Source: Bacteroidota bacterium
GTDB taxonomy: Bacteria > Bacteroidota > Ignavibacteria > Ignavibacteriales > Ignavibacteriaceae
DNA length: 64,000 nt
Assembly: GCA_021815405.1 (NCBI GenBank)
Contig: JAKAGV010000001.1
Coordinates: 434,001 to 498,000, forward strand
Direction of reading: 5' to 3'
In this document: piece after piece, positions 1 through 64,000 of the stretch
Numbering within the stretch: the stretch's first letter is position 1
Layout of the letters: each line of letters begins with the position of its first letter
Made by a program: the position numbers and the translations under genes
Notes under the pieces: generated by a model
Seen by the model: only the letters and a program-made list of their open reading frames with translations
Database searches by the model: none
What the model was told of the DNA's origin: nothing

Positions 1-2
1 TT

Positions 3-371
3 GTTGGTCGAGTAGCTGCCGGTACACCAATTTTAGCGGAAGAAAATATCGAAGGCAGTGTCATTCTGGATTCATCTTTTATAAAAAGATCAGAAGATAG
101 CTTTGCACTTAAAGTGAAAGGCGACAGTATGATTAACGTTGGAATATATGAAGGCGATCTAGTTATTGTTTCCTCAAAGCGTGATATTCATAATAGTGAT
201 ACTGTTGTAGCAATGTTGAACGATGAAGCAACGGTTAAGACATATGAAAATAAAAATGGCAAAATTAAGCTTATACCGCAAAATGAAAAATATAAGCCGA
301 TTGAAATTGCCGGTACGGACGATTTCAAGCTGATTGGCAAAGTAATCGGCGTTGTAAGATGGTTAAACTAA
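3..371 (+). CDS. lexA: LexA repressor, C-terminal part (5' end outside window)
   Basis: The reading frame is already open at base 3 and encodes the LexA self-cleavage domain, so only the N-terminal winged helix-turn-helix is missing. The Ala-Gly cleavage site is visible in VAAGTP near the window edge. The nucleophile serine lies in KGDSM at about 114-128, and the general-base lysine in ATVKTY at about 229-246. The protein ends normally at VVRWLN. A GTG at 114 could look like a start, but coding clearly continues upstream of it. LexA represses SOS genes until RecA filaments trigger its autocleavage. Two small genes follow at 19 and 15 bp spacing and are probably cotranscribed. Confidence 0.93.
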   Translation, partial: VGRVAAGTPILAEENIEGSVILDSSFIKRSEDSFALKVKGDSMINVGIYEGDLVIVSSKRDIHNSDTVVAMLNDEATVKTYENKNGKIKLIPQNEKYKPIEIAGTDDFKLIGKVIGVVRWLN

Positions 372-390
372 AATACCGGAGATTAAAGAA

Positions 391-639
391 ATGAAAACAG
401 ATATTTTTACTTCAGCAATCTATAATCGAAATAAGGTTAGATTCTTATACGGATTAAATGAAATACTAATAGATCCTTATTATCTTTCTAGAGAAAAGGA
501 TGGCAGGAAAGTAATCTATGGCAGAGCATTTAATTCTAATGAAATTAAAAAATTTGAATACCAGAAAATAGCAAACATAAAAGTCATTAGAGAAAAGAAA
601 TTTTCTCCGATTATTCCAATATTGTCAAAAGCAGTTTGA
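391..639 (+). CDS. Small WYL-like protein of unknown function
   Basis: This is an 82-residue protein not recognised as a named family. Its pattern (VRFLYG, a Pro-Tyr-Tyr-Leu turn, a conserved-looking Arg-Ala-Phe strand, then KKFEYQKIANI) resembles a stand-alone WYL fold, an SH3-like barrel that binds nucleic acids or nucleotides in bacterial regulators. There is no helix-turn-helix, signal peptide or membrane segment. It starts 19 bp after lexA and stops 15 bp before the next gene, so all three are probably one transcript and may be SOS-linked. The WYL assignment rests on pattern only. Confidence 0.6.
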   Translation: MKTDIFTSAIYNRNKVRFLYGLNEILIDPYYLSREKDGRKVIYGRAFNSNEIKKFEYQKIANIKVIREKKFSPIIPILSKAV

Positions 640-654
640 AATAAGGAGTTAGCG

Positions 655-1086
655 ATGTTAGAGTTAGTTAAGCGAAGGACAGTTGACCTGCTAGTTGAGC
701 AGTTCTGGAAGCAAGGATATCTAACAATAAGAAGAAAGTACGGTACATATCTTCCAGAACCTTCCAAGATTGGTGAGTTTGAAGTTGATATAATAGCAAA
801 ATATAAAAAAAATTATGCGATTGGTATAACTTTGACAAATGAAGATTTTGATGATAAGAATTTGTTGGAAAAAATAAATTTTTTAGCAACACGACAAACA
901 AAGTTTTCAAATAAAAGGGTTCTTCTGTTTATCGGCACAACTTCAGATTTATTTAAGGGAGCTAAAGATGTTGTTGACAAGATATCCCCGGAAGGCAGAA
1001 AAAATATCCGGTTATTCCAGATTATGGAAAGACCGGTTTTAACAATGCGCAAGGACGCCGACAATAAAAAAGTACTTTTCTCGTAA
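655..1086 (+). CDS. Hypothetical protein, possible inactive PD-(D/E)XK nuclease fold
   Basis: This is a 143-residue soluble protein with no confident family. The order helix, GEFEVDIIAKYKKNYAIGITL-like strand pair, helix, then VLLFIG strand is reminiscent of restriction-endonuclease-like folds. An Asp sits in VDIIA at about residue 45, but the place of the usual E-x-K reads Gly-Ile-Thr, so catalysis by that motif looks unlikely. An ATG start at 655 follows a ggag-type ribosome site (aaggag, 642-647). It is the last gene of the lexA transcript, and a strong terminator follows at 1115. An alternative is a non-enzymatic DNA-binding or partner protein. Confidence 0.6.
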   Translation: MLELVKRRTVDLLVEQFWKQGYLTIRRKYGTYLPEPSKIGEFEVDIIAKYKKNYAIGITLTNEDFDDKNLLEKINFLATRQTKFSNKRVLLFIGTTSDLFKGAKDVVDKISPEGRKNIRLFQIMERPVLTMRKDADNKKVLFS

Positions 1087-1114
1087 CCTTCATTAACATC
1101 CAATTTCCTTTCTT

Positions 1115-1137
1115 AAAGCCGGGGATCCCGGCTTTTT
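1115..1137 (+). terminator. Rho-independent terminator of the lexA operon
   Basis: There is a perfect 9-bp stem (aaagccggg / cccggcttt) with a 3-nt gat loop, followed by a run of T residues and a further T-rich stretch. It sits 28 bp after the 143-residue gene. Confidence 0.9.
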
Positions 1138-1236
1138 GTCTTTCTTTTTTACCTTTTAAAATTTCATAGAAGTAAATATTTTCGCAATCATTAAAATTGA
1201 TAGTTAAGTAAATTGATATATTAAAAGGCTCTTACC

Positions 1237-1265
1237 TTGACATTAAACAGCCATAATCATAATTT
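1237..1265 (+). promoter_or_regulatory. Probable sigma70-type promoter for uppS and the envelope run
   Basis: TTGACA (1237-1242), a 17-nt spacer and TAATTT (1260-1265) lie just upstream of uppS and downstream of the lexA terminator. The -10 followed by T-rich sequence also fits the looser Bacteroidota pattern. Confidence 0.6.
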
Positions 1266-1291
1266 TACACGCTTTATCATAGAGGACTGAT

Positions 1292-2059
1292 TTGGGTAAA
1301 TCGCAATCGGTTTCCGATGCAAAACTTCAAGACGAGCTAAAAAATTCCGGTGCAATTCCTGCTCATATTGCAATTATTATGGACGGGAACGGCAGATGGG
1401 CGAGAAAGAGAGGGCTTCCTAGGGTTGCTGGTCATAAGCGAGGTGTTGATACAGTAAGAGAAATTACCGAAGCTTGTGCTGAAATAGGTGTAAATTATCT
1501 TACCTTATTTACTTTTTCAACCGAAAACTGGAGCAGACCTAAAGATGAAGTATCTACTTTAATGCGCCTTTTACTTAAAAGCATAAAGGAGCGCTGCAAT
1601 GAACTTATGGAGAATGATATCCGTCTAACCACAATTGGTAACGTCGGCTCTCTTCCAAAAGAAGTACAAAAAGAACTATTTGATGCTATGGAGCGGACGA
1701 AACAAAATAAGAAAATGGTTTTGAATTTAGCCCTAAGCTATAGCGGAAGATGGGAAATATTGGAAGCTATTAAAAGCATTGCGAACCAGGCTGTCGAAGG
1801 CAAATTAAATTTGAATGATATCAACGAAAAATTTATTTCTGAACATTTAACAACAAAGAATTTTCCAGACCCGGACCTTTTAATAAGAACAAGCGGTGAA
1901 TTTAGAGTGAGTAATTTTCTATTATGGCAGATTGCGTATACAGAATTCTACATTACCGATGTTTACTGGCCCGAGTTCAAACGAAAGCATTTGTATGAGG
2001 CAATTAAAAGCTATCAACAGAGAGAACGCCGGTTTGGTAAAGTTAGTGAACAACTATAA
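1292..2059 (+). CDS. uppS: Isoprenyl transferase (undecaprenyl diphosphate synthase)
   Basis: This cis-prenyltransferase condenses isopentenyl diphosphate onto farnesyl diphosphate to make the C55 lipid carrier for peptidoglycan and O-antigen. The catalytic motif IIMDGNGRWA contains Asp31. The second signature, FSTENW, and the C-terminal block DLLIRTSGE followed by SNFLLWQ and YTEFY are all present. At 255 residues the length is normal for the family. The start is TTG at 1292, chosen because agagga (1281-1286) is correctly spaced and no in-frame ATG precedes the catalytic motif. It lies 22 bp before bamA, and the cdsA and rseP genes often found between these two are absent. Confidence 0.95.
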   Translation: MGKSQSVSDAKLQDELKNSGAIPAHIAIIMDGNGRWARKRGLPRVAGHKRGVDTVREITEACAEIGVNYLTLFTFSTENWSRPKDEVSTLMRLLLKSIKERCNELMENDIRLTTIGNVGSLPKEVQKELFDAMERTKQNKKMVLNLALSYSGRWEILEAIKSIANQAVEGKLNLNDINEKFISEHLTTKNFPDPDLLIRTSGEFRVSNFLLWQIAYTEFYITDVYWPEFKRKHLYEAIKSYQQRERRFGKVSEQL

Positions 2060-2081
2060 AAGAACGACAAAGGCTTAACGA

Positions 2082-4586
2082 ATGTCTCAAACCTCCCAAA
2101 AGAAATTGTTTAAATATTTTATTCTAATTGTACTTTTTTCAATCCCATCATTATTCGCTCAAACAGCAGCACCGACATATAAGATTTTAGGTATTTCTGT
2201 TGAAGGCAATAAAACCGCCGATGCATCTACAATTATAGGCTATAGCGGATTGAAGGTCGGCGATGAGATTCAACTGTCTGGCGATCAAAACGTAATGAAT
2301 GCCATTAAACAGCTTTGGTCATTAAATCTATTTTCGGACATTAAAATTTTAGTCGATAAACAGGTAGCCAACGGTGTTTTTCTTCTTATCAAAGTAAAAG
2401 AGTATCCTCGATTTGAAAAAGTTGTAATTCAGGGAAATGATAAAGAAAGTACCAGTGATCTTGAAAAGAAAATCGATCTTGAACGCGGACAAATATTAAA
2501 GCCGCAAGATGAAGTTAGGATCAAAGAAGAATTTCAAAAAATGTATGAAAAAGATGGCTACCTGAATGCTCAGATCAAGATGGAGGATTTTGTTTATTTT
2601 ACAGCCGATACTACTGAGAAGGAGATAGATGTTGTCTGGAGAAATTCAAAGGATTTTTCTGATCAATATACCACTAAATATGATCTTGGAGATAATACTT
2701 ATTTCAATCTTATAGATAAGATTAAAGACAGAGTACTTTTGATGATCCGGATAAAGGAAAATCAAAAAGTTGTTGTACGAAAAATTGAATTTGTCGGCAA
2801 TAAAGCGTTTACAGATAGCAAGCTAAAAAGTCAGATGGATAATACCGAAGAGGCAGTGTGGTGGAAATTCTGGAGCAGTGCCGAGTTTGATCCTAAAAAA
2901 TTTGATGACGATAAAAAATCAATAGTGAAGTTTTACCGGGAACACGGCTATCGTGATGCGCAAATCCTTTCGGATTCTCTGATTTATTCTAATGATAAAA
3001 AAGATTTAACAATCCTAATTGATGTTTATGAAGGACCTCAATATTTTGTTAGAAACATTACATGGGAAGGCAATACGGTTTTCCCTACAAAAATTTTGAA
3101 TGAACACCTGGATTTTAAAAAAGGCGATGTCTACAATTACGAAAAGTTCGAACAAAATCTTCATGGAAATAAAGAACAGACGGATGTCTCGTCACTTTAT
3201 TTAAATGACGGATATTTGATGTTTAACTTAGCTACTACAGAAACAAAGGTTGGCGCTGATTCAATGGACATAAATATTCGTGTAGATGAAAAGAATCAGT
3301 TTAGAGTAGGCGAAGTGTCAATTGCAGGTAATGATAAGACAAAAGATAAAGTTATCCGACGCGAACTTTTTACAGTTCCTGGAGATTATTTCAACCGCGG
3401 CTTGCTTCTACGAAGTGTTCAGCAGCTTGCAAACTTAAAATATTTCAATGTAGAAAAACTTTATGGACCGGATGGTATAACAACTAATCTGAAAAATGAC
3501 AGCACGGTTAATGTCGGATTCAATGTTGAAGAAAAATCAAGTGATTACTTAAATGCATCAGTCGGTTACAGCGGAAGCTTTGGATTTAGCGGTGCAATTG
3601 GTGTTACTCTTACTAACTTTGCACTCGACCATCCTTTTACGTTAGGCGGTGGTCAAATTCTAAGCTTCAACTGGCAGTTTGGCGTTAGTAATATTTATAG
3701 AACTTTTTCACTTGGATTTACCGAGCCTTGGTTGTTTGATACTCCTACACTTGTCGGCTTTGATTTATTTGATACACGTCAGCAATACTACTATGATATG
3801 AGTCAGCGAGGCGCTAGTGTGAGAGTCGGAAGAAGATTAAAATGGCCAGATGATTATTTCTATGTACAGGGAATGTTCCGCTACCAATACAATAATATTT
3901 TATACGGAGCCGGCGATTATGTCCAGGGCGTTACTCATCAATACACGATTGGTGCAACAATAAGCAGAAAGGATATTGACAATCCGATATTTCCATCTAT
4001 CGGTTCCAATGTTCAGCTTGATGCGCAATTGTCCGGCGGTCCATTCTTACCGGGTGATCTAAATTATTATAAGATTGAGTTTTCAAATGAATGGTATAAC
4101 AGGCTGTTCAACACAAGTAAAATTACTTTGTACACTATGATTCATTACGGATATATTCATGAACTTGATCAATTTTCTAAAGATCATATAAATCCGTTTG
4201 AGCGATATTTTATGGGCGGTAACGGATTAGTCATTGCAACCGAACCATTAAGAGGCTATGATGACAGATCGATTGGACCGACAATAAACGGCAATGTAGT
4301 CGGCGGCGATGTAATGATGAGATATACAGTAGAATTAAGATTTGCAGTTACACTTGAACCGGTTCCGTTATATTTACTAGCGTTCGCTGAAGCTGGAAAT
4401 GTCTGGTTAGATCTTCAACATACAGATCCATTTGATTTAAGAAGATCTGCAGGCGTTGGCGCTAGGATAATGATTAACCCGATAGGATTAATCGGCTTCG
4501 ACTTAGGATACGGTTTCGATCGGAGGCTGGTAAACGGACAAGCCCCGGCTTGGCTGTTCCATTTTCAATTTGGAAAAGGATTTTAG
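2082..4586 (+). CDS. bamA: BamA, outer-membrane protein assembly factor
   Basis: BamA is the Omp85-family core of the BAM complex, which folds and inserts beta-barrels into the outer membrane. A signal peptide (residues about 10-28, ending at FAQ) is followed by repeated POTRA domains over roughly residues 30-470, visible as recurrent V-x-G-N-x-x-x-x-x-x-I/L units. A 16-strand surface-antigen barrel runs to the terminal phenylalanine. The conserved LRGYD motif of barrel loop L6 is present near residue 725. The length of 834 residues is normal. The downstream pair of Skp-like chaperones fits a shared role in delivering barrels to BAM. Confidence 0.95.
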   Translation: MSQTSQKKLFKYFILIVLFSIPSLFAQTAAPTYKILGISVEGNKTADASTIIGYSGLKVGDEIQLSGDQNVMNAIKQLWSLNLFSDIKILVDKQVANGVFLLIKVKEYPRFEKVVIQGNDKESTSDLEKKIDLERGQILKPQDEVRIKEEFQKMYEKDGYLNAQIKMEDFVYFTADTTEKEIDVVWRNSKDFSDQYTTKYDLGDNTYFNLIDKIKDRVLLMIRIKENQKVVVRKIEFVGNKAFTDSKLKSQMDNTEEAVWWKFWSSAEFDPKKFDDDKKSIVKFYREHGYRDAQILSDSLIYSNDKKDLTILIDVYEGPQYFVRNITWEGNTVFPTKILNEHLDFKKGDVYNYEKFEQNLHGNKEQTDVSSLYLNDGYLMFNLATTETKVGADSMDINIRVDEKNQFRVGEVSIAGNDKTKDKVIRRELFTVPGDYFNRGLLLRSVQQLANLKYFNVEKLYGPDGITTNLKNDSTVNVGFNVEEKSSDYLNASVGYSGSFGFSGAIGVTLTNFALDHPFTLGGGQILSFNWQFGVSNIYRTFSLGFTEPWLFDTPTLVGFDLFDTRQQYYYDMSQRGASVRVGRRLKWPDDYFYVQGMFRYQYNNILYGAGDYVQGVTHQYTIGATISRKDIDNPIFPSIGSNVQLDAQLSGGPFLPGDLNYYKIEFSNEWYNRLFNTSKITLYTMIHYGYIHELDQFSKDHINPFERYFMGGNGLVIATEPLRGYDDRSIGPTINGNVVGGDVMMRYTVELRFAVTLEPVPLYLLAFAEAGNVWLDLQHTDPFDLRRSAGVGARIMINPIGLIGFDLGYGFDRRLVNGQAPAWLFHFQFGKGF

Positions 4587-4674
4587 GTTAAACAATTTCA
4601 TCCCTAATTCGTCAAAATAGGAATTAATTGTAAAACTAAAAATTTATAAGTATTAACAATTAGAGGTAAAACGA

Positions 4675-5202
4675 GTGAAAAAAAATCTTTTATTTGTAGT
4701 CGCAGTTTTTTTATTTACAGTTGCTATTAAAGCTCAGACTCAGAAAATTGGGTACGTTGATTCGCAGGTAATTTTAGCTCAATTACCTGCAGCTATAAAG
4801 GCTCAAAGTGATCTTGATGCGCTGACAAACCAATGGTCAGCACACCTTGATTCTATGCGTACAAAATACCAGCAGAATCTGGCAAATTACCAGCAGCAAT
4901 CAACTACAATGACTGAGAAAGCTAAAGTGGCTGAACAGAAAAAACTTGTAAATGAAGAAAATGAAATTTTAAATTATAATAAAGAAAAATTTGCTCAGGG
5001 TACAGGTGAGATTTACAAGAAACAGGATGAAATTTTCGGTCCGGTGAAATCAAAAATTTATAAAGCTATTGATGAGGTAGCAAAAAGAGAAGGTATGAAG
5101 TTTGTTTTTGATAAAGCTGGCGATGTTGTCCTGCTTTATGCCGACCCGCAGTACGATATTACTTATAAAGTTTTAGATTACTTGAAGACAGGCGGTAATT
5201 AG
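4675..5202 (+). CDS. OmpH/Skp-family periplasmic chaperone, copy 1
   Basis: This is a 175-residue secreted protein with a signal peptide ending near KAQTQ, then the family start KIGYVDSQVIL, then a long charged coiled-coil arm (about residues 45-130) and a closing FVFDKAGDVVLLYA segment. Skp trimers hold unfolded outer-membrane proteins between Sec and BAM. The start is GTG at 4675 with tagagg upstream. It lies between bamA and a second copy. The two share the KIGYVDSQ opening, KQ-rich arm and YDIT ending, so they are a tandem duplication. Confidence 0.9.
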   Translation: MKKNLLFVVAVFLFTVAIKAQTQKIGYVDSQVILAQLPAAIKAQSDLDALTNQWSAHLDSMRTKYQQNLANYQQQSTTMTEKAKVAEQKKLVNEENEILNYNKEKFAQGTGEIYKKQDEIFGPVKSKIYKAIDEVAKREGMKFVFDKAGDVVLLYADPQYDITYKVLDYLKTGGN

Positions 5203-5357
5203 ATTTGCCGTCATTCAGAAAGAAGATAGTTAATTCTAAATTATTTATCTTGAGAAGAGTAATTCAAAAATTAGCCGATAACATTGAGAGGGATATAAAT
5301 TATATTGATACGATTTGAAAAATTTTTATCAACATCAAATCAAGTATAGGAACTGAG

Positions 5358-5879
5358 ATGAAAAAGATAATTTTGTCCCTCATTATTTCAGTATTTGTCT
5401 TTACTGGTCTTTCATTTTGCCAGCTTAAGATTGGTTATGTAGATTCGCAGGCTATTTTAAGCAAATTACCGGATGCTCAGGATGCTCGGCAGAAATTGGA
5501 TGGATTAATTCGCGATTGGAAAACTGAACTCCAAAAAATGGAAAATGAGAAAGTAGCAAAAGAACAGGATTATGACCGCCGTAAACTTATTATGACAGAG
5601 CAGACAAGAAACGAATTAGAAGGCGAAATAAAAAAACTTGACCAGCAAATAACAGAGTACCGCGATAAAAAATTTGGGACTAACGGCGAGCTTTTCCAAA
5701 AGCAGGAAGAACTAATGAAACCGGTTCAGAATAAAGTTTTTAATGCTATTCAGGATGTAGCAAAGGAAGAGGACCTTGACTTTGTACTTGACAGGAGCGG
5801 TCAGCTTTCTATTTTGTATGCAAAAGACAAATATGATATCACTCCTCAAGTAATGGATAAACTTAAACTTCAACAATAA
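5358..5879 (+). CDS. OmpH/Skp-family periplasmic chaperone, copy 2
   Basis: This is a 173-residue paralogue of the preceding gene. It has a signal peptide (about residues 1-22), the KIGYVDSQAIL opening, a charged coiled-coil middle and the ending FVLDRSGQLSILYA. The start is ATG at 5358 with aggaact upstream. It is separated by 155 bp from copy 1, in which I see no gene, and lies only 7 bp from lpxD. That agrees with the common bamA-skp-lpxD order. The two copies have diverged noticeably in the arm, so client preference may differ. Confidence 0.9.
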   Translation: MKKIILSLIISVFVFTGLSFCQLKIGYVDSQAILSKLPDAQDARQKLDGLIRDWKTELQKMENEKVAKEQDYDRRKLIMTEQTRNELEGEIKKLDQQITEYRDKKFGTNGELFQKQEELMKPVQNKVFNAIQDVAKEEDLDFVLDRSGQLSILYAKDKYDITPQVMDKLKLQQ

Positions 5880-5886
5880 AAAATTA

Positions 5887-6942
5887 ATGAGAATTAGTCT
5901 GGCTGAAGTAGCCGATTTAATCGGCGGAAAAATTACTGGTGACAGTCAAACCGGAATAATTGGTCTTGCAAAAATAGAAGAAGCAAAGAGCGGGGATTTG
6001 ACATTTCTTTATATGCCGGCTTATGAAAAATATTTTCAGACAACAAAAGCCTCAGCTATCCTTGTCAAACCGGGATTTAAAAAAACAAGGACTGATATCG
6101 CTTACATAGAAGTTAACGATCCTAATAAAGCATTCTCGAAAATCATTATAAAATTTTTTACACCGGAATTTTCTTTATCCGGTATTGATGCTACAGCTTT
6201 TATTCATCCATCTTCATCTATTGGAAATAATGTTGCACTTGGAAGGAATGTTGTTATCTCATCCGGCTGCAAGATTGGCGACAACGTAAAAATTTTTCAC
6301 AACACCGTTCTTCTTGAAGATGTTGAAATCGGTAACGATACAATTTTATTTCAGAATGTCAGCATCAGAGAAAAATGTAAGATCGGGAAACGGGTTATTA
6401 TTCATCCCGGTACGGTTGTCGGTTCTGACGGCTTTGGATATTTTCCCGATGAAAATGGAATGTACAAAAAGATTCCGCAGATTGGAATTGTAATTCTTGA
6501 AGACGATGTAGAACTTGGCTCAAACGTTTCTGTGGACCGTGCAGCACTGGGTGCAACCATAATTAAACGAGGAACTAAGATTGATAATCTAGTTCAAATT
6601 GGACACAATGTTGTAATTGGAGAGGATACTGTAATATCAGCTCAGAGCGGAGTTTCCGGAAGTACCAAAGTCGGTGCTCATTGCATGCTTGGTGGACAAG
6701 CCGGATTAACCGGGCATATCGAAATTGGAGATAACGTTTCTATTGGTGCTCAATCGGGTGTCTCTAAATCAATAACTAAACCGGGAATTTATTTCGGCTA
6801 CCCTGCAAGAGAGTTAAAGACAACTTTAAAATTAGAAGCTCACTTAAATAACCTTCCGGAATATCTTGAAAAGATCAAACAGCTTGAGAATCAAATTCAA
6901 AACCTGTCTGCCGAAATTAAAAAGCTTTCGGATAAATCTTAA
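5887..6942 (+). CDS. lpxD: UDP-3-O-acylglucosamine N-acyltransferase LpxD
   Basis: LpxD adds the N-linked hydroxyacyl chain to UDP-3-O-acylglucosamine in lipid A synthesis. An N-terminal uridine-binding domain (about residues 1-100) precedes a left-handed parallel beta-helix with many hexapeptide repeats of I-G-x-x-x-x type. The catalytic histidine lies in QIGHNVVIG near residue 240. The C-terminal helix (residues 320-350) is a charged coiled segment typical of the trimer. At 351 residues the length is usual. It is tightly linked to the skp gene upstream and belongs with lpxC-fabZ and lpxA downstream. No lpxB is in the window. Confidence 0.95.
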   Translation: MRISLAEVADLIGGKITGDSQTGIIGLAKIEEAKSGDLTFLYMPAYEKYFQTTKASAILVKPGFKKTRTDIAYIEVNDPNKAFSKIIIKFFTPEFSLSGIDATAFIHPSSSIGNNVALGRNVVISSGCKIGDNVKIFHNTVLLEDVEIGNDTILFQNVSIREKCKIGKRVIIHPGTVVGSDGFGYFPDENGMYKKIPQIGIVILEDDVELGSNVSVDRAALGATIIKRGTKIDNLVQIGHNVVIGEDTVISAQSGVSGSTKVGAHCMLGGQAGLTGHIEIGDNVSIGAQSGVSKSITKPGIYFGYPARELKTTLKLEAHLNNLPEYLEKIKQLENQIQNLSAEIKKLSDKS

Positions 6943-7043
6943 GCGTGTAGTCACCTGCAATTGTATTTCAAAACTCATCTTGCTATTTTGGCAACCGAAT
7001 TCCATGTATTTAATTTAAATGTGAAACTAAGCGGATATTATAA

Positions 7044-8462
7044 ATGTTAGAACTTCAAAGAACGATTGAGAAGCCGGTATCTCTTTCAGGAATAGGATTG
7101 CATACGGGAACTTCATGTACTATGACTTTTAAACCGGCACCGGAAAATTACGGGATAAGATTTGTTAGAGTTGACCTCGGCGGCAACCCTGAAATTCCGG
7201 CAAATGCGGATAATGTTGTAGACGTTTCCCGCGGAACAACTTTAGGTATTGGAGAAGCAAAAGTCCACACTGTAGAGCATGTTCTTGCTGCTATAGTTGG
7301 GCTTCAGATTGATAATTTAATAATTGAAATGAATGGTATAGAGCCGCCGGTTGGAGATGGTAGTTCTATGCCTTATGTTGAAAAACTTCTTGATGCTGGT
7401 TTTGTTCAGCAAGAGGCTCCGAAAGATTATTTAATAATTGATGAAACAGTTATGTACCATAACGAGGAAAAGCAGATTGATATTGTAGCTCTTCCTCTGG
7501 ACGGCTACCGCGCAACAGTTATGGTTGATTATCAGAATCCTGCACTTGGCAGCCAGCATTCCGGTTTGTTCGATCTTGAAAAAGAATTTGTAACAGAGTT
7601 TGCGCCTGCAAGAACTTTCTGCTTCCTTAGCGAAGTTGAACTGCTTGCCAATAACGGCTTGATTAAAGGCGGCGATATTGATAACGCTGTTGTAATAGTA
7701 GATATGAATTCAAACGAAGAAGAACTTGAGACACTTAGGAAAAAGATAGGTATCAAAGATAAAGTAGTTATTGGGCAAAACGGAATACTTAATAATAAAG
7801 AACTAAGATTTAGAAATGAACCTGCAAGGCATAAGCTTCTTGATCTTCTCGGCGATCTTGCCCTTATTGGCGCACCGATTAAAGCTCAAATACTTGCTGC
7901 GCGTCCGGGGCATAAAGTTAATGTAGAGTTTGCAAAACAGATTAGAAAATTATATCAGCAAAAAAAGCTGGTTAAAAAGTTCCAGTTTGTAAAGAAGGAG
8001 GGAGTTGTCTTCGATACTAATGCCATCGAAAGAATTCTTCCTCACCGTTATCCTTTCCTACTTGTTGATAAGATAATTCATCTTGAGCTTGATAAGAAAG
8101 TAATCGGAGTTAAATCGGTAACTGTTAATGAGCCGTTCTTCCAGGGTCATTTTCCCGGTCAGCCGATAATGCCAGGAGTATTAATAATTGAATCAATGGC
8201 TCAAACAGGAGGAATTCTTCTGCTGAATTCATTTCCAAATCCGGAAGAGAAGCTTGTTTTGTTTATGCAAATAAACAACGCAAAGTTTAGAAAGCCAGTT
8301 TATCCGGGTGACCAGCTCTTCCTGGAAGTTGATATGACAAATAAAAAAAGCAAGGTCGTAATGATGTCTGGTAAAGCCTACGTGAATGAAACACTAGTTG
8401 CTGAAGCTGAATTCATGGCGGCTATTGTAGATAGAGAACAAAACAACGGGGATAAGAAATAA
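7044..8462 (+). CDS. lpxC: Bifunctional LpxC-FabZ fusion
   Basis: Two enzymes are fused in one 472-residue chain. Residues about 1-310 are LpxC, the zinc deacetylase that commits UDP-3-O-acyl-GlcNAc to lipid A: the zinc ligands are seen in VEHVLAA and RHKLLDLLGD. Residues about 325-470 are FabZ, the (3R)-hydroxyacyl-ACP dehydratase: the active-site His is in LPHRYPFLLVDK and the Glu in MPGVLIIESMAQ. This fusion is standard in Bacteroidota and couples hydroxyacyl-ACP supply to lipid A output. The joint is intact with no frameshift. It lies 5 bp before lpxA. Confidence 0.96.
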   Translation: MLELQRTIEKPVSLSGIGLHTGTSCTMTFKPAPENYGIRFVRVDLGGNPEIPANADNVVDVSRGTTLGIGEAKVHTVEHVLAAIVGLQIDNLIIEMNGIEPPVGDGSSMPYVEKLLDAGFVQQEAPKDYLIIDETVMYHNEEKQIDIVALPLDGYRATVMVDYQNPALGSQHSGLFDLEKEFVTEFAPARTFCFLSEVELLANNGLIKGGDIDNAVVIVDMNSNEEELETLRKKIGIKDKVVIGQNGILNNKELRFRNEPARHKLLDLLGDLALIGAPIKAQILAARPGHKVNVEFAKQIRKLYQQKKLVKKFQFVKKEGVVFDTNAIERILPHRYPFLLVDKIIHLELDKKVIGVKSVTVNEPFFQGHFPGQPIMPGVLIIESMAQTGGILLLNSFPNPEEKLVLFMQINNAKFRKPVYPGDQLFLEVDMTNKKSKVVMMSGKAYVNETLVAEAEFMAAIVDREQNNGDKK

Positions 8463-8467
8463 AATAA

Positions 8468-9244
8468 ATGAATACTATTCATCCGACTGCTCTTGTAAGC
8501 AGCAAAGCAAAACTCGGCGACAACAACGTAATTCTTCCTTACACAATTATTGAAGATGATGTTGAAATCGGAAACGACTGCATTATCGGTCCGCATGCAG
8601 TATTATATAACGGCGCAAGAATCGGAAACAGAGTTAAGATTTATCAATCGGCTTCTGTTGCACACATTCCTCAGGATTTAAAATTCGGTCATGAAAAATC
8701 TTTATTTATAATTGACGACGACACAGTAATTCACGAGTTTGTAACGCTTCACCGCGGTACAAAAGATACAGGTTTTTCCAAAATAGGAAAGAACTGTCTG
8801 TTGATGGCTTATGCCCATGTTGCGCATGACAGCGTAATTGGAGATAATTGCATCCTTGCAAATGGTGTTCAGATTGCCGGACATGTTACAATTGAAGATT
8901 ACGTAATTATCGGCGGATTAACTCCTGTGCATCAGTTTTGTATCGTTGGGCAACACAGCATGCTTGGCGGCGGCTTCAGAGCTGTGCAGGATGTACCTCC
9001 ATATATTCTCGCTGCAAACGAACCGCTGAGATTTGAGGGATTAAATATCATCGGACTTCGCAGGCGCGGTTTTGCAAATGAAGATATTTACGCTTTGAAA
9101 AAAGCATATAATTATATTTATAGCAAATCATTGAACGTAAGTCAGGCGAAAGAAATAATCCAGCGCGAGTTAGGCGATAACAAATGCGTAAAGAACGTTC
9201 TTGAATTTTTATCTAAGAGCAAGCGGGGTTTAGTTGGTAAATGA
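8468..9244 (+). CDS. lpxA: UDP-N-acetylglucosamine acyltransferase LpxA
   Basis: LpxA transfers the first hydroxyacyl chain from ACP to UDP-GlcNAc. This 258-residue protein opens with IHPTALV and runs as a hexapeptide-repeat beta-helix, with the catalytic His in AYAHVAHDSVIGDN at about residue 120. A helical C-terminal domain holds FEGLNIIGLRRRGF, the usual trimer-stabilising region. It follows lpxC-fabZ closely and overlaps the next gene by 4 bp (ATGA at 9241), which suggests translational coupling to the lipoyl-pathway enzyme. Confidence 0.96.
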   Translation: MNTIHPTALVSSKAKLGDNNVILPYTIIEDDVEIGNDCIIGPHAVLYNGARIGNRVKIYQSASVAHIPQDLKFGHEKSLFIIDDDTVIHEFVTLHRGTKDTGFSKIGKNCLLMAYAHVAHDSVIGDNCILANGVQIAGHVTIEDYVIIGGLTPVHQFCIVGQHSMLGGGFRAVQDVPPYILAANEPLRFEGLNIIGLRRRGFANEDIYALKKAYNYIYSKSLNVSQAKEIIQRELGDNKCVKNVLEFLSKSKRGLVGK

Positions 9245-10014
9245 GGTGGAAGTTTCTAAATACGGGATTTAATACTGGCGCTTTTAACATGGCACTGGAT
9301 ATTCATCTTTCAAAAACTTGCCGTCAAGATGAAGCTTTTATAAGATTATACAGATGGGATCCATATTGCATTTCATTAGGTGCTAACCAGGATTATAATT
9401 CAATCAATTCATCAAAAGCTGCGAAAGACAATATCGATATAGTTAAGAGACCGACAGGCGGAAGGGCAATACTTCATGCCGAAGAATTAACTTACTCGGT
9501 AGTTATTCCGCTTGAAGAAAATTCTTCTGCAAGAAATATTTACAGTGAAATAAATCTTGCTCTTGCCGAAGGCTTGAACATTTACGACAAAAGATTAAGC
9601 GGCGTAGAACTTGAAAACATTCAGCCGGACTTTAGAAATTTTTATAAAGAAGAAAAAAGCATTGCCTGCTTTGCAGTACCAGCAAAAAGTGAATTAAAAT
9701 TTGACGGAAAGAAACTTGCAGGCAGCGCTCAAAGGAAGATGGGTAACGTAATACTTCAGCACGGTTCAATTCTTTGTGGAGAATATCATAAAAAGATAAT
9801 TGATTATTTAAATTCAAATGACGAAAACATTGCAAGCGTAGCTGAAGCTTTAGAATCGACTGCCAATATCAAACAGATTACCGGAAAAGAAGTTGATTAC
9901 AATATTCTTTGCGATTCAATTAAAGACGGCTTCAGCGCTTACTTCAAAATTAAATTTGAAGATTCTGAAAAAGACAAACATTTTGCGGTTGAAAACGAAT
10001 CATTATATGTTTAA
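9241..10014 (+). CDS. Octanoyltransferase / lipoate-protein ligase family (LipM-like)
   Basis: This is a BPL/LplA/LipB-fold enzyme that attaches an octanoyl or lipoyl group to carrier-protein lysines. The motif KRPTGGRAILH (about residues 70-79) is the acyl-adenylate/acyl binding loop. The lysine in GKKLAGSAQ (about residues 156-164) is the conserved catalytic lysine of the fold. Cys143 in ACFAVPAKSE sits where LipM octanoyltransferases carry their acyl-thioester cysteine, so LipM activity is favoured over ATP-dependent ligation. At 257 residues it lacks the accessory C-terminal domain of LplA. It is coupled to lpxA by a 4-bp overlap. The exact donor is inferred. Confidence 0.82.
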   Translation: MRWKFLNTGFNTGAFNMALDIHLSKTCRQDEAFIRLYRWDPYCISLGANQDYNSINSSKAAKDNIDIVKRPTGGRAILHAEELTYSVVIPLEENSSARNIYSEINLALAEGLNIYDKRLSGVELENIQPDFRNFYKEEKSIACFAVPAKSELKFDGKKLAGSAQRKMGNVILQHGSILCGEYHKKIIDYLNSNDENIASVAEALESTANIKQITGKEVDYNILCDSIKDGFSAYFKIKFEDSEKDKHFAVENESLYV

Positions 10015-10044
10015 TCTTCATTAAGAAATAAAAAAGAAATTTTT

Positions 10045-10860
10045 ATGAGCACCGAAAAAGAAATTAAACGAGTAACAACTAAAACACTTGCGTTAATGAA
10101 GAAGAAGGGGGTCAAGATCTCTTCATTAACAGCATACGATTATATGACCGCAAAAATTTTGGATGAAGCGGGAATAGATGTTATACTGGTTGGAGATTCT
10201 CTAGCCAATGTTTTCCAGGGCAACGATACAACACTGCCGGTAACTATGGACGAAATGATTTATCATACCAAAGCTGTTGCGAAAGGAATTTCCCGCGCAA
10301 TGCTCGTAGTCGATTTACCGTTCATGTCGTATCAACTAAGTATTGATGAAGGCTTTAGGAATGCCGGAAGAATTATGAAGGAAACATCGGCAGGTGCTGT
10401 AAAGCTTGAAGGCGGTATTAGAGTCGCAGATACAATAAAGAAAATTACCGATGCGGGAATACCAGTAATGGGACATATCGGTTTAACTCCTCAAAGTATT
10501 TATCAGTTTGGAAGCTACCGCGAAAGAGGCAAGACTGAAGAAGAAGCCGAAGAAATTTTCCGTGATGCAAAAGCTGTGGAAGAAGCCGGAGCATTTTCAA
10601 TAGTACTTGAAAAAATTCCTGCTTCGCTTGCAAAGAAAATTACTAGCGAATTAAAGATTCCGACAATTGGGATCGGCGCGGGAGTTCATTGCGACGGGCA
10701 AATACTCGTCTCGCCGGATATGCTTGGCTTGTACGTTGATTTCCGTCCGCGCTTCGTACGCCATTATGCGGAGCTGAACAAAGAAATTTCCGAAGCGGTG
10801 AAAAAATATATCGAGGATGTTAAGGAGACGAAATTCCCGAGCAAAGAAGAAAGTTATTAA
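10045..10860 (+). CDS. panB: 3-methyl-2-oxobutanoate hydroxymethyltransferase
   Basis: PanB transfers a hydroxymethyl group from 5,10-methylene-tetrahydrofolate to ketoisovalerate, the first step of pantothenate synthesis. Family motifs are [16 protein letters not shown], the metal-binding [27 protein letters not shown] and [14 protein letters not shown] with the late Asp-Met-Leu-Gly. The length of 271 residues is typical. It follows the LipM-like gene by 30 bp and is the last gene of the run. No panC or panD is nearby. Confidence 0.96.
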
Positions 10861-10923
10861 CATATCGCATCCATATCTTAATCGCGCTCTTTCAACCGGA
10901 GTCTGATCCGCTTCCGGTAAAAA

Positions 10924-11003
10924 TCTTACACGTACTCGTAATTTTGAAAGATAGTGATAATAGTCGAGTAAGATTACGATTAAGATTACGAGCATGAGTA
11001 AGA
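10924..11003. repeat. Imperfect inverted repeat with 7-nt-like words
   Basis: A 19-bp arm at 10924-10942 pairs with 10985-11003 with three mismatches. The loop contains further copies of the words taagat and attacga. It lies between panB and the propeller gene, and its right arm overlaps the first possible start codon (10994) of the latter. It may be a terminator for panB or a mobile intergenic repeat. Confidence 0.5.
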
Positions 11004-12139
11004 ATAAAATTATGAGAAGAATATTCCCCGTACTAATTTTCATTTTAACATCATATCAAGCAGCATTTCCTCAAGTTTCATCTGAAAATTTTCTTAATGG
11101 CGTTTCCATTACCGGCATTACGAAATATGGAGATTATCTATGGATTGCTACATACGGAAATGGTATCTACCGTTATTCAATTAAAGAAGATAAATGGTGG
11201 AACTACTCAACAAGACGGAACAATTTAAATAACGATTTTTTTTACTGCATTGCGGTAAGCAGATATTACGTTTGGGCAGGCGCAGTTAACGGTCTCTATA
11301 CTTTAAATTTGAGAAAAGACGAATGGCAAAACAGAAAATTTGCACTTGGTGGAGAGATGGGAAACTGGATACGCTCGCTTTGCTACGATCCGCAACAGAA
11401 TGTCCTTTGGATTGGTAGGTTTCAGAACTTGACTAAGCTTGAAGTCGGCAGACAAAAATACAGTGACCGCATGCTGATGCAAAATAACGATGCAAAGACA
11501 AACACGATAAAAGCCATTAAGCTGGACGGTGACAGCCTTGTCTGGTTCGGGACTGAAGCCGGTGTGTTTAAGTACAGGAAAAGAATGAGCATGGACAACA
11601 GAGACGCATGGCAGTTTATCAATAACAAAGACGGTGGATTTTTAGGTGAAGGAGAAGCTGTCTCAATTTCCGATATGCTGTTTGATCCTGAATCTGTCTG
11701 GTTTGGAACAGATGAATTTATAACAATAAAAGATCCGAAGTTTAATCTCGGAGGAATTTTTCGTTACAACAGAAAAAGAACATGGAATGAAGTTACGGTT
11801 AGAAATGGTTTACCCGGAAACGGAGTTTATTGCCTTGCAAGAACCGGAAATAAAATTTGGGCTGGTGTCTATTCGTTCGATAAAAGCAGTAAAAAAGATT
11901 ACGGCAGGGGATTAGCATTGATTGACAGGGTGACTATGAAAGTTACTAACGTGGACTTGAATGAGCTTCAGCTAAACTCATCTAAAATTACATGCCTTTT
12001 ATTTGACGGCACAAATATGTGGATTGGAACCGACGACGGCTTGTGCAAAGTTTTAATTGAAAATCCTCTCGCAAGATGGACACTGAAAAAGCCGGAACAA
12101 GTTGAGCAAGAAAAACCGGTGAAGAAGAGACGAAGATGA
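10994..12139 (+). CDS. Secreted beta-propeller protein (Reg_prop-like repeats)
   Basis: This is a 381-residue exported protein with a signal peptide ending near FPQVSS. It has repeated blades with the two-component-regulator-propeller signature: GLYTL, LWIGRF, VWFGTEAGVFKY, VWFGTDEF, IWAGVY and MWIGTDDGLCKV, roughly every 40-60 residues. It lacks the histidine-kinase or output domains that usually follow such propellers, so it is probably a stand-alone periplasmic or surface binding protein. The tail is lysine/arginine-rich. An ATG at 11012 is an equally plausible start: it gives a compact signal peptide beginning MRRIF and leaves the upstream inverted repeat outside the gene. Ligand unknown. 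Confidence 0.75.
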   Translation: MSKNKIMRRIFPVLIFILTSYQAAFPQVSSENFLNGVSITGITKYGDYLWIATYGNGIYRYSIKEDKWWNYSTRRNNLNNDFFYCIAVSRYYVWAGAVNGLYTLNLRKDEWQNRKFALGGEMGNWIRSLCYDPQQNVLWIGRFQNLTKLEVGRQKYSDRMLMQNNDAKTNTIKAIKLDGDSLVWFGTEAGVFKYRKRMSMDNRDAWQFINNKDGGFLGEGEAVSISDMLFDPESVWFGTDEFITIKDPKFNLGGIFRYNRKRTWNEVTVRNGLPGNGVYCLARTGNKIWAGVYSFDKSSKKDYGRGLALIDRVTMKVTNVDLNELQLNSSKITCLLFDGTNMWIGTDDGLCKVLIENPLARWTLKKPEQVEQEKPVKKRRR

Positions 12140-12307
12140 AACTAATTTATTAAATAACCTGGAAATATATTGAAATGGGGATTTATAGCTCTTCTAATTT
12201 AAGTTTCAACTAACTACCGAGCATGATAGTCATAATCCTCTTAAAATTTTTCCGCAATAAATTTTATAATTATCTTTAATTGTAGTTTTTAAGAATTTAG
12301 GATTGTA

Positions 12308-13303
12308 ATGGTAAACCTTTCACTTAAAAGAGTTAACACTTTAAAAGCCGGCTTTAAGGATTTAAAGATTGCGGTAATCGGCGATATGATGCTTGACTGC
12401 TATTACTGGGGTGATGTAAAAAGAATTTCGCCTGAAGCGCCGGTACCGGTTGTTGAAGTAGAAAATGAGTTTTTTAGATTCGGCGGCGCTGCTAATGTCG
12501 CTTTAAATATTATTAAGCTTGGGGGCATTCCTTATCCGGTCGGCATTATCGGCTCGGATAGTTCTGGTGCAATTTTTTCATCTTTAATTAAAGAGACCGG
12601 AATTTCTAATGACGGAATAATTGTGGATGATTCAAGACCGACAACTACCAAGACCAGGGTAATTGCGGATCATCAGCATGTTGTTAGAATTGATAAGGAA
12701 AGCAAGCAGTATCTCGGTAAAGAAATGCAGCACAGAGTTTTCAATTTTATTGAAGATCACATCGAAGAGTTTGACGGAATCATTTTACAGGACTATAATA
12801 AGGGTGTGCTTGCGCCCGCTTTAATTGAGAAGGTGATTGCACTCGCTAATAAACATAAAGTATTAGTTACTGTGGATCCGAAGTACAGTAATTTCTTCCT
12901 TTATAAAAATGTAACCGTATTTAAGCCGAACAGGAAAGAAGCTGAAGATGTTTTGGGATTTAAGATCAGAACTGATGAAGAAATTTCTAAAGCCGGAAAT
13001 GAACTGCTTGAAAGACTGAATTCAAAATATGTTCTTCTTACTTTAGGCGAAGGCGGCATTGCCGTATTCGAAAAAGGTAAAGAAGAAAAGCGAATGCCGA
13101 CAAAAGCACGGAAAGTTGCTGATGTTTCCGGTGCGGGCGATACAGTTATTTCAACTTTAACGATGGCAATTGCGGCTGGTGCTAATATCCTCGAAGCTTC
13201 GTATCTTGCAAATTATGCAGGAGGATTGGTCTGCGAAGAAGTAGGAATTGTTCCTATTGAGTATGATAAATTGTTTAACACTGTTCTGGAAGAAATGGAA
13301 TGA
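12308..13303 (+). CDS. rfaE1: D-glycero-beta-D-manno-heptose-7-phosphate kinase
   Basis: This is a PfkB-family sugar kinase equal to domain I of HldE. It phosphorylates heptose-7-phosphate at O1 on the route to ADP-heptose for the lipopolysaccharide core. The family start is seen in VIGDMMLDCYYWGDVKRISPEAPVP, the substrate-side glycine pair in FGGAANVALN, and the ATP/anion-hole motif in VSGAGDTV near residue 275. At 331 residues it is complete. Its stop overlaps the start of the next gene by 4 bp, so the two halves of E. coli HldE are here two coupled proteins. Confidence 0.93.
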   Translation: MVNLSLKRVNTLKAGFKDLKIAVIGDMMLDCYYWGDVKRISPEAPVPVVEVENEFFRFGGAANVALNIIKLGGIPYPVGIIGSDSSGAIFSSLIKETGISNDGIIVDDSRPTTTKTRVIADHQHVVRIDKESKQYLGKEMQHRVFNFIEDHIEEFDGIILQDYNKGVLAPALIEKVIALANKHKVLVTVDPKYSNFFLYKNVTVFKPNRKEAEDVLGFKIRTDEEISKAGNELLERLNSKYVLLTLGEGGIAVFEKGKEEKRMPTKARKVADVSGAGDTVISTLTMAIAAGANILEASYLANYAGGLVCEEVGIVPIEYDKLFNTVLEEME

Positions 13304-13779
13304 ACGGATTAAAGACTCTCGATGAAATAAAATCAATCCGTAAAAAATTGCGCGAAGAGAAAAAGAAAGTAGTTTTCACAAACGGCTGTTTCGATCTAAT
13401 TCATGCCGGTCATGTTGATTACATGATTAAGGCGAAAGAGCTTGGCGATGTTCTGATTGTAGGATTGAACAGCGATTCTTCGGTTAGAAGAATTAAAGGC
13501 GACAAGCGCCCGATCTTAAAAGAAGGAGAGAGAGTTTTTATAATATCAAGCTTAAAGCCGGTTGATTATGTTGTTCTTTTTGATGAAGACACTCCGGCTA
13601 AATTGATTTCGGAAATCATCCCGGATATTTTAGTAAAAGGAGCGGATTGGTCTATTGAGAATATTGTGGGCAGAGATGTTGTAGAAGCCAACGGCGGCGA
13701 AGTGAAGACAATCCGTTTTGTTAATGACCAATCAACTTCCAAGATTATTAAGTACATTTTAGATAAATATAAAAGTTAA
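13300..13779 (+). CDS. rfaE2: D-glycero-beta-D-manno-heptose 1-phosphate adenylyltransferase
   Basis: This is a nucleotidyltransferase equal to domain II of HldE. It moves AMP from ATP to heptose-1-phosphate, giving ADP-heptose. The signature FTNGCFDLIHAGHVDYM contains the HxGH ATP-binding motif, and QSTSKII near the C-terminus is the usual second ATP-site motif. The length is 159 residues. It overlaps rfaE1 by 4 bp (ATGA). The phosphatase and epimerase genes of the pathway are not in the window. Confidence 0.94.
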   Translation: MNGLKTLDEIKSIRKKLREEKKKVVFTNGCFDLIHAGHVDYMIKAKELGDVLIVGLNSDSSVRRIKGDKRPILKEGERVFIISSLKPVDYVVLFDEDTPAKLISEIIPDILVKGADWSIENIVGRDVVEANGGEVKTIRFVNDQSTSKIIKYILDKYKS

Positions 13780-13968
13780 TACCTTTGGAAGGTATGTAGT
13801 ATAAATTTATAGAGTATAATTCCCTCGACACAAAGAAAATACTTTTTATACTTGGTCTTATTCCTATATACCTTATACCAATATGCCTAACGCTTGAACA
13901 AGTATCCCGGTATCTTTAACATAATTAATTTTGCAAATAACTAAAAAATAAAATGAATTAGTTACTCC

Positions 13969-16900
13969 GTGGCGGAAGAGAAAGAAAAGAAAGTTAGGAA
14001 GCGGACGCTTCTTCAGAAAACTGTAAATGTTTTCCTTTACGCGGGGATAATTGTGCTTATTATTGTCCTTATCTTTCTTGGATTCAGTCAGACTTCAACC
14101 TTCCGTGAATACTTGCGTACCACGGTATGTAATATTGTAAACAAGGAATTGAACGGTCATTTGAGCATTGGAAGAATTGACGGAACAATTTTCAGTTCGC
14201 TTGTTCTAAGGAACACTATAGTAAATATGGGTCCCGATACCTTGTTAAATGCCGGTATAGTTGAGGTGAAGGTGAGCCCTTTCCAAATATTCCTTAAAAG
14301 AATTTATATAAGAAAGGTCGCAATATCAGATACCAAAGTTTCTTTAATTGCCGATAGCAGCGGTACTCTAAATATATCAAGGCTTTTTCCACCGACTCCC
14401 AAAAATACAACTCATTCAAAGTTTCCATTTAAGATTGTTGCACCAGATATTGGATTGACAAATGTTGAATTTTCATTGAGAGATTATAATATTCCCAAAG
14501 ATAATTCCTCATATGAAAATATAAACATGCATGATTTTAAGATAAAGAATCTTAATCTCTCTGCAAGTGCAGTTGCAGATATCGGTGAGAATTCTTATGC
14601 GCTTGATATAAATAATTTTTCCTTCAACCCAAATTTAGAAGATTTCAAGCTAGAGAAACTTAGCGGCAAGTTTTACATAGACACAAATGAAGTAAAAATT
14701 AATAACTTAAGAATTCTTACCGGCGGTTCAGATATTGCTTTAACTGCAAAGATTTCAGACTTTAATCTTTTCGATAGTACTGCTTTTACAAATCTTAATA
14801 AGGCAAAAATCAGTACTGATTTAAGTGCTAAAAAATTTAACTTCGATGATCTTTCATCTTTTGTTCCGGCTGCATCTATGTTAGAAGGAACTGCTTCATT
14901 TAACCTTGTAGCTAATGGCACGTTGAAGGATCTTACTTACAATAGACTTGAGTTAAATTATTTAGACACTCATCTTGAATCTAAAGGAAAAATAACCGAT
15001 ATAATGAATGCCGGTAAAATGCATATTACTGCAAATTTTTATGATAGCCGTATTAAGGAGTCGGATGCTGCCAAACTTTTCCCTTCAATTAAAATTCCGG
15101 TAATTAAAAACTTAGATGTAGTTAATTTTGATACGCTTGTCTATGAAGGAAATCCGTTAAATTTTAAGATGAAAGCATTCCTTAGGTCAGGAGGAGGAAG
15201 CGCTAATATTAATGGCTCACTCGACTTTCGTCAGCGCGATATGATTTATGATTTGAATTTGACAACTCTAAATCTTAATCTTTCACCGCTAACTGGATTA
15301 TCGGCTATCTTTAATTCAAGAATATCGATAAAAGGCAGCGGCACTAGCACCGAAAGGATGAAAGCTTCAATTAAATTTAATGGTGACGGTTCCTATTTTG
15401 AAGGTAACCCTCTGGATTCATTGAAATTTATAGCAAATGCCGACAGTCAGAAAATTAATTTTCACTTCTTGTTGAAATCAAATTTTGCAAACGCTGACGT
15501 AATAAGTAATTTTAATTTTTCAAATAAGGACAAACCTTCTTATAAAATCAGAGGCTCATTCGGTCGTCTCAACCTTGCTGAGTTTACTCATGATTCCACA
15601 GCAAAGAGTAATCTAAACTTTAGCTTAGATGGTAGCGGAAGTAATTTCGACCCTGATAAACTTAATCTTTACTTAACGCTTGAGCTTGGCAAATCTGAGA
15701 TCCACGGAGTAAATATCGACAGCGCACGGGCGATTGCAGACATAAGAAGCGATGACAACGGCGAGCGAGTCATCAATCTGATTTCCGATCTTGCAGATAT
15801 TACTATCACGGGAAATTTCTCAACTACTCATACAATTAATCTTCTATCTAAAGAAGCCGGATATATTTCCGGTGCAGTAAAAGATAAGATAAATCAAATT
15901 CTCTATCCGGACTCTCTGTTTAACAGGCAGGTAACAAATGGGCTTGCAGTTATTAATAAAACCAAAACCAAAGCCAAGATTATTAAAACAATTTATCCGG
16001 CTACTAATTTGAAATATTATATTGAATTCAAAAATTTTGATTTGCTTTCGCTGTTGCTTGGAAGCGGAAAGATTAGCTTGAACGGTGATATGAACGGAGT
16101 AATAAAAGACACCAGCGGTAATGTTTTTATTTCTTCCAATACTAATATGGATTATTTTAGATATCTCGGAAAGAATAATATCTTTTTACTTTCTAACTTG
16201 AATCTGAATCTTAATGTTTCCAATAATATCGATTCTGTTTATTTGAAAGATATTACTGCAAACCTTACTGCTTCTTCGGATAGAATTTATGCCGGAAAAG
16301 ATTTTAAAAACTTGAGTTTAAATCTGAATTTGAAGAAAGATGTTGCAAATATTGACTTTTATGGAAGGATGGAAGACAATCTTACAAGTAATCTTTCAGG
16401 CAGATTTGATCTTACCGACAATTCAGTGCAGCTTGACTTGGATACGATGAAGATATTATACAATAACTTTTTGCTTTCCAACAAGGGAAATGTTAGTATA
16501 AATTATTCAAAAGATAATATTATTATAAATAATTTTGATTTGGCGAGAAACGGTGGGGAAATAAATTTAAGAGGAACTCTCTCCCGTTATGGAAGCCAAG
16601 ATTTGAAGATCAGTATGTCCGGCATAAGAGCTTATGATCTTTCAACAAATCTTTTCAATATGGGAAATGAAACCGCACTCGATGGCAACATCCATTTGAA
16701 TGCTGAGATTACAGGAGACTTTGCTGATCCGCTTGCTAAAGTAAATTTCGGTGTGGATAGCATTAAGTTTAAAAATAAAAATGTGGGGTTGATATTAGGT
16801 AACATAAACTATGCTGATAAAAATTTAAACGTTGATGTTCGCTTCCTGGATTCTTTGATAAATAGAAACAATCCAAAGCTGTTGGTAAGCGGAGAAATTC

Positions 16901-18495
16901 CGATTGATATTGCTTTTACAGGAGTTCAAGAAAGGTTTATAAAGGATAAGCAGATTAATTTATCTTTAACAGCAAATGATTTTGACTTAAGCCCGGTCGG
17001 GAATGCTTTTCCAAAGATAGAAAATTTAACAGGAGACGTGGCAGCAAGTTTACATCTCAGTGGAACTCCGGAAGACTTGATACCTTCTGGATTACTATCA
17101 ATAAAGAACTCATCTTTTATTTTAATGCCAAATAATATTGAGTATTCAGCCGGCATTAAACTGTCAATAAATAATAATACAGTTACAATAGATAGCTTAA
17201 TGCTTGCAAACATTCATGGGACGAAAAATGGAGGAGCTATTACCGGGACAGGCAGTGTAGGCTTGAAAAATTTTTCTATTACGTCGGTGCTTGTTAATTT
17301 GACGGGGAGCTTGAAAGTTTTGAGTGAGGAATCAAAAGCAGTCAGCCCTAGTGTTTACGGTGATCTGGTAATTCAAACGGACGGAAATATTGAATATACT
17401 ATGAGTAATGAGACTTCCTATTTAAAAGCCCCGATAATTGTTAAGGAAGCTAATCTTACCTTTCCACCAACACAGTCAGCATACCAAAGCTCATCGAACA
17501 ATTTTATTTATAGATTTGTTTCCAATGGTCCATCTAAAATTTCTACCGAGGAAGATTTCGAAAGATTGATTCGTCAATCATCAGAAGAAAATTCTAATCG
17601 CAGCGTAAGTGTACCGGCGTTAAATTCTTTATTCAATTATAGAATAAGTGTTCAAGTCCAGAATGAAGCAAAGCTGAAATTTGTTTTGTCCAGGGAACTG
17701 AACCAGAACCTTACTGCTAACTTAAGTGGAAATATTAAATATGAAAATATCGACGGCAAGACGAATGTTCAAGGTGAACTGACTTTGCTTGATGGCTCCA
17801 CTTTGGAATTCCTTAAAACTTTTGAAGCGGCAGGAACAATAAGGTTTGAAAACGATTTGAGTAATCCTTTCTTAAATATTACTGCTACTTATAGAAATTA
17901 TTATACACCGCCTGATGCAGCCGGACAGGAAGAACCTGTTGAAGTAAAAATAAAACTTAGCGGTTTATTGAAAGATCTTTCTACAAGTTTTTTGCAGGAT
18001 AAGAACAACATAAGTGTTTACGTAGGTTCAGACAATATAAATAATAATAAATCCGATCCGACAAAAACAATAAACGATGCGGTCATGTTTATATTAACCG
18101 GAAAATTTTCTACAGATATGACGCAGCAGCAGCAGTCGCAAGCAATAAATCAATCGGGTTCATTTGCTTCAAACACCGCTACATCCCTCGCTGGTTCTTT
18201 GCTTGGTATGGTAGCGCAAAAAATATCCGGTGGTTATGTTAGCAATGTTGAATTAAGAAATGTTGGCTCTACAACTAAATTTAATCTTATCGGCAAAGTA
18301 AATAAATTTCGTTATACTATCGGCGGCTCTACCGAAGTCTTTCAGGATTTAAGTCAGGTTAATATGCAGATTGAATATCCTCTGCTGCAAAATCTTCTAT
18401 TAAGATATGAAAGAAAAGAAGCGATCAACCAGACTAGTACAATTACGAATGAAATGATAAACGAGATCGGCTTAAAATATAGATTTGAATTCTAA
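13969..18495 (+). CDS. TamB-like translocation/assembly module protein
   Basis: This is a very long (1508-residue) AsmA/TamB-type protein: one N-terminal membrane anchor (about residues 25-45), then over 1200 residues of repetitive beta-strand sequence predicted to form a hydrophobic groove across the periplasm, ending in the conserved DUF490/TamB C-terminal domain and the final YRFEF. Such proteins move phospholipid to, or help assemble proteins in, the outer membrane. The start is GTG at 13969; an upstream ATG is out of frame and closed at once. The stop shares a base with the RNase R start. No separate TamA is present, but a protein with an Omp85-like barrel lies two genes on. Confidence 0.88.
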   Translation: MAEEKEKKVRKRTLLQKTVNVFLYAGIIVLIIVLIFLGFSQTSTFREYLRTTVCNIVNKELNGHLSIGRIDGTIFSSLVLRNTIVNMGPDTLLNAGIVEVKVSPFQIFLKRIYIRKVAISDTKVSLIADSSGTLNISRLFPPTPKNTTHSKFPFKIVAPDIGLTNVEFSLRDYNIPKDNSSYENINMHDFKIKNLNLSASAVADIGENSYALDINNFSFNPNLEDFKLEKLSGKFYIDTNEVKINNLRILTGGSDIALTAKISDFNLFDSTAFTNLNKAKISTDLSAKKFNFDDLSSFVPAASMLEGTASFNLVANGTLKDLTYNRLELNYLDTHLESKGKITDIMNAGKMHITANFYDSRIKESDAAKLFPSIKIPVIKNLDVVNFDTLVYEGNPLNFKMKAFLRSGGGSANINGSLDFRQRDMIYDLNLTTLNLNLSPLTGLSAIFNSRISIKGSGTSTERMKASIKFNGDGSYFEGNPLDSLKFIANADSQKINFHFLLKSNFANADVISNFNFSNKDKPSYKIRGSFGRLNLAEFTHDSTAKSNLNFSLDGSGSNFDPDKLNLYLTLELGKSEIHGVNIDSARAIADIRSDDNGERVINLISDLADITITGNFSTTHTINLLSKEAGYISGAVKDKINQILYPDSLFNRQVTNGLAVINKTKTKAKIIKTIYPATNLKYYIEFKNFDLLSLLLGSGKISLNGDMNGVIKDTSGNVFISSNTNMDYFRYLGKNNIFLLSNLNLNLNVSNNIDSVYLKDITANLTASSDRIYAGKDFKNLSLNLNLKKDVANIDFYGRMEDNLTSNLSGRFDLTDNSVQLDLDTMKILYNNFLLSNKGNVSINYSKDNIIINNFDLARNGGEINLRGTLSRYGSQDLKISMSGIRAYDLSTNLFNMGNETALDGNIHLNAEITGDFADPLAKVNFGVDSIKFKNKNVGLILGNINYADKNLNVDVRFLDSLINRNNPKLLVSGEIPIDIAFTGVQERFIKDKQINLSLTANDFDLSPVGNAFPKIENLTGDVAASLHLSGTPEDLIPSGLLSIKNSSFILMPNNIEYSAGIKLSINNNTVTIDSLMLANIHGTKNGGAITGTGSVGLKNFSITSVLVNLTGSLKVLSEESKAVSPSVYGDLVIQTDGNIEYTMSNETSYLKAPIIVKEANLTFPPTQSAYQSSSNNFIYRFVSNGPSKISTEEDFERLIRQSSEENSNRSVSVPALNSLFNYRISVQVQNEAKLKFVLSRELNQNLTANLSGNIKYENIDGKTNVQGELTLLDGSTLEFLKTFEAAGTIRFENDLSNPFLNITATYRNYYTPPDAAGQEEPVEVKIKLSGLLKDLSTSFLQDKNNISVYVGSDNINNNKSDPTKTINDAVMFILTGKFSTDMTQQQQSQAINQSGSFASNTATSLAGSLLGMVAQKISGGYVSNVELRNVGSTTKFNLIGKVNKFRYTIGGSTEVFQDLSQVNMQIEYPLLQNLLLRYERKEAINQTSTITNEMINEIGLKYRFEF

Positions 18496-20591
18496 TGAAG
18501 AAAAAAATTATCGCGTTTTTTAAAAATAATCCTGGCAGGCAATTCAAAAGTAAGGATCTTGCTAAAAGGCTTGATATATCGTCGGAACATGAATACAGTG
18601 CATTGAAAGCCGTTCTTCATGATCTTTACGAAGAAAAATTCTTATCGAAAAACGGAAAGCGTTACAAGCTTGGACAAATTCTTTCTTCTAATAAGGTAAC
18701 CGGGAGGCTGCAAATAACCAATGGCGGATATGGATTTGTCGTATTGAAAAATTCTAAAATGCCGGATGTTTTTATTGCACCGAGAAATCTCGGAAGTGCT
18801 TTCAACGGCGATACTGTTGAAGTTGTTTTATTTTCCGGCAAAAAAGGGAAAAACATTGAAGGTCAAATTGTTAATGTGGTTAAGAGGAAAAGAGAAGAAC
18901 TTGTTGGTACGATTAAGAAATCAAAATCGTTTTTTATTGTCGAACCTGATGATCGGACCATTGACCGGGATATTTATATAGACAAATCAAATTTAAAAGG
19001 TGCCGAAGAAAATGATAAAGTAATCGTTAGCAATATTGAGTGGGACAGCTCGATGACGAACCCGGAAGGAAGAGTAATTGAAGTGCTGGGCAAAGCCGGT
19101 TCGCTTGATGCTGAAGTTATTTCGATAGCTAAAGATTTTAATATCATTTATAATTTCCCGCCAAAAGTTCTTCATGAAGCAAATGAAATAAGCACTGAGA
19201 TTGATCCGGAAGAAATAAACGGAAGGCTGGATTACCGCAATAAAACAGTTTTTACAATTGATCCGGAAGATGCCAAAGATTTTGATGATGCATTATCAAT
19301 TGAGAAATTGGAGAACGGAAATTATTCTATTGGAGTACATATTGCAGATGTCAGTCATTATGTTCAAGAGGATTCGAGCATCGATAAACAAGCATTAAAA
19401 CGGGGCAACAGTGTTTATCTTATAGGCAAGGTAATTCCGATGCTACCGGAAAAACTTTCGAATAACATTTGCTCTCTTGTTCCTGACAAAGACAGACTGA
19501 CTTATTCGGTAGTTGTTGAATTGACTCCGCGCGGAAGGATTGTGGATTATAAAATTGAAAAATCTATTATTAACAGCAAGCGGCGTTTTACTTATGATGA
19601 AGTGCAGAAGATAATTGAAAATGGAGAAGGCGAGTTTAAGGATGATTTGCTTTTATTGAACAAGTTGGCTCAAACTTTACGCAAGAAGCGGTTGAACGAA
19701 GGCAGCATAGAATTTTTTTCTCCCGAAGTTAAATTCGAGCTTGATGAAAATGGGAATCCGACAAATGTCTTCCGGAAAGATATTAAAGAAAGCAACATGC
19801 TTGTTGAAGAGTTTATGCTGCTTGCCAATAAGATTACTGCAAAACATATTGGAGCTCCGGCAAAAGGATCTGTTAAGCCTTTTATTTACCGCATACATGA
19901 TTTACCAGACCCTGAAAAGATAAATGAATTTGCAAAGTTTGTTAAGTCGCTTGGCTATTCTTTTAATCCAAACGGTTCGTCAAGGACAAATCAATTTCAA
20001 CTTCTTATTGAAAGTGTTATGGGTACTGATGAAGAAGCATTGATCAATGAATTGGCTATCCGTTCGATGGCAAAAGCAATTTACTCAGTTAATAACATCG
20101 GTCATTACGGACTTGGCTTTAAGTATTACACGCATTTTACTTCGCCAATCCGGCGTTATGCTGATCTAATTGTGCATCGTCTGTTGTATAAATATCTTAA
20201 TTCTCACAGCCGCGTTAATTATACTTTAGAAAGATTGGATGAGATAAGTGATCATGTTTCCGAATGCGAGAGAATTGCTGTTGATGCTGAACGTCTTTCG
20301 GTAAAAATAAAACAAGCAGAATATATGAAAGGACATCTGGGGGAAGAGTTTGATGGGATAATTTCGGGATTGGCACATTTTGGAATTTTTGTTAAAATTA
20401 ATAATATATTAGCAGAAGGATTAATTAGACTGCGAGACCTGGAAGGTGATTTTTATGTTTACGATGAAAAGAAACATGCATTTGTCGGCAAAAGGTCAAA
20501 AAAACAATTTCGTCTTGGTGACAGGCTGCGCGTTAAATTAGTCCGAGTCGATCTTGAAAAAATCGAGCTTGATTTTATAATAGCGGAATAA
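18495..20591 (+). CDS. rnr: Ribonuclease R
   Basis: This is a 3'-to-5' exoribonuclease that degrades structured RNA. Order of domains: an N-terminal helix-turn-helix (about residues 1-60), a cold-shock/OB region (70-200), the RNB catalytic core with the acidic cluster DPEDAKDFDDALS near residue 260, and a C-terminal S1 domain (about 610-695). HYGLGFKYYTHFTSPIRRYADL is the well-known end-of-core block. The length of 698 residues suits the family. It overlaps tamB by one base (TAATG) and ends 4 bp before the next gene, so the three are one operon. Confidence 0.94.
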   Translation: MKKKIIAFFKNNPGRQFKSKDLAKRLDISSEHEYSALKAVLHDLYEEKFLSKNGKRYKLGQILSSNKVTGRLQITNGGYGFVVLKNSKMPDVFIAPRNLGSAFNGDTVEVVLFSGKKGKNIEGQIVNVVKRKREELVGTIKKSKSFFIVEPDDRTIDRDIYIDKSNLKGAEENDKVIVSNIEWDSSMTNPEGRVIEVLGKAGSLDAEVISIAKDFNIIYNFPPKVLHEANEISTEIDPEEINGRLDYRNKTVFTIDPEDAKDFDDALSIEKLENGNYSIGVHIADVSHYVQEDSSIDKQALKRGNSVYLIGKVIPMLPEKLSNNICSLVPDKDRLTYSVVVELTPRGRIVDYKIEKSIINSKRRFTYDEVQKIIENGEGEFKDDLLLLNKLAQTLRKKRLNEGSIEFFSPEVKFELDENGNPTNVFRKDIKESNMLVEEFMLLANKITAKHIGAPAKGSVKPFIYRIHDLPDPEKINEFAKFVKSLGYSFNPNGSSRTNQFQLLIESVMGTDEEALINELAIRSMAKAIYSVNNIGHYGLGFKYYTHFTSPIRRYADLIVHRLLYKYLNSHSRVNYTLERLDEISDHVSECERIAVDAERLSVKIKQAEYMKGHLGEEFDGIISGLAHFGIFVKINNILAEGLIRLRDLEGDFYVYDEKKHAFVGKRSKKQFRLGDRLRVKLVRVDLEKIELDFIIAE

Positions 20592-20595
20592 ATGA

Positions 20596-23500
20596 ATGCC
20601 GAATATGAAAACATTATTAAATCTATCTGCCATTTTCTTTTTGGTGCAGATGTCGCTATTTGCGCAGTTCGGCGAGAATAAAGTTCAGTATAAAGATTTT
20701 ACCTGGTATTACATTCAGACGGATCATTTCGATATTTATTTTACCAACAAAGGTTCTTCATTAGCAGAGTTTGCAGCAAAGGTGGCTGAACAATCCCTGG
20801 CTTCAATTGAAAAGAGTTTTAATTACAAAATAAATAACCGAATTACGCTTATCATTTACAACTCTACTAATGATTTCCAGGAAACAAATGTTACTGATGA
20901 ATACTTGAGCGAAGGTATTGAAGGTTTTACTGAAATTTTTAAAAATAGAGTTGTCGTTCAGTTCATGGGTTCATATCCCGAGTTCCGGCATTTAATTCAT
21001 CACGAACTTACCCATGCTGTTATGAATGATTTCTTTTACGGCGGCTCGCTTCAAAATGTAATTACAAATAATATTACTCTAAGCCTTCCCCAATGGTTCA
21101 ATGAAGGCATGGCGGAATTTCAATCGCTCGGTTGGGATATAAATACCGATATGTTCATCCGCGATGCGATTATAAATAATTACCTGCCGGACATTAACCA
21201 ATTATACGGTTACGTTGCTTACAGAGCCGGCGAATCCATTTTCCATTACATTGCTTCGAAATACGGTAAAGAGAAAATCGGCGAATTGATGAACAAGATA
21301 AAGGGATCCGGCAGCTTAGAGCAAGGCTTCAGAGCATCTCTAGGATTAACTCTTAAGGAGTTTAACGAAAGATGGAAAAAACATCTTAAGAAAATTTATT
21401 GGCCCGACATTGCGATAAGAAAAGATCCGGATGAATTTGCTAAGCGATTAACCGATCCTGAAGAAGGAGGCGGATTTTATAACACCAGTCCGGCAATGTC
21501 ACCGCAGGGAGACAAGATTGCTTTCATTTCAAATCGTAATTATTACTTCGATGTTTTTATTATGAATGCGATTGACGGCAAAATAATTAAGCGTCTGGTA
21601 AAAGGTGATAGGAGCCCTGACTTTGAGCAGTTGAATGTCGTTACTCCTGGATTAAGCTGGTCACCCGATGAAAGTGAAATTGCTTTATCGGCAAAGAGCG
21701 ACGGAGATGATATCATCTATATTATTAATGTTAATTCGGAAAACAAATATAAACTGCCAGTTCATTTTGATGGAATTAAAAGTCTTGCCTGGTCACCTAA
21801 CGGAAAATATCTTGCATTCATTGGACATACTCCAAAGGAGTCTGATGTTTACATATATAATTTTGACACTAAACAGATTACCAATCTAACTAACGATATT
21901 TTCAATGACAATGATCCGACCTGGTCTCCAGACAGCAAAGAAATTTTCTTCTCATCAGACAGAGGCAGCTTTCTTTCTCATGGTTCAGAAGATACGATTA
22001 AGGTGTATGATTATCCTGATACTCAAACAGATATTTATTGCGTTAATATTGATTCCCATAAAATTGAGAGAATTACTGATATGCCGAACAGCAACCAGTT
22101 TGCACCGGTTGTTGGTCCGGATGGAAAGCAGATTTTATTCCTTTCAGACATCAACGGAATAAATAATATTTATAAGAAAAGAATTGTTCTTGATAAGATA
22201 GACACTTCCTCAAGTATTGATGAACTACCTGCAGTTCCAATTACAAATTCATTAAATGGATTGTACCAGCTTTCGTTATCAAAAGACGGAAAGAAGCTAG
22301 TCTTTTCTACACTATATAAAGGTTCATACAATCTTTTCCTTCTCAACCAACCCTTCGATATAAAACTCGATACGAATAAATTAGTACCAACTGTCTTTGT
22401 TGATAGCGAGCATAAAAAGGAAACAATGGTTGAGGATATTGCAAATAAGGCAATCCATGAAGTGGATTCGATTCAAACTGTTATGAAGGTTTCAGCATTT
22501 GCTCTGAATAATGATACCACAAGTGTTTACGGCGATTCAATCCAGGTCAATCTAAATAATTATGTTTTTGGGAATAAACATGAAGCTAATATTTTGGCAA
22601 ATAAAGATACAACAAATTCAAAATTTGCTCTTACAGATAACCTGGATAGTAATGGTAACTACAGATTAAACAAGTATAAGATTACTTTTTCTCCGGATAT
22701 TGTTTACGCCAATGCCGGTTTTAGTACTCTCTACGGACTGCTTGGAACTACAGTGCTTTCATTTAGCGATGTCCTTGGAAATTATAGAATAATTGGTCAA
22801 ACAAGCCTCCAAATAGATTTGAAGAACAGTGATTATGGGATTGGTTATTTTTCACTGAAGCAAAGAATGAATTATGGCATCGAAGCTTTCCACACTGCAA
22901 GATTTGTTTATCTTGATAATTACGGTCTCTCCGATTTGTATCGTTTTAGAAATTACGGTGCAGTTTTTTCTTTGAGCTATCCTCTTAACAAATTTTACAG
23001 GGTAGAAGGCGGGCTTAGCTGGCTTAATGTTACCATGGAAAATCTAGATGATCCTACTGCACCATATCAGCAGGCTACTTACCTTATGCCGGTATTAAGC
23101 TTTATCCATGATAACACTTTATTCGGATATACTGCACCAATCGATGGCACTAGATATCGTTTTGATTACTTGATAAATCCTGGCATAATAGATAGGAACC
23201 TTTCTTTCTATTCATTACTGGGAGATTATAGAACTTACTTTCGGTTTTGGAATGATTATTCTTTTGCATTTAGATTGTCAGGCGGTTATTCATGGGGAAG
23301 CAATCCTCAAAGATTTTTTATAGGCGGTGTTGATAACTGGATAAACCGCGATTTTGCCAATAATACTATTCCACTTAACTCACCATCAGACTTTGCATTC
23401 TTGACTGCAGCACTTCCACTGCGTGGATATGATTACGCCCGGGAAATTGGTACTAAATACGGACTAATGAATATGGAATTAAGATTTCCTTTTATCCGAT

Positions 23501-23775
23501 ATTTGGTAACCGGTGCTCTTCCTATTTTATTCAGCAATATTTTGGGAGTTGCTTTCCTAGATGCCGGGACAGCATGGAATAATAATCATGACTTAAGATT
23601 ATTCAGTCGGAATGAAAACGGTAGTTTAATTACTAACAATCTTCTAATGGGTACTGGTGTGGGTGCAAGAATTTTCCTTTTAGCTTTTTTAGTTAGGTTT
23701 GATCTTGCCTGGTCATATAACATGCAGCACTTTTCAGCGCCTAAATTTTATATATCTCTAGGCGCCGATTTTTAA
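20596..23775 (+). CDS. Zinc-protease / beta-propeller / outer-membrane barrel fusion
   Basis: This is a 1059-residue secreted protein with three parts. Residues about 25-260 are a peptidase-MA-like metalloprotease: HHELTH gives His136, Glu137 and His140, and WFNEGMAE (Glu170) supplies the third zinc ligand. Residues about 290-570 are a TolB/PD40-type propeller, with repeated SPDGK/WSPDS words. The remainder, from about 690, is a transmembrane barrel related to the surface-antigen (Omp85) family: LRGYDYAREIGTKYG followed by a GVGARIF strand and a C-terminal F. No POTRA domain is seen. ATG 20596 is used; ATG 20605 would give a tidier signal peptide. Its place after tamB suggests an envelope-assembly or quality-control role, which is inference. 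Confidence 0.8.
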   Translation: MPNMKTLLNLSAIFFLVQMSLFAQFGENKVQYKDFTWYYIQTDHFDIYFTNKGSSLAEFAAKVAEQSLASIEKSFNYKINNRITLIIYNSTNDFQETNVTDEYLSEGIEGFTEIFKNRVVVQFMGSYPEFRHLIHHELTHAVMNDFFYGGSLQNVITNNITLSLPQWFNEGMAEFQSLGWDINTDMFIRDAIINNYLPDINQLYGYVAYRAGESIFHYIASKYGKEKIGELMNKIKGSGSLEQGFRASLGLTLKEFNERWKKHLKKIYWPDIAIRKDPDEFAKRLTDPEEGGGFYNTSPAMSPQGDKIAFISNRNYYFDVFIMNAIDGKIIKRLVKGDRSPDFEQLNVVTPGLSWSPDESEIALSAKSDGDDIIYIINVNSENKYKLPVHFDGIKSLAWSPNGKYLAFIGHTPKESDVYIYNFDTKQITNLTNDIFNDNDPTWSPDSKEIFFSSDRGSFLSHGSEDTIKVYDYPDTQTDIYCVNIDSHKIERITDMPNSNQFAPVVGPDGKQILFLSDINGINNIYKKRIVLDKIDTSSSIDELPAVPITNSLNGLYQLSLSKDGKKLVFSTLYKGSYNLFLLNQPFDIKLDTNKLVPTVFVDSEHKKETMVEDIANKAIHEVDSIQTVMKVSAFALNNDTTSVYGDSIQVNLNNYVFGNKHEANILANKDTTNSKFALTDNLDSNGNYRLNKYKITFSPDIVYANAGFSTLYGLLGTTVLSFSDVLGNYRIIGQTSLQIDLKNSDYGIGYFSLKQRMNYGIEAFHTARFVYLDNYGLSDLYRFRNYGAVFSLSYPLNKFYRVEGGLSWLNVTMENLDDPTAPYQQATYLMPVLSFIHDNTLFGYTAPIDGTRYRFDYLINPGIIDRNLSFYSLLGDYRTYFRFWNDYSFAFRLSGGYSWGSNPQRFFIGGVDNWINRDFANNTIPLNSPSDFAFLTAALPLRGYDYAREIGTKYGLMNMELRFPFIRYLVTGALPILFSNILGVAFLDAGTAWNNNHDLRLFSRNENGSLITNNLLMGTGVGARIFLLAFLVRFDLAWSYNMQHFSAPKFYISLGADF

Positions 23776-23817
23776 AATTTAGTGTTATCCGGTTTTTGGG
23801 ATTAAAGTATTCAATTT

Positions 23818-24033
23818 TTAAGAACCTTTTTTTGAAGACGAACCGCTTGGTTTATTCTTATAATCTGTTTGATAAAATCCTGAGCCTTTAAAGATTGGAC
23901 CAGCGCCCGGACCAATTAATCTTTTTACTTCGCCTTTACATTTGGGACATGCTTTAACCGGTTCTGCGCTCATGGATTGAAAAACCTCAAATGAATGTCC
24001 GCATTCTTTACACTTATATTCGTACGTAGGCAT
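23818..24033 (-). CDS. FmdB-family zinc-ribbon protein
   Basis: This is a 71-residue protein starting MPTYEYKCKECGHSFEV, the FmdB regulatory-protein signature. Two CxxC pairs (CKEC, CPKC) form a zinc ribbon within the first 40 residues, and the tail is Gly/Ser/Lys-rich. Family members are widespread and poorly understood; the name comes from a putative formamidase regulator. It is convergent with the preceding large gene, with a 42-bp gap and no clear terminator. Confidence 0.88.
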   Translation of the reverse strand: MPTYEYKCKECGHSFEVFQSMSAEPVKACPKCKGEVKRLIGPGAGPIFKGSGFYQTDYKNKPSGSSSKKGS

Positions 24034-24177
24034 ATATTATCCTGAAAAATATGGTCGAAAACTTAATGAAAAATTCTAAAAATTTCTATAATTTAAATTA
24101 AAAGATAATTATCTTAGTACTGACATTTTTTTGGAAATAGTTCCACTTAAATTTTTTACAATCTATTTAAAATAACT

Positions 24178-24840
24178 GTGAAAAAAATTTTACTTCTTCT
24201 GCTTCCTTTTTTGCTTTCGCTTACCGGGTGCCTTAATTATATCCAAGACACACAGCTTTATGCCGATGGCTCCGGCTCGATGAGAATAATCTTCTGGACC
24301 AAATTGCCTGATGTTGAAAGTGCAAAAGTACTAGATAAGATCGGCATTTTTAATCCAGATTCAATTAGAAGCGAATTCTCATCCCAATATACTACAATAA
24401 AAAACATTTCAGTTTATACCGACACCACAGATAGTACAACTCATGCTGTAATTAACTTAACTTTTACTCATATTGATTCCTTGAATAAGACCAGTGCATT
24501 CTCAGCATCAAATTTTTCACTTAAAGATGGTGCCGAGGGTCAAAAAATATTTTCACAATTCATCCCACCGATTGTTACCGGTTTTGGAATTAATGGAAAT
24601 GCCTACCATGTTACTTATAAATACACTTTTGGCGGCGATATCATTACAGATAATTCCACAAGTAAAGATGGTAGAACTCTAATATGGGATTATTCTCTTG
24701 CCCAGATTGGCAGCGGAAAAACTATTTCTGTTACTTTTAGACCTTTTAAATTGAAGGAAACACCTCCTTGGATTTATGCACTTTCCGGTCTAGTACTTTT
24801 AATCGTCATTATTTTTCTTCTTCGAAAGAAAAAAGATTAG
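24178..24840 (+). CDS. Lipoprotein with C-terminal membrane helix, unknown function
   Basis: This is a 220-residue protein. The signal ends in the lipobox LTGC (Cys18), so the N-terminus is probably lipidated. The body is beta-rich and a single hydrophobic helix (about residues 196-214) is followed by RKKKD. The overall layout (lipobox, YADGSGSMRI opening, beta domain, terminal helix) resembles LppM-type lipoproteins, but I do not assign a function. The start is GTG at 24178. It stands alone between fmdB and prs. Confidence 0.7.
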   Translation: MKKILLLLLPFLLSLTGCLNYIQDTQLYADGSGSMRIIFWTKLPDVESAKVLDKIGIFNPDSIRSEFSSQYTTIKNISVYTDTTDSTTHAVINLTFTHIDSLNKTSAFSASNFSLKDGAEGQKIFSQFIPPIVTGFGINGNAYHVTYKYTFGGDIITDNSTSKDGRTLIWDYSLAQIGSGKTISVTFRPFKLKETPPWIYALSGLVLLIVIIFLLRKKKD

Positions 24841-24956
24841 ATCTCGAAAATCGATTTAAGTTTCATAAAGCTTGATAAATTGATATTTTCATATAATCTA
24901 AAGTAAAATTGGTTAGTTAATTCATTAGTTGAAAATCCAAAATCAAGTTTTAAGAA

Positions 24957-24987
24957 TTGACTTGCCATAGGGTTTTGTATATATTTG
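24957..24987 (+). promoter_or_regulatory. Promoter upstream of prs
   Basis: TTGACT (24957-24962), a 17-nt spacer and TATATT, extended as TATATTTG (24980-24987). The second element matches both the sigma70 -10 box and the Bacteroidetes -7 consensus TAnnTTTG. It lies 38 bp upstream of the prs start. Confidence 0.65.
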
Positions 24988-25025
24988 ATGTCTTAATTTT
25001 GAAAAATTGATGATTTGCAATTTGT

Positions 25026-25973
25026 ATGGCTGGGAGTGATTACAAGATTTTTTCGGGCAGTTCTAATTTGCCTTTATCTGAAAAGATTGCTCAAAAATTA
25101 GAAATGTCCCTAGGAGCTGTAGAATTGAAAAGATTTAGCGATGGTGAGATATGGGCTAAGTTCGGTGAAAATATTCGCGGTTCAGATGTTTTTATTATTC
25201 AATCTACTAATCCTCCTGCAGAAAATTTACTTGAGCTTTTAATAATGGTAGATGCTGCAAAAAGAGCATCGGCAAAAAAGGTTACGGCAGTTATACCTTA
25301 TTTTGGCTATTCCCGGCAGGATAGAAAAGACCAGCCGAGAGTTTCAATAACTGCAAAGTTAGTTGCAAATCTAATTACTGTTGCAGGCGCTGATAGAGTA
25401 ATGACAATGGATTTGCACGCAGCTCAGATTCAGGGCTTCTTTGATATCCCTTTTGATCATCTTTATGGCTCGTCTATTTTCAGCGGGATATTCGATAAGG
25501 TAAAAAATAATCTTGTTGTTGTTTCGCCTGATGTAGGCGGCATTAAAACCGCTAGGGCTTATGCAAAACGTTTGCATGCTGACCTTGTAGTTATCGATAA
25601 GCGGCGCCCTAAGCAAAATCTTGCTGAGATAGTACATATAATTGGTAATGTACAAGATAAGGATGTACTGTTAGTTGACGATTTGATTGATACTGCGGGT
25701 ACTTTTGTTGGTGCAATAGAAGCTTTAAAGCAGCACGGTGCAAAAAATTTATACGGTGCAATAACTCATCCGCTACTTTCTGGTCCTGCAATAGAAAGAA
25801 TAAATAAATCTCAACTAACAAAACTTTATGTAACGGATACAATTCCGCTGAATAAAGAACTTGATAAATCTAAAGTAGAAGTAATTAGTGCATCGGGAAT
25901 TTTTGCCGAAGCAATTAGAAGAACATATAATAACGAATCAATAAGTTCGTTATTCGATATAGACAAAGGATAA
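25026..25973 (+). CDS. prs: Ribose-phosphate pyrophosphokinase
   Basis: This enzyme makes PRPP from ribose-5-phosphate and ATP for nucleotide, histidine and NAD synthesis. It is 315 residues long. Visible motifs: the ATP-site region YFGYSRQDRKDQPR, the metal/ribose block VVSPDVGG, the flexible KRRP loop and the PRPP-binding loop VLLVDDLIDTAGT. ATG at 25026 follows a good promoter. It is followed 20 bp later by rplY, and prs-rplY-pth is a common bacterial order. Confidence 0.97.
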   Translation: MAGSDYKIFSGSSNLPLSEKIAQKLEMSLGAVELKRFSDGEIWAKFGENIRGSDVFIIQSTNPPAENLLELLIMVDAAKRASAKKVTAVIPYFGYSRQDRKDQPRVSITAKLVANLITVAGADRVMTMDLHAAQIQGFFDIPFDHLYGSSIFSGIFDKVKNNLVVVSPDVGGIKTARAYAKRLHADLVVIDKRRPKQNLAEIVHIIGNVQDKDVLLVDDLIDTAGTFVGAIEALKQHGAKNLYGAITHPLLSGPAIERINKSQLTKLYVTDTIPLNKELDKSKVEVISASGIFAEAIRRTYNNESISSLFDIDKG

Positions 25974-25993
25974 TTTAAGTTACTGGAGATAAA

Positions 25994-26632
25994 ATGGAAA
26001 AAGTAAAATTGAAAGGTAATGTAAGAGAGAGCATTACGAAATCCTCAAGAAGTGAAATTCGCCGAAATGGAAGAGTACCGGGAATTTATTACTCAAAGCA
26101 CGGCAGCCCCATTGCTATTGATGTTGTTGAAAAAGAAATTAACCCATTGGTTTATACAAAAGAGACTCATCTAATATCACTTCAATTAAAAGATAAAGAA
26201 GAATTTGAATGTGTCATAAAAGATGTTCAGTTCGATCCGATTACGGATAGAATAGTTCATTTTGATTTGCTTGGTCTTACTAGCGGTGAAACTTTTCAAC
26301 TTGAAGTTCCTCTTCAATTTCATGGAAATCCTGTCGGTATTAAAGAAGGTGGTGTCCTTCAAACACTTTTACACAAGCTTGATATTGAATGCCTGCCTAA
26401 GGATATACCTCAACACATAGAAATCAATATACAGGATCTTAAGATCGGCGATGCAATTCATGTTAAAGATCTGAAACTTGAAAATCTAACAATTCTAAAT
26501 TCAGAAGATTCTGTTATCATAGCCGTAACACATCCTAAAGCCGAAGTTGAAGCTCCTGCTGAGGGTGCTGAAGAAGCTCCTAAAGAGCCAGAAGTAATTG
26601 GCAAAGAAAAATCTGAAGAAGAAGAAAAATAA
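25994..26632 (+). CDS. rplY: Large ribosomal subunit protein bL25 (CTC/TL5 form)
   Basis: This 5S-rRNA-binding ribosomal protein is of the long general-stress type. The N-terminal L25 domain covers about residues 1-95 (RRNGRVPGIYY is characteristic), the C-terminal TL5 beta domain about residues 100-185, and an acidic Glu-rich tail ends the 212-residue chain. ATG is preceded by a ggag-type site (ctggag, 25983-25988). It lies between prs and pth. Confidence 0.95.
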   Translation: MEKVKLKGNVRESITKSSRSEIRRNGRVPGIYYSKHGSPIAIDVVEKEINPLVYTKETHLISLQLKDKEEFECVIKDVQFDPITDRIVHFDLLGLTSGETFQLEVPLQFHGNPVGIKEGGVLQTLLHKLDIECLPKDIPQHIEINIQDLKIGDAIHVKDLKLENLTILNSEDSVIIAVTHPKAEVEAPAEGAEEAPKEPEVIGKEKSEEEEK

Positions 26633-26643
26633 CTCTATAAAAA

Positions 26644-27270
26644 TTGCGTGTTATTTTTGGTATCGGTAATCCCGGGAGTAAATATCAAAACAACCGGCAC
26701 AATGTAGGATTTATGCTGCTTGATTATTTTGCCGAAAAACATTTACTTTCATTTATTCCATCAAAAGGGAGCTATTATTCCTGCGAGGGCAATTTATCTG
26801 GAAATGATTTTATTTTAGTCAAACCTACTACGTATGTCAACAACAGTGGTTTGGCTGCCCTGGAGATTTCTGAAAAATATTCTCTGAATACTGAAGATTT
26901 TCTTGTAATTCATGATGATATAAATTTGGAAAACTCTTTGCTAAAAGTTAAAATTTCCGGCAGCGATGGTGGACATAACGGCTTAAGTTCATTGATTTAC
27001 AACTTTGCTTCCGATAAGTTTCCAAGATTAAGGATTGGAATTGGGAAAAGTTTTAAGAAGGGCGAAATGGCTGCATATGTTCTTTCGGATTTTAGTAATG
27101 AAGAATTTGTAGAATTAAAAAAATCTTTCGAAACAGGATGCTTCTTAATTGAGGAATTTATTGGCGGGGGAATTAAAAATCTCTTGGATACCAACAGCAA
27201 AATTTATAAATCAAGCAAAAAAATAGATACATTAAAAGAAAACTCCTCAACAAGTGAAAAGAGGGAATGA
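26644..27270 (+). CDS. pth: Peptidyl-tRNA hydrolase
   Basis: Pth recycles tRNA by cleaving peptidyl-tRNA released from stalled ribosomes. Signatures: GIGNPGSKYQNNRHNVGF with the catalytic histidine, KPTTYVNNSG, the catalytic Asp in VIHDDI, and GSDGGHNGLSS. It has 208 residues, slightly longer than usual because of a polar tail. The start is TTG at 26644, since the motif begins at residue 3 and no ATG precedes it. It is 11 bp after rplY. Confidence 0.95.
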   Translation: MRVIFGIGNPGSKYQNNRHNVGFMLLDYFAEKHLLSFIPSKGSYYSCEGNLSGNDFILVKPTTYVNNSGLAALEISEKYSLNTEDFLVIHDDINLENSLLKVKISGSDGGHNGLSSLIYNFASDKFPRLRIGIGKSFKKGEMAAYVLSDFSNEEFVELKKSFETGCFLIEEFIGGGIKNLLDTNSKIYKSSKKIDTLKENSSTSEKRE

Positions 27271-27465
27271 TAGTAAGTTTTTATAAAAATTGCAGTTATG
27301 GCTTTTATCCAATATTAAAAGAATTTAAGAACATTTGTAGAAATTTTCTTGTAATTTCAAATTCAATTATATAAATTAGCAACCGTTTTTAAGTAAATAC
27401 ATAATTAACCCCTGCCCTCATCAAAGAATGAGAGCCTAAATGTCCATAGGAGGTGACAGAAACGA

Positions 27466-27888
27466 ATGAAACACAATGTGTACGAGAGCGCGGTTATTAT
27501 TAATGCTGCGTTAGATGACGAACAGATCGAACAAATTATTTCACGAATCAGAGAATCCATTATAAATAATGGTGGAGAAATAAGAGAAGTTGAAAAGTGG
27601 GGGAGAAAAAGATTAGCTTATGTAGTTAAAAAAAGCAAGATAGGCTACTACGTTTTCTTCAGATTTAACTCACCGTCAAATATCATTTCAAAACTTGAAA
27701 GAAGCTATTCGCTCGATGAGCAGATACTTAGATATCTTACAATTAAGCTGGATAGCGACGCGGTTGAATATCTGGAGAAGAACAAAATTACTCCTATTAT
27801 TGAGGAACCGGATATTCCTTCTACTAAAGAGATAGACACTCCAGTGGTTGAAGAAATCGACGAACGATCGGAAGAGAGTGACACTTAA
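27466..27888 (+). CDS. rpsF: Small ribosomal subunit protein bS6
   Basis: This 140-residue ribosomal protein pairs with bS18 on the 30S platform. The opening YESAVIINAALDDEQIEQII and the block KWGRKRLAYVVKKSKIGYYVFFRF are diagnostic. A C-terminal acidic extension of about 40 residues (Pro/Glu/Asp-rich) is longer than in E. coli. A very strong ribosome site, aggaggtga, lies at 27449-27457. It is first of the classical rpsF-ssb-rpsR-rplI operon. The 195-bp leader holds a short ctcat/atgag hairpin (27417-27432) that could take part in S6:S18 feedback, but I cannot confirm the known leader motif. Confidence 0.95.
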   Translation: MKHNVYESAVIINAALDDEQIEQIISRIRESIINNGGEIREVEKWGRKRLAYVVKKSKIGYYVFFRFNSPSNIISKLERSYSLDEQILRYLTIKLDSDAVEYLEKNKITPIIEEPDIPSTKEIDTPVVEEIDERSEESDT

Positions 27889-27924
27889 AAATTAATTTTT
27901 GATCAAGTATGGAGGAATAATACC

Positions 27925-28419
27925 ATGGCTGAATTGAAGATGCCCGAAATTAACTACGTTATTGTGGCTGGTAATTTAACAAAGGATCCTGTTTTCAGAC
28001 AAACTACAAATAATACACCTGTAGTTAATTTTTCTATCGCTTCAAATAGAAAATATAAAGATAGCACAAACAACTGGCAGGAGGATGTTTGTTATGTGGG
28101 CATTGTGGCGTGGAATAAGCTTGCTGAAAGCTGCAAAGAAAGACTAAAAAAAGGTTCCGCAGTTTTAGTTGACGGCGAACTCCAAAGCAGAAGCTGGAAG
28201 TCAGATGAAGGATTCAACAGAAGTATTGTTGAAATAAAAGCAAGGCGAATCCAATTTTTGAATAAACGGCTTAGATTGAACGGCAACGGCGATGGTTATG
28301 ATTCCCAAATGGATGAAAGTGATATCGTAATTGATGAGGAAGGTATTGAAGGAATCGATTATACCGAAGATTCTTTCGATAAATTTCTTTCAAACGAAGA
28401 ATCGGATTTATTAAAATAA
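27925..28419 (+). CDS. ssb: Single-stranded DNA-binding protein
   Basis: This is an OB-fold protein protecting single-stranded DNA in replication and repair: 164 residues, with INYVIVAGNLTKDPVFRQT and the FSIASNRKYKD strand typical of bacterial SSB. The OB domain ends near residue 110 and is followed by a short acidic linker. The usual extreme C-terminal tip (Asp-Asp-Ile/Leu-Pro-Phe), which recruits repair and replication partners, is not seen: the chain ends in EESDLLK. The reading frame and stop are clean. It is placed between rpsF and rpsR, as in most bacteria. Confidence 0.94.
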   Translation: MAELKMPEINYVIVAGNLTKDPVFRQTTNNTPVVNFSIASNRKYKDSTNNWQEDVCYVGIVAWNKLAESCKERLKKGSAVLVDGELQSRSWKSDEGFNRSIVEIKARRIQFLNKRLRLNGNGDGYDSQMDESDIVIDEEGIEGIDYTEDSFDKFLSNEESDLLK

Positions 28420-28431
28420 TTTGGTGAAAGA

Positions 28432-28662
28432 ATGAAAAAAGAAATCAAAGTAAAAAAGTTTTGCAGGTTTACACAAAACAAAGTAAAATACATCGATTAT
28501 AAAGATGTAAAGATGCTTCAAAAATACGTTACCGAACAGGGAAAGGTAATCCCAAAGAGAATTACCGGTACCAGTTCAAAATATCAGAGAGAGCTATCGA
28601 TAGCAATTAAACGCGCAAGGCACATGGCTTTGCTGCCTTATGTTTCCGATACCGTAAGATAA
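28432..28662 (+). CDS. rpsR: Small ribosomal subunit protein bS18
   Basis: This 76-residue basic protein has the family core [20 protein letters not shown] and [10 protein letters not shown]. It binds 16S rRNA as a heterodimer with bS6. It lies 12 bp after ssb and 18 bp before rplI, within the same operon. Confidence 0.96.
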
Positions 28663-28680
28663 AATTATATAGGAGAAGAA

Positions 28681-29124
28681 ATGAAAGTTATATTAAGGCA
28701 AAACCATGAATCGCTAGGTCAGGTTGGAGACGTAGTTGATGTAAAGGACGGATTTGCAAGAAATTTTTTAATTCCCCGCAAGATTGCCTACGCAGCTTTG
28801 AAGGGAAACATCCACGCTCTTGAAGAAGAGAAAAAGACAATTGAGAAGAAACTTCAGCAAGAAATCAAATCGGCTGAAACTCTTTCAACCGAACTTGAAA
28901 AGGTTTCTGTTTCGATACCGGTGCAAGTTGGTGAAGAAGATAAGATCTTCGGCTCAGTTACTACCCAGATGATCGCCGATTCTCTAAAAGAAAAAGGCTT
29001 CGATATCGATAAAAGAAAAATTGAGATTGAAGAGCCTATTAAAGCCTTAGGAATATACGGAATCAGCATAAAACTGCATCCAAGTGTTACCGCTAAAATA
29101 AAAGTATGGGTGGTTAGAGAATAG
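28681..29124 (+). CDS. rplI: Large ribosomal subunit protein bL9
   Basis: This 147-residue two-domain protein is joined by a long helix. The N-terminal domain shows VILRQNHESLGQVGDVVDVKDGFARNFLIPR, and the C-terminal domain contains IFGSVTTQMIADSLKEKGFDIDKRKI. It stabilises the L1-stalk region of the 50S subunit. It is the last gene of the operon, followed by an intrinsic terminator. A ggagaag ribosome site precedes the ATG. Confidence 0.97.
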   Translation: MKVILRQNHESLGQVGDVVDVKDGFARNFLIPRKIAYAALKGNIHALEEEKKTIEKKLQQEIKSAETLSTELEKVSVSIPVQVGEEDKIFGSVTTQMIADSLKEKGFDIDKRKIEIEEPIKALGIYGISIKLHPSVTAKIKVWVVRE

Positions 29125-29146
29125 AGTATCTAATATAGGTACAAAT

Positions 29147-29180
29147 AAAAAAAGGAAAGCCAAGCAGCTTTCCTTTTTTA
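29147..29180. terminator. Bidirectional terminator between rplI and rpmB
   Basis: A stem of A-rich sequence ending in ggaaagc (to 29160), a 6-nt loop (caagca) and gctttcc followed by six T residues. A-tract and T-tract flank both sides, so it can stop transcription from rplI and from the convergent rpmB. Confidence 0.88.
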
Positions 29181-29203
29181 TTTTAAATTCAATTGGTAAT
29201 AGT

Positions 29204-29443
29204 TTATCTGGCTTTTATTGCTTTTTCTTTTACAAGCTTGGCAATTACCGATGTACCGTTCTTCGAAACAGTTTTTACAGCGCTTGCAGATAATTTTACA
29301 GTTACAAATCTGTTTAATTCCTGTACCCAAATTCTCTTTTTTTGAAGGTTAGGCAAAAATCTTCTTTTTCTTCTGTTATGCGCATGTGATACATGATTTC
29401 CGCTAACTGGTCCAATTCCCGTTACCTGGCATCTCCTGGACAT
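29204..29443 (-). CDS. rpmB: Large ribosomal subunit protein bL28
   Basis: This 79-residue protein starts [22 protein letters not shown], the bL28 signature, then the basic block [11 protein letters not shown]. Only one cysteine (CQ) is present, so it is the zinc-free form. It is a monocistronic gene on the minus strand with aaggag (29452-29457) before the ATG. No rpmG follows. Confidence 0.95.
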
Positions 29444-29708
29444 TTATTTCTCCTTGAAATCTTTTCCTATATAAAATTTGAATAACAAATATAACAAATT
29501 TTTATTCAAAAAATAGCTGCTTCGCAAATTATTTTCTCCCAAATAATGAACCGGCTGTGATAAAAAATAGTTTAGTTTTATTGCTATTGATAATTAATTT
29601 ATCCGTCTTAAATTTATAATTAGAATTAAGGATATCCTTTTAAGGTACTTACTTCATTTCAGCTAACCAATTCTATAAATAAACTTTCAAAAATGAAAGG
29701 AGTTCCGT

Positions 29709-30320
29709 ATGGAATACTTTGAGCTTCATCCAGAAAATCCTCAGTTACGATATATTAACAAAGCTGTTGAAGTCCTAAAAAAAGGCGGTGTAATAATTTA
29801 TCCGACCGATACAGTTTACGGAATAGGTTGCGATATATTTAGCAAAGATGCGTTAGATAGAATCTTTTCAATTAAGAATGACAGCAGTTCTAAGCTGTTC
29901 AGCTTTGTCTGTTCAGATTTGAAAGATATAGCCAAATATGCAAAAGTTTCGGATTATGCTTATAGAACTATGAAATATTTGCTTCCAGGACCCTATACCT
30001 TCATACTTCCAGCGGCAAAACTTGTCCCGAAGAAATTGTGGAGTAATCGCAAAACAGTTGGCATTAGAGTACCTAACCATTCTGTCACTTTAAAATTAGT
30101 TCAAGAACTTGGTAATCCGATAATAAGCACAAGTACAACGAACAGGAAAGGTCAAATTCTTGTTGACCCGAATGAAATAAAAAATATTTTTAATCCACTG
30201 GTTGATTTAATGCTTGCATCTGGAAACCTGGCTGGTGATCCATCAAGCGTAATTGACTTAAGCATGAATGAACCTGAAGTAATAAGAGCCGGTGCTGGTG
30301 ATGTAAGTTTATTTGTATAA
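29709..30320 (+). CDS. YciO/Sua5/YrdC-family protein
   Basis: This is a 203-residue YrdC-fold protein. The opening (HPENPQLRYINKAVEVLKKGG) and the IYPTDTVYGIGCD block match the YciO branch closely; PGPYTFIL, GIRVPNH and the STSTTNR loop are also present. The fold binds ATP, bicarbonate and threonine; TsaC/Sua5 members make threonylcarbamoyl-AMP for the tRNA t6A modification, and YciO members have weak or uncertain activity. No Sua5 C-terminal domain is present. Whether it is the cell's t6A enzyme depends on whether another copy exists outside the window. Confidence 0.85.
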   Translation: MEYFELHPENPQLRYINKAVEVLKKGGVIIYPTDTVYGIGCDIFSKDALDRIFSIKNDSSSKLFSFVCSDLKDIAKYAKVSDYAYRTMKYLLPGPYTFILPAAKLVPKKLWSNRKTVGIRVPNHSVTLKLVQELGNPIISTSTTNRKGQILVDPNEIKNIFNPLVDLMLASGNLAGDPSSVIDLSMNEPEVIRAGAGDVSLFV

Positions 30321-30324
30321 CGAT

Positions 30325-31098
30325 CTATTTTTTCCTGTGAACATAAGCTACCGAAGCTTGCTGCGTTGGTGTAAGGATTATTTCACTTATGTTTACATGG
30401 GGCGGACGAGTTACACAAAATAAAACTGCAGATGCTATATCTTCTGCAGATAGCGGCTTAACTCCTTCGTAAACTTTATTGGCTCTTTCTGTATTACCTG
30501 AGAACCTTACGTTGCTGAATTCTGTTAATACCATACCGGGATCAATAGTAGTCACACGTATATTTTTATCTATTGTGTCAATTCGGATTCCTTGTGTTAA
30601 TGCATTCACAGCGAATTTGGTGGCACAATAGACATTTCCGTTCGGATAGACCTCATGTCCGGCTGTGGAGCCGATGTTAATGATGTGTCCTTCCATTCTT
30701 TCTACCATGAGAGGAAGAATTTGTCTTGTTACAAATAGTAATCCTTTTACATTAGTGTCAATCATTTCTTCCCAGTCTGAAGTCTTGCCTTCATAAATCT
30801 TATCATAACCTTTTGCAAGTCCAGCATTGTTTACAAGAATATCTATTTTCTTCCATACGTCCGGAAGAGAAGAAACAGATTTATTTACTTCGTCTAAATT
30901 TCTCACATCTAATTTAAAAGAAAGAACTTCGATGCCGTATTTTTTCTTTAATGATTCGGAAAATTCACTTAGCTGGTTTCTCCTGCGAGCAGATAGTATC
31001 AATGAAGCTCCTTCCTTGGCGAACTCTTCTGCACAAGCTTTGCCAATTCCGGATGAAGCTCCAGTTATAAATGCGATTTTATTTTTCAATTGATTCAT
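30325..31098 (-). CDS. SDR-family NADP-dependent oxidoreductase (YdfG-like)
   Basis: This is a 257-residue classical short-chain dehydrogenase. It has the Rossmann motif TGASSGIG near residue 13, NNAG, the catalytic Ser in NIGSTAGHE and the Tyr-Lys pair in YCATK. SARR after the second strand suggests NADP preference. The sequence resembles YdfG-type 3-hydroxy-acid (serine/allo-threonine) dehydrogenases. It ends 4 bp from the convergent YciO-family gene. The substrate is inferred from family only. Confidence 0.88.
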   Translation of the reverse strand: MNQLKNKIAFITGASSGIGKACAEEFAKEGASLILSARRRNQLSEFSESLKKKYGIEVLSFKLDVRNLDEVNKSVSSLPDVWKKIDILVNNAGLAKGYDKIYEGKTSDWEEMIDTNVKGLLFVTRQILPLMVERMEGHIINIGSTAGHEVYPNGNVYCATKFAVNALTQGIRIDTIDKNIRVTTIDPGMVLTEFSNVRFSGNTERANKVYEGVKPLSAEDIASAVLFCVTRPPHVNISEIILTPTQQASVAYVHRKK

Positions 31099-31125
31099 TT
31101 AGTAATCCTTAATTTGAGTTCTAGT

Positions 31126-31653
31126 TTATTTCTTATTGATAATCGGAATTGCTTTTCTGATCCGTTTGGTTAAAACATTTATGTAAGCGAGGAGTAAAAT
31201 TAAAATGAAGAACATGAAGACAAGCTTTTGATTTTCAGATAGGCTTTCATCATTTAGAAACCTTGTCCAATCCGTAGCGAATGAGAATGGGAGAAGTACT
31301 GAAATAATTCCCATGAATGCTGCAAAGATAATATAACCAATGTTGATTAATTGGAAAATAATTATCGAACTTCTTATATGGTCATTTGAAGTTTTATTCA
31401 GCCCCAAAAATGATACTTCAATAAAAAGTATGCAGGCTGCAAATGGGGTTATAGTTACTGCTGCAATGGCAAAGAAGCTGTTCATTGTCCCCACAGGCAA
31501 GATGACATCCAGCTTTAGCCCGTGGAATATTATTGTAACCTCACCGTTTATAAAAAAATGTGCGGCAATAATTTTAATTAATTCAGATAGATACATAACG
31601 GAAATAATTCCGCAAATTAGTCCGAGGCTTACAGCAAGTGTTTTATTTTTCAA
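31126..31653 (-). CDS. Small multi-pass membrane protein, unknown function
   Basis: This 175-residue protein has four predicted membrane helices (about residues 5-30, 58-85, 97-122, 146-163) and a basic C-terminus. No family is recognised and no catalytic motif is visible. Its start overlaps the stop of the radical-SAM gene upstream by 4 bp, so it is translated with it; it may be a membrane partner, which is only inferred from the coupling. Confidence 0.68.
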   Translation of the reverse strand: MKNKTLAVSLGLICGIISVMYLSELIKIIAAHFFINGEVTIIFHGLKLDVILPVGTMNSFFAIAAVTITPFAACILFIEVSFLGLNKTSNDHIRSSIIIFQLINIGYIIFAAFMGIISVLLPFSFATDWTRFLNDESLSENQKLVFMFFILILLLAYINVLTKRIRKAIPIINKK

Positions 31654-32681
31654 ATAAACCTTCCGTGTATTTTAGCTCCGCAATTATAACATTTCCCATT
31701 TATAATTTTGTCGGATAGAACCGAATGCCAATCACGCTTTATCAAAGGAGCTTTACAATTGTAGCAATAAGTCGTTTGTCCCTCATTACTGTGTACATTT
31801 CCAATGTAGCAATACTTGATTCCCATAGACTGCGCAATTGTTCTAGACGATTCTAAAGTACTCGTCGGTGTTTTTTCCTTATCTCTCATTTTAAAATCCG
31901 GATGAAATGCAGTAAAGTGAACCGGAACTGAATCTCCTAAATTTTTCAATATCCAATCGCATTCCTGCTTTACTTCTTCAGGAGAATCATTTTCATCCGG
32001 GATTTGAAGAGTAGTAATTTCAAACCAGACATTAGTTTCATTCTTCAGCCAAACTAAAGTATCAAGAACATCATTCAAATGAGAGAAGGTCAATTTAAAA
32101 TAAAACCTTTCTGTAAAGGCTTTAAGATCAACGTTTGCCGCATCAATATATTTGTATATTTCTTTTCGTGCATTTTTATCAATATAACCCGCTGTTACCA
32201 TAACGGTTTTTATTTCTTCTTCATGCGCAACTTTGGAAATATCGATTACATATTCCCCGAAAATTGTCGGGTCATTATAAGTAAATGCAATGGAAGGAAC
32301 CTTGTAACGTTTTGCAAGTTTAACAACCTCTTCCGGTGAAACTTTTAGCGAATTTAATTCATCCAGTTTTGCTTTACTGATAGACCAGTTCTGGCAGAAC
32401 CTGCAGCCGAGGTTGCAGCCTGCGGTTCCAAAGCTCAAAACTCCGGTACCAGGATAAAAATGATTAAGTGGTTTTTTTTCAATCGGGTCAATTGCAAATC
32501 CTGTTGAATGACCGTAACCTGTTGTGTAAAGTTTGCCACCGTGGTTTTGCCTGATGTAACAGAATCCAGGCTGTCCTTCGCCAATTTTGCAATATCTGGG
32601 GCATAGCGTACAAAGAATTTTTCCTTTCTCTGCTAGTTCCCACCAACTGGCTAATTTCATATTCTCAGTTTCAGTTAACAT
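31650..32681 (-). CDS. AmmeMemoRadiSam-type radical SAM enzyme
   Basis: This 343-residue radical-SAM protein is related to pyruvate-formate-lyase activating enzymes. The iron-sulfur ligands are in CNLGCRFC (Cys89, Cys93, Cys96). An N-terminal cysteine cluster (CTLCPRYC, about residues 24-31) and a C-terminal pair of CxxC motifs (CYNC twice, about 308-336) flank the barrel, a layout typical of the AmmeMemoRadiSam subgroup. Members usually travel with AMMECR1 and Memo-like proteins, but neither is in the window. The reaction is unknown for the family. It overlaps the next gene by 4 bp. Confidence 0.85.
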   Translation of the reverse strand: MLTETENMKLASWWELAEKGKILCTLCPRYCKIGEGQPGFCYIRQNHGGKLYTTGYGHSTGFAIDPIEKKPLNHFYPGTGVLSFGTAGCNLGCRFCQNWSISKAKLDELNSLKVSPEEVVKLAKRYKVPSIAFTYNDPTIFGEYVIDISKVAHEEEIKTVMVTAGYIDKNARKEIYKYIDAANVDLKAFTERFYFKLTFSHLNDVLDTLVWLKNETNVWFEITTLQIPDENDSPEEVKQECDWILKNLGDSVPVHFTAFHPDFKMRDKEKTPTSTLESSRTIAQSMGIKYCYIGNVHSNEGQTTYCYNCKAPLIKRDWHSVLSDKIINGKCYNCGAKIHGRFI

Positions 32682-32766
32682 CGTTTTCGGTCTCTTACAA
32701 ACAAGCTTTTAACTAACTTAAAAAAAATCCAATCTACTACTTCATCAAGATTAAATTATAATAAAA

Positions 32767-34200
32767 TTATATCACTTCAAACCTAATCCAGTTTACCCGG
32801 CTTTTTTCAGAGTAAGGAGCGCCTGTCGTGAATATAACAATATCTCCTTCTTTTACTAGTCCTTCATCGAGTATTAACTTTTTTGCCTTATCAATCGTAA
32901 TATGTTCCTTATCTATTTCTTCCATGAAGAACGAAGTAACACCCCAGCGCAGGCAGAGGTTATTCATAGTCTCAAAGCTGTTTGAGATTGCAATGATCTC
33001 TGCCTTTGGTCGGAACTTAGCAAGATTTTTTGCCGTTCTTCCTTTCAGCGTAAATACAACAATTGCGGCTGCATTAACATGTCTGCTTATTGATGCAATT
33101 GCTCTATCGGTTGAATCAAACAGATTTTCTTCAATCTTCGTCGGAACTATTAAATCTTCATCTTTAAGAGGAATTAGATACGGACCTGTATTACAAATAA
33201 TATCCTTCATTATTTTTACCGACTGAATAGGAAACTTTCCGACAGATGTCTCTGCACTCAGCATCACTGCATCGCTTCCATCAAGTACAGCATTTGCCAC
33301 ATCAGAAGCTTCTGCACGCGTTGGTATCGGATTGTGAACCATCGATTCCAGCATTTGTGTTGCAGTAATTACAAGTTTACCGACGGCATTACATTTTTTT
33401 ATAATTGACTTTTGAATTATAGGAACCTCTTGCGGAGGCATTTCAACGCCTAAGTCGCCGCGGGCTACCATTATACCGTCCGCAGCTTCAAGAATTTCAT
33501 CAAAATTATCTACTGCCTCTTTCTTTTCAATCTTCGCTATAATTTGTTTATCAATATTCTTTTGCTTAAGCCAATTGCGGAGATGAAGAATATCTTTTGC
33601 CGACCTGACAAACGACAATGCTATGTAATCAACTCTTCTTTGAATTGCGAATTCAATATCGCGGAAATCTTTTTCAGTAACTGCCGGAGTTGAAAGATTC
33701 ATTCCAGGAAGATTCATTCCTTTTTTAGGTTTTAGTATTCCGCCGTTTTCAACTGTACAAACAACTGAATCCGTTTTCTTCTCAATTATTCTAAGTCTGA
33801 TAAGACCATCATCTATTAAAACTGCTTCACCAATTTTTGCATCGCTTGGAAGCGGTTTGTATGATGTTGAAATTAAATCTTTAGTCCCCAAAACATCTTT
33901 TGTTGCTATTTCAATTTTGCTGCCGCTCAATATTTCGATTTCCGGTTCGCTTAATTCTCCTATTCTAATTTTCGGTCCCTGTAAATCCATTAGAACTGCT
34001 AATGGATTTTTTTCATCAATGCAAGCTTTGTTTATCTCTTCAAATGTTTTCGCGAAGAATGAGTAGTCGCTGTGTGAAAAGTTCAGACGCACTCCATTCA
34101 TTCCCGCTTCCATTAATTTCTTAATCATCTCTGCACTGGCTGTTGCCGGACCGAGTGTGCAGAGTATTTTTGTCTTTGCTAAATTATCGTTTAAAATAAT
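32767..34200 (-). CDS. pyk: Pyruvate kinase, probable ATT start
   Basis: The enzyme converts phosphoenolpyruvate and ADP to pyruvate and ATP. The core motifs are present: RLNFSH, MDLQGPKIRIGE, the active-site IIAKIEKKEAVDNFDEIL and MVARGDLGVE. The first ATG in frame (34128) would drop the essential beta-strand TKILCTLGPAT, which is encoded just upstream. Extending to an ATT at 34200 adds 24 residues, places the start 6 nt after a perfect aaggag (34207-34212) and gives a normal length of 477 residues. No ATG, GTG or TTG exists in that extension. It follows the Lon-like gene by 2 bp and is probably coupled to it. Confidence 0.9.
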   Translation of the reverse strand: MILNDNLAKTKILCTLGPATASAEMIKKLMEAGMNGVRLNFSHSDYSFFAKTFEEINKACIDEKNPLAVLMDLQGPKIRIGELSEPEIEILSGSKIEIATKDVLGTKDLISTSYKPLPSDAKIGEAVLIDDGLIRLRIIEKKTDSVVCTVENGGILKPKKGMNLPGMNLSTPAVTEKDFRDIEFAIQRRVDYIALSFVRSAKDILHLRNWLKQKNIDKQIIAKIEKKEAVDNFDEILEAADGIMVARGDLGVEMPPQEVPIIQKSIIKKCNAVGKLVITATQMLESMVHNPIPTRAEASDVANAVLDGSDAVMLSAETSVGKFPIQSVKIMKDIICNTGPYLIPLKDEDLIVPTKIEENLFDSTDRAIASISRHVNAAAIVVFTLKGRTAKNLAKFRPKAEIIAISNSFETMNNLCLRWGVTSFFMEEIDKEHITIDKAKKLILDEGLVKEGDIVIFTTGAPYSEKSRVNWIRFEVI

Positions 34201-34202
34201 CT

Positions 34203-36671
34203 TTAACTCCTTTTCTTTTTCTTCTTTATTTCTGTATGATTTTCATTATTTGTTTTTTGTGCTTTTGACTTCGCATAGAGTTCCTTAATCTTTTTCTCCA
34301 CCAAATCAAAAACGCTGTTCTCTTCATAAACACCATTTGCGTCACGCTTGCCGGATTTTACTCCGGTTAAAATTTCAATTCCTTCTTCAACTCTTTTTAT
34401 GGTATATATATGAAACTGACCCTTTGCTGCCGCTTCAATTATATCTTCCCGCAGCATCAGTTCCTGGATATTTTGAATAGGAATAATTACACCTTGCTTG
34501 TTGCTGAATCCACGCTCTTTACAGATATCAAAAAATCCTTCTATCTTTTCATTTACTCCGCCAATCGGTTGAACATCTCCTTTTTGGTTCAGAGAGCCGG
34601 TTACTGCGATTGATTGTTTAATCGGCAGTCCGGACAGTGTTGACAGCAAAGCAAAAATTTCTGCGCAAGAAGCACTGTCGCCGTCGACTGTCCCGTAAGA
34701 TTGTTCAAACACTAAGTTGGCGTTGAAAGACAACGGTAAATTTTGTCCGAAAGTTTCTCTAAAGTATCCTGAAATTATCAGCACGCCTTTATTGTAATGC
34801 CTTCCGCTCATACCGGCTTCGCGCTCAACATTTATGATGCTGCCGCTGCCAAGAGATACAGTTGCCGTAATTCTTGTCGGACTTCCGAATGAATAGAAAT
34901 CAGCATCGAATACTGCAAGTCCGTTTATCTGTCCTACTCTTTCGCCTTCAACGTCAATCAGAACCATTTTCTCGGTAATCATTTCGTTTACTTTTGATTC
35001 GAGCAATCCGTGTCTTTCCTTTGCTGCTTCGTAAGCTTTCTTTACATGTGCTGCACTTACTATCTTAAATCCATCATCAATTGCCCAGAAGTTTGCCTCG
35101 CGGGCAATATCGGCAATCTGGGAGAATCTTGCCGTAAGCTTGTTTTTATTCCCTGCAAACTTCGCACCTATTTCAATTAGGTAGGCAAGCGCGCCTTTAT
35201 CAAACTCCAGCAGGTTCTCTTCTTTTATTAATTTTTTTATGACTCTTGCATATTGAATTAGAATTTCATCGCTTCGCTTAATTTCATAATCAAAATCAGC
35301 TTTTACTTTGAAAATCTTTTTGAAGTCATCTTCATAAACAGCCAGTAGGGAATAAATGTAATCATTACCGATGAGAATTACTTTTGTGTCGATGTCGATT
35401 GGTTCAGGTTTTAAAGTTGAAGGTGCAAGCTGGAAGAAAGAATGCGAATCCTGGATTTCAAGCTTGCGGTAAGTGAGAATTCTCTTTAATGTTTTCCAGA
35501 CTCCGGGTTCTTCGTACAAATGTTTAAAATTCAAAACCAGATAACCGCCGTTTGCTCTGAGAAGTGAACCGGCTTTTATTTTAGTAAAATCGCTGTACCA
35601 CCCGCCCCTGCTGTCGTAAATCTTTTCAATAGTTCCGAAAAGATTTACGTAAGTCGGTGAAGTTTCAATTACAACCGGACAATCCTTAGTTTCGCTGTTA
35701 TCCAGGATAATATTCACTTCATATTCTTTGAAGTAATCGATTTGAAATCCTTCAGGCGAAACTTCTCCTTCAGGTTTCATTCCTTTAAACACTTGAAGAT
35801 TGGAAAGAATACTTTCTTCGACCTGGTCGATGTACTCTAAAACTTTTTTGTCGTTGTATTTTTCACGCAAGTTCTCGATTGCGCCTTTAACTATTACTGA
35901 AGCTGTTTCTCTTTCCAGTTTAACAAGCTTGTCTTGGAACTCTTCGCTGAGCTTTAATCCTTTTCTAAATAGTGTCTGTAAATCCTGCTGGTTTTCATTA
36001 TATTTTTTCAGAATTTCTTTTGCGTTGTCTTCAGTTAATTTCCCTTGCTTAACAAATTCTTCAAGCTGGTAAATCGGCACCGGTTTCTGTTCAATGATTG
36101 GGAAAATATCCGGACGAGCATTCTCACCAACTTTAACCTGACCGAGAGAAAAATTTTCCTGCTTTAATTTTTCTTCGAAAGAGTTCATTAGAGCTTGCTC
36201 TCTTTCATTGTAGTGCGATATTATTTTCTTTTTCCGGTTTATATAGGCTTCAGTTTCGAGAGATTGTGGTATTCTTTTCTTTAAAAGTTCAATTGTTGAA
36301 GCAAGATCCTGGCTGAAATATTTTGCTTTACCGACCTGGAAAGTTAAAAGAATTGGTCTATCAGTGTCTTTAAAATTATTTACATAAGCATAATCGAAAA
36401 GCGGCGGGCAATGGGAGCTGATTGTTTCAAGCATCTTTTTTACTGTTGTTGCTTTGCCGGTGCCCGAAAGTCCCGCAATGAAAATATTATAACCGGGGCT
36501 GCGTAAATCCACACCAAGCTTCAGTGCTTTTAGCGCTCGTTCTTGACCAAGAATTCCTTCGATCGGCTTTAAATCTATCGTGGAATCGAATTCAAAAATA
36601 TCCGGATTACATGTCCATCTTAAATCTTCCGGTTTTAGTTCTTTTGGTTTAGGTGGTTTTGGATATGCCAT
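34203..36671 (-). CDS. Lon-related ATP-dependent protease (AAA_32 / LonB-type)
   Basis: This 822-residue AAA+ protease begins with the short N-terminal region of the YcbZ/Lon-2 group (WTCNPDIF), then a Walker A at GLSGTGKATT (Lys73). A large lid/coil insertion spans about residues 130-300. The C-terminal Lon peptidase domain carries the Ser-Lys dyad: Ser666 in DGDSASC and Lys709 in GGVNEK. The 43-residue separation equals that of E. coli Lon. The tail is Lys-rich. It probably degrades damaged or regulatory proteins, with substrates unknown. It is the first gene of a pair with pyruvate kinase. Confidence 0.9.
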   Translation of the reverse strand: MAYPKPPKPKELKPEDLRWTCNPDIFEFDSTIDLKPIEGILGQERALKALKLGVDLRSPGYNIFIAGLSGTGKATTVKKMLETISSHCPPLFDYAYVNNFKDTDRPILLTFQVGKAKYFSQDLASTIELLKKRIPQSLETEAYINRKKKIISHYNEREQALMNSFEEKLKQENFSLGQVKVGENARPDIFPIIEQKPVPIYQLEEFVKQGKLTEDNAKEILKKYNENQQDLQTLFRKGLKLSEEFQDKLVKLERETASVIVKGAIENLREKYNDKKVLEYIDQVEESILSNLQVFKGMKPEGEVSPEGFQIDYFKEYEVNIILDNSETKDCPVVIETSPTYVNLFGTIEKIYDSRGGWYSDFTKIKAGSLLRANGGYLVLNFKHLYEEPGVWKTLKRILTYRKLEIQDSHSFFQLAPSTLKPEPIDIDTKVILIGNDYIYSLLAVYEDDFKKIFKVKADFDYEIKRSDEILIQYARVIKKLIKEENLLEFDKGALAYLIEIGAKFAGNKNKLTARFSQIADIAREANFWAIDDGFKIVSAAHVKKAYEAAKERHGLLESKVNEMITEKMVLIDVEGERVGQINGLAVFDADFYSFGSPTRITATVSLGSGSIINVEREAGMSGRHYNKGVLIISGYFRETFGQNLPLSFNANLVFEQSYGTVDGDSASCAEIFALLSTLSGLPIKQSIAVTGSLNQKGDVQPIGGVNEKIEGFFDICKERGFSNKQGVIIPIQNIQELMLREDIIEAAAKGQFHIYTIKRVEEGIEILTGVKSGKRDANGVYEENSVFDLVEKKIKELYAKSKAQKTNNENHTEIKKKKKRS

Positions 36672-36884
36672 GTCTCGCCTGCATTTTTTAAGTTAGAGAA
36701 TAGATATTTCAACTATAAAGATTTTTTGAAAAAATTCTTAAAGAAAATCTAACCAATATTAGGAAGAATTTCAAAAACACAGACTCTTGATTTTTATTAC
36801 ACATTTTCAGCTAAGATTTTTAAAAATATTTTTCTTTGATTTACTTATTTTTACCAATGATTTTAAAAGAGATTGAAAAACATT

Positions 36885-38015
36885 ATGGATATATCAAAAG
36901 CAAGAGAAAGCTTCCCCTACCTTAAACACGGAAAGATTTATTTTAATCATGCATCTACCGGACCTTTATGTACGCCGGTACTTGAGAATATAGCCAAGGT
37001 GCTCTATGAAAAGAGCGAAACCAACATCGATGAATACCGGGGTCTTCTTTCTATTATGTCTGAAACAAAAAACCACCTTGCGATTTTAATAAACACTAAA
37101 CCAGAAAGAATTGCTTTTGTCGACAATACTTCGAACGGAATAAATGTTTTAGCTACCGGGATTAAATTAAAAAAAGGCGATAGAATAATTCTTAACGATC
37201 TGGAGTTTCCTGCAAACGTTTATCCTTTTCTTAATTTAAAAAGATTTGGAGTTGAAGTTGACTTTGTAAAATCTCATGATGGAATTGTAACCGCCGAAGA
37301 TGTTATTGAATTAATTAAACCGGAGACAAAAATAGTTTCGATTAGCCAGGTACAGTTTTTAACTGGCTATCGAGTTGATCTTGAAAAAATTGGAAAATTC
37401 TGTAAAGAAAAGGGAATAATCTTTTCTGTCGATGCAATACAGGGATTAGGAGCAGTAAGATTGGATGTCGAAAGAGATAATATTGATTTCATTTCGGCAG
37501 GAAGCCAAAAATGGCTGCTTGGATTGCAGGGACTAGGAGTAATTTATGTTTCCGAAAAGCTTCAAGATATGATGCAGCAGGATAATGTTGGCTGGCTTTC
37601 TGTAGCAGATGCTTGGAACCTCCTTCATTATGATTTAACTCTGAAAAATACTGCCGAAAGATTTCAAGGCGGAACTCTTAATTCAGTAGGTATTTATGCT
37701 TTGAATGCTTCGATGAAATTCTTTAAGCAGTTTGGATTTGATGAGATAGAAAAGAAAGTAATCGAAAACTCGATCTACCTAATCAGCAAACTTGAGGAAG
37801 CAGGCATTAAGCCGATTCTTAGCGGCTGTAGCAAAAAAAATATTGCCGGAATTGTCAGCTTTAAACACAGTGAAGCTCAGAAAATTTTTGATTCTTTTGC
37901 CAAAATAAATATTCATTGCGCCGTCCGTGAAGGTATGGTTAGGTTGTCGCCGCATTTTTACAACAATACCGAAGAGGTTGAAAGGGTAGTTGAGGAGTTG
38001 AAAAAGATAATCTAG
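36885..38015 (+). CDS. Class V aminotransferase (cysteine desulfurase-like)
   Basis: This is a PLP-dependent fold-type I enzyme. FNHASTGPL is the N-terminal substrate region, VDAIQGLGAVRLDV carries the PLP-pairing Asp, and SAGSQKWLLG holds the PLP lysine. No catalytic-loop cysteine of SufS/IscS type is evident, so it may be a lyase or desulfurase variant such as an isopenicillin-epimerase-like enzyme. ATG at 36885 is preferred; an in-frame TTG at 36873 would add four residues. It stands alone, with the repeat array following. Confidence 0.82.
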   Translation: MDISKARESFPYLKHGKIYFNHASTGPLCTPVLENIAKVLYEKSETNIDEYRGLLSIMSETKNHLAILINTKPERIAFVDNTSNGINVLATGIKLKKGDRIILNDLEFPANVYPFLNLKRFGVEVDFVKSHDGIVTAEDVIELIKPETKIVSISQVQFLTGYRVDLEKIGKFCKEKGIIFSVDAIQGLGAVRLDVERDNIDFISAGSQKWLLGLQGLGVIYVSEKLQDMMQQDNVGWLSVADAWNLLHYDLTLKNTAERFQGGTLNSVGIYALNASMKFFKQFGFDEIEKKVIENSIYLISKLEEAGIKPILSGCSKKNIAGIVSFKHSEAQKIFDSFAKINIHCAVREGMVRLSPHFYNNTEEVERVVEELKKII

Positions 38016-38062
38016 TTTTATTAAACCCATTTCAAAATCTCTCATTTTCAGGATAAAAATGC

Positions 38063-38505
38063 GATTTGTGATTTAGAAATCATATTTTTTAAATTAGAAA
38101 TCGCGTTTTTCAAATTAGGAAATGCAATTTCCAAATTCTGAATAGGGTTTTCAATTTCTTAATTGCGATTTTCAAATTGCAAATCGCATTTTTTAAATAG
38201 CAAATCACAAATTTCAAATAGAAAAACGTAATTTTTAATTAATAACTGAAGTTACGCAAAATGAATAAAATGATCCATTTGTCATTCCGAACTTGTTTCG
38301 GAATCTTTATTTTTAAGCTGTTTTTAGATGCTGAAACAAGTTCAGCATGACAATTGCGTAACTTCAGTTAATAAATCAAGAATTTCAAATTTCATATTGT
38401 AGTTTTCATATAAGAAATTATGAAATTCAATTTATAGATCGTCTTTTTTAAATAAGAAATTGCATTTTTTTAAGGACAAAAAGTAAATTTTAATTTTCAA
38501 ATCGC
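38063..38505. repeat. 21-bp tandem repeat array, split by the inverted-repeat element
   Basis: About 15 degenerate units of 20-21 bp. The consensus is near ATTTTTCAAATTAGAAATCGC, that is three 7-nt words. Units are clear at 38063, 38084, 38105, 38126, 38147, 38167, 38188 and 38209, then resume after the 128-bp element at 38401, 38422, 38443, 38464 and 38485. All frames are interrupted, so it is non-coding. This is the main content of the 555-bp gap between the aminotransferase and def. Confidence 0.85.
38243..38370. mobile_element. 128-bp inverted-repeat element (MITE-like), copy 1
   Basis: Perfect 17-bp terminal inverted repeats: taactgaagttacgcaa at 38243-38259 and its complement at 38354-38370. 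Inside lie two related hairpins facing each other: ttccgaa/ttcggaa at 38285-38303 and atgctgaa/ttcagcat at 38328-38348, each with a 5-nt loop. There is no coding capacity. It interrupts the 21-bp array. TA dinucleotides at each end would fit a TA target duplication. The second copy is at 45479-45606. Confidence 0.85.
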
Positions 38506-38570
38506 ATTTGATAAGTTCCCCAATTGAGTTTCTTAACTTACAAAATGTAATATCTTTTATTGATTCAAAC

Positions 38571-39071
38571 TTATTTCAAAAATGATCTTTGGCTCCGAAG
38601 TGTAAAAGACTTTCCGTCTATCGCTCTAGATACAGAAAGAATGCCATTTAAATGGTCAACTTCATGCTGGATCAACTCGGATAAATCATCCTGCAAATCC
38701 ATGGATTGAAAATTCCATTCAAGATCTCTAAATGTAACGTGACATCTTTTATGCCTTTTCACTTTAACCAACAATTCCGGGAAGCTCATACAGTCATCCC
38801 AAAGTTCAAACATTTCTGCACTTAAAATATCAAGTACTGGATTTATTAGAACCACTGGTTTATCAATATTCATATAAACCACTCTTTTCATAAAACCAAT
38901 CTGCGGAGCGGCAATTGCTCTTCCGGCATTGTATCTTTTTCGAAAATCCATTAACGTATCATGAAGGTCATTAACCTCAGTCTTTATGGATTCTATTTCT
39001 TCCTGATTAACAGCTGCACAGACCTCATAAAGCTTTGGATTGCCAAGTAGTAAAATTTCTCTAACTGCCAT
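38571..39071 (-). CDS. def: Peptide deformylase, divergent
   Basis: This metalloenzyme removes the formyl group from new proteins. Motif 1 is GRAIAAPQ (residues 50-57), and motif 3 is QHEVDH with metal ligands His136 and His140 and catalytic Glu137. Motif 2, normally EGCLS, reads DDCMS, keeping the metal ligand Cys94. At 166 residues it is complete. The changed motif 2 and a weakly conserved C-terminus suggest a secondary or specialised deformylase rather than the main housekeeping copy. Confidence 0.85.
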   Translation of the reverse strand: MAVREILLLGNPKLYEVCAAVNQEEIESIKTEVNDLHDTLMDFRKRYNAGRAIAAPQIGFMKRVVYMNIDKPVVLINPVLDILSAEMFELWDDCMSFPELLVKVKRHKRCHVTFRDLEWNFQSMDLQDDLSELIQHEVDHLNGILSVSRAIDGKSFTLRSQRSFLK

Positions 39072-39226
39072 ATCAATTGTTATTATCCGATGTTTAATGA
39101 AAATTAAAATTTTATACCTAAATTACAAGCACAAAAATTAAAAAGAAAAACATTAGAAAATTTCTTGCCGGAAAAATTAAATGGTCTAAACATGCTTTTC
39201 TCGGCAGAATTATATTTCAAAAGTTC

Positions 39227-39871
39227 ATGGAAAATCAAATGAAAAGAATAAATATTCCCGATGCGATTGTCATAATTTTTTCTACTTTGTTTTTAGTCTT
39301 TTTTACGACAGTTAATGCACAGCAGAAAAGAAATAGTTTGCAAAACAAAAAATCCGGAAAAAGCACTGAAAACATAGTTGCAGGCTGGAATAAAGCGGTA
39401 AGGGTAAGTCCAAAGGCTTCAATTACTGAAACCATTGGAGTTACGGATGTTACTATTTCTTATAGTCGCCCCGGTGTAAAAGGCAGAAAGATTTGGGGAG
39501 GATTGGTTCCGTACGATAAAGTCTGGCGTGCCGGCGCTAACGAAGCAACAAAAATTACTTTCTCTGGAAATGTGTTAATCAACGGTAAAAAATTGCCTGC
39601 CGGTTCTTACGGTTTCTTTATTATACCGAGAGAAAAGGACTGGACAATAATCTTCAACAAAGTAGCTGACCAGTGGGGTGCCTTTGAATATAACGAGGCA
39701 GAAGATGCAATGCGGCTAAATGTTACCCCCCAGAAATCTAATTATAATGAGTGGCTGGATTACACTTTCGAAAATATGGTAGTGAATGAGCATGGTAAAA
39801 ATTCAGCTGTAGTTTGCTTAAACTGGGATAAGCTTAAAGTTCCTTTCACAGTTGAAGCGGATGTGAAGTAA
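39227..39871 (+). CDS. DUF2911 secreted protein
   Basis: This 214-residue exported protein has a signal peptide (hydrophobic about residues 13-30, ending NAQ). The DUF2911 domain is recognised by ISYSRPGVKGRKIWGGLVPYDKVWRAGANEAT and GSYGFFIIP. The family is common in Bacteroidota and has no defined function; it is predicted to be a beta-sandwich. The start is ATG 39227; ATG 39239 is an alternative with a tighter signal peptide. It is convergent with the phosphohexomutase. Confidence 0.85.
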   Translation: MENQMKRINIPDAIVIIFSTLFLVFFTTVNAQQKRNSLQNKKSGKSTENIVAGWNKAVRVSPKASITETIGVTDVTISYSRPGVKGRKIWGGLVPYDKVWRAGANEATKITFSGNVLINGKKLPAGSYGFFIIPREKDWTIIFNKVADQWGAFEYNEAEDAMRLNVTPQKSNYNEWLDYTFENMVVNEHGKNSAVVCLNWDKLKVPFTVEADVK

Positions 39872-39876
39872 ATTTA

Positions 39877-39951
39877 GATGCTGGATCCTGGATGCTAGAT
39901 GAATGAAGTTGTATTTAATATCCAGTATCCAGAATCAAGCATCCAGGATCA
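39877..39951. repeat. Hairpin of 7-nt repeated words between convergent genes
   Basis: A 13-bp perfect stem (gatcctggatgct at 39884-39896 and its complement at 39938-39950) is embedded in tandem 7-nt words of the type GGATGCT / ATCCAGA on each arm. The right arm runs into the stop codon of the convergent phosphohexomutase. It probably acts as a two-way terminator. Confidence 0.65.
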
Positions 39952-41295
39952 ACTCCGGATAGCTTTTAACAATTCTTCAGTTTTTTCTTCCATTAATTTT
40001 TTATCTCCTCTGCTTTCAACATTTAAGCGGATAATTGGTTCGGTGTTGGATATTCTTAAATTAAAGCGCCAAGAATCAAACTCAACACTTAAACCATCGA
40101 GATGATCAATCTTTCCACCGGAATATTTCTTTTCCAACTCAACAAGCTTTCCGGCAGGATCACTTATTTTGGAATTTATTTCTCCGCTGCATGGATATGC
40201 CTTAATCATCTCTTCAACCAGATGAGATAATGGCTTATTCTCTTCTGAAATTAATTGAAGAATTAAAAGGAAGGGAATCATACCACTATCTGAGTAAGAA
40301 TTATCTCTGAAATAATGATGAGCAGACATCTCACCGCCGTAAACAGCGTTTACTTCTCGCATTTTCTGTTTTATGAATGCATGCCCGCTTTTTGAAACTA
40401 CCGGAACTCCGCTGCTATTTTTAACAACGTCCAGAGTATTCCAGGTTAATCTTGGATCGTGTACTATCTTTTCACCCGGATGTTTCTTTAAAATTGATTT
40501 TGCCAGAAGCGCGACAATGTAATAACCTTCGATAAAATTACCTTTTTCATCAAAGAAAAAACATCTATCATAATCACCGTCCCATGCTACACCCAAATCA
40601 GCTTTGTTTGAAACTACTGCATCGATTGTTGCTTGCCGGTTTTCAGGAAGTAGGGGATTAGGCACTCCATTCGGAAATTCGGAGTCCGGCTCGAAAAAAA
40701 CTTTTATCATTTTTACAGGTAATAATTTTTCTAACTGGTTTAGTGCAAGTCCGGCGCAGCCATTACCTGCATTAACAACAACTTTCAACGGTTTTATTTT
40801 CTTAGAATCATAAAAATGATTTAGATTTTTTATGAAGTCATTCATTATATCTACAGATGAAATCTTTCCTTTGACTTTAGATATTTCCGGCAGTTTGTTG
40901 CTGAGAATAATTTGCTCAATCTCTTGAAGCCCGGAGTCATATCCGACTGGCACAGAATTTCTTTTTACGAACTTCATCCCGTTATATTCCGGCGGATTGT
41001 GGCTTGCGGTAATCATTATTCCGCCGTCTGCATCTAAAGCAGGAGTAGAATAGTAAATCATCTCGGTTCCGCATAAACCGATATCAATTACATCAGCGCC
41101 GGAGTCAGTTAAACCTCTGGCTAAAGCTTCAGAAAGTTCCTTGGAAGATTTGCGTACATCGTGTCCTATTACAACTTTCTTTCCGCTAATATATTTTGCA
41201 TAGGTTAAACCGATTTTATAAGCAAGTTCTGTATTTAGCTCCGATGGTACTTTCCCTCTTATATCGTAAGCTTTGAAGCATTTTATATTTTTCAT
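39949..41295 (-). CDS. Phosphomannomutase/phosphoglucomutase
   Basis: This 448-residue alpha-D-phosphohexomutase has FKAYDIRGKVP at the start, the phosphoserine loop TASHNPPEYNGMKF and the metal loop DGDYDRCFFF. GEMSAHHYFRDN is the sugar-binding loop, and SNTEPIIRLNVE the phosphate-binding site. It interconverts hexose-1- and 6-phosphates for sugar-nucleotide synthesis. The sequence type (ManB/AlgC) favours mannose or dual specificity. It stands alone on the minus strand. Confidence 0.93.
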   Translation of the reverse strand: MKNIKCFKAYDIRGKVPSELNTELAYKIGLTYAKYISGKKVVIGHDVRKSSKELSEALARGLTDSGADVIDIGLCGTEMIYYSTPALDADGGIMITASHNPPEYNGMKFVKRNSVPVGYDSGLQEIEQIILSNKLPEISKVKGKISSVDIMNDFIKNLNHFYDSKKIKPLKVVVNAGNGCAGLALNQLEKLLPVKMIKVFFEPDSEFPNGVPNPLLPENRQATIDAVVSNKADLGVAWDGDYDRCFFFDEKGNFIEGYYIVALLAKSILKKHPGEKIVHDPRLTWNTLDVVKNSSGVPVVSKSGHAFIKQKMREVNAVYGGEMSAHHYFRDNSYSDSGMIPFLLILQLISEENKPLSHLVEEMIKAYPCSGEINSKISDPAGKLVELEKKYSGGKIDHLDGLSVEFDSWRFNLRISNTEPIIRLNVESRGDKKLMEEKTEELLKAIRS

Positions 41296-41580
41296 TTTTA
41301 GTTAAACTCCGGTTTTATTATTTGATTGAAAAATTTATCATGGAAGAAATTCTGAATTACCAGGTGTTAGATATTCTTTTAATTTTGAAAGACCAAATTT
41401 AAAAAAATAAATTATGGATTCCATGAACATGTTCCAAAAATCCATTTAGAGCACTATCATTCATTTTTTAATATAAAACAAAAATTTTTAATGAAGTTCA
41501 AGAATTCGCATGATAACTATGGAGAATTATTTTTCATTGGACTTTTTAAAAAGAACTTTTTACTTTAGCACGTTAAATTT

Positions 41581-41904
41581 ATGAGGGTGAAGATTATCGC
41601 AACTAATTATACTGTGAAATGGCATTTTGCCAAATGTAACAATTCGAAATGCAACGCGATTTTCCTGGTAAATCCTGAAGAGACGCCAGGTGATTTGGGG
41701 TTCATTTGTCCCGAATGCAGCGCTAAGACAACAACTTCTCATGTTGTTCAATGTTCGAGCTGCAAAACAATTTTAAATTTTGTTAGGGCTACACCCAACG
41801 AAGAAAAGGTTGTGTTTAGTGTACCCAAGTGTTCGCATTGTGTCGGGACGTTAGAAGATGAATGGGAAATTGAACCGCTTTATCAGCCGGATTCATATAT
41901 TTAA
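41581..41904 (+). CDS. Small cysteine-rich (zinc-ribbon-like) protein
   Basis: This 107-residue protein has four cysteine pairs or near pairs: CNNSKC, CPEC, CSSC and CSHC, consistent with two zinc-binding knuckles. There is no signal peptide or membrane segment. The family is not recognised. It may bind nucleic acid or a protein partner; this is not demonstrated. It is a single gene with a hairpin after it. Confidence 0.65.
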   Translation: MRVKIIATNYTVKWHFAKCNNSKCNAIFLVNPEETPGDLGFICPECSAKTTTSHVVQCSSCKTILNFVRATPNEEKVVFSVPKCSHCVGTLEDEWEIEPLYQPDSYI

Positions 41905-41943
41905 TTTTTCATTTATATCTTCTAATTGTTAAATCGTTTTTAA

Positions 41944-41976
41944 CTTCTGGAAACAAATTTAAATTGTTTCCGGAAG
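41944..41976 (+). terminator. Stem-loop after the zinc-ribbon gene
   Basis: A 13-bp stem (cttctggaaacaa / ttgtttccggaag, one G-T pair) with a 7-nt loop, 40 bp after the stop. There is no clean T-tract, so it is a weaker terminator call. Confidence 0.5.
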
Positions 41977-42131
41977 CTCTATATATTTTACTCAAAATTC
42001 TACAAATAAATTCCACAAAATTTTTTCTTATTAAGTCTTAAAAAATGATGAGCGGCAAAATAATTTGACGATTATTTTGTTATCCTACCATAAGGTTTTA
42101 ATTTTAGCGCTTAAATTTTAAAGGAATTAAT

Positions 42132-44306
42132 ATGAAAAATTTTTTTAACAAATTCTGGTTCATTCCGGCGTTCCTGCTTCTGTTTTTTTCAGCCGGATGT
42201 TCCTCCACATCGCAAGTTCAGAATAACGGGGCTGCAAATTATAGCTGGCTCAATCTTGATACGGTTAAAGCCGGCAAGTATGATACCGGTACAATGTGGA
42301 CTTTCGATTATCCGCCATTAAAATATTTTAAAGAAAAATATAATTTTACTCCTTCTGAAGAGTGGCTGGATAATGTCCGCATGTCAGCTCTTCGCTTTGC
42401 AAATTATTGCTCAGCTTCTTTCGTCTCTGCAGATGGACTTGTAATGACAAACCATCACTGCGGAAGAGAATCTGTTGCCGAAGTTACCAAACCCGGTGAA
42501 GATTTATTCGACAACGGTTTTTATGCAAAAACTTTAGCAGATGAAAGAAAAGTCCCCGGCTTATATGTCGATCAGTTGGTCGCCATTAAAGATGTAACTA
42601 ATGATATTCAGTCTGCTATGAATAAAGGAAAAACTCCTGAAGAAAAAGTAATGTTTCAAAGAGCCGAAATGGAAAAACTTCAGAAACAGTACGAAAAGGA
42701 AACAGGTTACAGAGCTCAGATTGTTACCTTATATAATGGAGGTAAATATTCTCTTTATGGATATAAGAGGTACACTGATGTTAGATTAGTATTTTCTCCC
42801 GAAGCTTCTCTCGGTTATTTCGGCGGCGATTACGATAATTTTACTTATCCCCGCTATGATCTAGATTGCAATTTCTTTAGAGTTTACGAAAATGGTAAAC
42901 CGCTGCATACCGAACATTATTTCCATTGGAGCCCTGAAGGCGCTCAACCCGGTGAGCCTGTCTTTGTAGTGGGAAATCCAGGACACACAGACAGATTAAA
43001 GACCGTTGCTCAATTAGAATTTTTAAGAGATGTTCAATATCCCAGAACATTGGATTTGTTGAATACTTTGGTAGATATTTATTCAAATGCTATTGCACAG
43101 CATCCTGAATTAAAAGCGAAACTTCAAAATAGATTGTTTGGATTTTCAAATTCTCAAAAAGCTTACACTGGTATGCTTGCCGGATTAAGAGATCCTGTCT
43201 TAATGCAAAGGAAAGTTGACTTCGAAAAGAAATTCCAGGCAGAAGTTGACGCAAAACCAAATTTAAAATCTGAGTATGGCGATCTTTGGAATAAAATTGC
43301 GGCATTGCAGGGACAAAAAAGTAAAATTGCTAATGTTAGTTATGCGCTTAGTATAAATCCCTATACAAGCTCAAGATATTTCTTAATTGCACGGGATGTA
43401 ATAAACCTTGCTGATCAGCTGAAGCTTCCTGAATCTGAGAGAGGAAAGCAGTACAAGGGTGCTGAGCTTGATTCCACAATTGACAACCTTATTCCTCAAA
43501 ATCCGAATACGGATTTAGACAACGCTATGTTGAAAGTCCAAATTGCGAAGTTTTACAAGTATCTTACTTCAGATCAGTCCATTGTTGAAAAGATTACTGG
43601 CGGGAACACTGGCGACGCTGCGGTTAATTATATGCTCGATAATACCGTACTTACAAATTCAGATAAACTTAAAGCATTGGTTAAAGAAGGTCCTGATGCA
43701 ATTTTAGGTTCATCTGATCCGTTCATCTATTTCCTCGTTAAAACTGATGCTCAAAGGACAAAACTGCAAAGTGAAGAAATGCAGATTGCTTCTGAAGAAA
43801 CTACTTACTCTCAAGAACTTGGTAAAGCATTGTTTGATGTTTACGGTACATCGATTCCACCGGATGCAACTTTTACCCTTCGCATTTCTGATGGTGTTGT
43901 AAAAGGCTATCCTTACAACGGAACCATAGCGCCACCGTTTACAACCTTTTACGGATTGTATGACAGGTATTATTCTTTTGGTAAAGAATATCCTTGGAAC
44001 TTACCTGAAAGATGGCAGAATCCTCCGGCAGATTTCAAATTATCTACACCGTTGGATTTTGTTTGCACTAGTGATATAATCGGCGGTAATTCCGGAAGTC
44101 CTGTAATAAATGAGAAGGCACAAATTGTAGGTCTTGCATTTGACGGCAACATTGAAAGTCTGCCCGGCAATTTCATCTTTACAACAAAGACGAATAGGGC
44201 AGTAGCAGTTCAGTCTGTTGGAATGATGGAAGCAATTAAAGATTTGTATAAGGCTACACGTCTTAGTGATGAACTTGAGGCTGGTAAAATAGTTTCGGAT
44301 AAATAA
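42132..44306 (+). CDS. S46-family dipeptidyl-peptidase (DPP7-like)
   Basis: This 724-residue serine exopeptidase releases dipeptides from oligopeptides. A lipobox (SAGC, Cys23) predicts a lipoprotein, unlike the usual soluble periplasmic form. The catalytic His is in MTNHHCGRE (residues 106-112) and the nucleophile Ser654 in GGNSGSP. Eighteen residues further, FDGN has Gly at the position where DPP7 has Gly and DPP11 has Arg, so a preference for hydrophobic P1 rather than acidic residues is inferred. Such enzymes serve amino-acid-fermenting Bacteroidota. Confidence 0.92.
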   Translation: MKNFFNKFWFIPAFLLLFFSAGCSSTSQVQNNGAANYSWLNLDTVKAGKYDTGTMWTFDYPPLKYFKEKYNFTPSEEWLDNVRMSALRFANYCSASFVSADGLVMTNHHCGRESVAEVTKPGEDLFDNGFYAKTLADERKVPGLYVDQLVAIKDVTNDIQSAMNKGKTPEEKVMFQRAEMEKLQKQYEKETGYRAQIVTLYNGGKYSLYGYKRYTDVRLVFSPEASLGYFGGDYDNFTYPRYDLDCNFFRVYENGKPLHTEHYFHWSPEGAQPGEPVFVVGNPGHTDRLKTVAQLEFLRDVQYPRTLDLLNTLVDIYSNAIAQHPELKAKLQNRLFGFSNSQKAYTGMLAGLRDPVLMQRKVDFEKKFQAEVDAKPNLKSEYGDLWNKIAALQGQKSKIANVSYALSINPYTSSRYFLIARDVINLADQLKLPESERGKQYKGAELDSTIDNLIPQNPNTDLDNAMLKVQIAKFYKYLTSDQSIVEKITGGNTGDAAVNYMLDNTVLTNSDKLKALVKEGPDAILGSSDPFIYFLVKTDAQRTKLQSEEMQIASEETTYSQELGKALFDVYGTSIPPDATFTLRISDGVVKGYPYNGTIAPPFTTFYGLYDRYYSFGKEYPWNLPERWQNPPADFKLSTPLDFVCTSDIIGGNSGSPVINEKAQIVGLAFDGNIESLPGNFIFTTKTNRAVAVQSVGMMEAIKDLYKATRLSDELEAGKIVSDK

Positions 44307-44319
44307 CAAATTACTTCAT

Positions 44320-44354
44320 AACCTTGAAGGTCACTGCTATAGACCTTCAAGGTT
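44320..44354. terminator. Two-way terminator-like hairpin
   Basis: A perfect 13-bp inverted repeat (aaccttgaaggtc at 44320-44332; complement at 44342-44354) lies between the convergent S46 peptidase and the barrel gene. Confidence 0.65.
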
Positions 44355-44409
44355 ACATTTAATCTAAAGTCCTGTTAAATTTTCTTTCCAAATCCAAATC
44401 TTCAGTCGA

Positions 44410-44991
44410 TTAAAAATAATATTCTGTTTGAAGATGAACTGATACAAACCAAACATTTGTGTTGGTAAATGTCAAACCGTATTCTGTTCCAATGCCAAGC
44501 TTAAAACCTTGTTCTGCGCTGTTTCTAAAATCTAACCCCGGAAGTATAGAAAATGCTAAGCCGGTATCCCATTCATTTAAATTTGCGAAAGTTCTGTCGT
44601 TTATCATAATAATTCCTAAGCCTTCCTCAACATATATTGAACTGCTTAATGGCTGGGATAAGATTCCTTTTAAGGATATGCTTTTTATAAACGGGGTATA
44701 ACTGTTTGGATTTTGAGGAAGCAGAACATTTATATTTACGGCATAATTAAGGCTCAGCCTTAATATAACATTGCCGGTGAACCCCGGATTACCTTCAACA
44801 AAGAAAGAAGAGTTGAAACTTCCGGTTGAAGGTAAATTTCCCCCAATCGTTCCTCCGCCGGCATTTATTCCAATACCAAAATTATTTTGAGCCACAGTAA
44901 ATGGCGTATACACTGTTATTGCTAAAATGATAGAAAGGATTGTATATATGGCTGCATATTTCTTCATAAAAATTTTCCGGCATTGGATCAA
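44410..44991 (-). CDS. Small outer-membrane beta-barrel protein
   Basis: This 193-residue exported protein has a signal peptide (hydrophobic about residues 13-32, then VAQNN), alternating amphipathic strands and a C-terminal aromatic ending (LQTEYYF) typical of outer-membrane barrels of 8 strands. No specific family or ligand is recognised. ATG at 44991 is used; an ATG at 44967 gives a signal peptide starting MKKYA and is likely the true start. It stands alone. Confidence 0.7.
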   Translation of the reverse strand: MIQCRKIFMKKYAAIYTILSIILAITVYTPFTVAQNNFGIGINAGGGTIGGNLPSTGSFNSSFFVEGNPGFTGNVILRLSLNYAVNINVLLPQNPNSYTPFIKSISLKGILSQPLSSSIYVEEGLGIIMINDRTFANLNEWDTGLAFSILPGLDFRNSAEQGFKLGIGTEYGLTFTNTNVWFVSVHLQTEYYF

Positions 44992-45151
44992 ATTATTTTA
45001 CCTTAAATGTTCAATTCAAAATGTAAGTTAAAAATAATTTTTAATGACACAAATCCCAAAAGAAGAATAGAACATTTTGTTGTTACGCATCCTGATATTG
45101 TTTAGAAAGCTTTATTTTTGATAATTCAAAATCAATTTAAAAGAAACTACT

Positions 45152-45481
45152 ATGAAAACATCGGAGATAAAGTTTACAATCCAGCTTGACGAAAAGAAGA
45201 TGCCGAAAAAAATTGAATGGGAAGCTACCGACGCCGGTTTCGAAGGGAAAAAACCATGCAATTCAATGATGATTTCTCTTTGGGATAAAGAAGAGAGGAT
45301 AACACTGGGTATCGATCTGTGGACAAAAGAAATGCTGATTGAGGATATGAATATCCACTATTACCAGATTTTTACAAAGATGGCGGATACTTATTTAAAA
45401 GCTACAAACAACAACGAAGCAGCCAAGATGATTCATGATTTTAGCGGTGAGTTTGCCAAGAAGCTTGAAATACTTACTTAA
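45152..45481 (+). CDS. gldC: GldC-family protein (gliding motility)
   Basis: This 109-residue soluble protein matches GldC: KTSEIKFTIQLDE start, the P-K-K-I-E-W segment, IDLWTKEMLIEDM and ADTYLKAT. In Flavobacterium GldC is an accessory factor that aids gliding and is not a structural motor part. No other gld, spr or type IX secretion genes are in the window. The TAA stop codon at 45479-45481 is also the first three bases of the 128-bp inverted-repeat element. Confidence 0.85.
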   Translation: MKTSEIKFTIQLDEKKMPKKIEWEATDAGFEGKKPCNSMMISLWDKEERITLGIDLWTKEMLIEDMNIHYYQIFTKMADTYLKATNNNEAAKMIHDFSGEFAKKLEILT

Positions 45482-45606
45482 CTGAAGTTACACTATTGTC
45501 ATGCTGAACTTGTTTCAGCATCTTAATACAGCTTAAAATTAAAGGTTCCGAAACAAGATCGGAATGACAATAGAACCTTTATATTTGTTTTACGTAATTT
45601 CAGTTA
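45479..45606. mobile_element. 128-bp inverted-repeat element (MITE-like), copy 2
   Basis: Same length as copy 1 but in the opposite orientation, about 85-87% identical by eye (roughly 17 differences). The terminal repeats are taactgaagttac at the left and its near-complement ending cagtta at the right, with one mismatch in the outer 13 bp. The inner hairpins with atgctgaa and ttccgaa arms are kept. It fills the whole space between gldC and the convergent LytTR gene; both stop codons lie inside its ends. Confidence 0.85.
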
Positions 45607-46542
45607 CTTAAATCTTTCTTTCAGCCGCGATGCATATCTGCGGCTCATCTGGAAAGGCTCCCCTAAGTTCTGAATATAAACATGATATGATGCGTTGAAC
45701 CATTTCTCCACTTTCTCAACGTATTCAAGATTAACAATTGTCGATCTATGAATCCGGACAAAGTATTTTGGTGTGAGACGCTCTTCCCATTCTACCATAG
45801 GCTTTAGGATTAAATATTTTTTACCGCCTACAAGATAAATGTATGAGTAATCTTTCTCGGCAGTTATACATTGTATGGAACTGATCTTAATAAATTTTGA
45901 AATGCCGTCGGCGGTAATAAAAAGTCTGTCATCGTATTCAAGTATTTTTTTGGAATCACCGTGATTATTTTCAATTTCATCTTCTAATTGATCATCTACA
46001 TCATCATGGAAATTATTACCATCTTCTTTTAATGCATCCAATAAAATATTCCGACCTTCTTTAGGCGAGGCATTATCAATTGCAGGAACAGTGATATTAT
46101 TATCATCAAAACTCGGATTCCTATTGTCTTTCGCTGATATAGATTTGACTTGTTCATAACTGTTCGATTCCATCAGCCGCGATATTGTTTTTGCAAGGCG
46201 CTCCTTTTCTACCGGCTTCTTTAAATAATCGAGTGCGTTAATTTCAAAAGCACGGAGGGCATAATCATCATACGAGCTTACAAATACAACTTTAGCATTA
46301 TTTTTAATTTTCTCCAGAAGTTCAAAACCGCTGTTCTCCCCAAGCCTAATATCCAGAAAAACACTGTCAGGTTTTGTTTCCTTAATTATATCTAAAGCTG
46401 AAGAAATATTTGATGCCTCTCCAACAACCTTAATTTGAGGAAATTTCTTTAATAAGATTCCAAGGAGCTTTCTTGCCTGTGAATCATCATCAACAATTAC
46501 GGTATTAAGTGTTTTTTTATCACTGCTGCCTCTTGTCGGCAT
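45604..46542 (-). CDS. LytTR-family response regulator
   Basis: This 312-residue two-domain regulator has a receiver at residues about 12-125, with acidic pocket DDD (18-20), phosphoacceptor Asp64 (FLDIRL) and Lys109 (YLKKP). The C-terminal LytTR DNA-binding domain (about 208-310) has ITAEKDYSYIY and FVRIHRSTIVNLEYVEKV. Between them lies an unusually long, acidic, low-complexity linker of about 75 residues. No sensor kinase is nearby, so it is an orphan here. The stop codon lies in the end of the inverted-repeat element. Confidence 0.9.
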   Translation of the reverse strand: MPTRGSSDKKTLNTVIVDDDSQARKLLGILLKKFPQIKVVGEASNISSALDIIKETKPDSVFLDIRLGENSGFELLEKIKNNAKVVFVSSYDDYALRAFEINALDYLKKPVEKERLAKTISRLMESNSYEQVKSISAKDNRNPSFDDNNITVPAIDNASPKEGRNILLDALKEDGNNFHDDVDDQLEDEIENNHGDSKKILEYDDRLFITADGISKFIKISSIQCITAEKDYSYIYLVGGKKYLILKPMVEWEERLTPKYFVRIHRSTIVNLEYVEKVEKWFNASYHVYIQNLGEPFQMSRRYASRLKERFK

Positions 46543-46745
46543 ATAAAACCTCTAATCTATTTTTTTGCCTTAACTTCAATTACTGTTCCAGATTTTTATA
46601 TTACTTAAAAGGGGATGAGTGCATATAAAAATTGAGCAAAATGCAGATATTCAAAGAATTCTTTCAGTAGAATAATAATGTACCCAGGAACGAAATATTA
46701 TTATGAGATTTAATAATTAGGCTTGTTTTAGATTGAAACAAGAAT

Positions 46746-47045
46746 TTATTTCCCCAAAATCCAATTTTCAAGCATAGGTTGGTGCTTAACTGGATCAAAT
46801 TCAATGAATTCATAAACAGCGCATTTGTTGATTTTGTATGGATCTCTTTCAAAAAATGATTTGATTTCGTCTATTGATTCCGATCTTGCTAAAACTACTC
46901 CGCCTGTACGCGGATTCCTGGGACCGGATAGCAAAAGCAGCTCATTATTATAACCTTCCTGCAAGAATTTTCGATGCTCAGAGAGTATTTGATCTATTTT
47001 TGACAATGGTACAGTGTAGGTTATATTGATTATAAAATGTTTCAT
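46746..47045 (-). CDS. YCII-related domain protein
   Basis: A small alpha/beta dimeric protein (99 residues from the ATG at 47045): FIINITYTVPLSKIDQILSEHRKFL, then LLLSGPRNPRTGG and SFFERDPYKINKCAVYEFIEF. These match the YciI/YCII fold, related to muconolactone isomerases. Its His/Asp pocket suggests a small-molecule enzyme, but activity is unknown. An upstream GTG at 47057 would add four residues; the ATG has a gaagaga ribosome site. Confidence 0.82.
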   Translation of the reverse strand: MKHFIINITYTVPLSKIDQILSEHRKFLQEGYNNELLLLSGPRNPRTGGVVLARSESIDEIKSFFERDPYKINKCAVYEFIEFDPVKHQPMLENWILGK

Positions 47046-47216
47046 ATTTCTCTTCACTTTTATTTGATGAAAATTCTCTTAATTAAATTTTGTAACCATC
47101 TTAACATTTCTGCCGCAAATAAAGTAAATACTTATTTAAAATTTCTCAAATATACTTTTCTTAATAGTATTATTTTTTGATACTCTAGCGTATATTTTTT
47201 TCACGTTTGTAAAGAA

Positions 47217-48524
47217 TTATTTTATGGAATCACTCTTTCTTCCGAAATCAGGATCAAGCGGAAGAGCTTTTACAATGAAGTAGCCGGGCAGCATTGTTAT
47301 TAACACCCAAAGAAAAAAATGCGGATAACCAATTTGTTCTTGTATCCATCCGCTGAACATTCCTGGTATCATCATTCCAAGAGCCATGAAGCCTGTACAT
47401 ATTGCGTAATGTGCAGTCTTAAAGTTTCCTTCCGAAACGTAAATCATGTAAAGCATGTAAGCAGTAAATCCGAAGCCGTATCCGAATTGTTCTCCGGCAA
47501 CGCATAGATTAATAATTAAAAAATTACTCGGCATTGCATAAGACATATAAATATAAAGTATATGAGGAATGTTAATCGCAGCAAACATCCACCAGAACCA
47601 TTTCTTCAAACCATCTTTTGAAGCTAAGAAACCTCCGAGAATACCGCCGAGAGTTAAAGCTATTACTCCTACAGTGCCGTAAGCAAAACCGATTTCTTCA
47701 AGAGACAATCCTAAACCGCCGGTACTTCTTGCACCTTTTAGAAACAGAGGAGCTATCTTAACAAGCTGTGCTTCACCAAAACGATATATTAATAGGAATG
47801 CAAGAATCAGCCCGATATCTTTCTTTGTAAGAAAATTTACAAAGGTTTCAAAAAAATCTTTAAGAAAATTCTTTGATTTATCCTTAACTGAAGAAACATC
47901 TACTTTTGGATAAGGAAGAATGAATTTATGATAAACAAAAAAGGCTAAGAAGAGTACAGTTAGTATTAAAAAAGTATATGACCATGCTTTTGCAATACTA
48001 GGAACTTTCGTTTGTAAATATCCTGCAATGATAATTAAAATTCCTTGCCCTGTAATCATTGCAAGCCGGTAGAAGGTGCTTCTTATTCCAACAAAGAAAG
48101 ATTGATTCTTCTGCGAAAGACCCAGCATGTAAAAGCCATCTGCCGCAATATCATGAGTTGCCGAGCTAAATGCAATCAGCCAAAAGAACGCCATTGTATA
48201 TTTAAAATATCCTGGAAGAGGAATGCTTAGAGCAAGCCCGCCGAGAGCAACTCCAACAATAAGCTGCATAGAAACTATCCAGCGTCTTTTCGTTTTAAAG
48301 ATGTCAACTATTGGACTCCAGAGCGGCTTAATTACCCATGGCAGGTAAAGCCAGCTAGTGTATAAAGTAATTTCGGCGTTTGATAATCCCATCCCTTGAA
48401 AGAATAAAACTGAAACCGTCATTACGACTACGTATGGAATTCCTTCTGCATAATAAAGTGTTGGTACCCATGCCCAGGGATTGCGGGATTCCAGTCTTTT
48501 TTCTTCAGTAATTTGTTTATTCAT
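47217..48524 (-). CDS. AmpG-like major facilitator transporter
   Basis: This 435-residue protein has about 12 membrane helices. The start ESRNPWAWVPTLYYAEGIPY and the block WLYLPWVIKPLWSPIVD are typical of the AmpG/PAT subgroup that imports muropeptides (GlcNAc-anhydro-MurNAc peptides) or related compounds. SATHDIAADGFYMLGL is another family block. It is on the same strand as a GlcNAc-type kinase 672 bp upstream, consistent with cell-wall sugar recycling. The substrate is inferred. Confidence 0.85.
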   Translation of the reverse strand: MNKQITEEKRLESRNPWAWVPTLYYAEGIPYVVVMTVSVLFFQGMGLSNAEITLYTSWLYLPWVIKPLWSPIVDIFKTKRRWIVSMQLIVGVALGGLALSIPLPGYFKYTMAFFWLIAFSSATHDIAADGFYMLGLSQKNQSFFVGIRSTFYRLAMITGQGILIIIAGYLQTKVPSIAKAWSYTFLILTVLFLAFFVYHKFILPYPKVDVSSVKDKSKNFLKDFFETFVNFLTKKDIGLILAFLLIYRFGEAQLVKIAPLFLKGARSTGGLGLSLEEIGFAYGTVGVIALTLGGILGGFLASKDGLKKWFWWMFAAINIPHILYIYMSYAMPSNFLIINLCVAGEQFGYGFGFTAYMLYMIYVSEGNFKTAHYAICTGFMALGMMIPGMFSGWIQEQIGYPHFFLWVLITMLPGYFIVKALPLDPDFGRKSDSIK

Positions 48525-48589
48525 TAATTCCTATTAATTGGTAATAAGGTGAGGTAGTTTAACTTTTAATTCTAACAGTAGAACTTTTG

Positions 48590-49141
48590 TTAATCTTTTT
48601 TGAAGATATCTGCTGCATCAATCTTTAATCCGCTGAATATTTTTGATTTAATTTTCCCTTTGTCTTTCTTCTGGTCTATGAGTGTAAATTTTTTCCCTTT
48701 GCCTTCAAAAACTTCAACGCTCTTATCCATCGGATCAACAATCCAGTATTCTTTTACTCCGTATTTTTCATATATATTTTTCTTATGCTTTAAATCGTAG
48801 TATGCATTATTTTCTGAAAGTATTTCGATAACTAAATCCGGGGCGCCTTCAATCTTTTTTTCTTTGATAATATCTTTTCTTTCTCTCACAATAAAAATTA
48901 TATCCGGTTGAAAAGTTTCGTACTCGTTAAAGTAAACATCAATCGGCGAAATTAAAACTTTACCTAATTTATTTTTACCAGCATAAGTATTTAACAAACT
49001 TACGATATTGAGTATAATTTCTTGATGATAAGTTGTAGGTGAAGGTGACATAACAAGCTCTCCATTTATTAATTGATACGTCGTTCCTTCTGGCAGTTTT
49101 GAATAATCTTCGTAAGTATATTTTTGTGTTTCGGTATGCAT
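48590..49141 (-). CDS. Uma2-family (DUF820) restriction-endonuclease-like protein
   Basis: This 183-residue protein opens with YTYEDYSKLPEGTTYQLINGELVMSPSPT, the Uma2 signature, and has APDLVIEILSENN plus YGVKEYWIVDP at the core. The fold is PD-(D/E)XK; acidic residues are in QPDI and VIEIL. These proteins are abundant in cyanobacteria and Bacteroidota, often in multiple copies, and their role is unclear. It separates the transporter and the kinase, and looks like a later insertion between them. Confidence 0.88.
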   Translation of the reverse strand: MHTETQKYTYEDYSKLPEGTTYQLINGELVMSPSPTTYHQEIILNIVSLLNTYAGKNKLGKVLISPIDVYFNEYETFQPDIIFIVRERKDIIKEKKIEGAPDLVIEILSENNAYYDLKHKKNIYEKYGVKEYWIVDPMDKSVEVFEGKGKKFTLIDQKKDKGKIKSKIFSGLKIDAADIFKKD

Positions 49142-49196
49142 ACTTAAAGAATATTTTTAGTCCAAAAGTCAATCGAATTAAAACTGCAGCAGTAAA

Positions 49197-50132
49197 TTAA
49201 AGATTATCTTCCTTACTTAAAAGTTCTTTGCCAATCAATACTGCACCGACTGCCGGGGAATGTTCCGGCTCCTTAATTTTTACATCCGGTGCTCTAAGAA
49301 TTATTTTTTTCTTTAGTGTTCTTGCATAAATGTTCTCGCCTTTTATTAAGCTTCCTAAAAATGCTATTTGAAACTCCTGCAATTTTAATTTCTTTTTCAT
49401 AGCAAGAATATGTAGAACAAGCTCATCAGATTCTTCATCTATGATTTTTAATGCTGAAGAATCTCCTTGCTTGGCTGCCTCAAAGACAACAGGTGCAACT
49501 GATGCAATATCAAAATTATTTTTATAAACTGCATTGATTATATTTTCTGAAGAATCAAGTGAAAATTTTTCTTTCACCAAATTAGAAATAATTGTACGTC
49601 CGCCTCGTCCGTCAAATTGTTTTGATACTGCCGCTAATCCTTTTTGTCCGATTGAATAGCCACTTCCTTCATCTCCTATCAGTCTGCCGAATCCGCCGGC
49701 ACGATGAATCTCGCCGTCTTCATCTTTACCGAATATAATCGAACCGGTACCGGCTATCAAAATGCTTCCTGGTTTTCCTGAGAATGCACCTTCAAGTGCT
49801 ATCCTTGCGTCACTTTCAACATGAAATAAATTGAATGAAATATTTTTGCCGGCAGCATAATCAATGATGGCTTTCTCCATCCGTTCTGAATCTGTTTTTC
49901 TTCCAGCACCTGTTGTCCCAAGTATAATAGCTCCAATATCCGAAAAAGAAATATTTAATTCATGCCTGCACTTATCTATTAAATTAAATACTGTCTCCGA
50001 TACTTTTTCAGTCCCTATTAGTAAAAAGTTAGATGCTTCACCACTGCACTCGTATAAAGATTCTCCTTCGAGATTGGCTATAACACAATGGGTTTTTGTC
50101 CCGCCGCCATCTATGCCGATGATATAATGCAT
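49197..50132 (-). CDS. BadF/BadG-type ATPase, probable N-acetylglucosamine kinase
   Basis: This is a 311-residue ASKHA-fold kinase. GIDGGGTKTHCVIANLEG is phosphate-1, ILGTTGAGRKTD follows, and ILIAGTGSI is the phosphate-2/adenosine motif. GGFGRLIGDEGSGYSIG is diagnostic for GlcNAc/MurNAc kinases of this family. It phosphorylates an amino sugar, probably GlcNAc, at the 6-position. It is on the same strand as the AmpG-like transporter, supporting an amino-sugar salvage role. Confidence 0.85.
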   Translation of the reverse strand: MHYIIGIDGGGTKTHCVIANLEGESLYECSGEASNFLLIGTEKVSETVFNLIDKCRHELNISFSDIGAIILGTTGAGRKTDSERMEKAIIDYAAGKNISFNLFHVESDARIALEGAFSGKPGSILIAGTGSIIFGKDEDGEIHRAGGFGRLIGDEGSGYSIGQKGLAAVSKQFDGRGGRTIISNLVKEKFSLDSSENIINAVYKNNFDIASVAPVVFEAAKQGDSSALKIIDEESDELVLHILAMKKKLKLQEFQIAFLGSLIKGENIYARTLKKKIILRAPDVKIKEPEHSPAVGAVLIGKELLSKEDNL

Positions 50133-50270
50133 TAGAAAATATGTTTTATGGTTAAACTTAAAGTAAAAATAGAGAAAATAGATCCAACTTTAAACTTTGA
50201 TTAGTAATTATGTCTAGGCTTTTTGTATTTTTCGTGCAATGAAATTAGAAAGCGATTGAAAGCAAAAAAA

Positions 50271-51737
50271 ATGAATCCATTAGAAAATTATTTCGATCAA
50301 TTTAGAAAAAATATTGTGGGGATAGATAAATCATTTATTTCTCATTATGGTGAAAAGAAAATTGTTTACGCCGACTGGATTGCAAGCGGCAGACTTTATG
50401 AGCCGATTGAGAAGAAAATGCTTGAAACATTTGGTCCGTTTGTCGGTAATACTCATTCGGAGTCTTCAATTACCGGTACTTTGATGACGCGTTCTTATCA
50501 TCAAGCTCATGATATTATTAAGAAGCATGTTAATGCCGGTAAAGATGATGTTATTATTACTGCCGGCTCAGGTATGACTGCGATGATTAATAAATTTCAG
50601 AGAATACTCGGACTTAAAATTCCTGAACAATTAAAGTCTTATTTAAATCTTCCTAAGGAATTAGTGCCGGTGGTTTTTATTACCCACATGGAACATCATT
50701 CAAATCAGACATCATGGCTGGAAACTTTAGCAGATGTTGTTCAAATTTCGCCTACGCGTGAAGGATTAGTTGATGCTTCTGATTTAGAAATTCAACTTGA
50801 AAAATACAAGGATAGAAAACTTAAAATCGGATCCTTCACTGCGTGCTCAAACGTTACGGGAATTAGAACGCCTTATCATCATCTCTCAAAAATAATGCAC
50901 CAGCAGGGCGGTTTCAGCTTTGTTGATTTTGCTTGTTCCGCTCCTTATGATGATATTAATATGCATCCTAATGATCCTCTTGAAAAACTTGATGCAATTT
51001 TCTTTTCCCCTCATAAGTTTCTCGGTGGACCCGGGACGCCCGGCGTAATAATCTTTGACTCCCAGCTTTACCACAACCGCGTACCGGACAATCCAGGCGG
51101 CGGTACAGTTGATTGGACTAATCCCTGGGGCGAACACAAGTTTATAAACAATATTGAGCTCCGCGAAGATGGTGGAACACCAGCATTTCTCCAAACAATC
51201 AAGGCTGCATTGTGTGTTGAACTGAAAGAAAAGATGACTGTAGAAAAAATTGAAAAGCGTGAACATGAGCTTGTTAAGATTGTTCTGCCAGAACTCAGGA
51301 AAATAAATGGTCTTCATATTCTTGCAGACAATATTGATGACCGGCTTGGTGCAATCTCATTTTATATTGATAACATTCATTATAATCTTGTTGTAAAACT
51401 TCTGAACGATCGCTTTGGGATACAGGTTAGAGGCGGATGTTCCTGTGCGGGAACCTACGGACACTACCTACTTCATGTAAGCCCGGATCAATCCCATCAT
51501 ATAACTGAAAAAATTAATCACGGTGATTATTCCGAAAAGCCCGGCTGGGTACGTTTGTCTCTTCATCCTACAATGAAAAATGACGAGCTAATCTTTATAA
51601 TTGATGCATTGAAAGAAATCGTAAAAAATATTTCTACCTGGGAAAAAGATTACAAATATGATTCTTCTATAAATGAATTTAGAAATATTCATCCCCTGGA
51701 AAGTGAAAATAAAATAATTGAAGAATGGTTTTCTTGA
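50271..51737 (+). CDS. Class V aminotransferase, long form
   Basis: This is a 488-residue PLP enzyme. YADWIASGRLYEPIE replaces the usual start strand of cysteine desulfurases. THMEHHSNQTSW binds PLP, VDFACSAPYD carries the pairing Asp, and FFSPHKFLGGPGTPG contains the PLP lysine. GIQVRGGCSCAGTYGHYLL matches the cysteine-bearing loop of SufS-type desulfurases. It has an insertion near residue 120 and a C-terminal extension of about 40 residues. ATG 50271 is taken as the start rather than a TTG 48 bp upstream. Exact substrate uncertain. Confidence 0.85.
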   Translation: MNPLENYFDQFRKNIVGIDKSFISHYGEKKIVYADWIASGRLYEPIEKKMLETFGPFVGNTHSESSITGTLMTRSYHQAHDIIKKHVNAGKDDVIITAGSGMTAMINKFQRILGLKIPEQLKSYLNLPKELVPVVFITHMEHHSNQTSWLETLADVVQISPTREGLVDASDLEIQLEKYKDRKLKIGSFTACSNVTGIRTPYHHLSKIMHQQGGFSFVDFACSAPYDDINMHPNDPLEKLDAIFFSPHKFLGGPGTPGVIIFDSQLYHNRVPDNPGGGTVDWTNPWGEHKFINNIELREDGGTPAFLQTIKAALCVELKEKMTVEKIEKREHELVKIVLPELRKINGLHILADNIDDRLGAISFYIDNIHYNLVVKLLNDRFGIQVRGGCSCAGTYGHYLLHVSPDQSHHITEKINHGDYSEKPGWVRLSLHPTMKNDELIFIIDALKEIVKNISTWEKDYKYDSSINEFRNIHPLESENKIIEEWFS

Positions 51738-51849
51738 AATCTAAACTTATCTTCGGATACAAATTCATTACTTTCGGTTCGAATGAATCATCTGCTTGTT
51801 GGAGTATAAATCTTTAGAGTATAAAAGCTTCTCCTTAATGTTAATATTC

Positions 51850-52019
51850 ATTTCCTTAAGGTTCAAATGTGATTCCTTAGACTAACTTTGCCATTCCTAA
51901 AGGTTACTTTATTGTTCCTAAGGGTTACTATGTCTCTCCTAAGGGTTGAAATGCGATTCCTAAAACTTACTTTGGCTTTCCTAAGGGTTACTTTATGCCT
52001 CCTAAAGTTATTTTTCTTC
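51850..52019. repeat. Tandem repeat, eight units of 20-22 bp
   Basis: Units begin at 51850, 51872, 51893, 51915, 51935, 51956, 51977 and 51999. The consensus is near ATTCCTAAGGGTTACTTTATG. It is unrelated in sequence to the array at 38063 but has the same period. No reading frame passes through. The rest of the 488-bp gap (51738-52225) shows no gene; a TTGACA at 52159 may belong to the usp promoter but its spacing is short. Confidence 0.8.
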
Positions 52020-52225
52020 ATTTATAACCTAGAATATTAAGAAACCGTTGCTATTGTCAACAAAATCACCTTTCCCATCCCAATTCTGAGAACTGCCTTT
52101 ATTCCATATTCTCAATTGTGGTTTTCTTCTACAATTTATTGCCAGGTAACAAGCGTTTTTGACAAAAGTATTACGGCATATTCTTTGTTTTTCTTAAGCG
52201 AATTAAAACTAACACTTGTTAGAAT

Positions 52226-52747
52226 ATGATAAAAATAAACAAAATATTATTTCCATCGGACTTAACGACTTATTCCTTAGCCGGGCTTGAATATGCTGTT
52301 ACAATGTCTAAGTTGTATAATGCAAGATTGTATATCCTTCATATCCTCGATACAACTTCTTATGATGAAATACTTGGTAGTACTCCTGAGATAGATGAAC
52401 TTTACCATAGTCTTGAAGAGAACAAGCGTATTGAAATGAACAGATATATTAGAGAAAATTTGAAAGATAATACGAAGGTAATTCAGGCTCTGAGGTTTGG
52501 TAAATTAGATGAGGAAATAATTAATTATGCAGAACAGGAAAACTTTGATTTGATAATTATGGAAGAAAGCGGTCTGCATTCAAAAGCAAGTTCAAACGGC
52601 TCAGGAATTATTGAAAAGGTACTAATGGGTACCAGCATACCTGTTCTAAAGGCAAATGCTTCCGGTGTAAAAATGGAAACGCAAATTCAAAGTTATGCAG
52701 ATAGAAATTATCAGTTGAATACTTTCGGTAGGTCTTTATTCAATTAA
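52226..52747 (+). CDS. Universal stress protein (UspA family)
   Basis: This 173-residue protein has the fold start KILFPSDLTTYSLAGLEYAV and the middle block LDEEIINYAEQENFDLIIM. The ATP-binding glycine loop (normally G-x2-G-x9-G-S/T) reads GLHSKASSNGSGIIEKVLMGTSIPVL, a variant with partial match. A C-terminal tail of about 25 residues is extra. It lies upstream of the cytochrome block and may be coexpressed with the 25-residue peptide that follows by 51 bp. Confidence 0.85.
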   Translation: MIKINKILFPSDLTTYSLAGLEYAVTMSKLYNARLYILHILDTTSYDEILGSTPEIDELYHSLEENKRIEMNRYIRENLKDNTKVIQALRFGKLDEEIINYAEQENFDLIIMEESGLHSKASSNGSGIIEKVLMGTSIPVLKANASGVKMETQIQSYADRNYQLNTFGRSLFN

Positions 52748-52798
52748 AAAGCTTCTTTTTATTATGAAATAATTTATTGGAAGAAAAAGGAATTCAAT

Positions 52799-52876
52799 AT
52801 GAAAAACGTTATATATTACTTGATTTTTGTTTTTCTGGTTGTAGCTCTATTTGGTTTTGCATTTACAATCGGTTGA
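52799..52876 (+). CDS. 25-residue membrane peptide
   Basis: A short gene from ATG at 52799 to TGA at 52874-52876. It encodes one hydrophobic helix beginning MKNVIYY and ending FTIG, with almost no soluble part. A good aagga ribosome site (52787-52791) supports it. It lies between usp and the 13-haem cytochrome. Small single-helix proteins often accompany respiratory complexes as accessory subunits, so such a role is possible. No family is recognised. Confidence 0.5.
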   Translation: MKNVIYYLIFVFLVVALFGFAFTIG

Positions 52877-52954
52877 AAAAAATCATTTGAAATTTTTTAT
52901 TAAATAGACTCTGAACTAATAAGCAGGAATAATTGATTCGATAAGATTGATACG

Positions 52955-53116
52955 ATGCGCATATTGAACAAGCTTGATAAACAAGAATCTTTAATAAATT
53001 TTTTTAACTTCAAAAACATTATAGTTTCATTTAAGAATTCGGGAGAAGAATTAAGTTCTTTGGCATTTTTAAGACTTGGTCAAATGAATAATTCAATAAA
53101 GACCGAATACAGGTGA
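52955..53116 (+). CDS. Possible small gene, 53 residues
   Basis: ATG at 52955 opens a 53-codon frame ending at TGA 53114-53116. It is rich in Asn, Lys and Phe, with no motif and no clear ribosome site. It fills most of the 296-bp gap before the first cytochrome. It could equally be an untranslated leader. Listed with low confidence so the gap is accounted for. Confidence 0.2.
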   Translation: MRILNKLDKQESLINFFNFKNIIVSFKNSGEELSSLAFLRLGQMNNSIKTEYR

Positions 53117-53172
53117 GACGAAAAAGGAATTATACATTGTATGGAATTATTCGATATTGCAGGTAGGCAGTC

Positions 53173-55398
53173 ATGTTAGTTACTTGTTCGCAAATGGTAA
53201 GCAAAAAAAACAAATCCAATCCGCGCAAAATACATCTTGCCAAAGATGTACTTTTCATCTTAGTACTCTCCTTTCTTGTATTAGTAACTACAGGTAAACT
53301 TGGTGCTCAAACTAACGATGACTGCCTTACTTGCCATTCTGACAGCACTCTTACAATGGTCAAGAACAAAAAAACAATTTCACTTTATGTTGACTCAAAC
53401 GTTCTTGCACATTCGGCTCACGCAAAATTGCAATGCATAGCCTGCCATACCGGATTCGATATTAATAACATACCGCATAAGAAAAATATACAGCCTATTG
53501 ACTGTCAATCATGCCATAAAGGTATTGCATTAAAGCATCCATTCCATCCGCAAATGTTAAGAGCCAATACTGTTTCAGGTGGTCCGGATGTGAACTGTGT
53601 AGGCTGTCATGGTACGCATGATGTAATTTCTCCTAAAGTGCCGGGCTCTAAGTTTAATAATTCAAACATGGTTGAAGCATGCGGAAGCTGCCATAAGGCT
53701 GAGAAAGATCAATTTGTTACCTCAGCACACGCTAATGGATTAAGAGAAGGCGTAAAGGGCTCACCGAATTGTTTTACATGTCATAAAAATCAGATAACAT
53801 CAATTACAATTAAAGATACTGCAGTAGTAAAATTAGCTCAGGAAAAATTATGCCTTTCCTGCCATCTGGATAATGCGCAAATAAAAGCAAGAACTTCTCC
53901 TTCGGCAGGTTTTATTGCTTCCTATGAAAATAGTATTCATGGAAAACTACTCAGTGAAGGAAACGGCAAAGTAGCAAACTGCGTAAATTGCCATACTGCG
54001 CATAAAATGAAACCGGCTAGTGATCCTACTTCGACGGTAAACAAATTTAATATACCGAATACTTGCGGACAATGCCATAAAGATATTGCTGTTAGATATA
54101 AAGAGAGTGTTCACGGAGTTGCTGTTCTTAAAGAAGGGCATCTTGATGCGCCTGTATGCACGGACTGTCATGGCGAGCATAATATAATGAAGCCGACTAA
54201 TCCAAAAGCACCGACATCTTATGCAAATCTATCGCAGCAGATTTGCTCTAAATGCCACAGCTCAATGGGAATTTCGGCAAAGTATGGTTTGAATCCGAAT
54301 AGATGGAGTACATTTAAAAACAGCTATCATGGTTTAGCATTACAAGGCGGAGCTACAACAGTAGCTAACTGCGCAAGCTGCCATGGAGCGCATCTAATTT
54401 TACCACCCAGCGATCCAAGATCAAGCGTATATAAGGGGAACCTTGCAAAGACATGCGGTAAGTGCCATCCCGGGGCTAATGAAAAATTTGCTATCGGTAA
54501 AATTCATTCATCAACAACAAATGCAAAATCAGATCCAATATTGTACTGGATAGCTTCTATCTACATTGTAATGATTATCTCGATTATTGGTGCGATGTTC
54601 CTCCACAATCTTCTTGACTTCATCAAGAAAGCAAGAATAAAGAAGCTGAAGATGAGAGGCATGATGATAGAAGAACATCCGGATCATTCGCTTTATTTAA
54701 GAATGAATGTCAATGAAAGAATCCAGCACATTCTGTTTGCATTAAGCTTTATTATTTTGGTAATTACCGGCTTCATGCTTCAATATCCCGATTCGTGGTG
54801 GGCGTCTCAATTAAGAGGCTTAAGTGAAAATGCTTTTGAGTATAGAAGCTATCTTCACAGAATAGCTGCTGTAATAATGATTGCCGTTAGTCTTTACCAT
54901 ATCTACTACATTCTGTTTACAGAAAGAGGCAAGCAGTTGATTAAAGACCTGCTTCCTAAAAGACAGGATTTTTATGATGCGATTGGCGTTGCTAAATTTA
55001 ATCTCGGCTTATCAAAGGTAAAGCCTATGCTGGATAGATTTAGTTATGTAGAAAAGGCAGAGTATTGGGCGCTGATTTGGGGAACAATAATTATGTCTGC
55101 AACCGGCTTAATAATGTGGTTTGATAATACATTTATCGGACTGTTTACAAAGCTCGGCTGGGACATTGCAAGAACGATACATTTCTATGAAGCATGGCTT
55201 GCATCTCTTGCGATTATCGTTTGGCATTTCTACTTCGTAATATTTAACCCGGAAATTTACCCAATGAACACTTCTTGGATAACTGGTCATCTTACAGAAG
55301 AAGAAATGAAGGAAGAGCATCCCGCAGAACTGGAAAGAATTAAAAAGCTGGAAGCGGAATTCCCAAATCAAAAAAACGATAACAAAAAAGGAATCTAG
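53173..55398 (+). CDS. 13-haem cytochrome c fused to b-type cytochrome (CbcL-like layout)
   Basis: This 741-residue inner-membrane protein has an export signal (about residues 24-46), then 13 CxxCH haem-c sites between residues 51 and 432. Five membrane helices follow (about 456-480, 516-537, 561-583, 628-650, 670-692). Histidines 519, 562, 576, 670 and 685 fit the b-haem pattern of HydC/FdnI-type quinol oxidoreductases. The layout equals Geobacter CbcL (multihaem c plus b domain), which oxidises menaquinol for extracellular electron transfer. Here there are more haems. S-x-HG words before many haems supply likely distal ligands. First of the cytochrome block, with the next gene 20 bp away. 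Confidence 0.88.
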   Translation: MLVTCSQMVSKKNKSNPRKIHLAKDVLFILVLSFLVLVTTGKLGAQTNDDCLTCHSDSTLTMVKNKKTISLYVDSNVLAHSAHAKLQCIACHTGFDINNIPHKKNIQPIDCQSCHKGIALKHPFHPQMLRANTVSGGPDVNCVGCHGTHDVISPKVPGSKFNNSNMVEACGSCHKAEKDQFVTSAHANGLREGVKGSPNCFTCHKNQITSITIKDTAVVKLAQEKLCLSCHLDNAQIKARTSPSAGFIASYENSIHGKLLSEGNGKVANCVNCHTAHKMKPASDPTSTVNKFNIPNTCGQCHKDIAVRYKESVHGVAVLKEGHLDAPVCTDCHGEHNIMKPTNPKAPTSYANLSQQICSKCHSSMGISAKYGLNPNRWSTFKNSYHGLALQGGATTVANCASCHGAHLILPPSDPRSSVYKGNLAKTCGKCHPGANEKFAIGKIHSSTTNAKSDPILYWIASIYIVMIISIIGAMFLHNLLDFIKKARIKKLKMRGMMIEEHPDHSLYLRMNVNERIQHILFALSFIILVITGFMLQYPDSWWASQLRGLSENAFEYRSYLHRIAAVIMIAVSLYHIYYILFTERGKQLIKDLLPKRQDFYDAIGVAKFNLGLSKVKPMLDRFSYVEKAEYWALIWGTIIMSATGLIMWFDNTFIGLFTKLGWDIARTIHFYEAWLASLAIIVWHFYFVIFNPEIYPMNTSWITGHLTEEEMKEEHPAELERIKKLEAEFPNQKNDNKKGI

Positions 55399-55418
55399 AA
55401 AGGCGGGGGCGGCAGCTT

Positions 55419-57419
55419 ATGAATTACAGATCTTACGGAATGCTAAATAAGGAAACGATAATCTCATCGTTTTCTAAGCTGCTCTTATTTTCTTTTTTGA
55501 TTTTAAGTGGAAGTGATGCAATTGCGCAAAGCAACGATGATTGTTTAACTTGCCACGGTGATAATACTCTTACTGCTAAAAAAAATGGAAAGACTATTTC
55601 TGTTTACGTTAACAGCAAAGAACTTAAAGCTTCTGTGCATGGCGATGTTCAATGTGTGGACTGCCATGTCGACCTAGCTAAATCAGATTTTCCACACAAA
55701 ACCAATGTTGCGCCAGCACAATGCGGCGCATGCCATGATGATGAACAAACTCAATATGCACAAGGGATTCACGGTAAAAGAATAGCTAAAGGAGATCCCC
55801 TTGCACCAAGATGTCAAACATGTCATGGCTCTCATAATATAACGGATATAAAAAGTCAAAGCTCAGCAGTCGCACCTATTAAAATACCGTTCTTATGCGG
55901 AAGCTGCCATAGAGAAGGTGCGCCTGTCCAGGTTCAAAGAAAGATTCCTGAGAGCCATATACTCGAAAATTATTCTGAAAGCTTGCACGGTGTTGCACTG
56001 CTTCAGAAAGGGCTTGCTGTTGCACCCAACTGCGCGTCTTGTCATTCACCGCATAAAATTCTTCCGCCTTCGGATCCACAATCAACAATTGCACGGCAGA
56101 ACATTGCAGCTACTTGTACAAAATGCCATGCTGAAATTGAAACTGTTCATAGAAAAATTATTAAAGGAAAACTTTGGGAAAAGACTCCTCATGTTTTACC
56201 TGTTTGCATTGACTGCCATCCGCCGCATAAGATTCAAAAAGTTCTTTATGAACAGAGCGTTGCCAACCAGGATTGTTTGAATTGTCATGGAAGGACAAAT
56301 CTTAAATCCAAAGACGGACGTTCGATGTTTGTTGACGTTGTTCAATTGCAGAATTCAATTCACTCGCAAGTTTCCTGCAGTCAATGCCACAACACGGTTA
56401 ATCCTTCTTTGGAGCGTCCGTGTACGGGTATTACTTCTAAAGTTGATTGTTCTATATGTCATGCTCAAGAAGGTGATCAATTCAGTTCAAGCATTCACGG
56501 TCAGCTTTTAGCTAAGAATGATCCGAACGCGCCAAGTTGCGAAGAATGCCATGGCTCTCATCATGTATTGAGCCACACCAATCCGGTTTCTCCAACTTTT
56601 CACACAAATATTCCATCGCTTTGCGCAAAGTGTCATCGAGAAGGTGAACCTGCTGCTGTAAGATATACAGGAAAAGAGCATGATATAATTCATAACTACG
56701 TCGAGAGTATTCATGGAAAAGGATTGTTGAAGAGCGGCTTAACAGTAACTGCAACTTGCACTGATTGCCATACAGCTCATCATGAACTTCCACATACTGA
56801 TCCGACATCAAGTGTGAACAGAAAAAATATTGCAGCAACTTGCGGAAGATGCCATTACGGAATTGAAAAACAACTTGAGAACAGCGTTCATTCTCCAACT
56901 GTTACAAAGACGGATAAAAAACTACCGGTATGCAATGATTGCCATAGTGCGCATCAGATTTCAAGGACTGATGCTGCCGGTTTCAGGTTATCTATTATGA
57001 CCATCTGCGGGAACTGTCATACCAAATATGCCGAATCTTACTTCGATACTTATCACGGTCAAGTTTCAAGGCTTGGTTATGCAAAAACTGCTAAATGCTG
57101 GGACTGCCATGGCTCGCACGATATTCTGCCGGTTGAAAATCCCGATTCACACCTAAGCTTTCAAAACAAAGTTCAAACTTGCAAGAAGTGCCACGAAGGA
57201 GCTACGCGTCAATTTGCCGGATATTTTACACACGCAACTCACCATGAGCCGGTTAAATATCCTATAATGTTCTGGACATTCTGGGGAATGACAGGGCTGC
57301 TGGTCGGTACTTTCTTTATTGCTGGCGTGCATACATTATTATGGCTGCCTCGTTCAATTCAATATAGAAAAGAATTAAAGAAAAAATTATCTCAAGGAGA
57401 CGAGGATTCGGAATCATAA
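55419..57419 (+). CDS. 19-haem cytochrome c with C-terminal membrane anchor
   Basis: This 666-residue protein has a signal peptide (about residues 18-37) and 19 CxxCH sites between residues 42 and 592. One membrane helix (about 614-643) leaves the haem domain in the periplasm. The haem spacing of sites 1-8 (37, 23, 30, 28, 45, 28, 30) is repeated at sites 9-16 (34, 24, 30, 28, 45, 28, 30), offset 244 residues, so the gene arose by internal duplication. Sites 17-19 echo a third partial copy. It is translated just before the b-type cytochrome, 13 bp apart, and these probably form one complex. Confidence 0.9.
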   Translation: MNYRSYGMLNKETIISSFSKLLLFSFLILSGSDAIAQSNDDCLTCHGDNTLTAKKNGKTISVYVNSKELKASVHGDVQCVDCHVDLAKSDFPHKTNVAPAQCGACHDDEQTQYAQGIHGKRIAKGDPLAPRCQTCHGSHNITDIKSQSSAVAPIKIPFLCGSCHREGAPVQVQRKIPESHILENYSESLHGVALLQKGLAVAPNCASCHSPHKILPPSDPQSTIARQNIAATCTKCHAEIETVHRKIIKGKLWEKTPHVLPVCIDCHPPHKIQKVLYEQSVANQDCLNCHGRTNLKSKDGRSMFVDVVQLQNSIHSQVSCSQCHNTVNPSLERPCTGITSKVDCSICHAQEGDQFSSSIHGQLLAKNDPNAPSCEECHGSHHVLSHTNPVSPTFHTNIPSLCAKCHREGEPAAVRYTGKEHDIIHNYVESIHGKGLLKSGLTVTATCTDCHTAHHELPHTDPTSSVNRKNIAATCGRCHYGIEKQLENSVHSPTVTKTDKKLPVCNDCHSAHQISRTDAAGFRLSIMTICGNCHTKYAESYFDTYHGQVSRLGYAKTAKCWDCHGSHDILPVENPDSHLSFQNKVQTCKKCHEGATRQFAGYFTHATHHEPVKYPIMFWTFWGMTGLLVGTFFIAGVHTLLWLPRSIQYRKELKKKLSQGDEDSES

Positions 57420-57432
57420 ATCCGAGGAAGTT

Positions 57433-58329
57433 ATGGAAGACAAAGAAGAGAAAATTTTAGAAACAGAAGAAAGACCGGTAGAGCTTCACACAATTAAGAA
57501 AGAGAAGCTACAGTTCCAGAGATTTACCCGGTTGAATAGAGTTCTTCACATTCTTATGATCGTCAGTTTTATAAGCCTTGCACTTACCGGCATGACTCTT
57601 AAATTTTCTTATACCGGATGGGCGGTTTTTCTTTCTCATTTATTAGGTGGCTTTGAGTCTGCAGGTTATATCCACAGGTTCTTTGCATTCGTTATGGTGA
57701 GCGTATTTATTACTCATCTTATTGATCTTTTTAAGATGAAGAGGAGAGAAAAGAAAACATTGAGGCAATTGATTTTTTCTCCCGACAGCATGATGTTCAA
57801 TAAGAAAGATGTAAAAGATATTATCGGTACCTTGAAATGGTTCATTGGAATGGGCGAGCGTCCACATTACGGCAGATGGACTTACTGGGAGAAGTTTGAT
57901 TACTTCGCAGTCTTCTGGGGAATTTTTGTCATCGGCTCCACCGGTTTAACTCTTTGGTTCCCGGAAACAATGACAAGCATTCTTCCCGGCTGGTTTATAA
58001 ACGTAGCTACAATTATTCACAGCGATGAAGCTTTGCTTGCTACTGGATTTATTTTTACCGTCCATTTTTTTAATACTCATCTTCGCCCGGAAAAATTCCC
58101 GATGGATATTGTAATCTTTTCAGGCAGAACTTCGCTTGCAGAATATAAGATAGACAGACCGGCAGAATATAAAGAGCTTTTGGATTCGGGTAGACTTGAA
58201 GATTTTCTTGTTGAACCTTACCCTCCGATAGTAATAAGAGCTATAAAAGTTTTTGGCTGGATTGCATTAAGCCTCGGCTTCAGCATTATAGTTTGGATTA
58301 TTTATGCAATGATTTTTGCATACAGGTAA
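57433..58329 (+). CDS. b-type dihaem cytochrome (HydC/FdnI-like)
   Basis: This 298-residue membrane protein has five helices (about residues 30-57, 79-100, 150-176, 190-215, 262-296). Histidines 39, 81 and 95, and those in IHSDEA and VHFFNTH, line up with the five in the C-terminal part of the 13-haem protein, so the two are paralogues: one fused, one separate. It is the likely quinol-oxidising subunit for the 19-haem protein encoded just upstream. A long N-terminal charged segment of 30 residues is cytoplasmic. A hairpin with a T-run follows at 58389. Confidence 0.88.
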   Translation: MEDKEEKILETEERPVELHTIKKEKLQFQRFTRLNRVLHILMIVSFISLALTGMTLKFSYTGWAVFLSHLLGGFESAGYIHRFFAFVMVSVFITHLIDLFKMKRREKKTLRQLIFSPDSMMFNKKDVKDIIGTLKWFIGMGERPHYGRWTYWEKFDYFAVFWGIFVIGSTGLTLWFPETMTSILPGWFINVATIIHSDEALLATGFIFTVHFFNTHLRPEKFPMDIVIFSGRTSLAEYKIDRPAEYKELLDSGRLEDFLVEPYPPIVIRAIKVFGWIALSLGFSIIVWIIYAMIFAYR

Positions 58330-58388
58330 TAAAACATGGAAATATTTTTTTCGTCAACAGAAAGTATTTGGAATAAAAAAGAACTTTG

Positions 58389-58461
58389 GCAAAGAGCAAA
58401 GTACATAGAACATAGCGTAACGGTTACGCCATGCGCTCTGCCCTATGCTCTTTGCTTTTTT
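58389..58461 (+). terminator. Long hairpin with T-run inside the cytochrome block
   Basis: A 10-bp perfect outer stem (gcaaagagca at 58389-58398; complement at 58446-58455) encloses an imperfect inner stem centred on gtaac/gttac, followed by six T. The arms are built of 7-nt words (GCAAAGA, ACATAGA, ATGCTCT). It may end or attenuate the upstream transcript before the NapC-like gene, whose start is 66 bp further. Confidence 0.7.
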
Positions 58462-58526
58462 AATATTACAGTTTTAAAGTTTTCGACTGATAATCTGATT
58501 GGTTTAGTATTTAATAAGGTAGAGAA

Positions 58527-60020
58527 ATGAGAAAGCGGTTACCATCGTCGTTTTATAATCCTATTACAATTGCAGGCGCTGCAATTGCTTCAATTAGCTT
58601 TGGATTAATTCTTTTCCTTATGCTGCTTGAAACTTTGGCGACAGAGCCGAAGCCGTACATGGGAATAATTACTTTCATCATTCTACCGGGATTTTTAATT
58701 ATCGGTTTATTATTAATTGCTTTCGGAATTTATAGAGAACATCGCTTTGATCTGAAAGGAAAGCACCGCGAACATATTCTTCCTAAATTAGATTTAAACG
58801 ATCCCAAGCACAGAAGAGCCTTTATAATCTTTTCAGTTGGTACCATTCTCCTCTTAGTCTTTAGTGCCTTTGGAAGTTATGAAGCATATGAGTTTACTGA
58901 CTCGGTTCAATTTTGCGGAACTATTTGCCACAAGGTAATGAATCCCGAATATACTGCATATCAGAATTCGCCTCATGCTCATGTAGCTTGCGTTAAATGT
59001 CATATCGGTCCCGGCGCAGGCTGGTTTGTACGTTCGAAAATTTCCGGTTCATACCAGGTCTATTCGGTTTTATTCAATAAATATCCCAGACCGATTCCAA
59101 CGCCTATTAAAAATCTTCGTCCTGCAAAAGAAACTTGTGAACAGTGCCATTGGCCGAATGCATTTTATTATAAGATGGAAAAGCAGAAGACTTATTATTT
59201 GTCGGATGAAAAAAATTCTGAAATGAAGTTGACTTTATCCATAAACATCGGCGGAGGAAACCAGGCTACCGGAGTTACTTCAGGAATTCATTGGCACATG
59301 AACATTGCAAATCAAATAACTTATATAGCTACCGACCGTGCACGCCAGGTCATTCCATGGGTACAAGTCAAATCAAAGGACGGCAAGGTAACTGTTTACC
59401 GCAGTACCGATGAAAAAATTCCGCAGAGCATGATTACAAAAGATAATATGCGCGTAATGGATTGCATAGACTGCCATAATAGACCCACGCATATTTATCA
59501 TCCGCCGTCACCTGCGGTAAACGATGCAATGGCATCAGGTCTGATAAATCCTGATCTGCCGTACATAAAGAGTATTTCTGTCCAAGCGCTTGAAGCCGGA
59601 TACACGACCAAAGATATAGCGTTGGATAGTATTAAATATGCAATCGAAGAGTTTTATAATCTCAATTATCCTGACATAGCCTCAAAAGATAAAAATCAAA
59701 TCGAACAAGCAGTTCAACAAGTTCAAAAGATATATTCGCTGAATTACTTCCCGGAGATGAATGTAAGTTGGAAAAAATTTCCCAACAACATCGGGCACTT
59801 ATACTCGCCGGGCTGTTTTCGTTGTCACGATGGAAAACATGTTAGCAAAGATGGTAAGGTAATTTCCAAGAGCTGTAATATTTGTCATACAATATTCTCG
59901 GAACAATTTGGAAATCAAAAGCCGGAGCTATCATTAACTGGCGTTAAGTATCAACACCCGATCGATATCGGCGATTCATGGAAGGAGATGGAATGCAGCG
60001 ATTGCCACGGTCCTAAATAG
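58527..60020 (+). CDS. NapC/NirT-like 7-haem cytochrome with three membrane helices
   Basis: In this 497-residue protein, three helices at about residues 15-36, 46-68 and 98-118 replace the single anchor of classical NapC. The NapC-like domain begins with CGTICH (a CX3CH site, residues 130-135), then CVKCH in the block ACVKCHIGPGAGWFVRSKISG. Further sites CEQCH, CIDCH, CFRCH, CNICH and CSDCH make seven in all, the last at the C-terminal end. NapC proteins take electrons from menaquinol and pass them to periplasmic reductases. The partner here is probably among the neighbouring multihaem proteins. The exact role is inferred. Confidence 0.85.
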   Translation: MRKRLPSSFYNPITIAGAAIASISFGLILFLMLLETLATEPKPYMGIITFIILPGFLIIGLLLIAFGIYREHRFDLKGKHREHILPKLDLNDPKHRRAFIIFSVGTILLLVFSAFGSYEAYEFTDSVQFCGTICHKVMNPEYTAYQNSPHAHVACVKCHIGPGAGWFVRSKISGSYQVYSVLFNKYPRPIPTPIKNLRPAKETCEQCHWPNAFYYKMEKQKTYYLSDEKNSEMKLTLSINIGGGNQATGVTSGIHWHMNIANQITYIATDRARQVIPWVQVKSKDGKVTVYRSTDEKIPQSMITKDNMRVMDCIDCHNRPTHIYHPPSPAVNDAMASGLINPDLPYIKSISVQALEAGYTTKDIALDSIKYAIEEFYNLNYPDIASKDKNQIEQAVQQVQKIYSLNYFPEMNVSWKKFPNNIGHLYSPGCFRCHDGKHVSKDGKVISKSCNICHTIFSEQFGNQKPELSLTGVKYQHPIDIGDSWKEMECSDCHGPK

Positions 60021-60165
60021 CAGATGCAATAACTACTTTCCATATCGAACCAAAGCTCGAAGTGTTCTTGTCGATGTCTAAGGATTAGGTATTTAATAAA
60101 TACTCTTATTCCTGGTCAGATGATTCCCGGCGTTAATAATCATAATTAACCAAGGGTGGATTGTT

Positions 60166-60621
60166 ATGGATAATGTTCAAGGTAAGCCCGATCTAAAGAA
60201 CAGGCGCGACTTTCTGAAGTACTTGCTCAGTGCGGGAGTGCTTGGTTTTGCTGCATCGGTAATCTATCCCGTCCTTTCTTATCTCAAACCTCCAAAGCAA
60301 AGTGAAGTTGAAGTTACCAGCGTTAGCGCAGGTAAGCTTAGCGACTTTCCTAAAGACAGCGGTAAAATTATTCGCTTCGGAAATAAGCCCGTACTTGTTG
60401 TTTACTCTGCAGACGGCAATCTACATGCTCTTTCCGCAGAATGTACACATCTCGGATGTACAGTTCAGTTTAGAAAAGATCTTGATTTGATCTGGTGCGC
60501 CTGCCATAACGGTAAATACGATCTCAATGGAAGAAATATTTCCGGTCCTCCGCCTCGTCCGCTTACTCCTTTTAAAGTAATAGTTAAAGCCGGCGAAATA
60601 TTTATTTCTAAGATGGCGTGA
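60166..60621 (+). CDS. Rieske iron-sulfur protein
   Basis: This 151-residue subunit belongs to a cytochrome bc-type complex. A twin-arginine-like start (NRRDFLKYLLSAG, Arg13-Arg14) precedes one membrane anchor (about 19-40). The 2Fe-2S ligands are in CTHLGC (93-98) and CACHNG (111-116), with Pro-rich GPPPRPL closing the cluster domain. It transfers electrons from quinol at the Qo site to a c-type haem. It ends 7 bp before cytochrome b. The 145-bp gap upstream shows no gene. Confidence 0.93.
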   Translation: MDNVQGKPDLKNRRDFLKYLLSAGVLGFAASVIYPVLSYLKPPKQSEVEVTSVSAGKLSDFPKDSGKIIRFGNKPVLVVYSADGNLHALSAECTHLGCTVQFRKDLDLIWCACHNGKYDLNGRNISGPPPRPLTPFKVIVKAGEIFISKMA

Positions 60622-60628
60622 GGTTGAA

Positions 60629-61708
60629 ATGAAAAATTATTTTAAATGCTTGTACAACTGGATTGATGAACGTGTTCAGCTTGAAGACCTTGTGAAATTT
60701 ATGGGGAAGAAGTACGTTCCCGTTCATCGTCATTCTATCTGGTATTATTTCGGTGGTGTGTCACTTTTCTTTTTTATCATCCAGGTTACAACCGGAATAC
60801 TTCTTCTATTTTATTATAAAGGAAGCTCGGATCTCGCCTTTGAAAGTGTTCAGTTCATTATGTCAAAGGTGCAGTTCGGGTGGCTGGTCAGGTCGATACA
60901 TGCTTGGGCTGCAAATCTTTTTATCCTTTCCGCCTTCGTTCATATGTTCAGTGTTTATTTTGAAAAAGCCTACCGCAAGCCGCGCGAGATGACATGGATT
61001 ACCGGCATGCTGATGTTTTTTATGTGCCTCGGCTTCGGCTTCAGCGGCTACCTTCTTCCTTGGAATACGCTTTCTTTCTTTGCTACAAAAGTCGGTACCG
61101 ATATTGCCGGTAATGTTCCAATCATCGGCGGACCGCTTAAAGTTTTTATTAGGGGAGGCGATGATGTAACTGGCGCAACTCTATCAAGATTATTCGGATT
61201 CCATGTGGCGCTGTTTCCCGGCATCTTCACAATTCTTCTTGGGATTCATTTAATATTGATTCAGAGACAGGGAATAAGCGAGCCGGTGCATTTTAGCGAG
61301 AAGCCCGCATCCGAAAAAAAGACTATGCCGTTCTTCCCAAACTTTCTTCTTAGAGATCTTCTTTTATGGTTGATTGTACTTAATGTACTTGCAATACTTG
61401 CAGTGTTCTTACCGGCAGATCTCGGCATTAAAGCAAATCCTTTCGCATCGGCGCCCGCAGGCATTAAACCGGAATGGTATTTCCTCTTCATGTTTCAAAG
61501 CCTAAAATATTTTCCATCGCATATTCTCTTTGCTGATGGAGAAACGGTTGGAATTTTATTATTCGGCGCTGCCGGTGTATTATGGCTGCTTATTCCATTC
61601 TGGGATAGAAAGAGTTCGCGAGGCGAACAAAATAGGTTCGTAAATTATCTCGGACTGTTTGCCGTAATTTTCATAATCATCTTAACATTTCTGGGATGGC
61701 TGTCATGA
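60629..61708 (+). CDS. Cytochrome b (b6-type, fused with subunit IV region)
   Basis: This 359-residue membrane subunit has about eight helices. The b-haem ligand pairs are in IHAWAANLF...AFVHMF (13 residues between the two His) and FHVALF...GIHLIL (14 residues between), the latter as in cytochrome b6 rather than bc1. The Qo-site PEWY is conserved in KPEWYFLF. The order RSIHAW, LLPWNTLSFFATKVGT, then PEWY is standard. It is overlapped by 4 bp by the 11-haem gene, which takes the place of cytochrome c1 or f. Confidence 0.93.
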   Translation: MKNYFKCLYNWIDERVQLEDLVKFMGKKYVPVHRHSIWYYFGGVSLFFFIIQVTTGILLLFYYKGSSDLAFESVQFIMSKVQFGWLVRSIHAWAANLFILSAFVHMFSVYFEKAYRKPREMTWITGMLMFFMCLGFGFSGYLLPWNTLSFFATKVGTDIAGNVPIIGGPLKVFIRGGDDVTGATLSRLFGFHVALFPGIFTILLGIHLILIQRQGISEPVHFSEKPASEKKTMPFFPNFLLRDLLLWLIVLNVLAILAVFLPADLGIKANPFASAPAGIKPEWYFLFMFQSLKYFPSHILFADGETVGILLFGAAGVLWLLIPFWDRKSSRGEQNRFVNYLGLFAVIFIIILTFLGWLS

Positions 61709-63165
61709 AAAAGAAAATTATTATTCTAACTCTGTTCTTCTTTAGCGCTCTTCTCTTTGGTCAAAAAAAGAATGAAGCAAGCAGCGACCAATGCTTTATA
61801 TGCCATGAATCTGTAGGCAGCACAGAAGCCGATCTTTATAAGAAAGACATTCATTTTTCTAAAGGGATTTCCTGCGCTGACTGCCATGGCGGTAACAGCC
61901 AAACCGACGATATGGATAAAGCAATGAGCAAAGCTGCCGGCTATAAAGGAGTTCCGAAAGGAAATGCTATTACACAATCCTGCATTAGATGTCATGCTAA
62001 TCCTGCAATGATGAAAAAGTACGGCTCAAAAATCCCGACCAACCAGTATGCAAATTTAAAGAACAGCGTTCACGGAAGACTTGCTATTAATGGAAGCGAA
62101 ATGATAGTGCAGTGCATTACTTGCCATAATGCTCACGGCATTGTTGCTGTTGATAATCCTGCCTCGCCGGTTTATCCGACAAACATTCCAGCCACGTGCG
62201 GAAAATGCCACAGCGATCCTGTTTTTATGCGTGCTTATAATCCAGCGTTGCCTGTTGATCAAGTTCAGAAATACAGAACAAGTGTTCACGGAATTAGAAA
62301 TGCAAAGGGCGATCCGAAGCCTGCTCAATGCGTAAGCTGCCACGGCAGTCATGATATTCTTTCTGTTAAAGATCCGAGAGCCAGAGTCTACCCAACAAAC
62401 ATTCCATCTACTTGCTCTCACTGCCATAGCAATGCAGAATATATGAAGCAGTATAAAATTCCAACCGACCAATTTGCGAACTACTCAAAAAGCGTTCATG
62501 GAATTGCATTGCTGCAGAAACATGATATAAGTGCGCCGGCTTGCAATAGCTGTCACGGCAATCATGGTGCAACACCTCCCGGCATCGAATCAATATCTGA
62601 AGTCTGCGGAACTTGTCATGCACTTAATGCAGAATTGTTTTCATCAAGCCCGCATAAAAAGGCTTTTGATGAAAGGAAACTGCCGGAATGCACTACATGC
62701 CACAGTAATCATTTAATAATAACTGCGACAAATAAACTATTAGGCGTTTCACAAGATGCTGTTTGTTCAAAATGCCATAAGCCGAACGATCCTTCAAAAG
62801 GATATATGGTTGCCAAAGAAATGAAGCAGATGATTGATAGTCTTGATTCTTCTGAAAAAAATGATTCTGCTTTAGTTCATGAAGCCGAGCAGAAAGGAAT
62901 GGAAGTCGGTGATGCGCTTTTCAAATTAAGAGATGCACACCAGGCAAGATTGGAATCAAGAACGATGGTTCATTCTTTCAACGAAGCAAAGTTCAACGAA
63001 ACTGTTAACAAAGGTTTAAAGGTAACCACCGAAGTAAAGACTGAAGCTGAAGCTGCAATTCATGAATATTACTTCCGCCGCATCGGTCTTGGTATTTCCG
63101 TATTGATAATCAGCTTCCTTGCGCTGCTTCTTTATCTCTATATCCGAAGGTTAGAGCGTAAATGA
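61705..63165 (+). CDS. 11-haem cytochrome c of the Rieske/cyt b complex
   Basis: Protein of 486 residues from the ATG at 61705, which overlaps the cytochrome b stop (ATGA); ATG 61696 is an alternative. A signal peptide ends near FGQKK. There are 11 CxxCH sites over about residues 30-358, then a charged helical region and a C-terminal anchor helix (about 460-482) with RRLERK. SVHG words stand 14-20 residues before many sites. It is translationally coupled to cytochrome b, so it probably accepts electrons from the Rieske cluster in place of c1/f. Related in haem spacing to the 13- and 19-haem proteins. Confidence 0.9.
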   Translation: MKKKIIILTLFFFSALLFGQKKNEASSDQCFICHESVGSTEADLYKKDIHFSKGISCADCHGGNSQTDDMDKAMSKAAGYKGVPKGNAITQSCIRCHANPAMMKKYGSKIPTNQYANLKNSVHGRLAINGSEMIVQCITCHNAHGIVAVDNPASPVYPTNIPATCGKCHSDPVFMRAYNPALPVDQVQKYRTSVHGIRNAKGDPKPAQCVSCHGSHDILSVKDPRARVYPTNIPSTCSHCHSNAEYMKQYKIPTDQFANYSKSVHGIALLQKHDISAPACNSCHGNHGATPPGIESISEVCGTCHALNAELFSSSPHKKAFDERKLPECTTCHSNHLIITATNKLLGVSQDAVCSKCHKPNDPSKGYMVAKEMKQMIDSLDSSEKNDSALVHEAEQKGMEVGDALFKLRDAHQARLESRTMVHSFNEAKFNETVNKGLKVTTEVKTEAEAAIHEYYFRRIGLGISVLIISFLALLLYLYIRRLERK

Positions 63166-63189
63166 AATAACTCATCATGTGTGACCCTC

Positions 63190-63249
63190 TGGAATAATGG
63201 AGTTGTGGAGTAATGGCTTTTTCTGTTACTCCACTATTCCAATACTCCA
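63190..63249. terminator. Hairpin of 8-nt words after the cytochrome block
   Basis: The 9-bp stem gtggagtaa (63205-63213) / ttactccac (63226-63234) is flanked by 8-nt words of the types GGAATAAT and ATACTCCA on each arm. The loop contains a T-run. It probably ends the cytochrome transcript. Confidence 0.6.
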
Positions 63250-63299
63250 AGCGTAGGTTTTAAGTAAGGCGGATAAAATAAAATATTAGTGAGGTGTAT

Positions 63300-64000
63300 A
63301 TGCCTAAATATTTCTTTAGCAGTGATTCTTCTTCCGGCGGCGCAGAGAATAAAGAGATATTTTCTTTATTGAAAAATCTTGAAGAGCGTGTTTCTAAAAT
63401 AGAAGCAGCATTAAGTTTCAATCCAGCTCAGCCGGATGCTGTTCAAAAAGAAATTGTCTTAACTGAAAGCGCTAAAAATTTAGATGAAGAATCGGATGAT
63501 TTTTCCGACAAAGAAGAAAAGCTGGAATATCAGCTTGGACAATTCTGGTTTGCAAAAGTCGGAATAATTGCTCTCGGCGTTGGCATTGCATTCTTCTTGA
63601 CTTTTCCTTATAAAAATTTTCCCGCAGCTCTTCCCGGAATTATCGGTTATTTCATTTCCGGCTCTTTTATTATTTCATCAAACCGGACGAGAAAGAACTT
63701 TAGCTATTTATCCGGCTACTTACTCGGCATCGGATTAGCGCTTTTGTATTTTACTACGATGCGGCTTTACTTCTTCGGTCATCAAAATTTAATCACCGGC
63801 ATTACTACCGAGGTTATTCTCCTAAGCATTGTTGCAGCGGCTGATCTTATAGTAGCTGTATTTCAAGATTCCGCTTACCTTACCGCATTAAGCTTGGCTT
63901 TGGGATATTCGACTGCGGTTATTAGCGATTCTTCTTATTTTATTTTTATCAGTCTTGCTGTTTTATCTGCCGCGGCGGTTTATCTAAAAATTAAATTCGG
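63300..64000 (+). CDS. DUF2339-like multi-pass membrane protein (3' end outside window)
   Basis: ATG at 63300 with gaggtg upstream opens a frame that runs to the window edge (233 codons seen). An acidic, coiled N-terminal segment (LEERVSKIEAAL) is followed by QLGQFWFAKVGIIALGVGIAFFL and then closely spaced hydrophobic helices, the pattern of DUF2339 membrane proteins, which can exceed 20 helices. The function of the family is unknown. It follows the cytochrome block after a probable terminator, so it may be a separate transcript. Confidence 0.75.
   Translation, partial: MPKYFFSSDSSSGGAENKEIFSLLKNLEERVSKIEAALSFNPAQPDAVQKEIVLTESAKNLDEESDDFSDKEEKLEYQLGQFWFAKVGIIALGVGIAFFLTFPYKNFPAALPGIIGYFISGSFIISSNRTRKNFSYLSGYLLGIGLALLYFTTMRLYFFGHQNLITGITTEVILLSIVAAADLIVAVFQDSAYLTALSLALGYSTAVISDSSYFIFISLAVLSAAAVYLKIKF

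Follow-up and report, generated by a model that had tools for sequence, protein, structure and literature searches.

A miniature inverted-repeat transposable element at the overlapping stop codons of gldC and a LytTR gene most likely left both proteins intact

Introduction

In a stretch of 64,000 nucleotides from a genome of the Ignavibacteriaceae (the whole of the DNA analysed, hereafter the window), two convergent genes, gldC and the gene of a LytTR response regulator, are separated by nothing but a short repeat, and the stop codons of both genes lie at its ends. This arrangement raises the question of whether the insertion of the repeat changed the C-termini of both proteins, whether the ends of the repeat are selected to carry stop codons, or whether the match arose by chance. 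Repeats beside gene ends are known from other bacteria. BOX, RUP and SPRITE of Streptococcus pneumoniae are described as short mobile repeats that are overrepresented between convergent genes, and in 36 cases a gene is reported to take its stop codon from a BOX repeat, for which orthologues gave no strong evidence of truncation (PMC3049150). Bacterial miniature inverted-repeat transposable elements (MITEs) with the ends of insertion sequences (IS) are well described, as exemplified by MITEAba12 (PMC6382973) and covered by a review (PMC2229807).

Results and discussion

As the original prediction had stated, the interval 45479–45606 (128 bp) occupies the entire space that separates gldC from the LytTR gene, opening with the TAA of the former and closing with the TAA of the latter. 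The further statement that the element has the same length of 128 bp as another copy in the window (copy 1) holds for the interval but not for the element proper, which comprises 124 bp (Table 1). The corresponding interval of copy 1 (38243–38370, opposite strand) is 87% identical to copy 2 over 128 bp. Comparison of the flanks of many copies revealed that the outer TA at either end of the 128-bp interval belongs to a direct repeat of 6 bp, TACTTA. When the gene caller was applied to 106 copies of the family, copy 2 alone had the stop codons of both neighbours at its junctions. Two properties of copy 2 count against the explanation that we favour below: it shows the lowest identity to copy 1 within the set of 44 copies that measure 124 bp and match copy 1 at 80% or more, and its ends deviate from the family ends.

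Table 1 Features at the two copies of the element in the window
Feature	Positions	Strand	Basis or remark
gldC (GldC-like, PF19937)	45152–45481	+	ORF list and Pfam, E 1.7e-31
LytTR response regulator (PF00072 + PF04397; Response_reg + LytTR)	45604–46542	-	ORF list and Pfam
MITE core, copy 2	45481–45604	+	124 bp, A-type, diverged, 86% to copy 1 over core
Left target-site duplication TACTTA	45475–45480	+	final TA = bases 1–2 of gldC stop
Right target-site duplication TACTTA	45605–45610	+	initial TA = bases 1–2 of LytTR stop (minus strand)
Left terminal inverted repeat ACTGAAGTTAC	45481–45491	+	
Right terminal inverted repeat ACTGAAATTAC	45594–45604	-	one mismatch vs family end ACTGAAGTTAC
gldC stop TAA	45479–45481	+	duplication TA + element A
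LytTR stop TAA (TTA on +)	45604–45606	-	duplication TA + element A
Copy 1, same MITE, 124 bp	38245–38368	-	5-bp duplication (TAATA on +) at 38240–38244 and 38369–38373

Adjoining copy 1, the window also contains an imperfect 21-bp tandem repeat (38073–38224; 7.3 copies, 69% matches).

The 106 copies were delimited in 71 stretches of the same genome (560,099 of 4,974,758 bases, about 11%); most of these stretches had been picked for holding copies, so that the 106 represent an uneven sample. Pairs of ends with more than four mismatches in total, with lengths outside a fixed set or lying 12 bp or less from a stretch end were dropped before counting, as were pairs overlapping a better pair, and copy 2 of the window was added by hand. 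The core measured 124 bp in 88 of the 106 copies. In the whole genome, the end motif ACTNNNGTTACGCA occurred 183 times (86 + 97) compared with twice (1 + 1) for the reversed control, and the arrangement ACTGAAGTTAC-N(90-118)-GTAACTTCAGT was found in exact form at 35 places and its reversed control at none. Direct repeats of at least 4 bp flanked 87 copies, while shuffling the right flanks among copies gave a mean of 12.5 and a maximum of 20 (200 shuffles). These duplications were mostly 5 bp long (67 copies), with 11 of 6 bp, eight of 4 bp and one of 7 bp. The remaining 19 of 106 copies, some of which may be false pairs, had no duplication of at least 4 bp and as such weigh against the favoured explanation. 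By a crude rule based on the end letters, 49 of the 106 copies were of a B type, the ends differing as ACTTACG/ACTCACG.

The element is a MITE. Its core of 124 bp holds no transposase gene and reading frames are stopped early, and its interior is composed of hairpins. A search of Rfam with 36–48 kb of the window yielded no match. Other forms of the element were observed as well. On one contig of the same genome (C3, locus L093), B-type elements of 157–159 bp (7267–7423, 15893–16051 and 17270–17426) have an additional REP-like hairpin, GATCCCGGATCAAGTCCGGGATGACA, next to a hairpin arm that is already present, and a 418-bp form (10054–10471) contains further repeat pieces; six copies of the element lie in the first 20 kb of this contig (1–20000). 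A 144-bp element in a relative (G008, L083 1503–1646) is flanked by a duplication of 5 bp and combines the same ends with different internal hairpins, GTCATTCCCACGAAAGTGGGAATCC, which suggests that the interior may be exchangeable.

The commonest target was the AT-rich sequence TTA-N(0-3)-TAA, with the duplication spanning from TA to TA. Among the 87 reconstructed targets, a count that excludes the 19 copies without duplication, 68 started with TTA and 62 ended with TAA; 83 showed either one and 47 both (perfect TTA-N-TAA). The other 40 departed from the perfect form, a further point against the explanation given below. Duplications ending in TA were followed by A in 62 of 62 cases and those starting with TA were preceded by T in 68 of 69, compared with an expectation of about 0.4 each from the intergenic background. 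The element itself starts with A and finishes with T, the bases that stand outside the duplication, so that insertion regenerates such a target on either side. Three pairs of copies lie close together. Two of them are arranged in tandem with one 5-bp duplication in common (C11:264600-264852 and C3:125372-125633), as a rebuilt target predicts, but the third (C25:91171-91435, gap of 8 bp) does not fit tandem reuse of such a target. A tentative and on balance doubtful extension would be that a transposon lineage had its end base matched to its preferred target, so that the palindromic TTA-N-TAA is rebuilt at both ends as a self-renewing landing site; with back-to-back stop codons as target, overlapping convergent genes might then be split by a built-in mechanism that leaves the proteins unchanged. 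Rebuilding of a TTA-N-TAA site resembling back-to-back stops was not found described in the literature searched, outside which most subscription journals lie. Nor was a paper on the element itself recognised in searches on ISAba11 and IS701, MITEs with stop codons, convergent genes, MITEs of Ignavibacteria, IS701 MITEs and target rebuilding.

Three contigs of another genome (G004) terminate 123–125 bp into a repeat that has the ends of the element. This repeat codes for the C-terminal 38 residues of a protein, the TAA of which lies within the terminal repeat, and a search with the 38-residue peptide led to three IS. The first, from a genome of the same genus (G006, L258:549-1624), is a full-length IS of 1076 bp with the ends ACTGAAGTTACGCAAA, a duplication AAATA and one transposase ORF. 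The second (L262), from another family of the class, also measures 1076 bp and is flanked by TAATA. The third (L264), 1099 bp in length, lacks a perfect duplication, contrary to what the favoured explanation would lead one to expect. The combination of ACTGAAGTTACGCAAA ends and 5-bp duplications was seen in IS of G006 and G319, and these ends are matched by A-type copies. Copies like copy 1 have their terminal 15–17 bases in common with the IS, while the left end of copy 2 diverges after 11. The first base of the IS is likewise A and belongs to its own end. The stop codon of the transposase of the G006 IS falls inside the terminal inverted repeat of that IS (L258 1611–1624; GCG TAA CTTCAGT). 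Across the class, the peptide search returned hits in 91 of 391 genomes at E values up to 1, mostly at chance level, and five loci were followed; against plasmids (tblastn) the peptide gave no match. A scan of viral contigs with a 14-base end returned 85 stretches, 80 of which were made into loci. No parent IS with exact B-type ends was found, which likewise counts against the favoured explanation.

The IS transposase matched DDE_Tnp_1, and its best model was NCBIfam IS701_2 (NF049921, E 1.2e-54). With 186 bits it remained below the curated cut-off of 250 for this model, a result that speaks against IS701 membership and to that extent against our explanation. Residues D90, D174 and E262, which by their motif we take to be the DDE catalytic residues, were invariant in five of five aligned transposase sequences. 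Among the matches listed for plasmid relatives of the transposase, 3 of 15 rows were annotated as IS701. Two copies from Acinetobacter, which carry no annotation beyond transposase, end with AGGACTTACGCA and have TTACGCA in common with the ends found here, and the parent transposase is about 27% identical to the Acinetobacter proteins. A member of the IS701 family, ISAba11, is known (PMC7326120). For another, ISTth8, a duplication of 4 bp is tabulated (PMC6352166), whereas 5 bp were found in both IS copies with a duplication and in 67 of 87 MITE copies.

In the genome that carries the window, the IS transposase had no match, which counts against the favoured explanation. At E ≤0.001 it was matched in 5 of 13 genomes of the genus, in one of these five (G012) only weakly. 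Several candidate parents in the window's genome were discarded: four genes matching DDE_Tnp_1 had no end motif with fewer than two mismatches nearby, pairs of ends spanning 3334 bp on contig C9 and 4846 bp on C3 join the ends of separate elements, and a 2264-bp pair on C11 contained no transposase on reading of the sequence. We infer that the MITE was moved in trans by a related IS transposase, which may have been resident earlier or may have been missed by the assembly.

Genes were called with a simple codon-usage caller, which missed a 103-residue ORF near 46746–47057 of the window. None of the copies lay inside gene calls, compared with 1296 of 2156 empty sites, though genes disrupted by a copy would go unnoticed in these calls. 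With the 12 copies lacking two gene neighbours excluded, 94 copies could be classified. The convergent setting of copy 2 might be read as a sign that the element is kept between such genes as a two-way terminator or RNA-stabilising hairpin, since RNA from either strand folds strongly (z -7.9 and -5.4), one terminator-like site is present on the minus strand (shuffle mean 0.3) and 22 of the 94 copies lie between convergent genes. The excess over intergenic length was, however, not significant (p = 0.09), the plus strand has no terminator-like site, and a relative of the same genus (G007) does without the element at gldC/LytTR. What was significant was the scarcity of copies between divergent genes (11 of 94, p = 0.009 relative to intergenic length), as avoidance of promoters would give, and we regard a terminator or hairpin function as improbable.

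A second possibility, which extends the suggestion of the original prediction that the ends are "selected to carry stops in all cases", is that the element supplies stop codons to adjoining genes and so renders its own insertion harmless. Such codons are indeed frequent, with TAA at 73 of 106 left junctions, at 80 of 106 right junctions and at both in 53 copies, and in the two copies tested (copies 1 and 2) every frame entering from either side stops within 8 codons. But TAA stands at most junctions because the preferred target TTA-N-TAA is joined by the terminal A of the element, a base that is already part of the end of the IS itself. Our own gene caller placed the stop at the junction for only 5 of the 109 gene ends directed towards a copy, and four copies account for these five. 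Copies in perfect targets use the stop in 2 of 47 cases, and empty target sites outside gene interiors do so in 26 of 847 (Fisher p = 0.65; empty sites being TTA-N(0-3)-TAA with at least one stop used, and 13 sites in partial overlap with a gene excluded). As few copies use these stops, and no more than empty target sites do, there is no sign of selection for stop supply. The context pattern, too, is better explained by harmful insertions having been lost than by a role in supplying stops. The observation that the ends often carry stops thus stands, while selection as its cause appears quite improbable.

The gldC/LytTR locus was compared with 12 relatives of the same genus. One of them (G010) has only an N-terminal piece of LytTR and another (G012) no close orthologue, leaving ten LytTR loci: gldC is close by in seven, one (L050) shows no more than a fragment of gldC at a distance of 1.4 kb, and in two (L049 and L051) gldC is absent from the stretch. 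In G007, the LytTR protein of which is 81% identical, the site is empty: the junction reads CTTACTTAAATC, there is no element, and gldC and the LytTR gene overlap at TTACTTAA. Both proteins end there as they do in the window, gldC with KLEILT and LytTR with RLKERFK, each directly before the stop. When the core and one TACTTA were removed from the window sequence, it aligned to G007 without gaps, with 73 of 86 bases alike. The position of the last LytTR residue was the same in 10 of 10 orthologues of the genus with a visible end, eight of which stop with TAA and two with TAG. Read by eye, gldC ends otherwise in six other relatives with gldC close by; G007 is therefore the sole relative with the gldC end found here, and the end common to it and to the present genome (G000) probably arose before the insertion. 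That an empty site occurs together with this gldC end in a single relative is a further point against the favoured explanation.

With copy 1 as query, matches to the element were obtained in 9 of 13 genomes of the genus, mostly partial, and G007 has two of them, the better with 77% identity (E 1.4e-16). A pattern scan of a genome collection, from which the record of the window itself and those closest to it may be missing, found the pattern in three contigs under named records, all from Ignavibacteria/Ignavibacteriales MAGs, and these suggested the host group. The empty site of G007 would look no different if an ancestor had carried the element at gldC/LytTR and G007 had lost it by precise excision between the direct repeats. 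No element end (up to three mismatches, facing pair) was present between gldC and LytTR in 7 of 7 loci of the genus in which the two genes are close and convergent, which renders such a loss very improbable. That both genes were once longer and were cut short by stops of the element, as the original prediction had considered, is almost certainly wrong at this site: the third base of each stop is a base of the element, and facing genes do stop deeper inside two other copies of this genome (C23:405283-405406 and C3:58586-58707), where the insertion may have changed a C-terminus, but the comparison with a homologue lacking the element refutes changed ends here, with both proteins of G007 ending at the same residues and LytTR doing so in all ten orthologues. 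Judged by these alignments, the insertion altered neither protein at the gldC/LytTR site.

We consider it highly probable that a MITE whose ends are those of an IS701-like DDE insertion sequence hit the overlapping stop codons in a neutral chance insertion, and that the duplication together with the terminal A kept both proteins intact. The MITE would have been moved in trans by the transposase of a related full-length IS. Its landing site would have been TTACTTAA, the overlap of the convergent stops, with the TAA of gldC and the TTA of the LytTR gene on the plus strand. Duplication of TACTTA provides either gene with an overlap sequence of its own, and the terminal A of the element restores each TAA; because both genes receive TACTTA and regain TAA in this way, neither protein was changed, and the insertion presumably persisted as neutral. 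At copy 2, the match with stop codons most probably reflects chance, the element having hit a target similar to back-to-back stops, rather than a function of the element.

Conclusions

The element is ordinary in kind, and the mechanism is tidy. Like BOX, RUP and SPRITE, it is a short mobile repeat beside gene ends with a relation to stop codons. It differs from them in its IS701-like ends, a link not made in the excerpted text of the source, and in that the excess between convergent genes is not significant here; moreover, the BOX repeat encodes the stop itself, whereas in the present case the stop is split between the duplication and the first base of the element (PMC3049150). With MITEAba12 and the reviewed bacterial MITEs it has in common, as far as these are described in the excerpts of the sources, IS terminal repeats, target duplications, a length of about 100–130 bp and stops in the reading frames, but their ends and duplication lengths are others (9 bp for MITEAba12) (PMC6382973, PMC2229807). 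A further difference is that its likely parent IS was not found in its own genome.

A MITE family with no parent detected in its own genome is hereby linked to an IS701-like IS in the same genus. The gldC/LytTR locus offers a clean, checkable case of neutral insertion into overlapping gene ends by way of a duplicated overlap and a stop-restoring first base. For annotators, it illustrates that a repeat "supplying" a stop codon need not have altered the protein.
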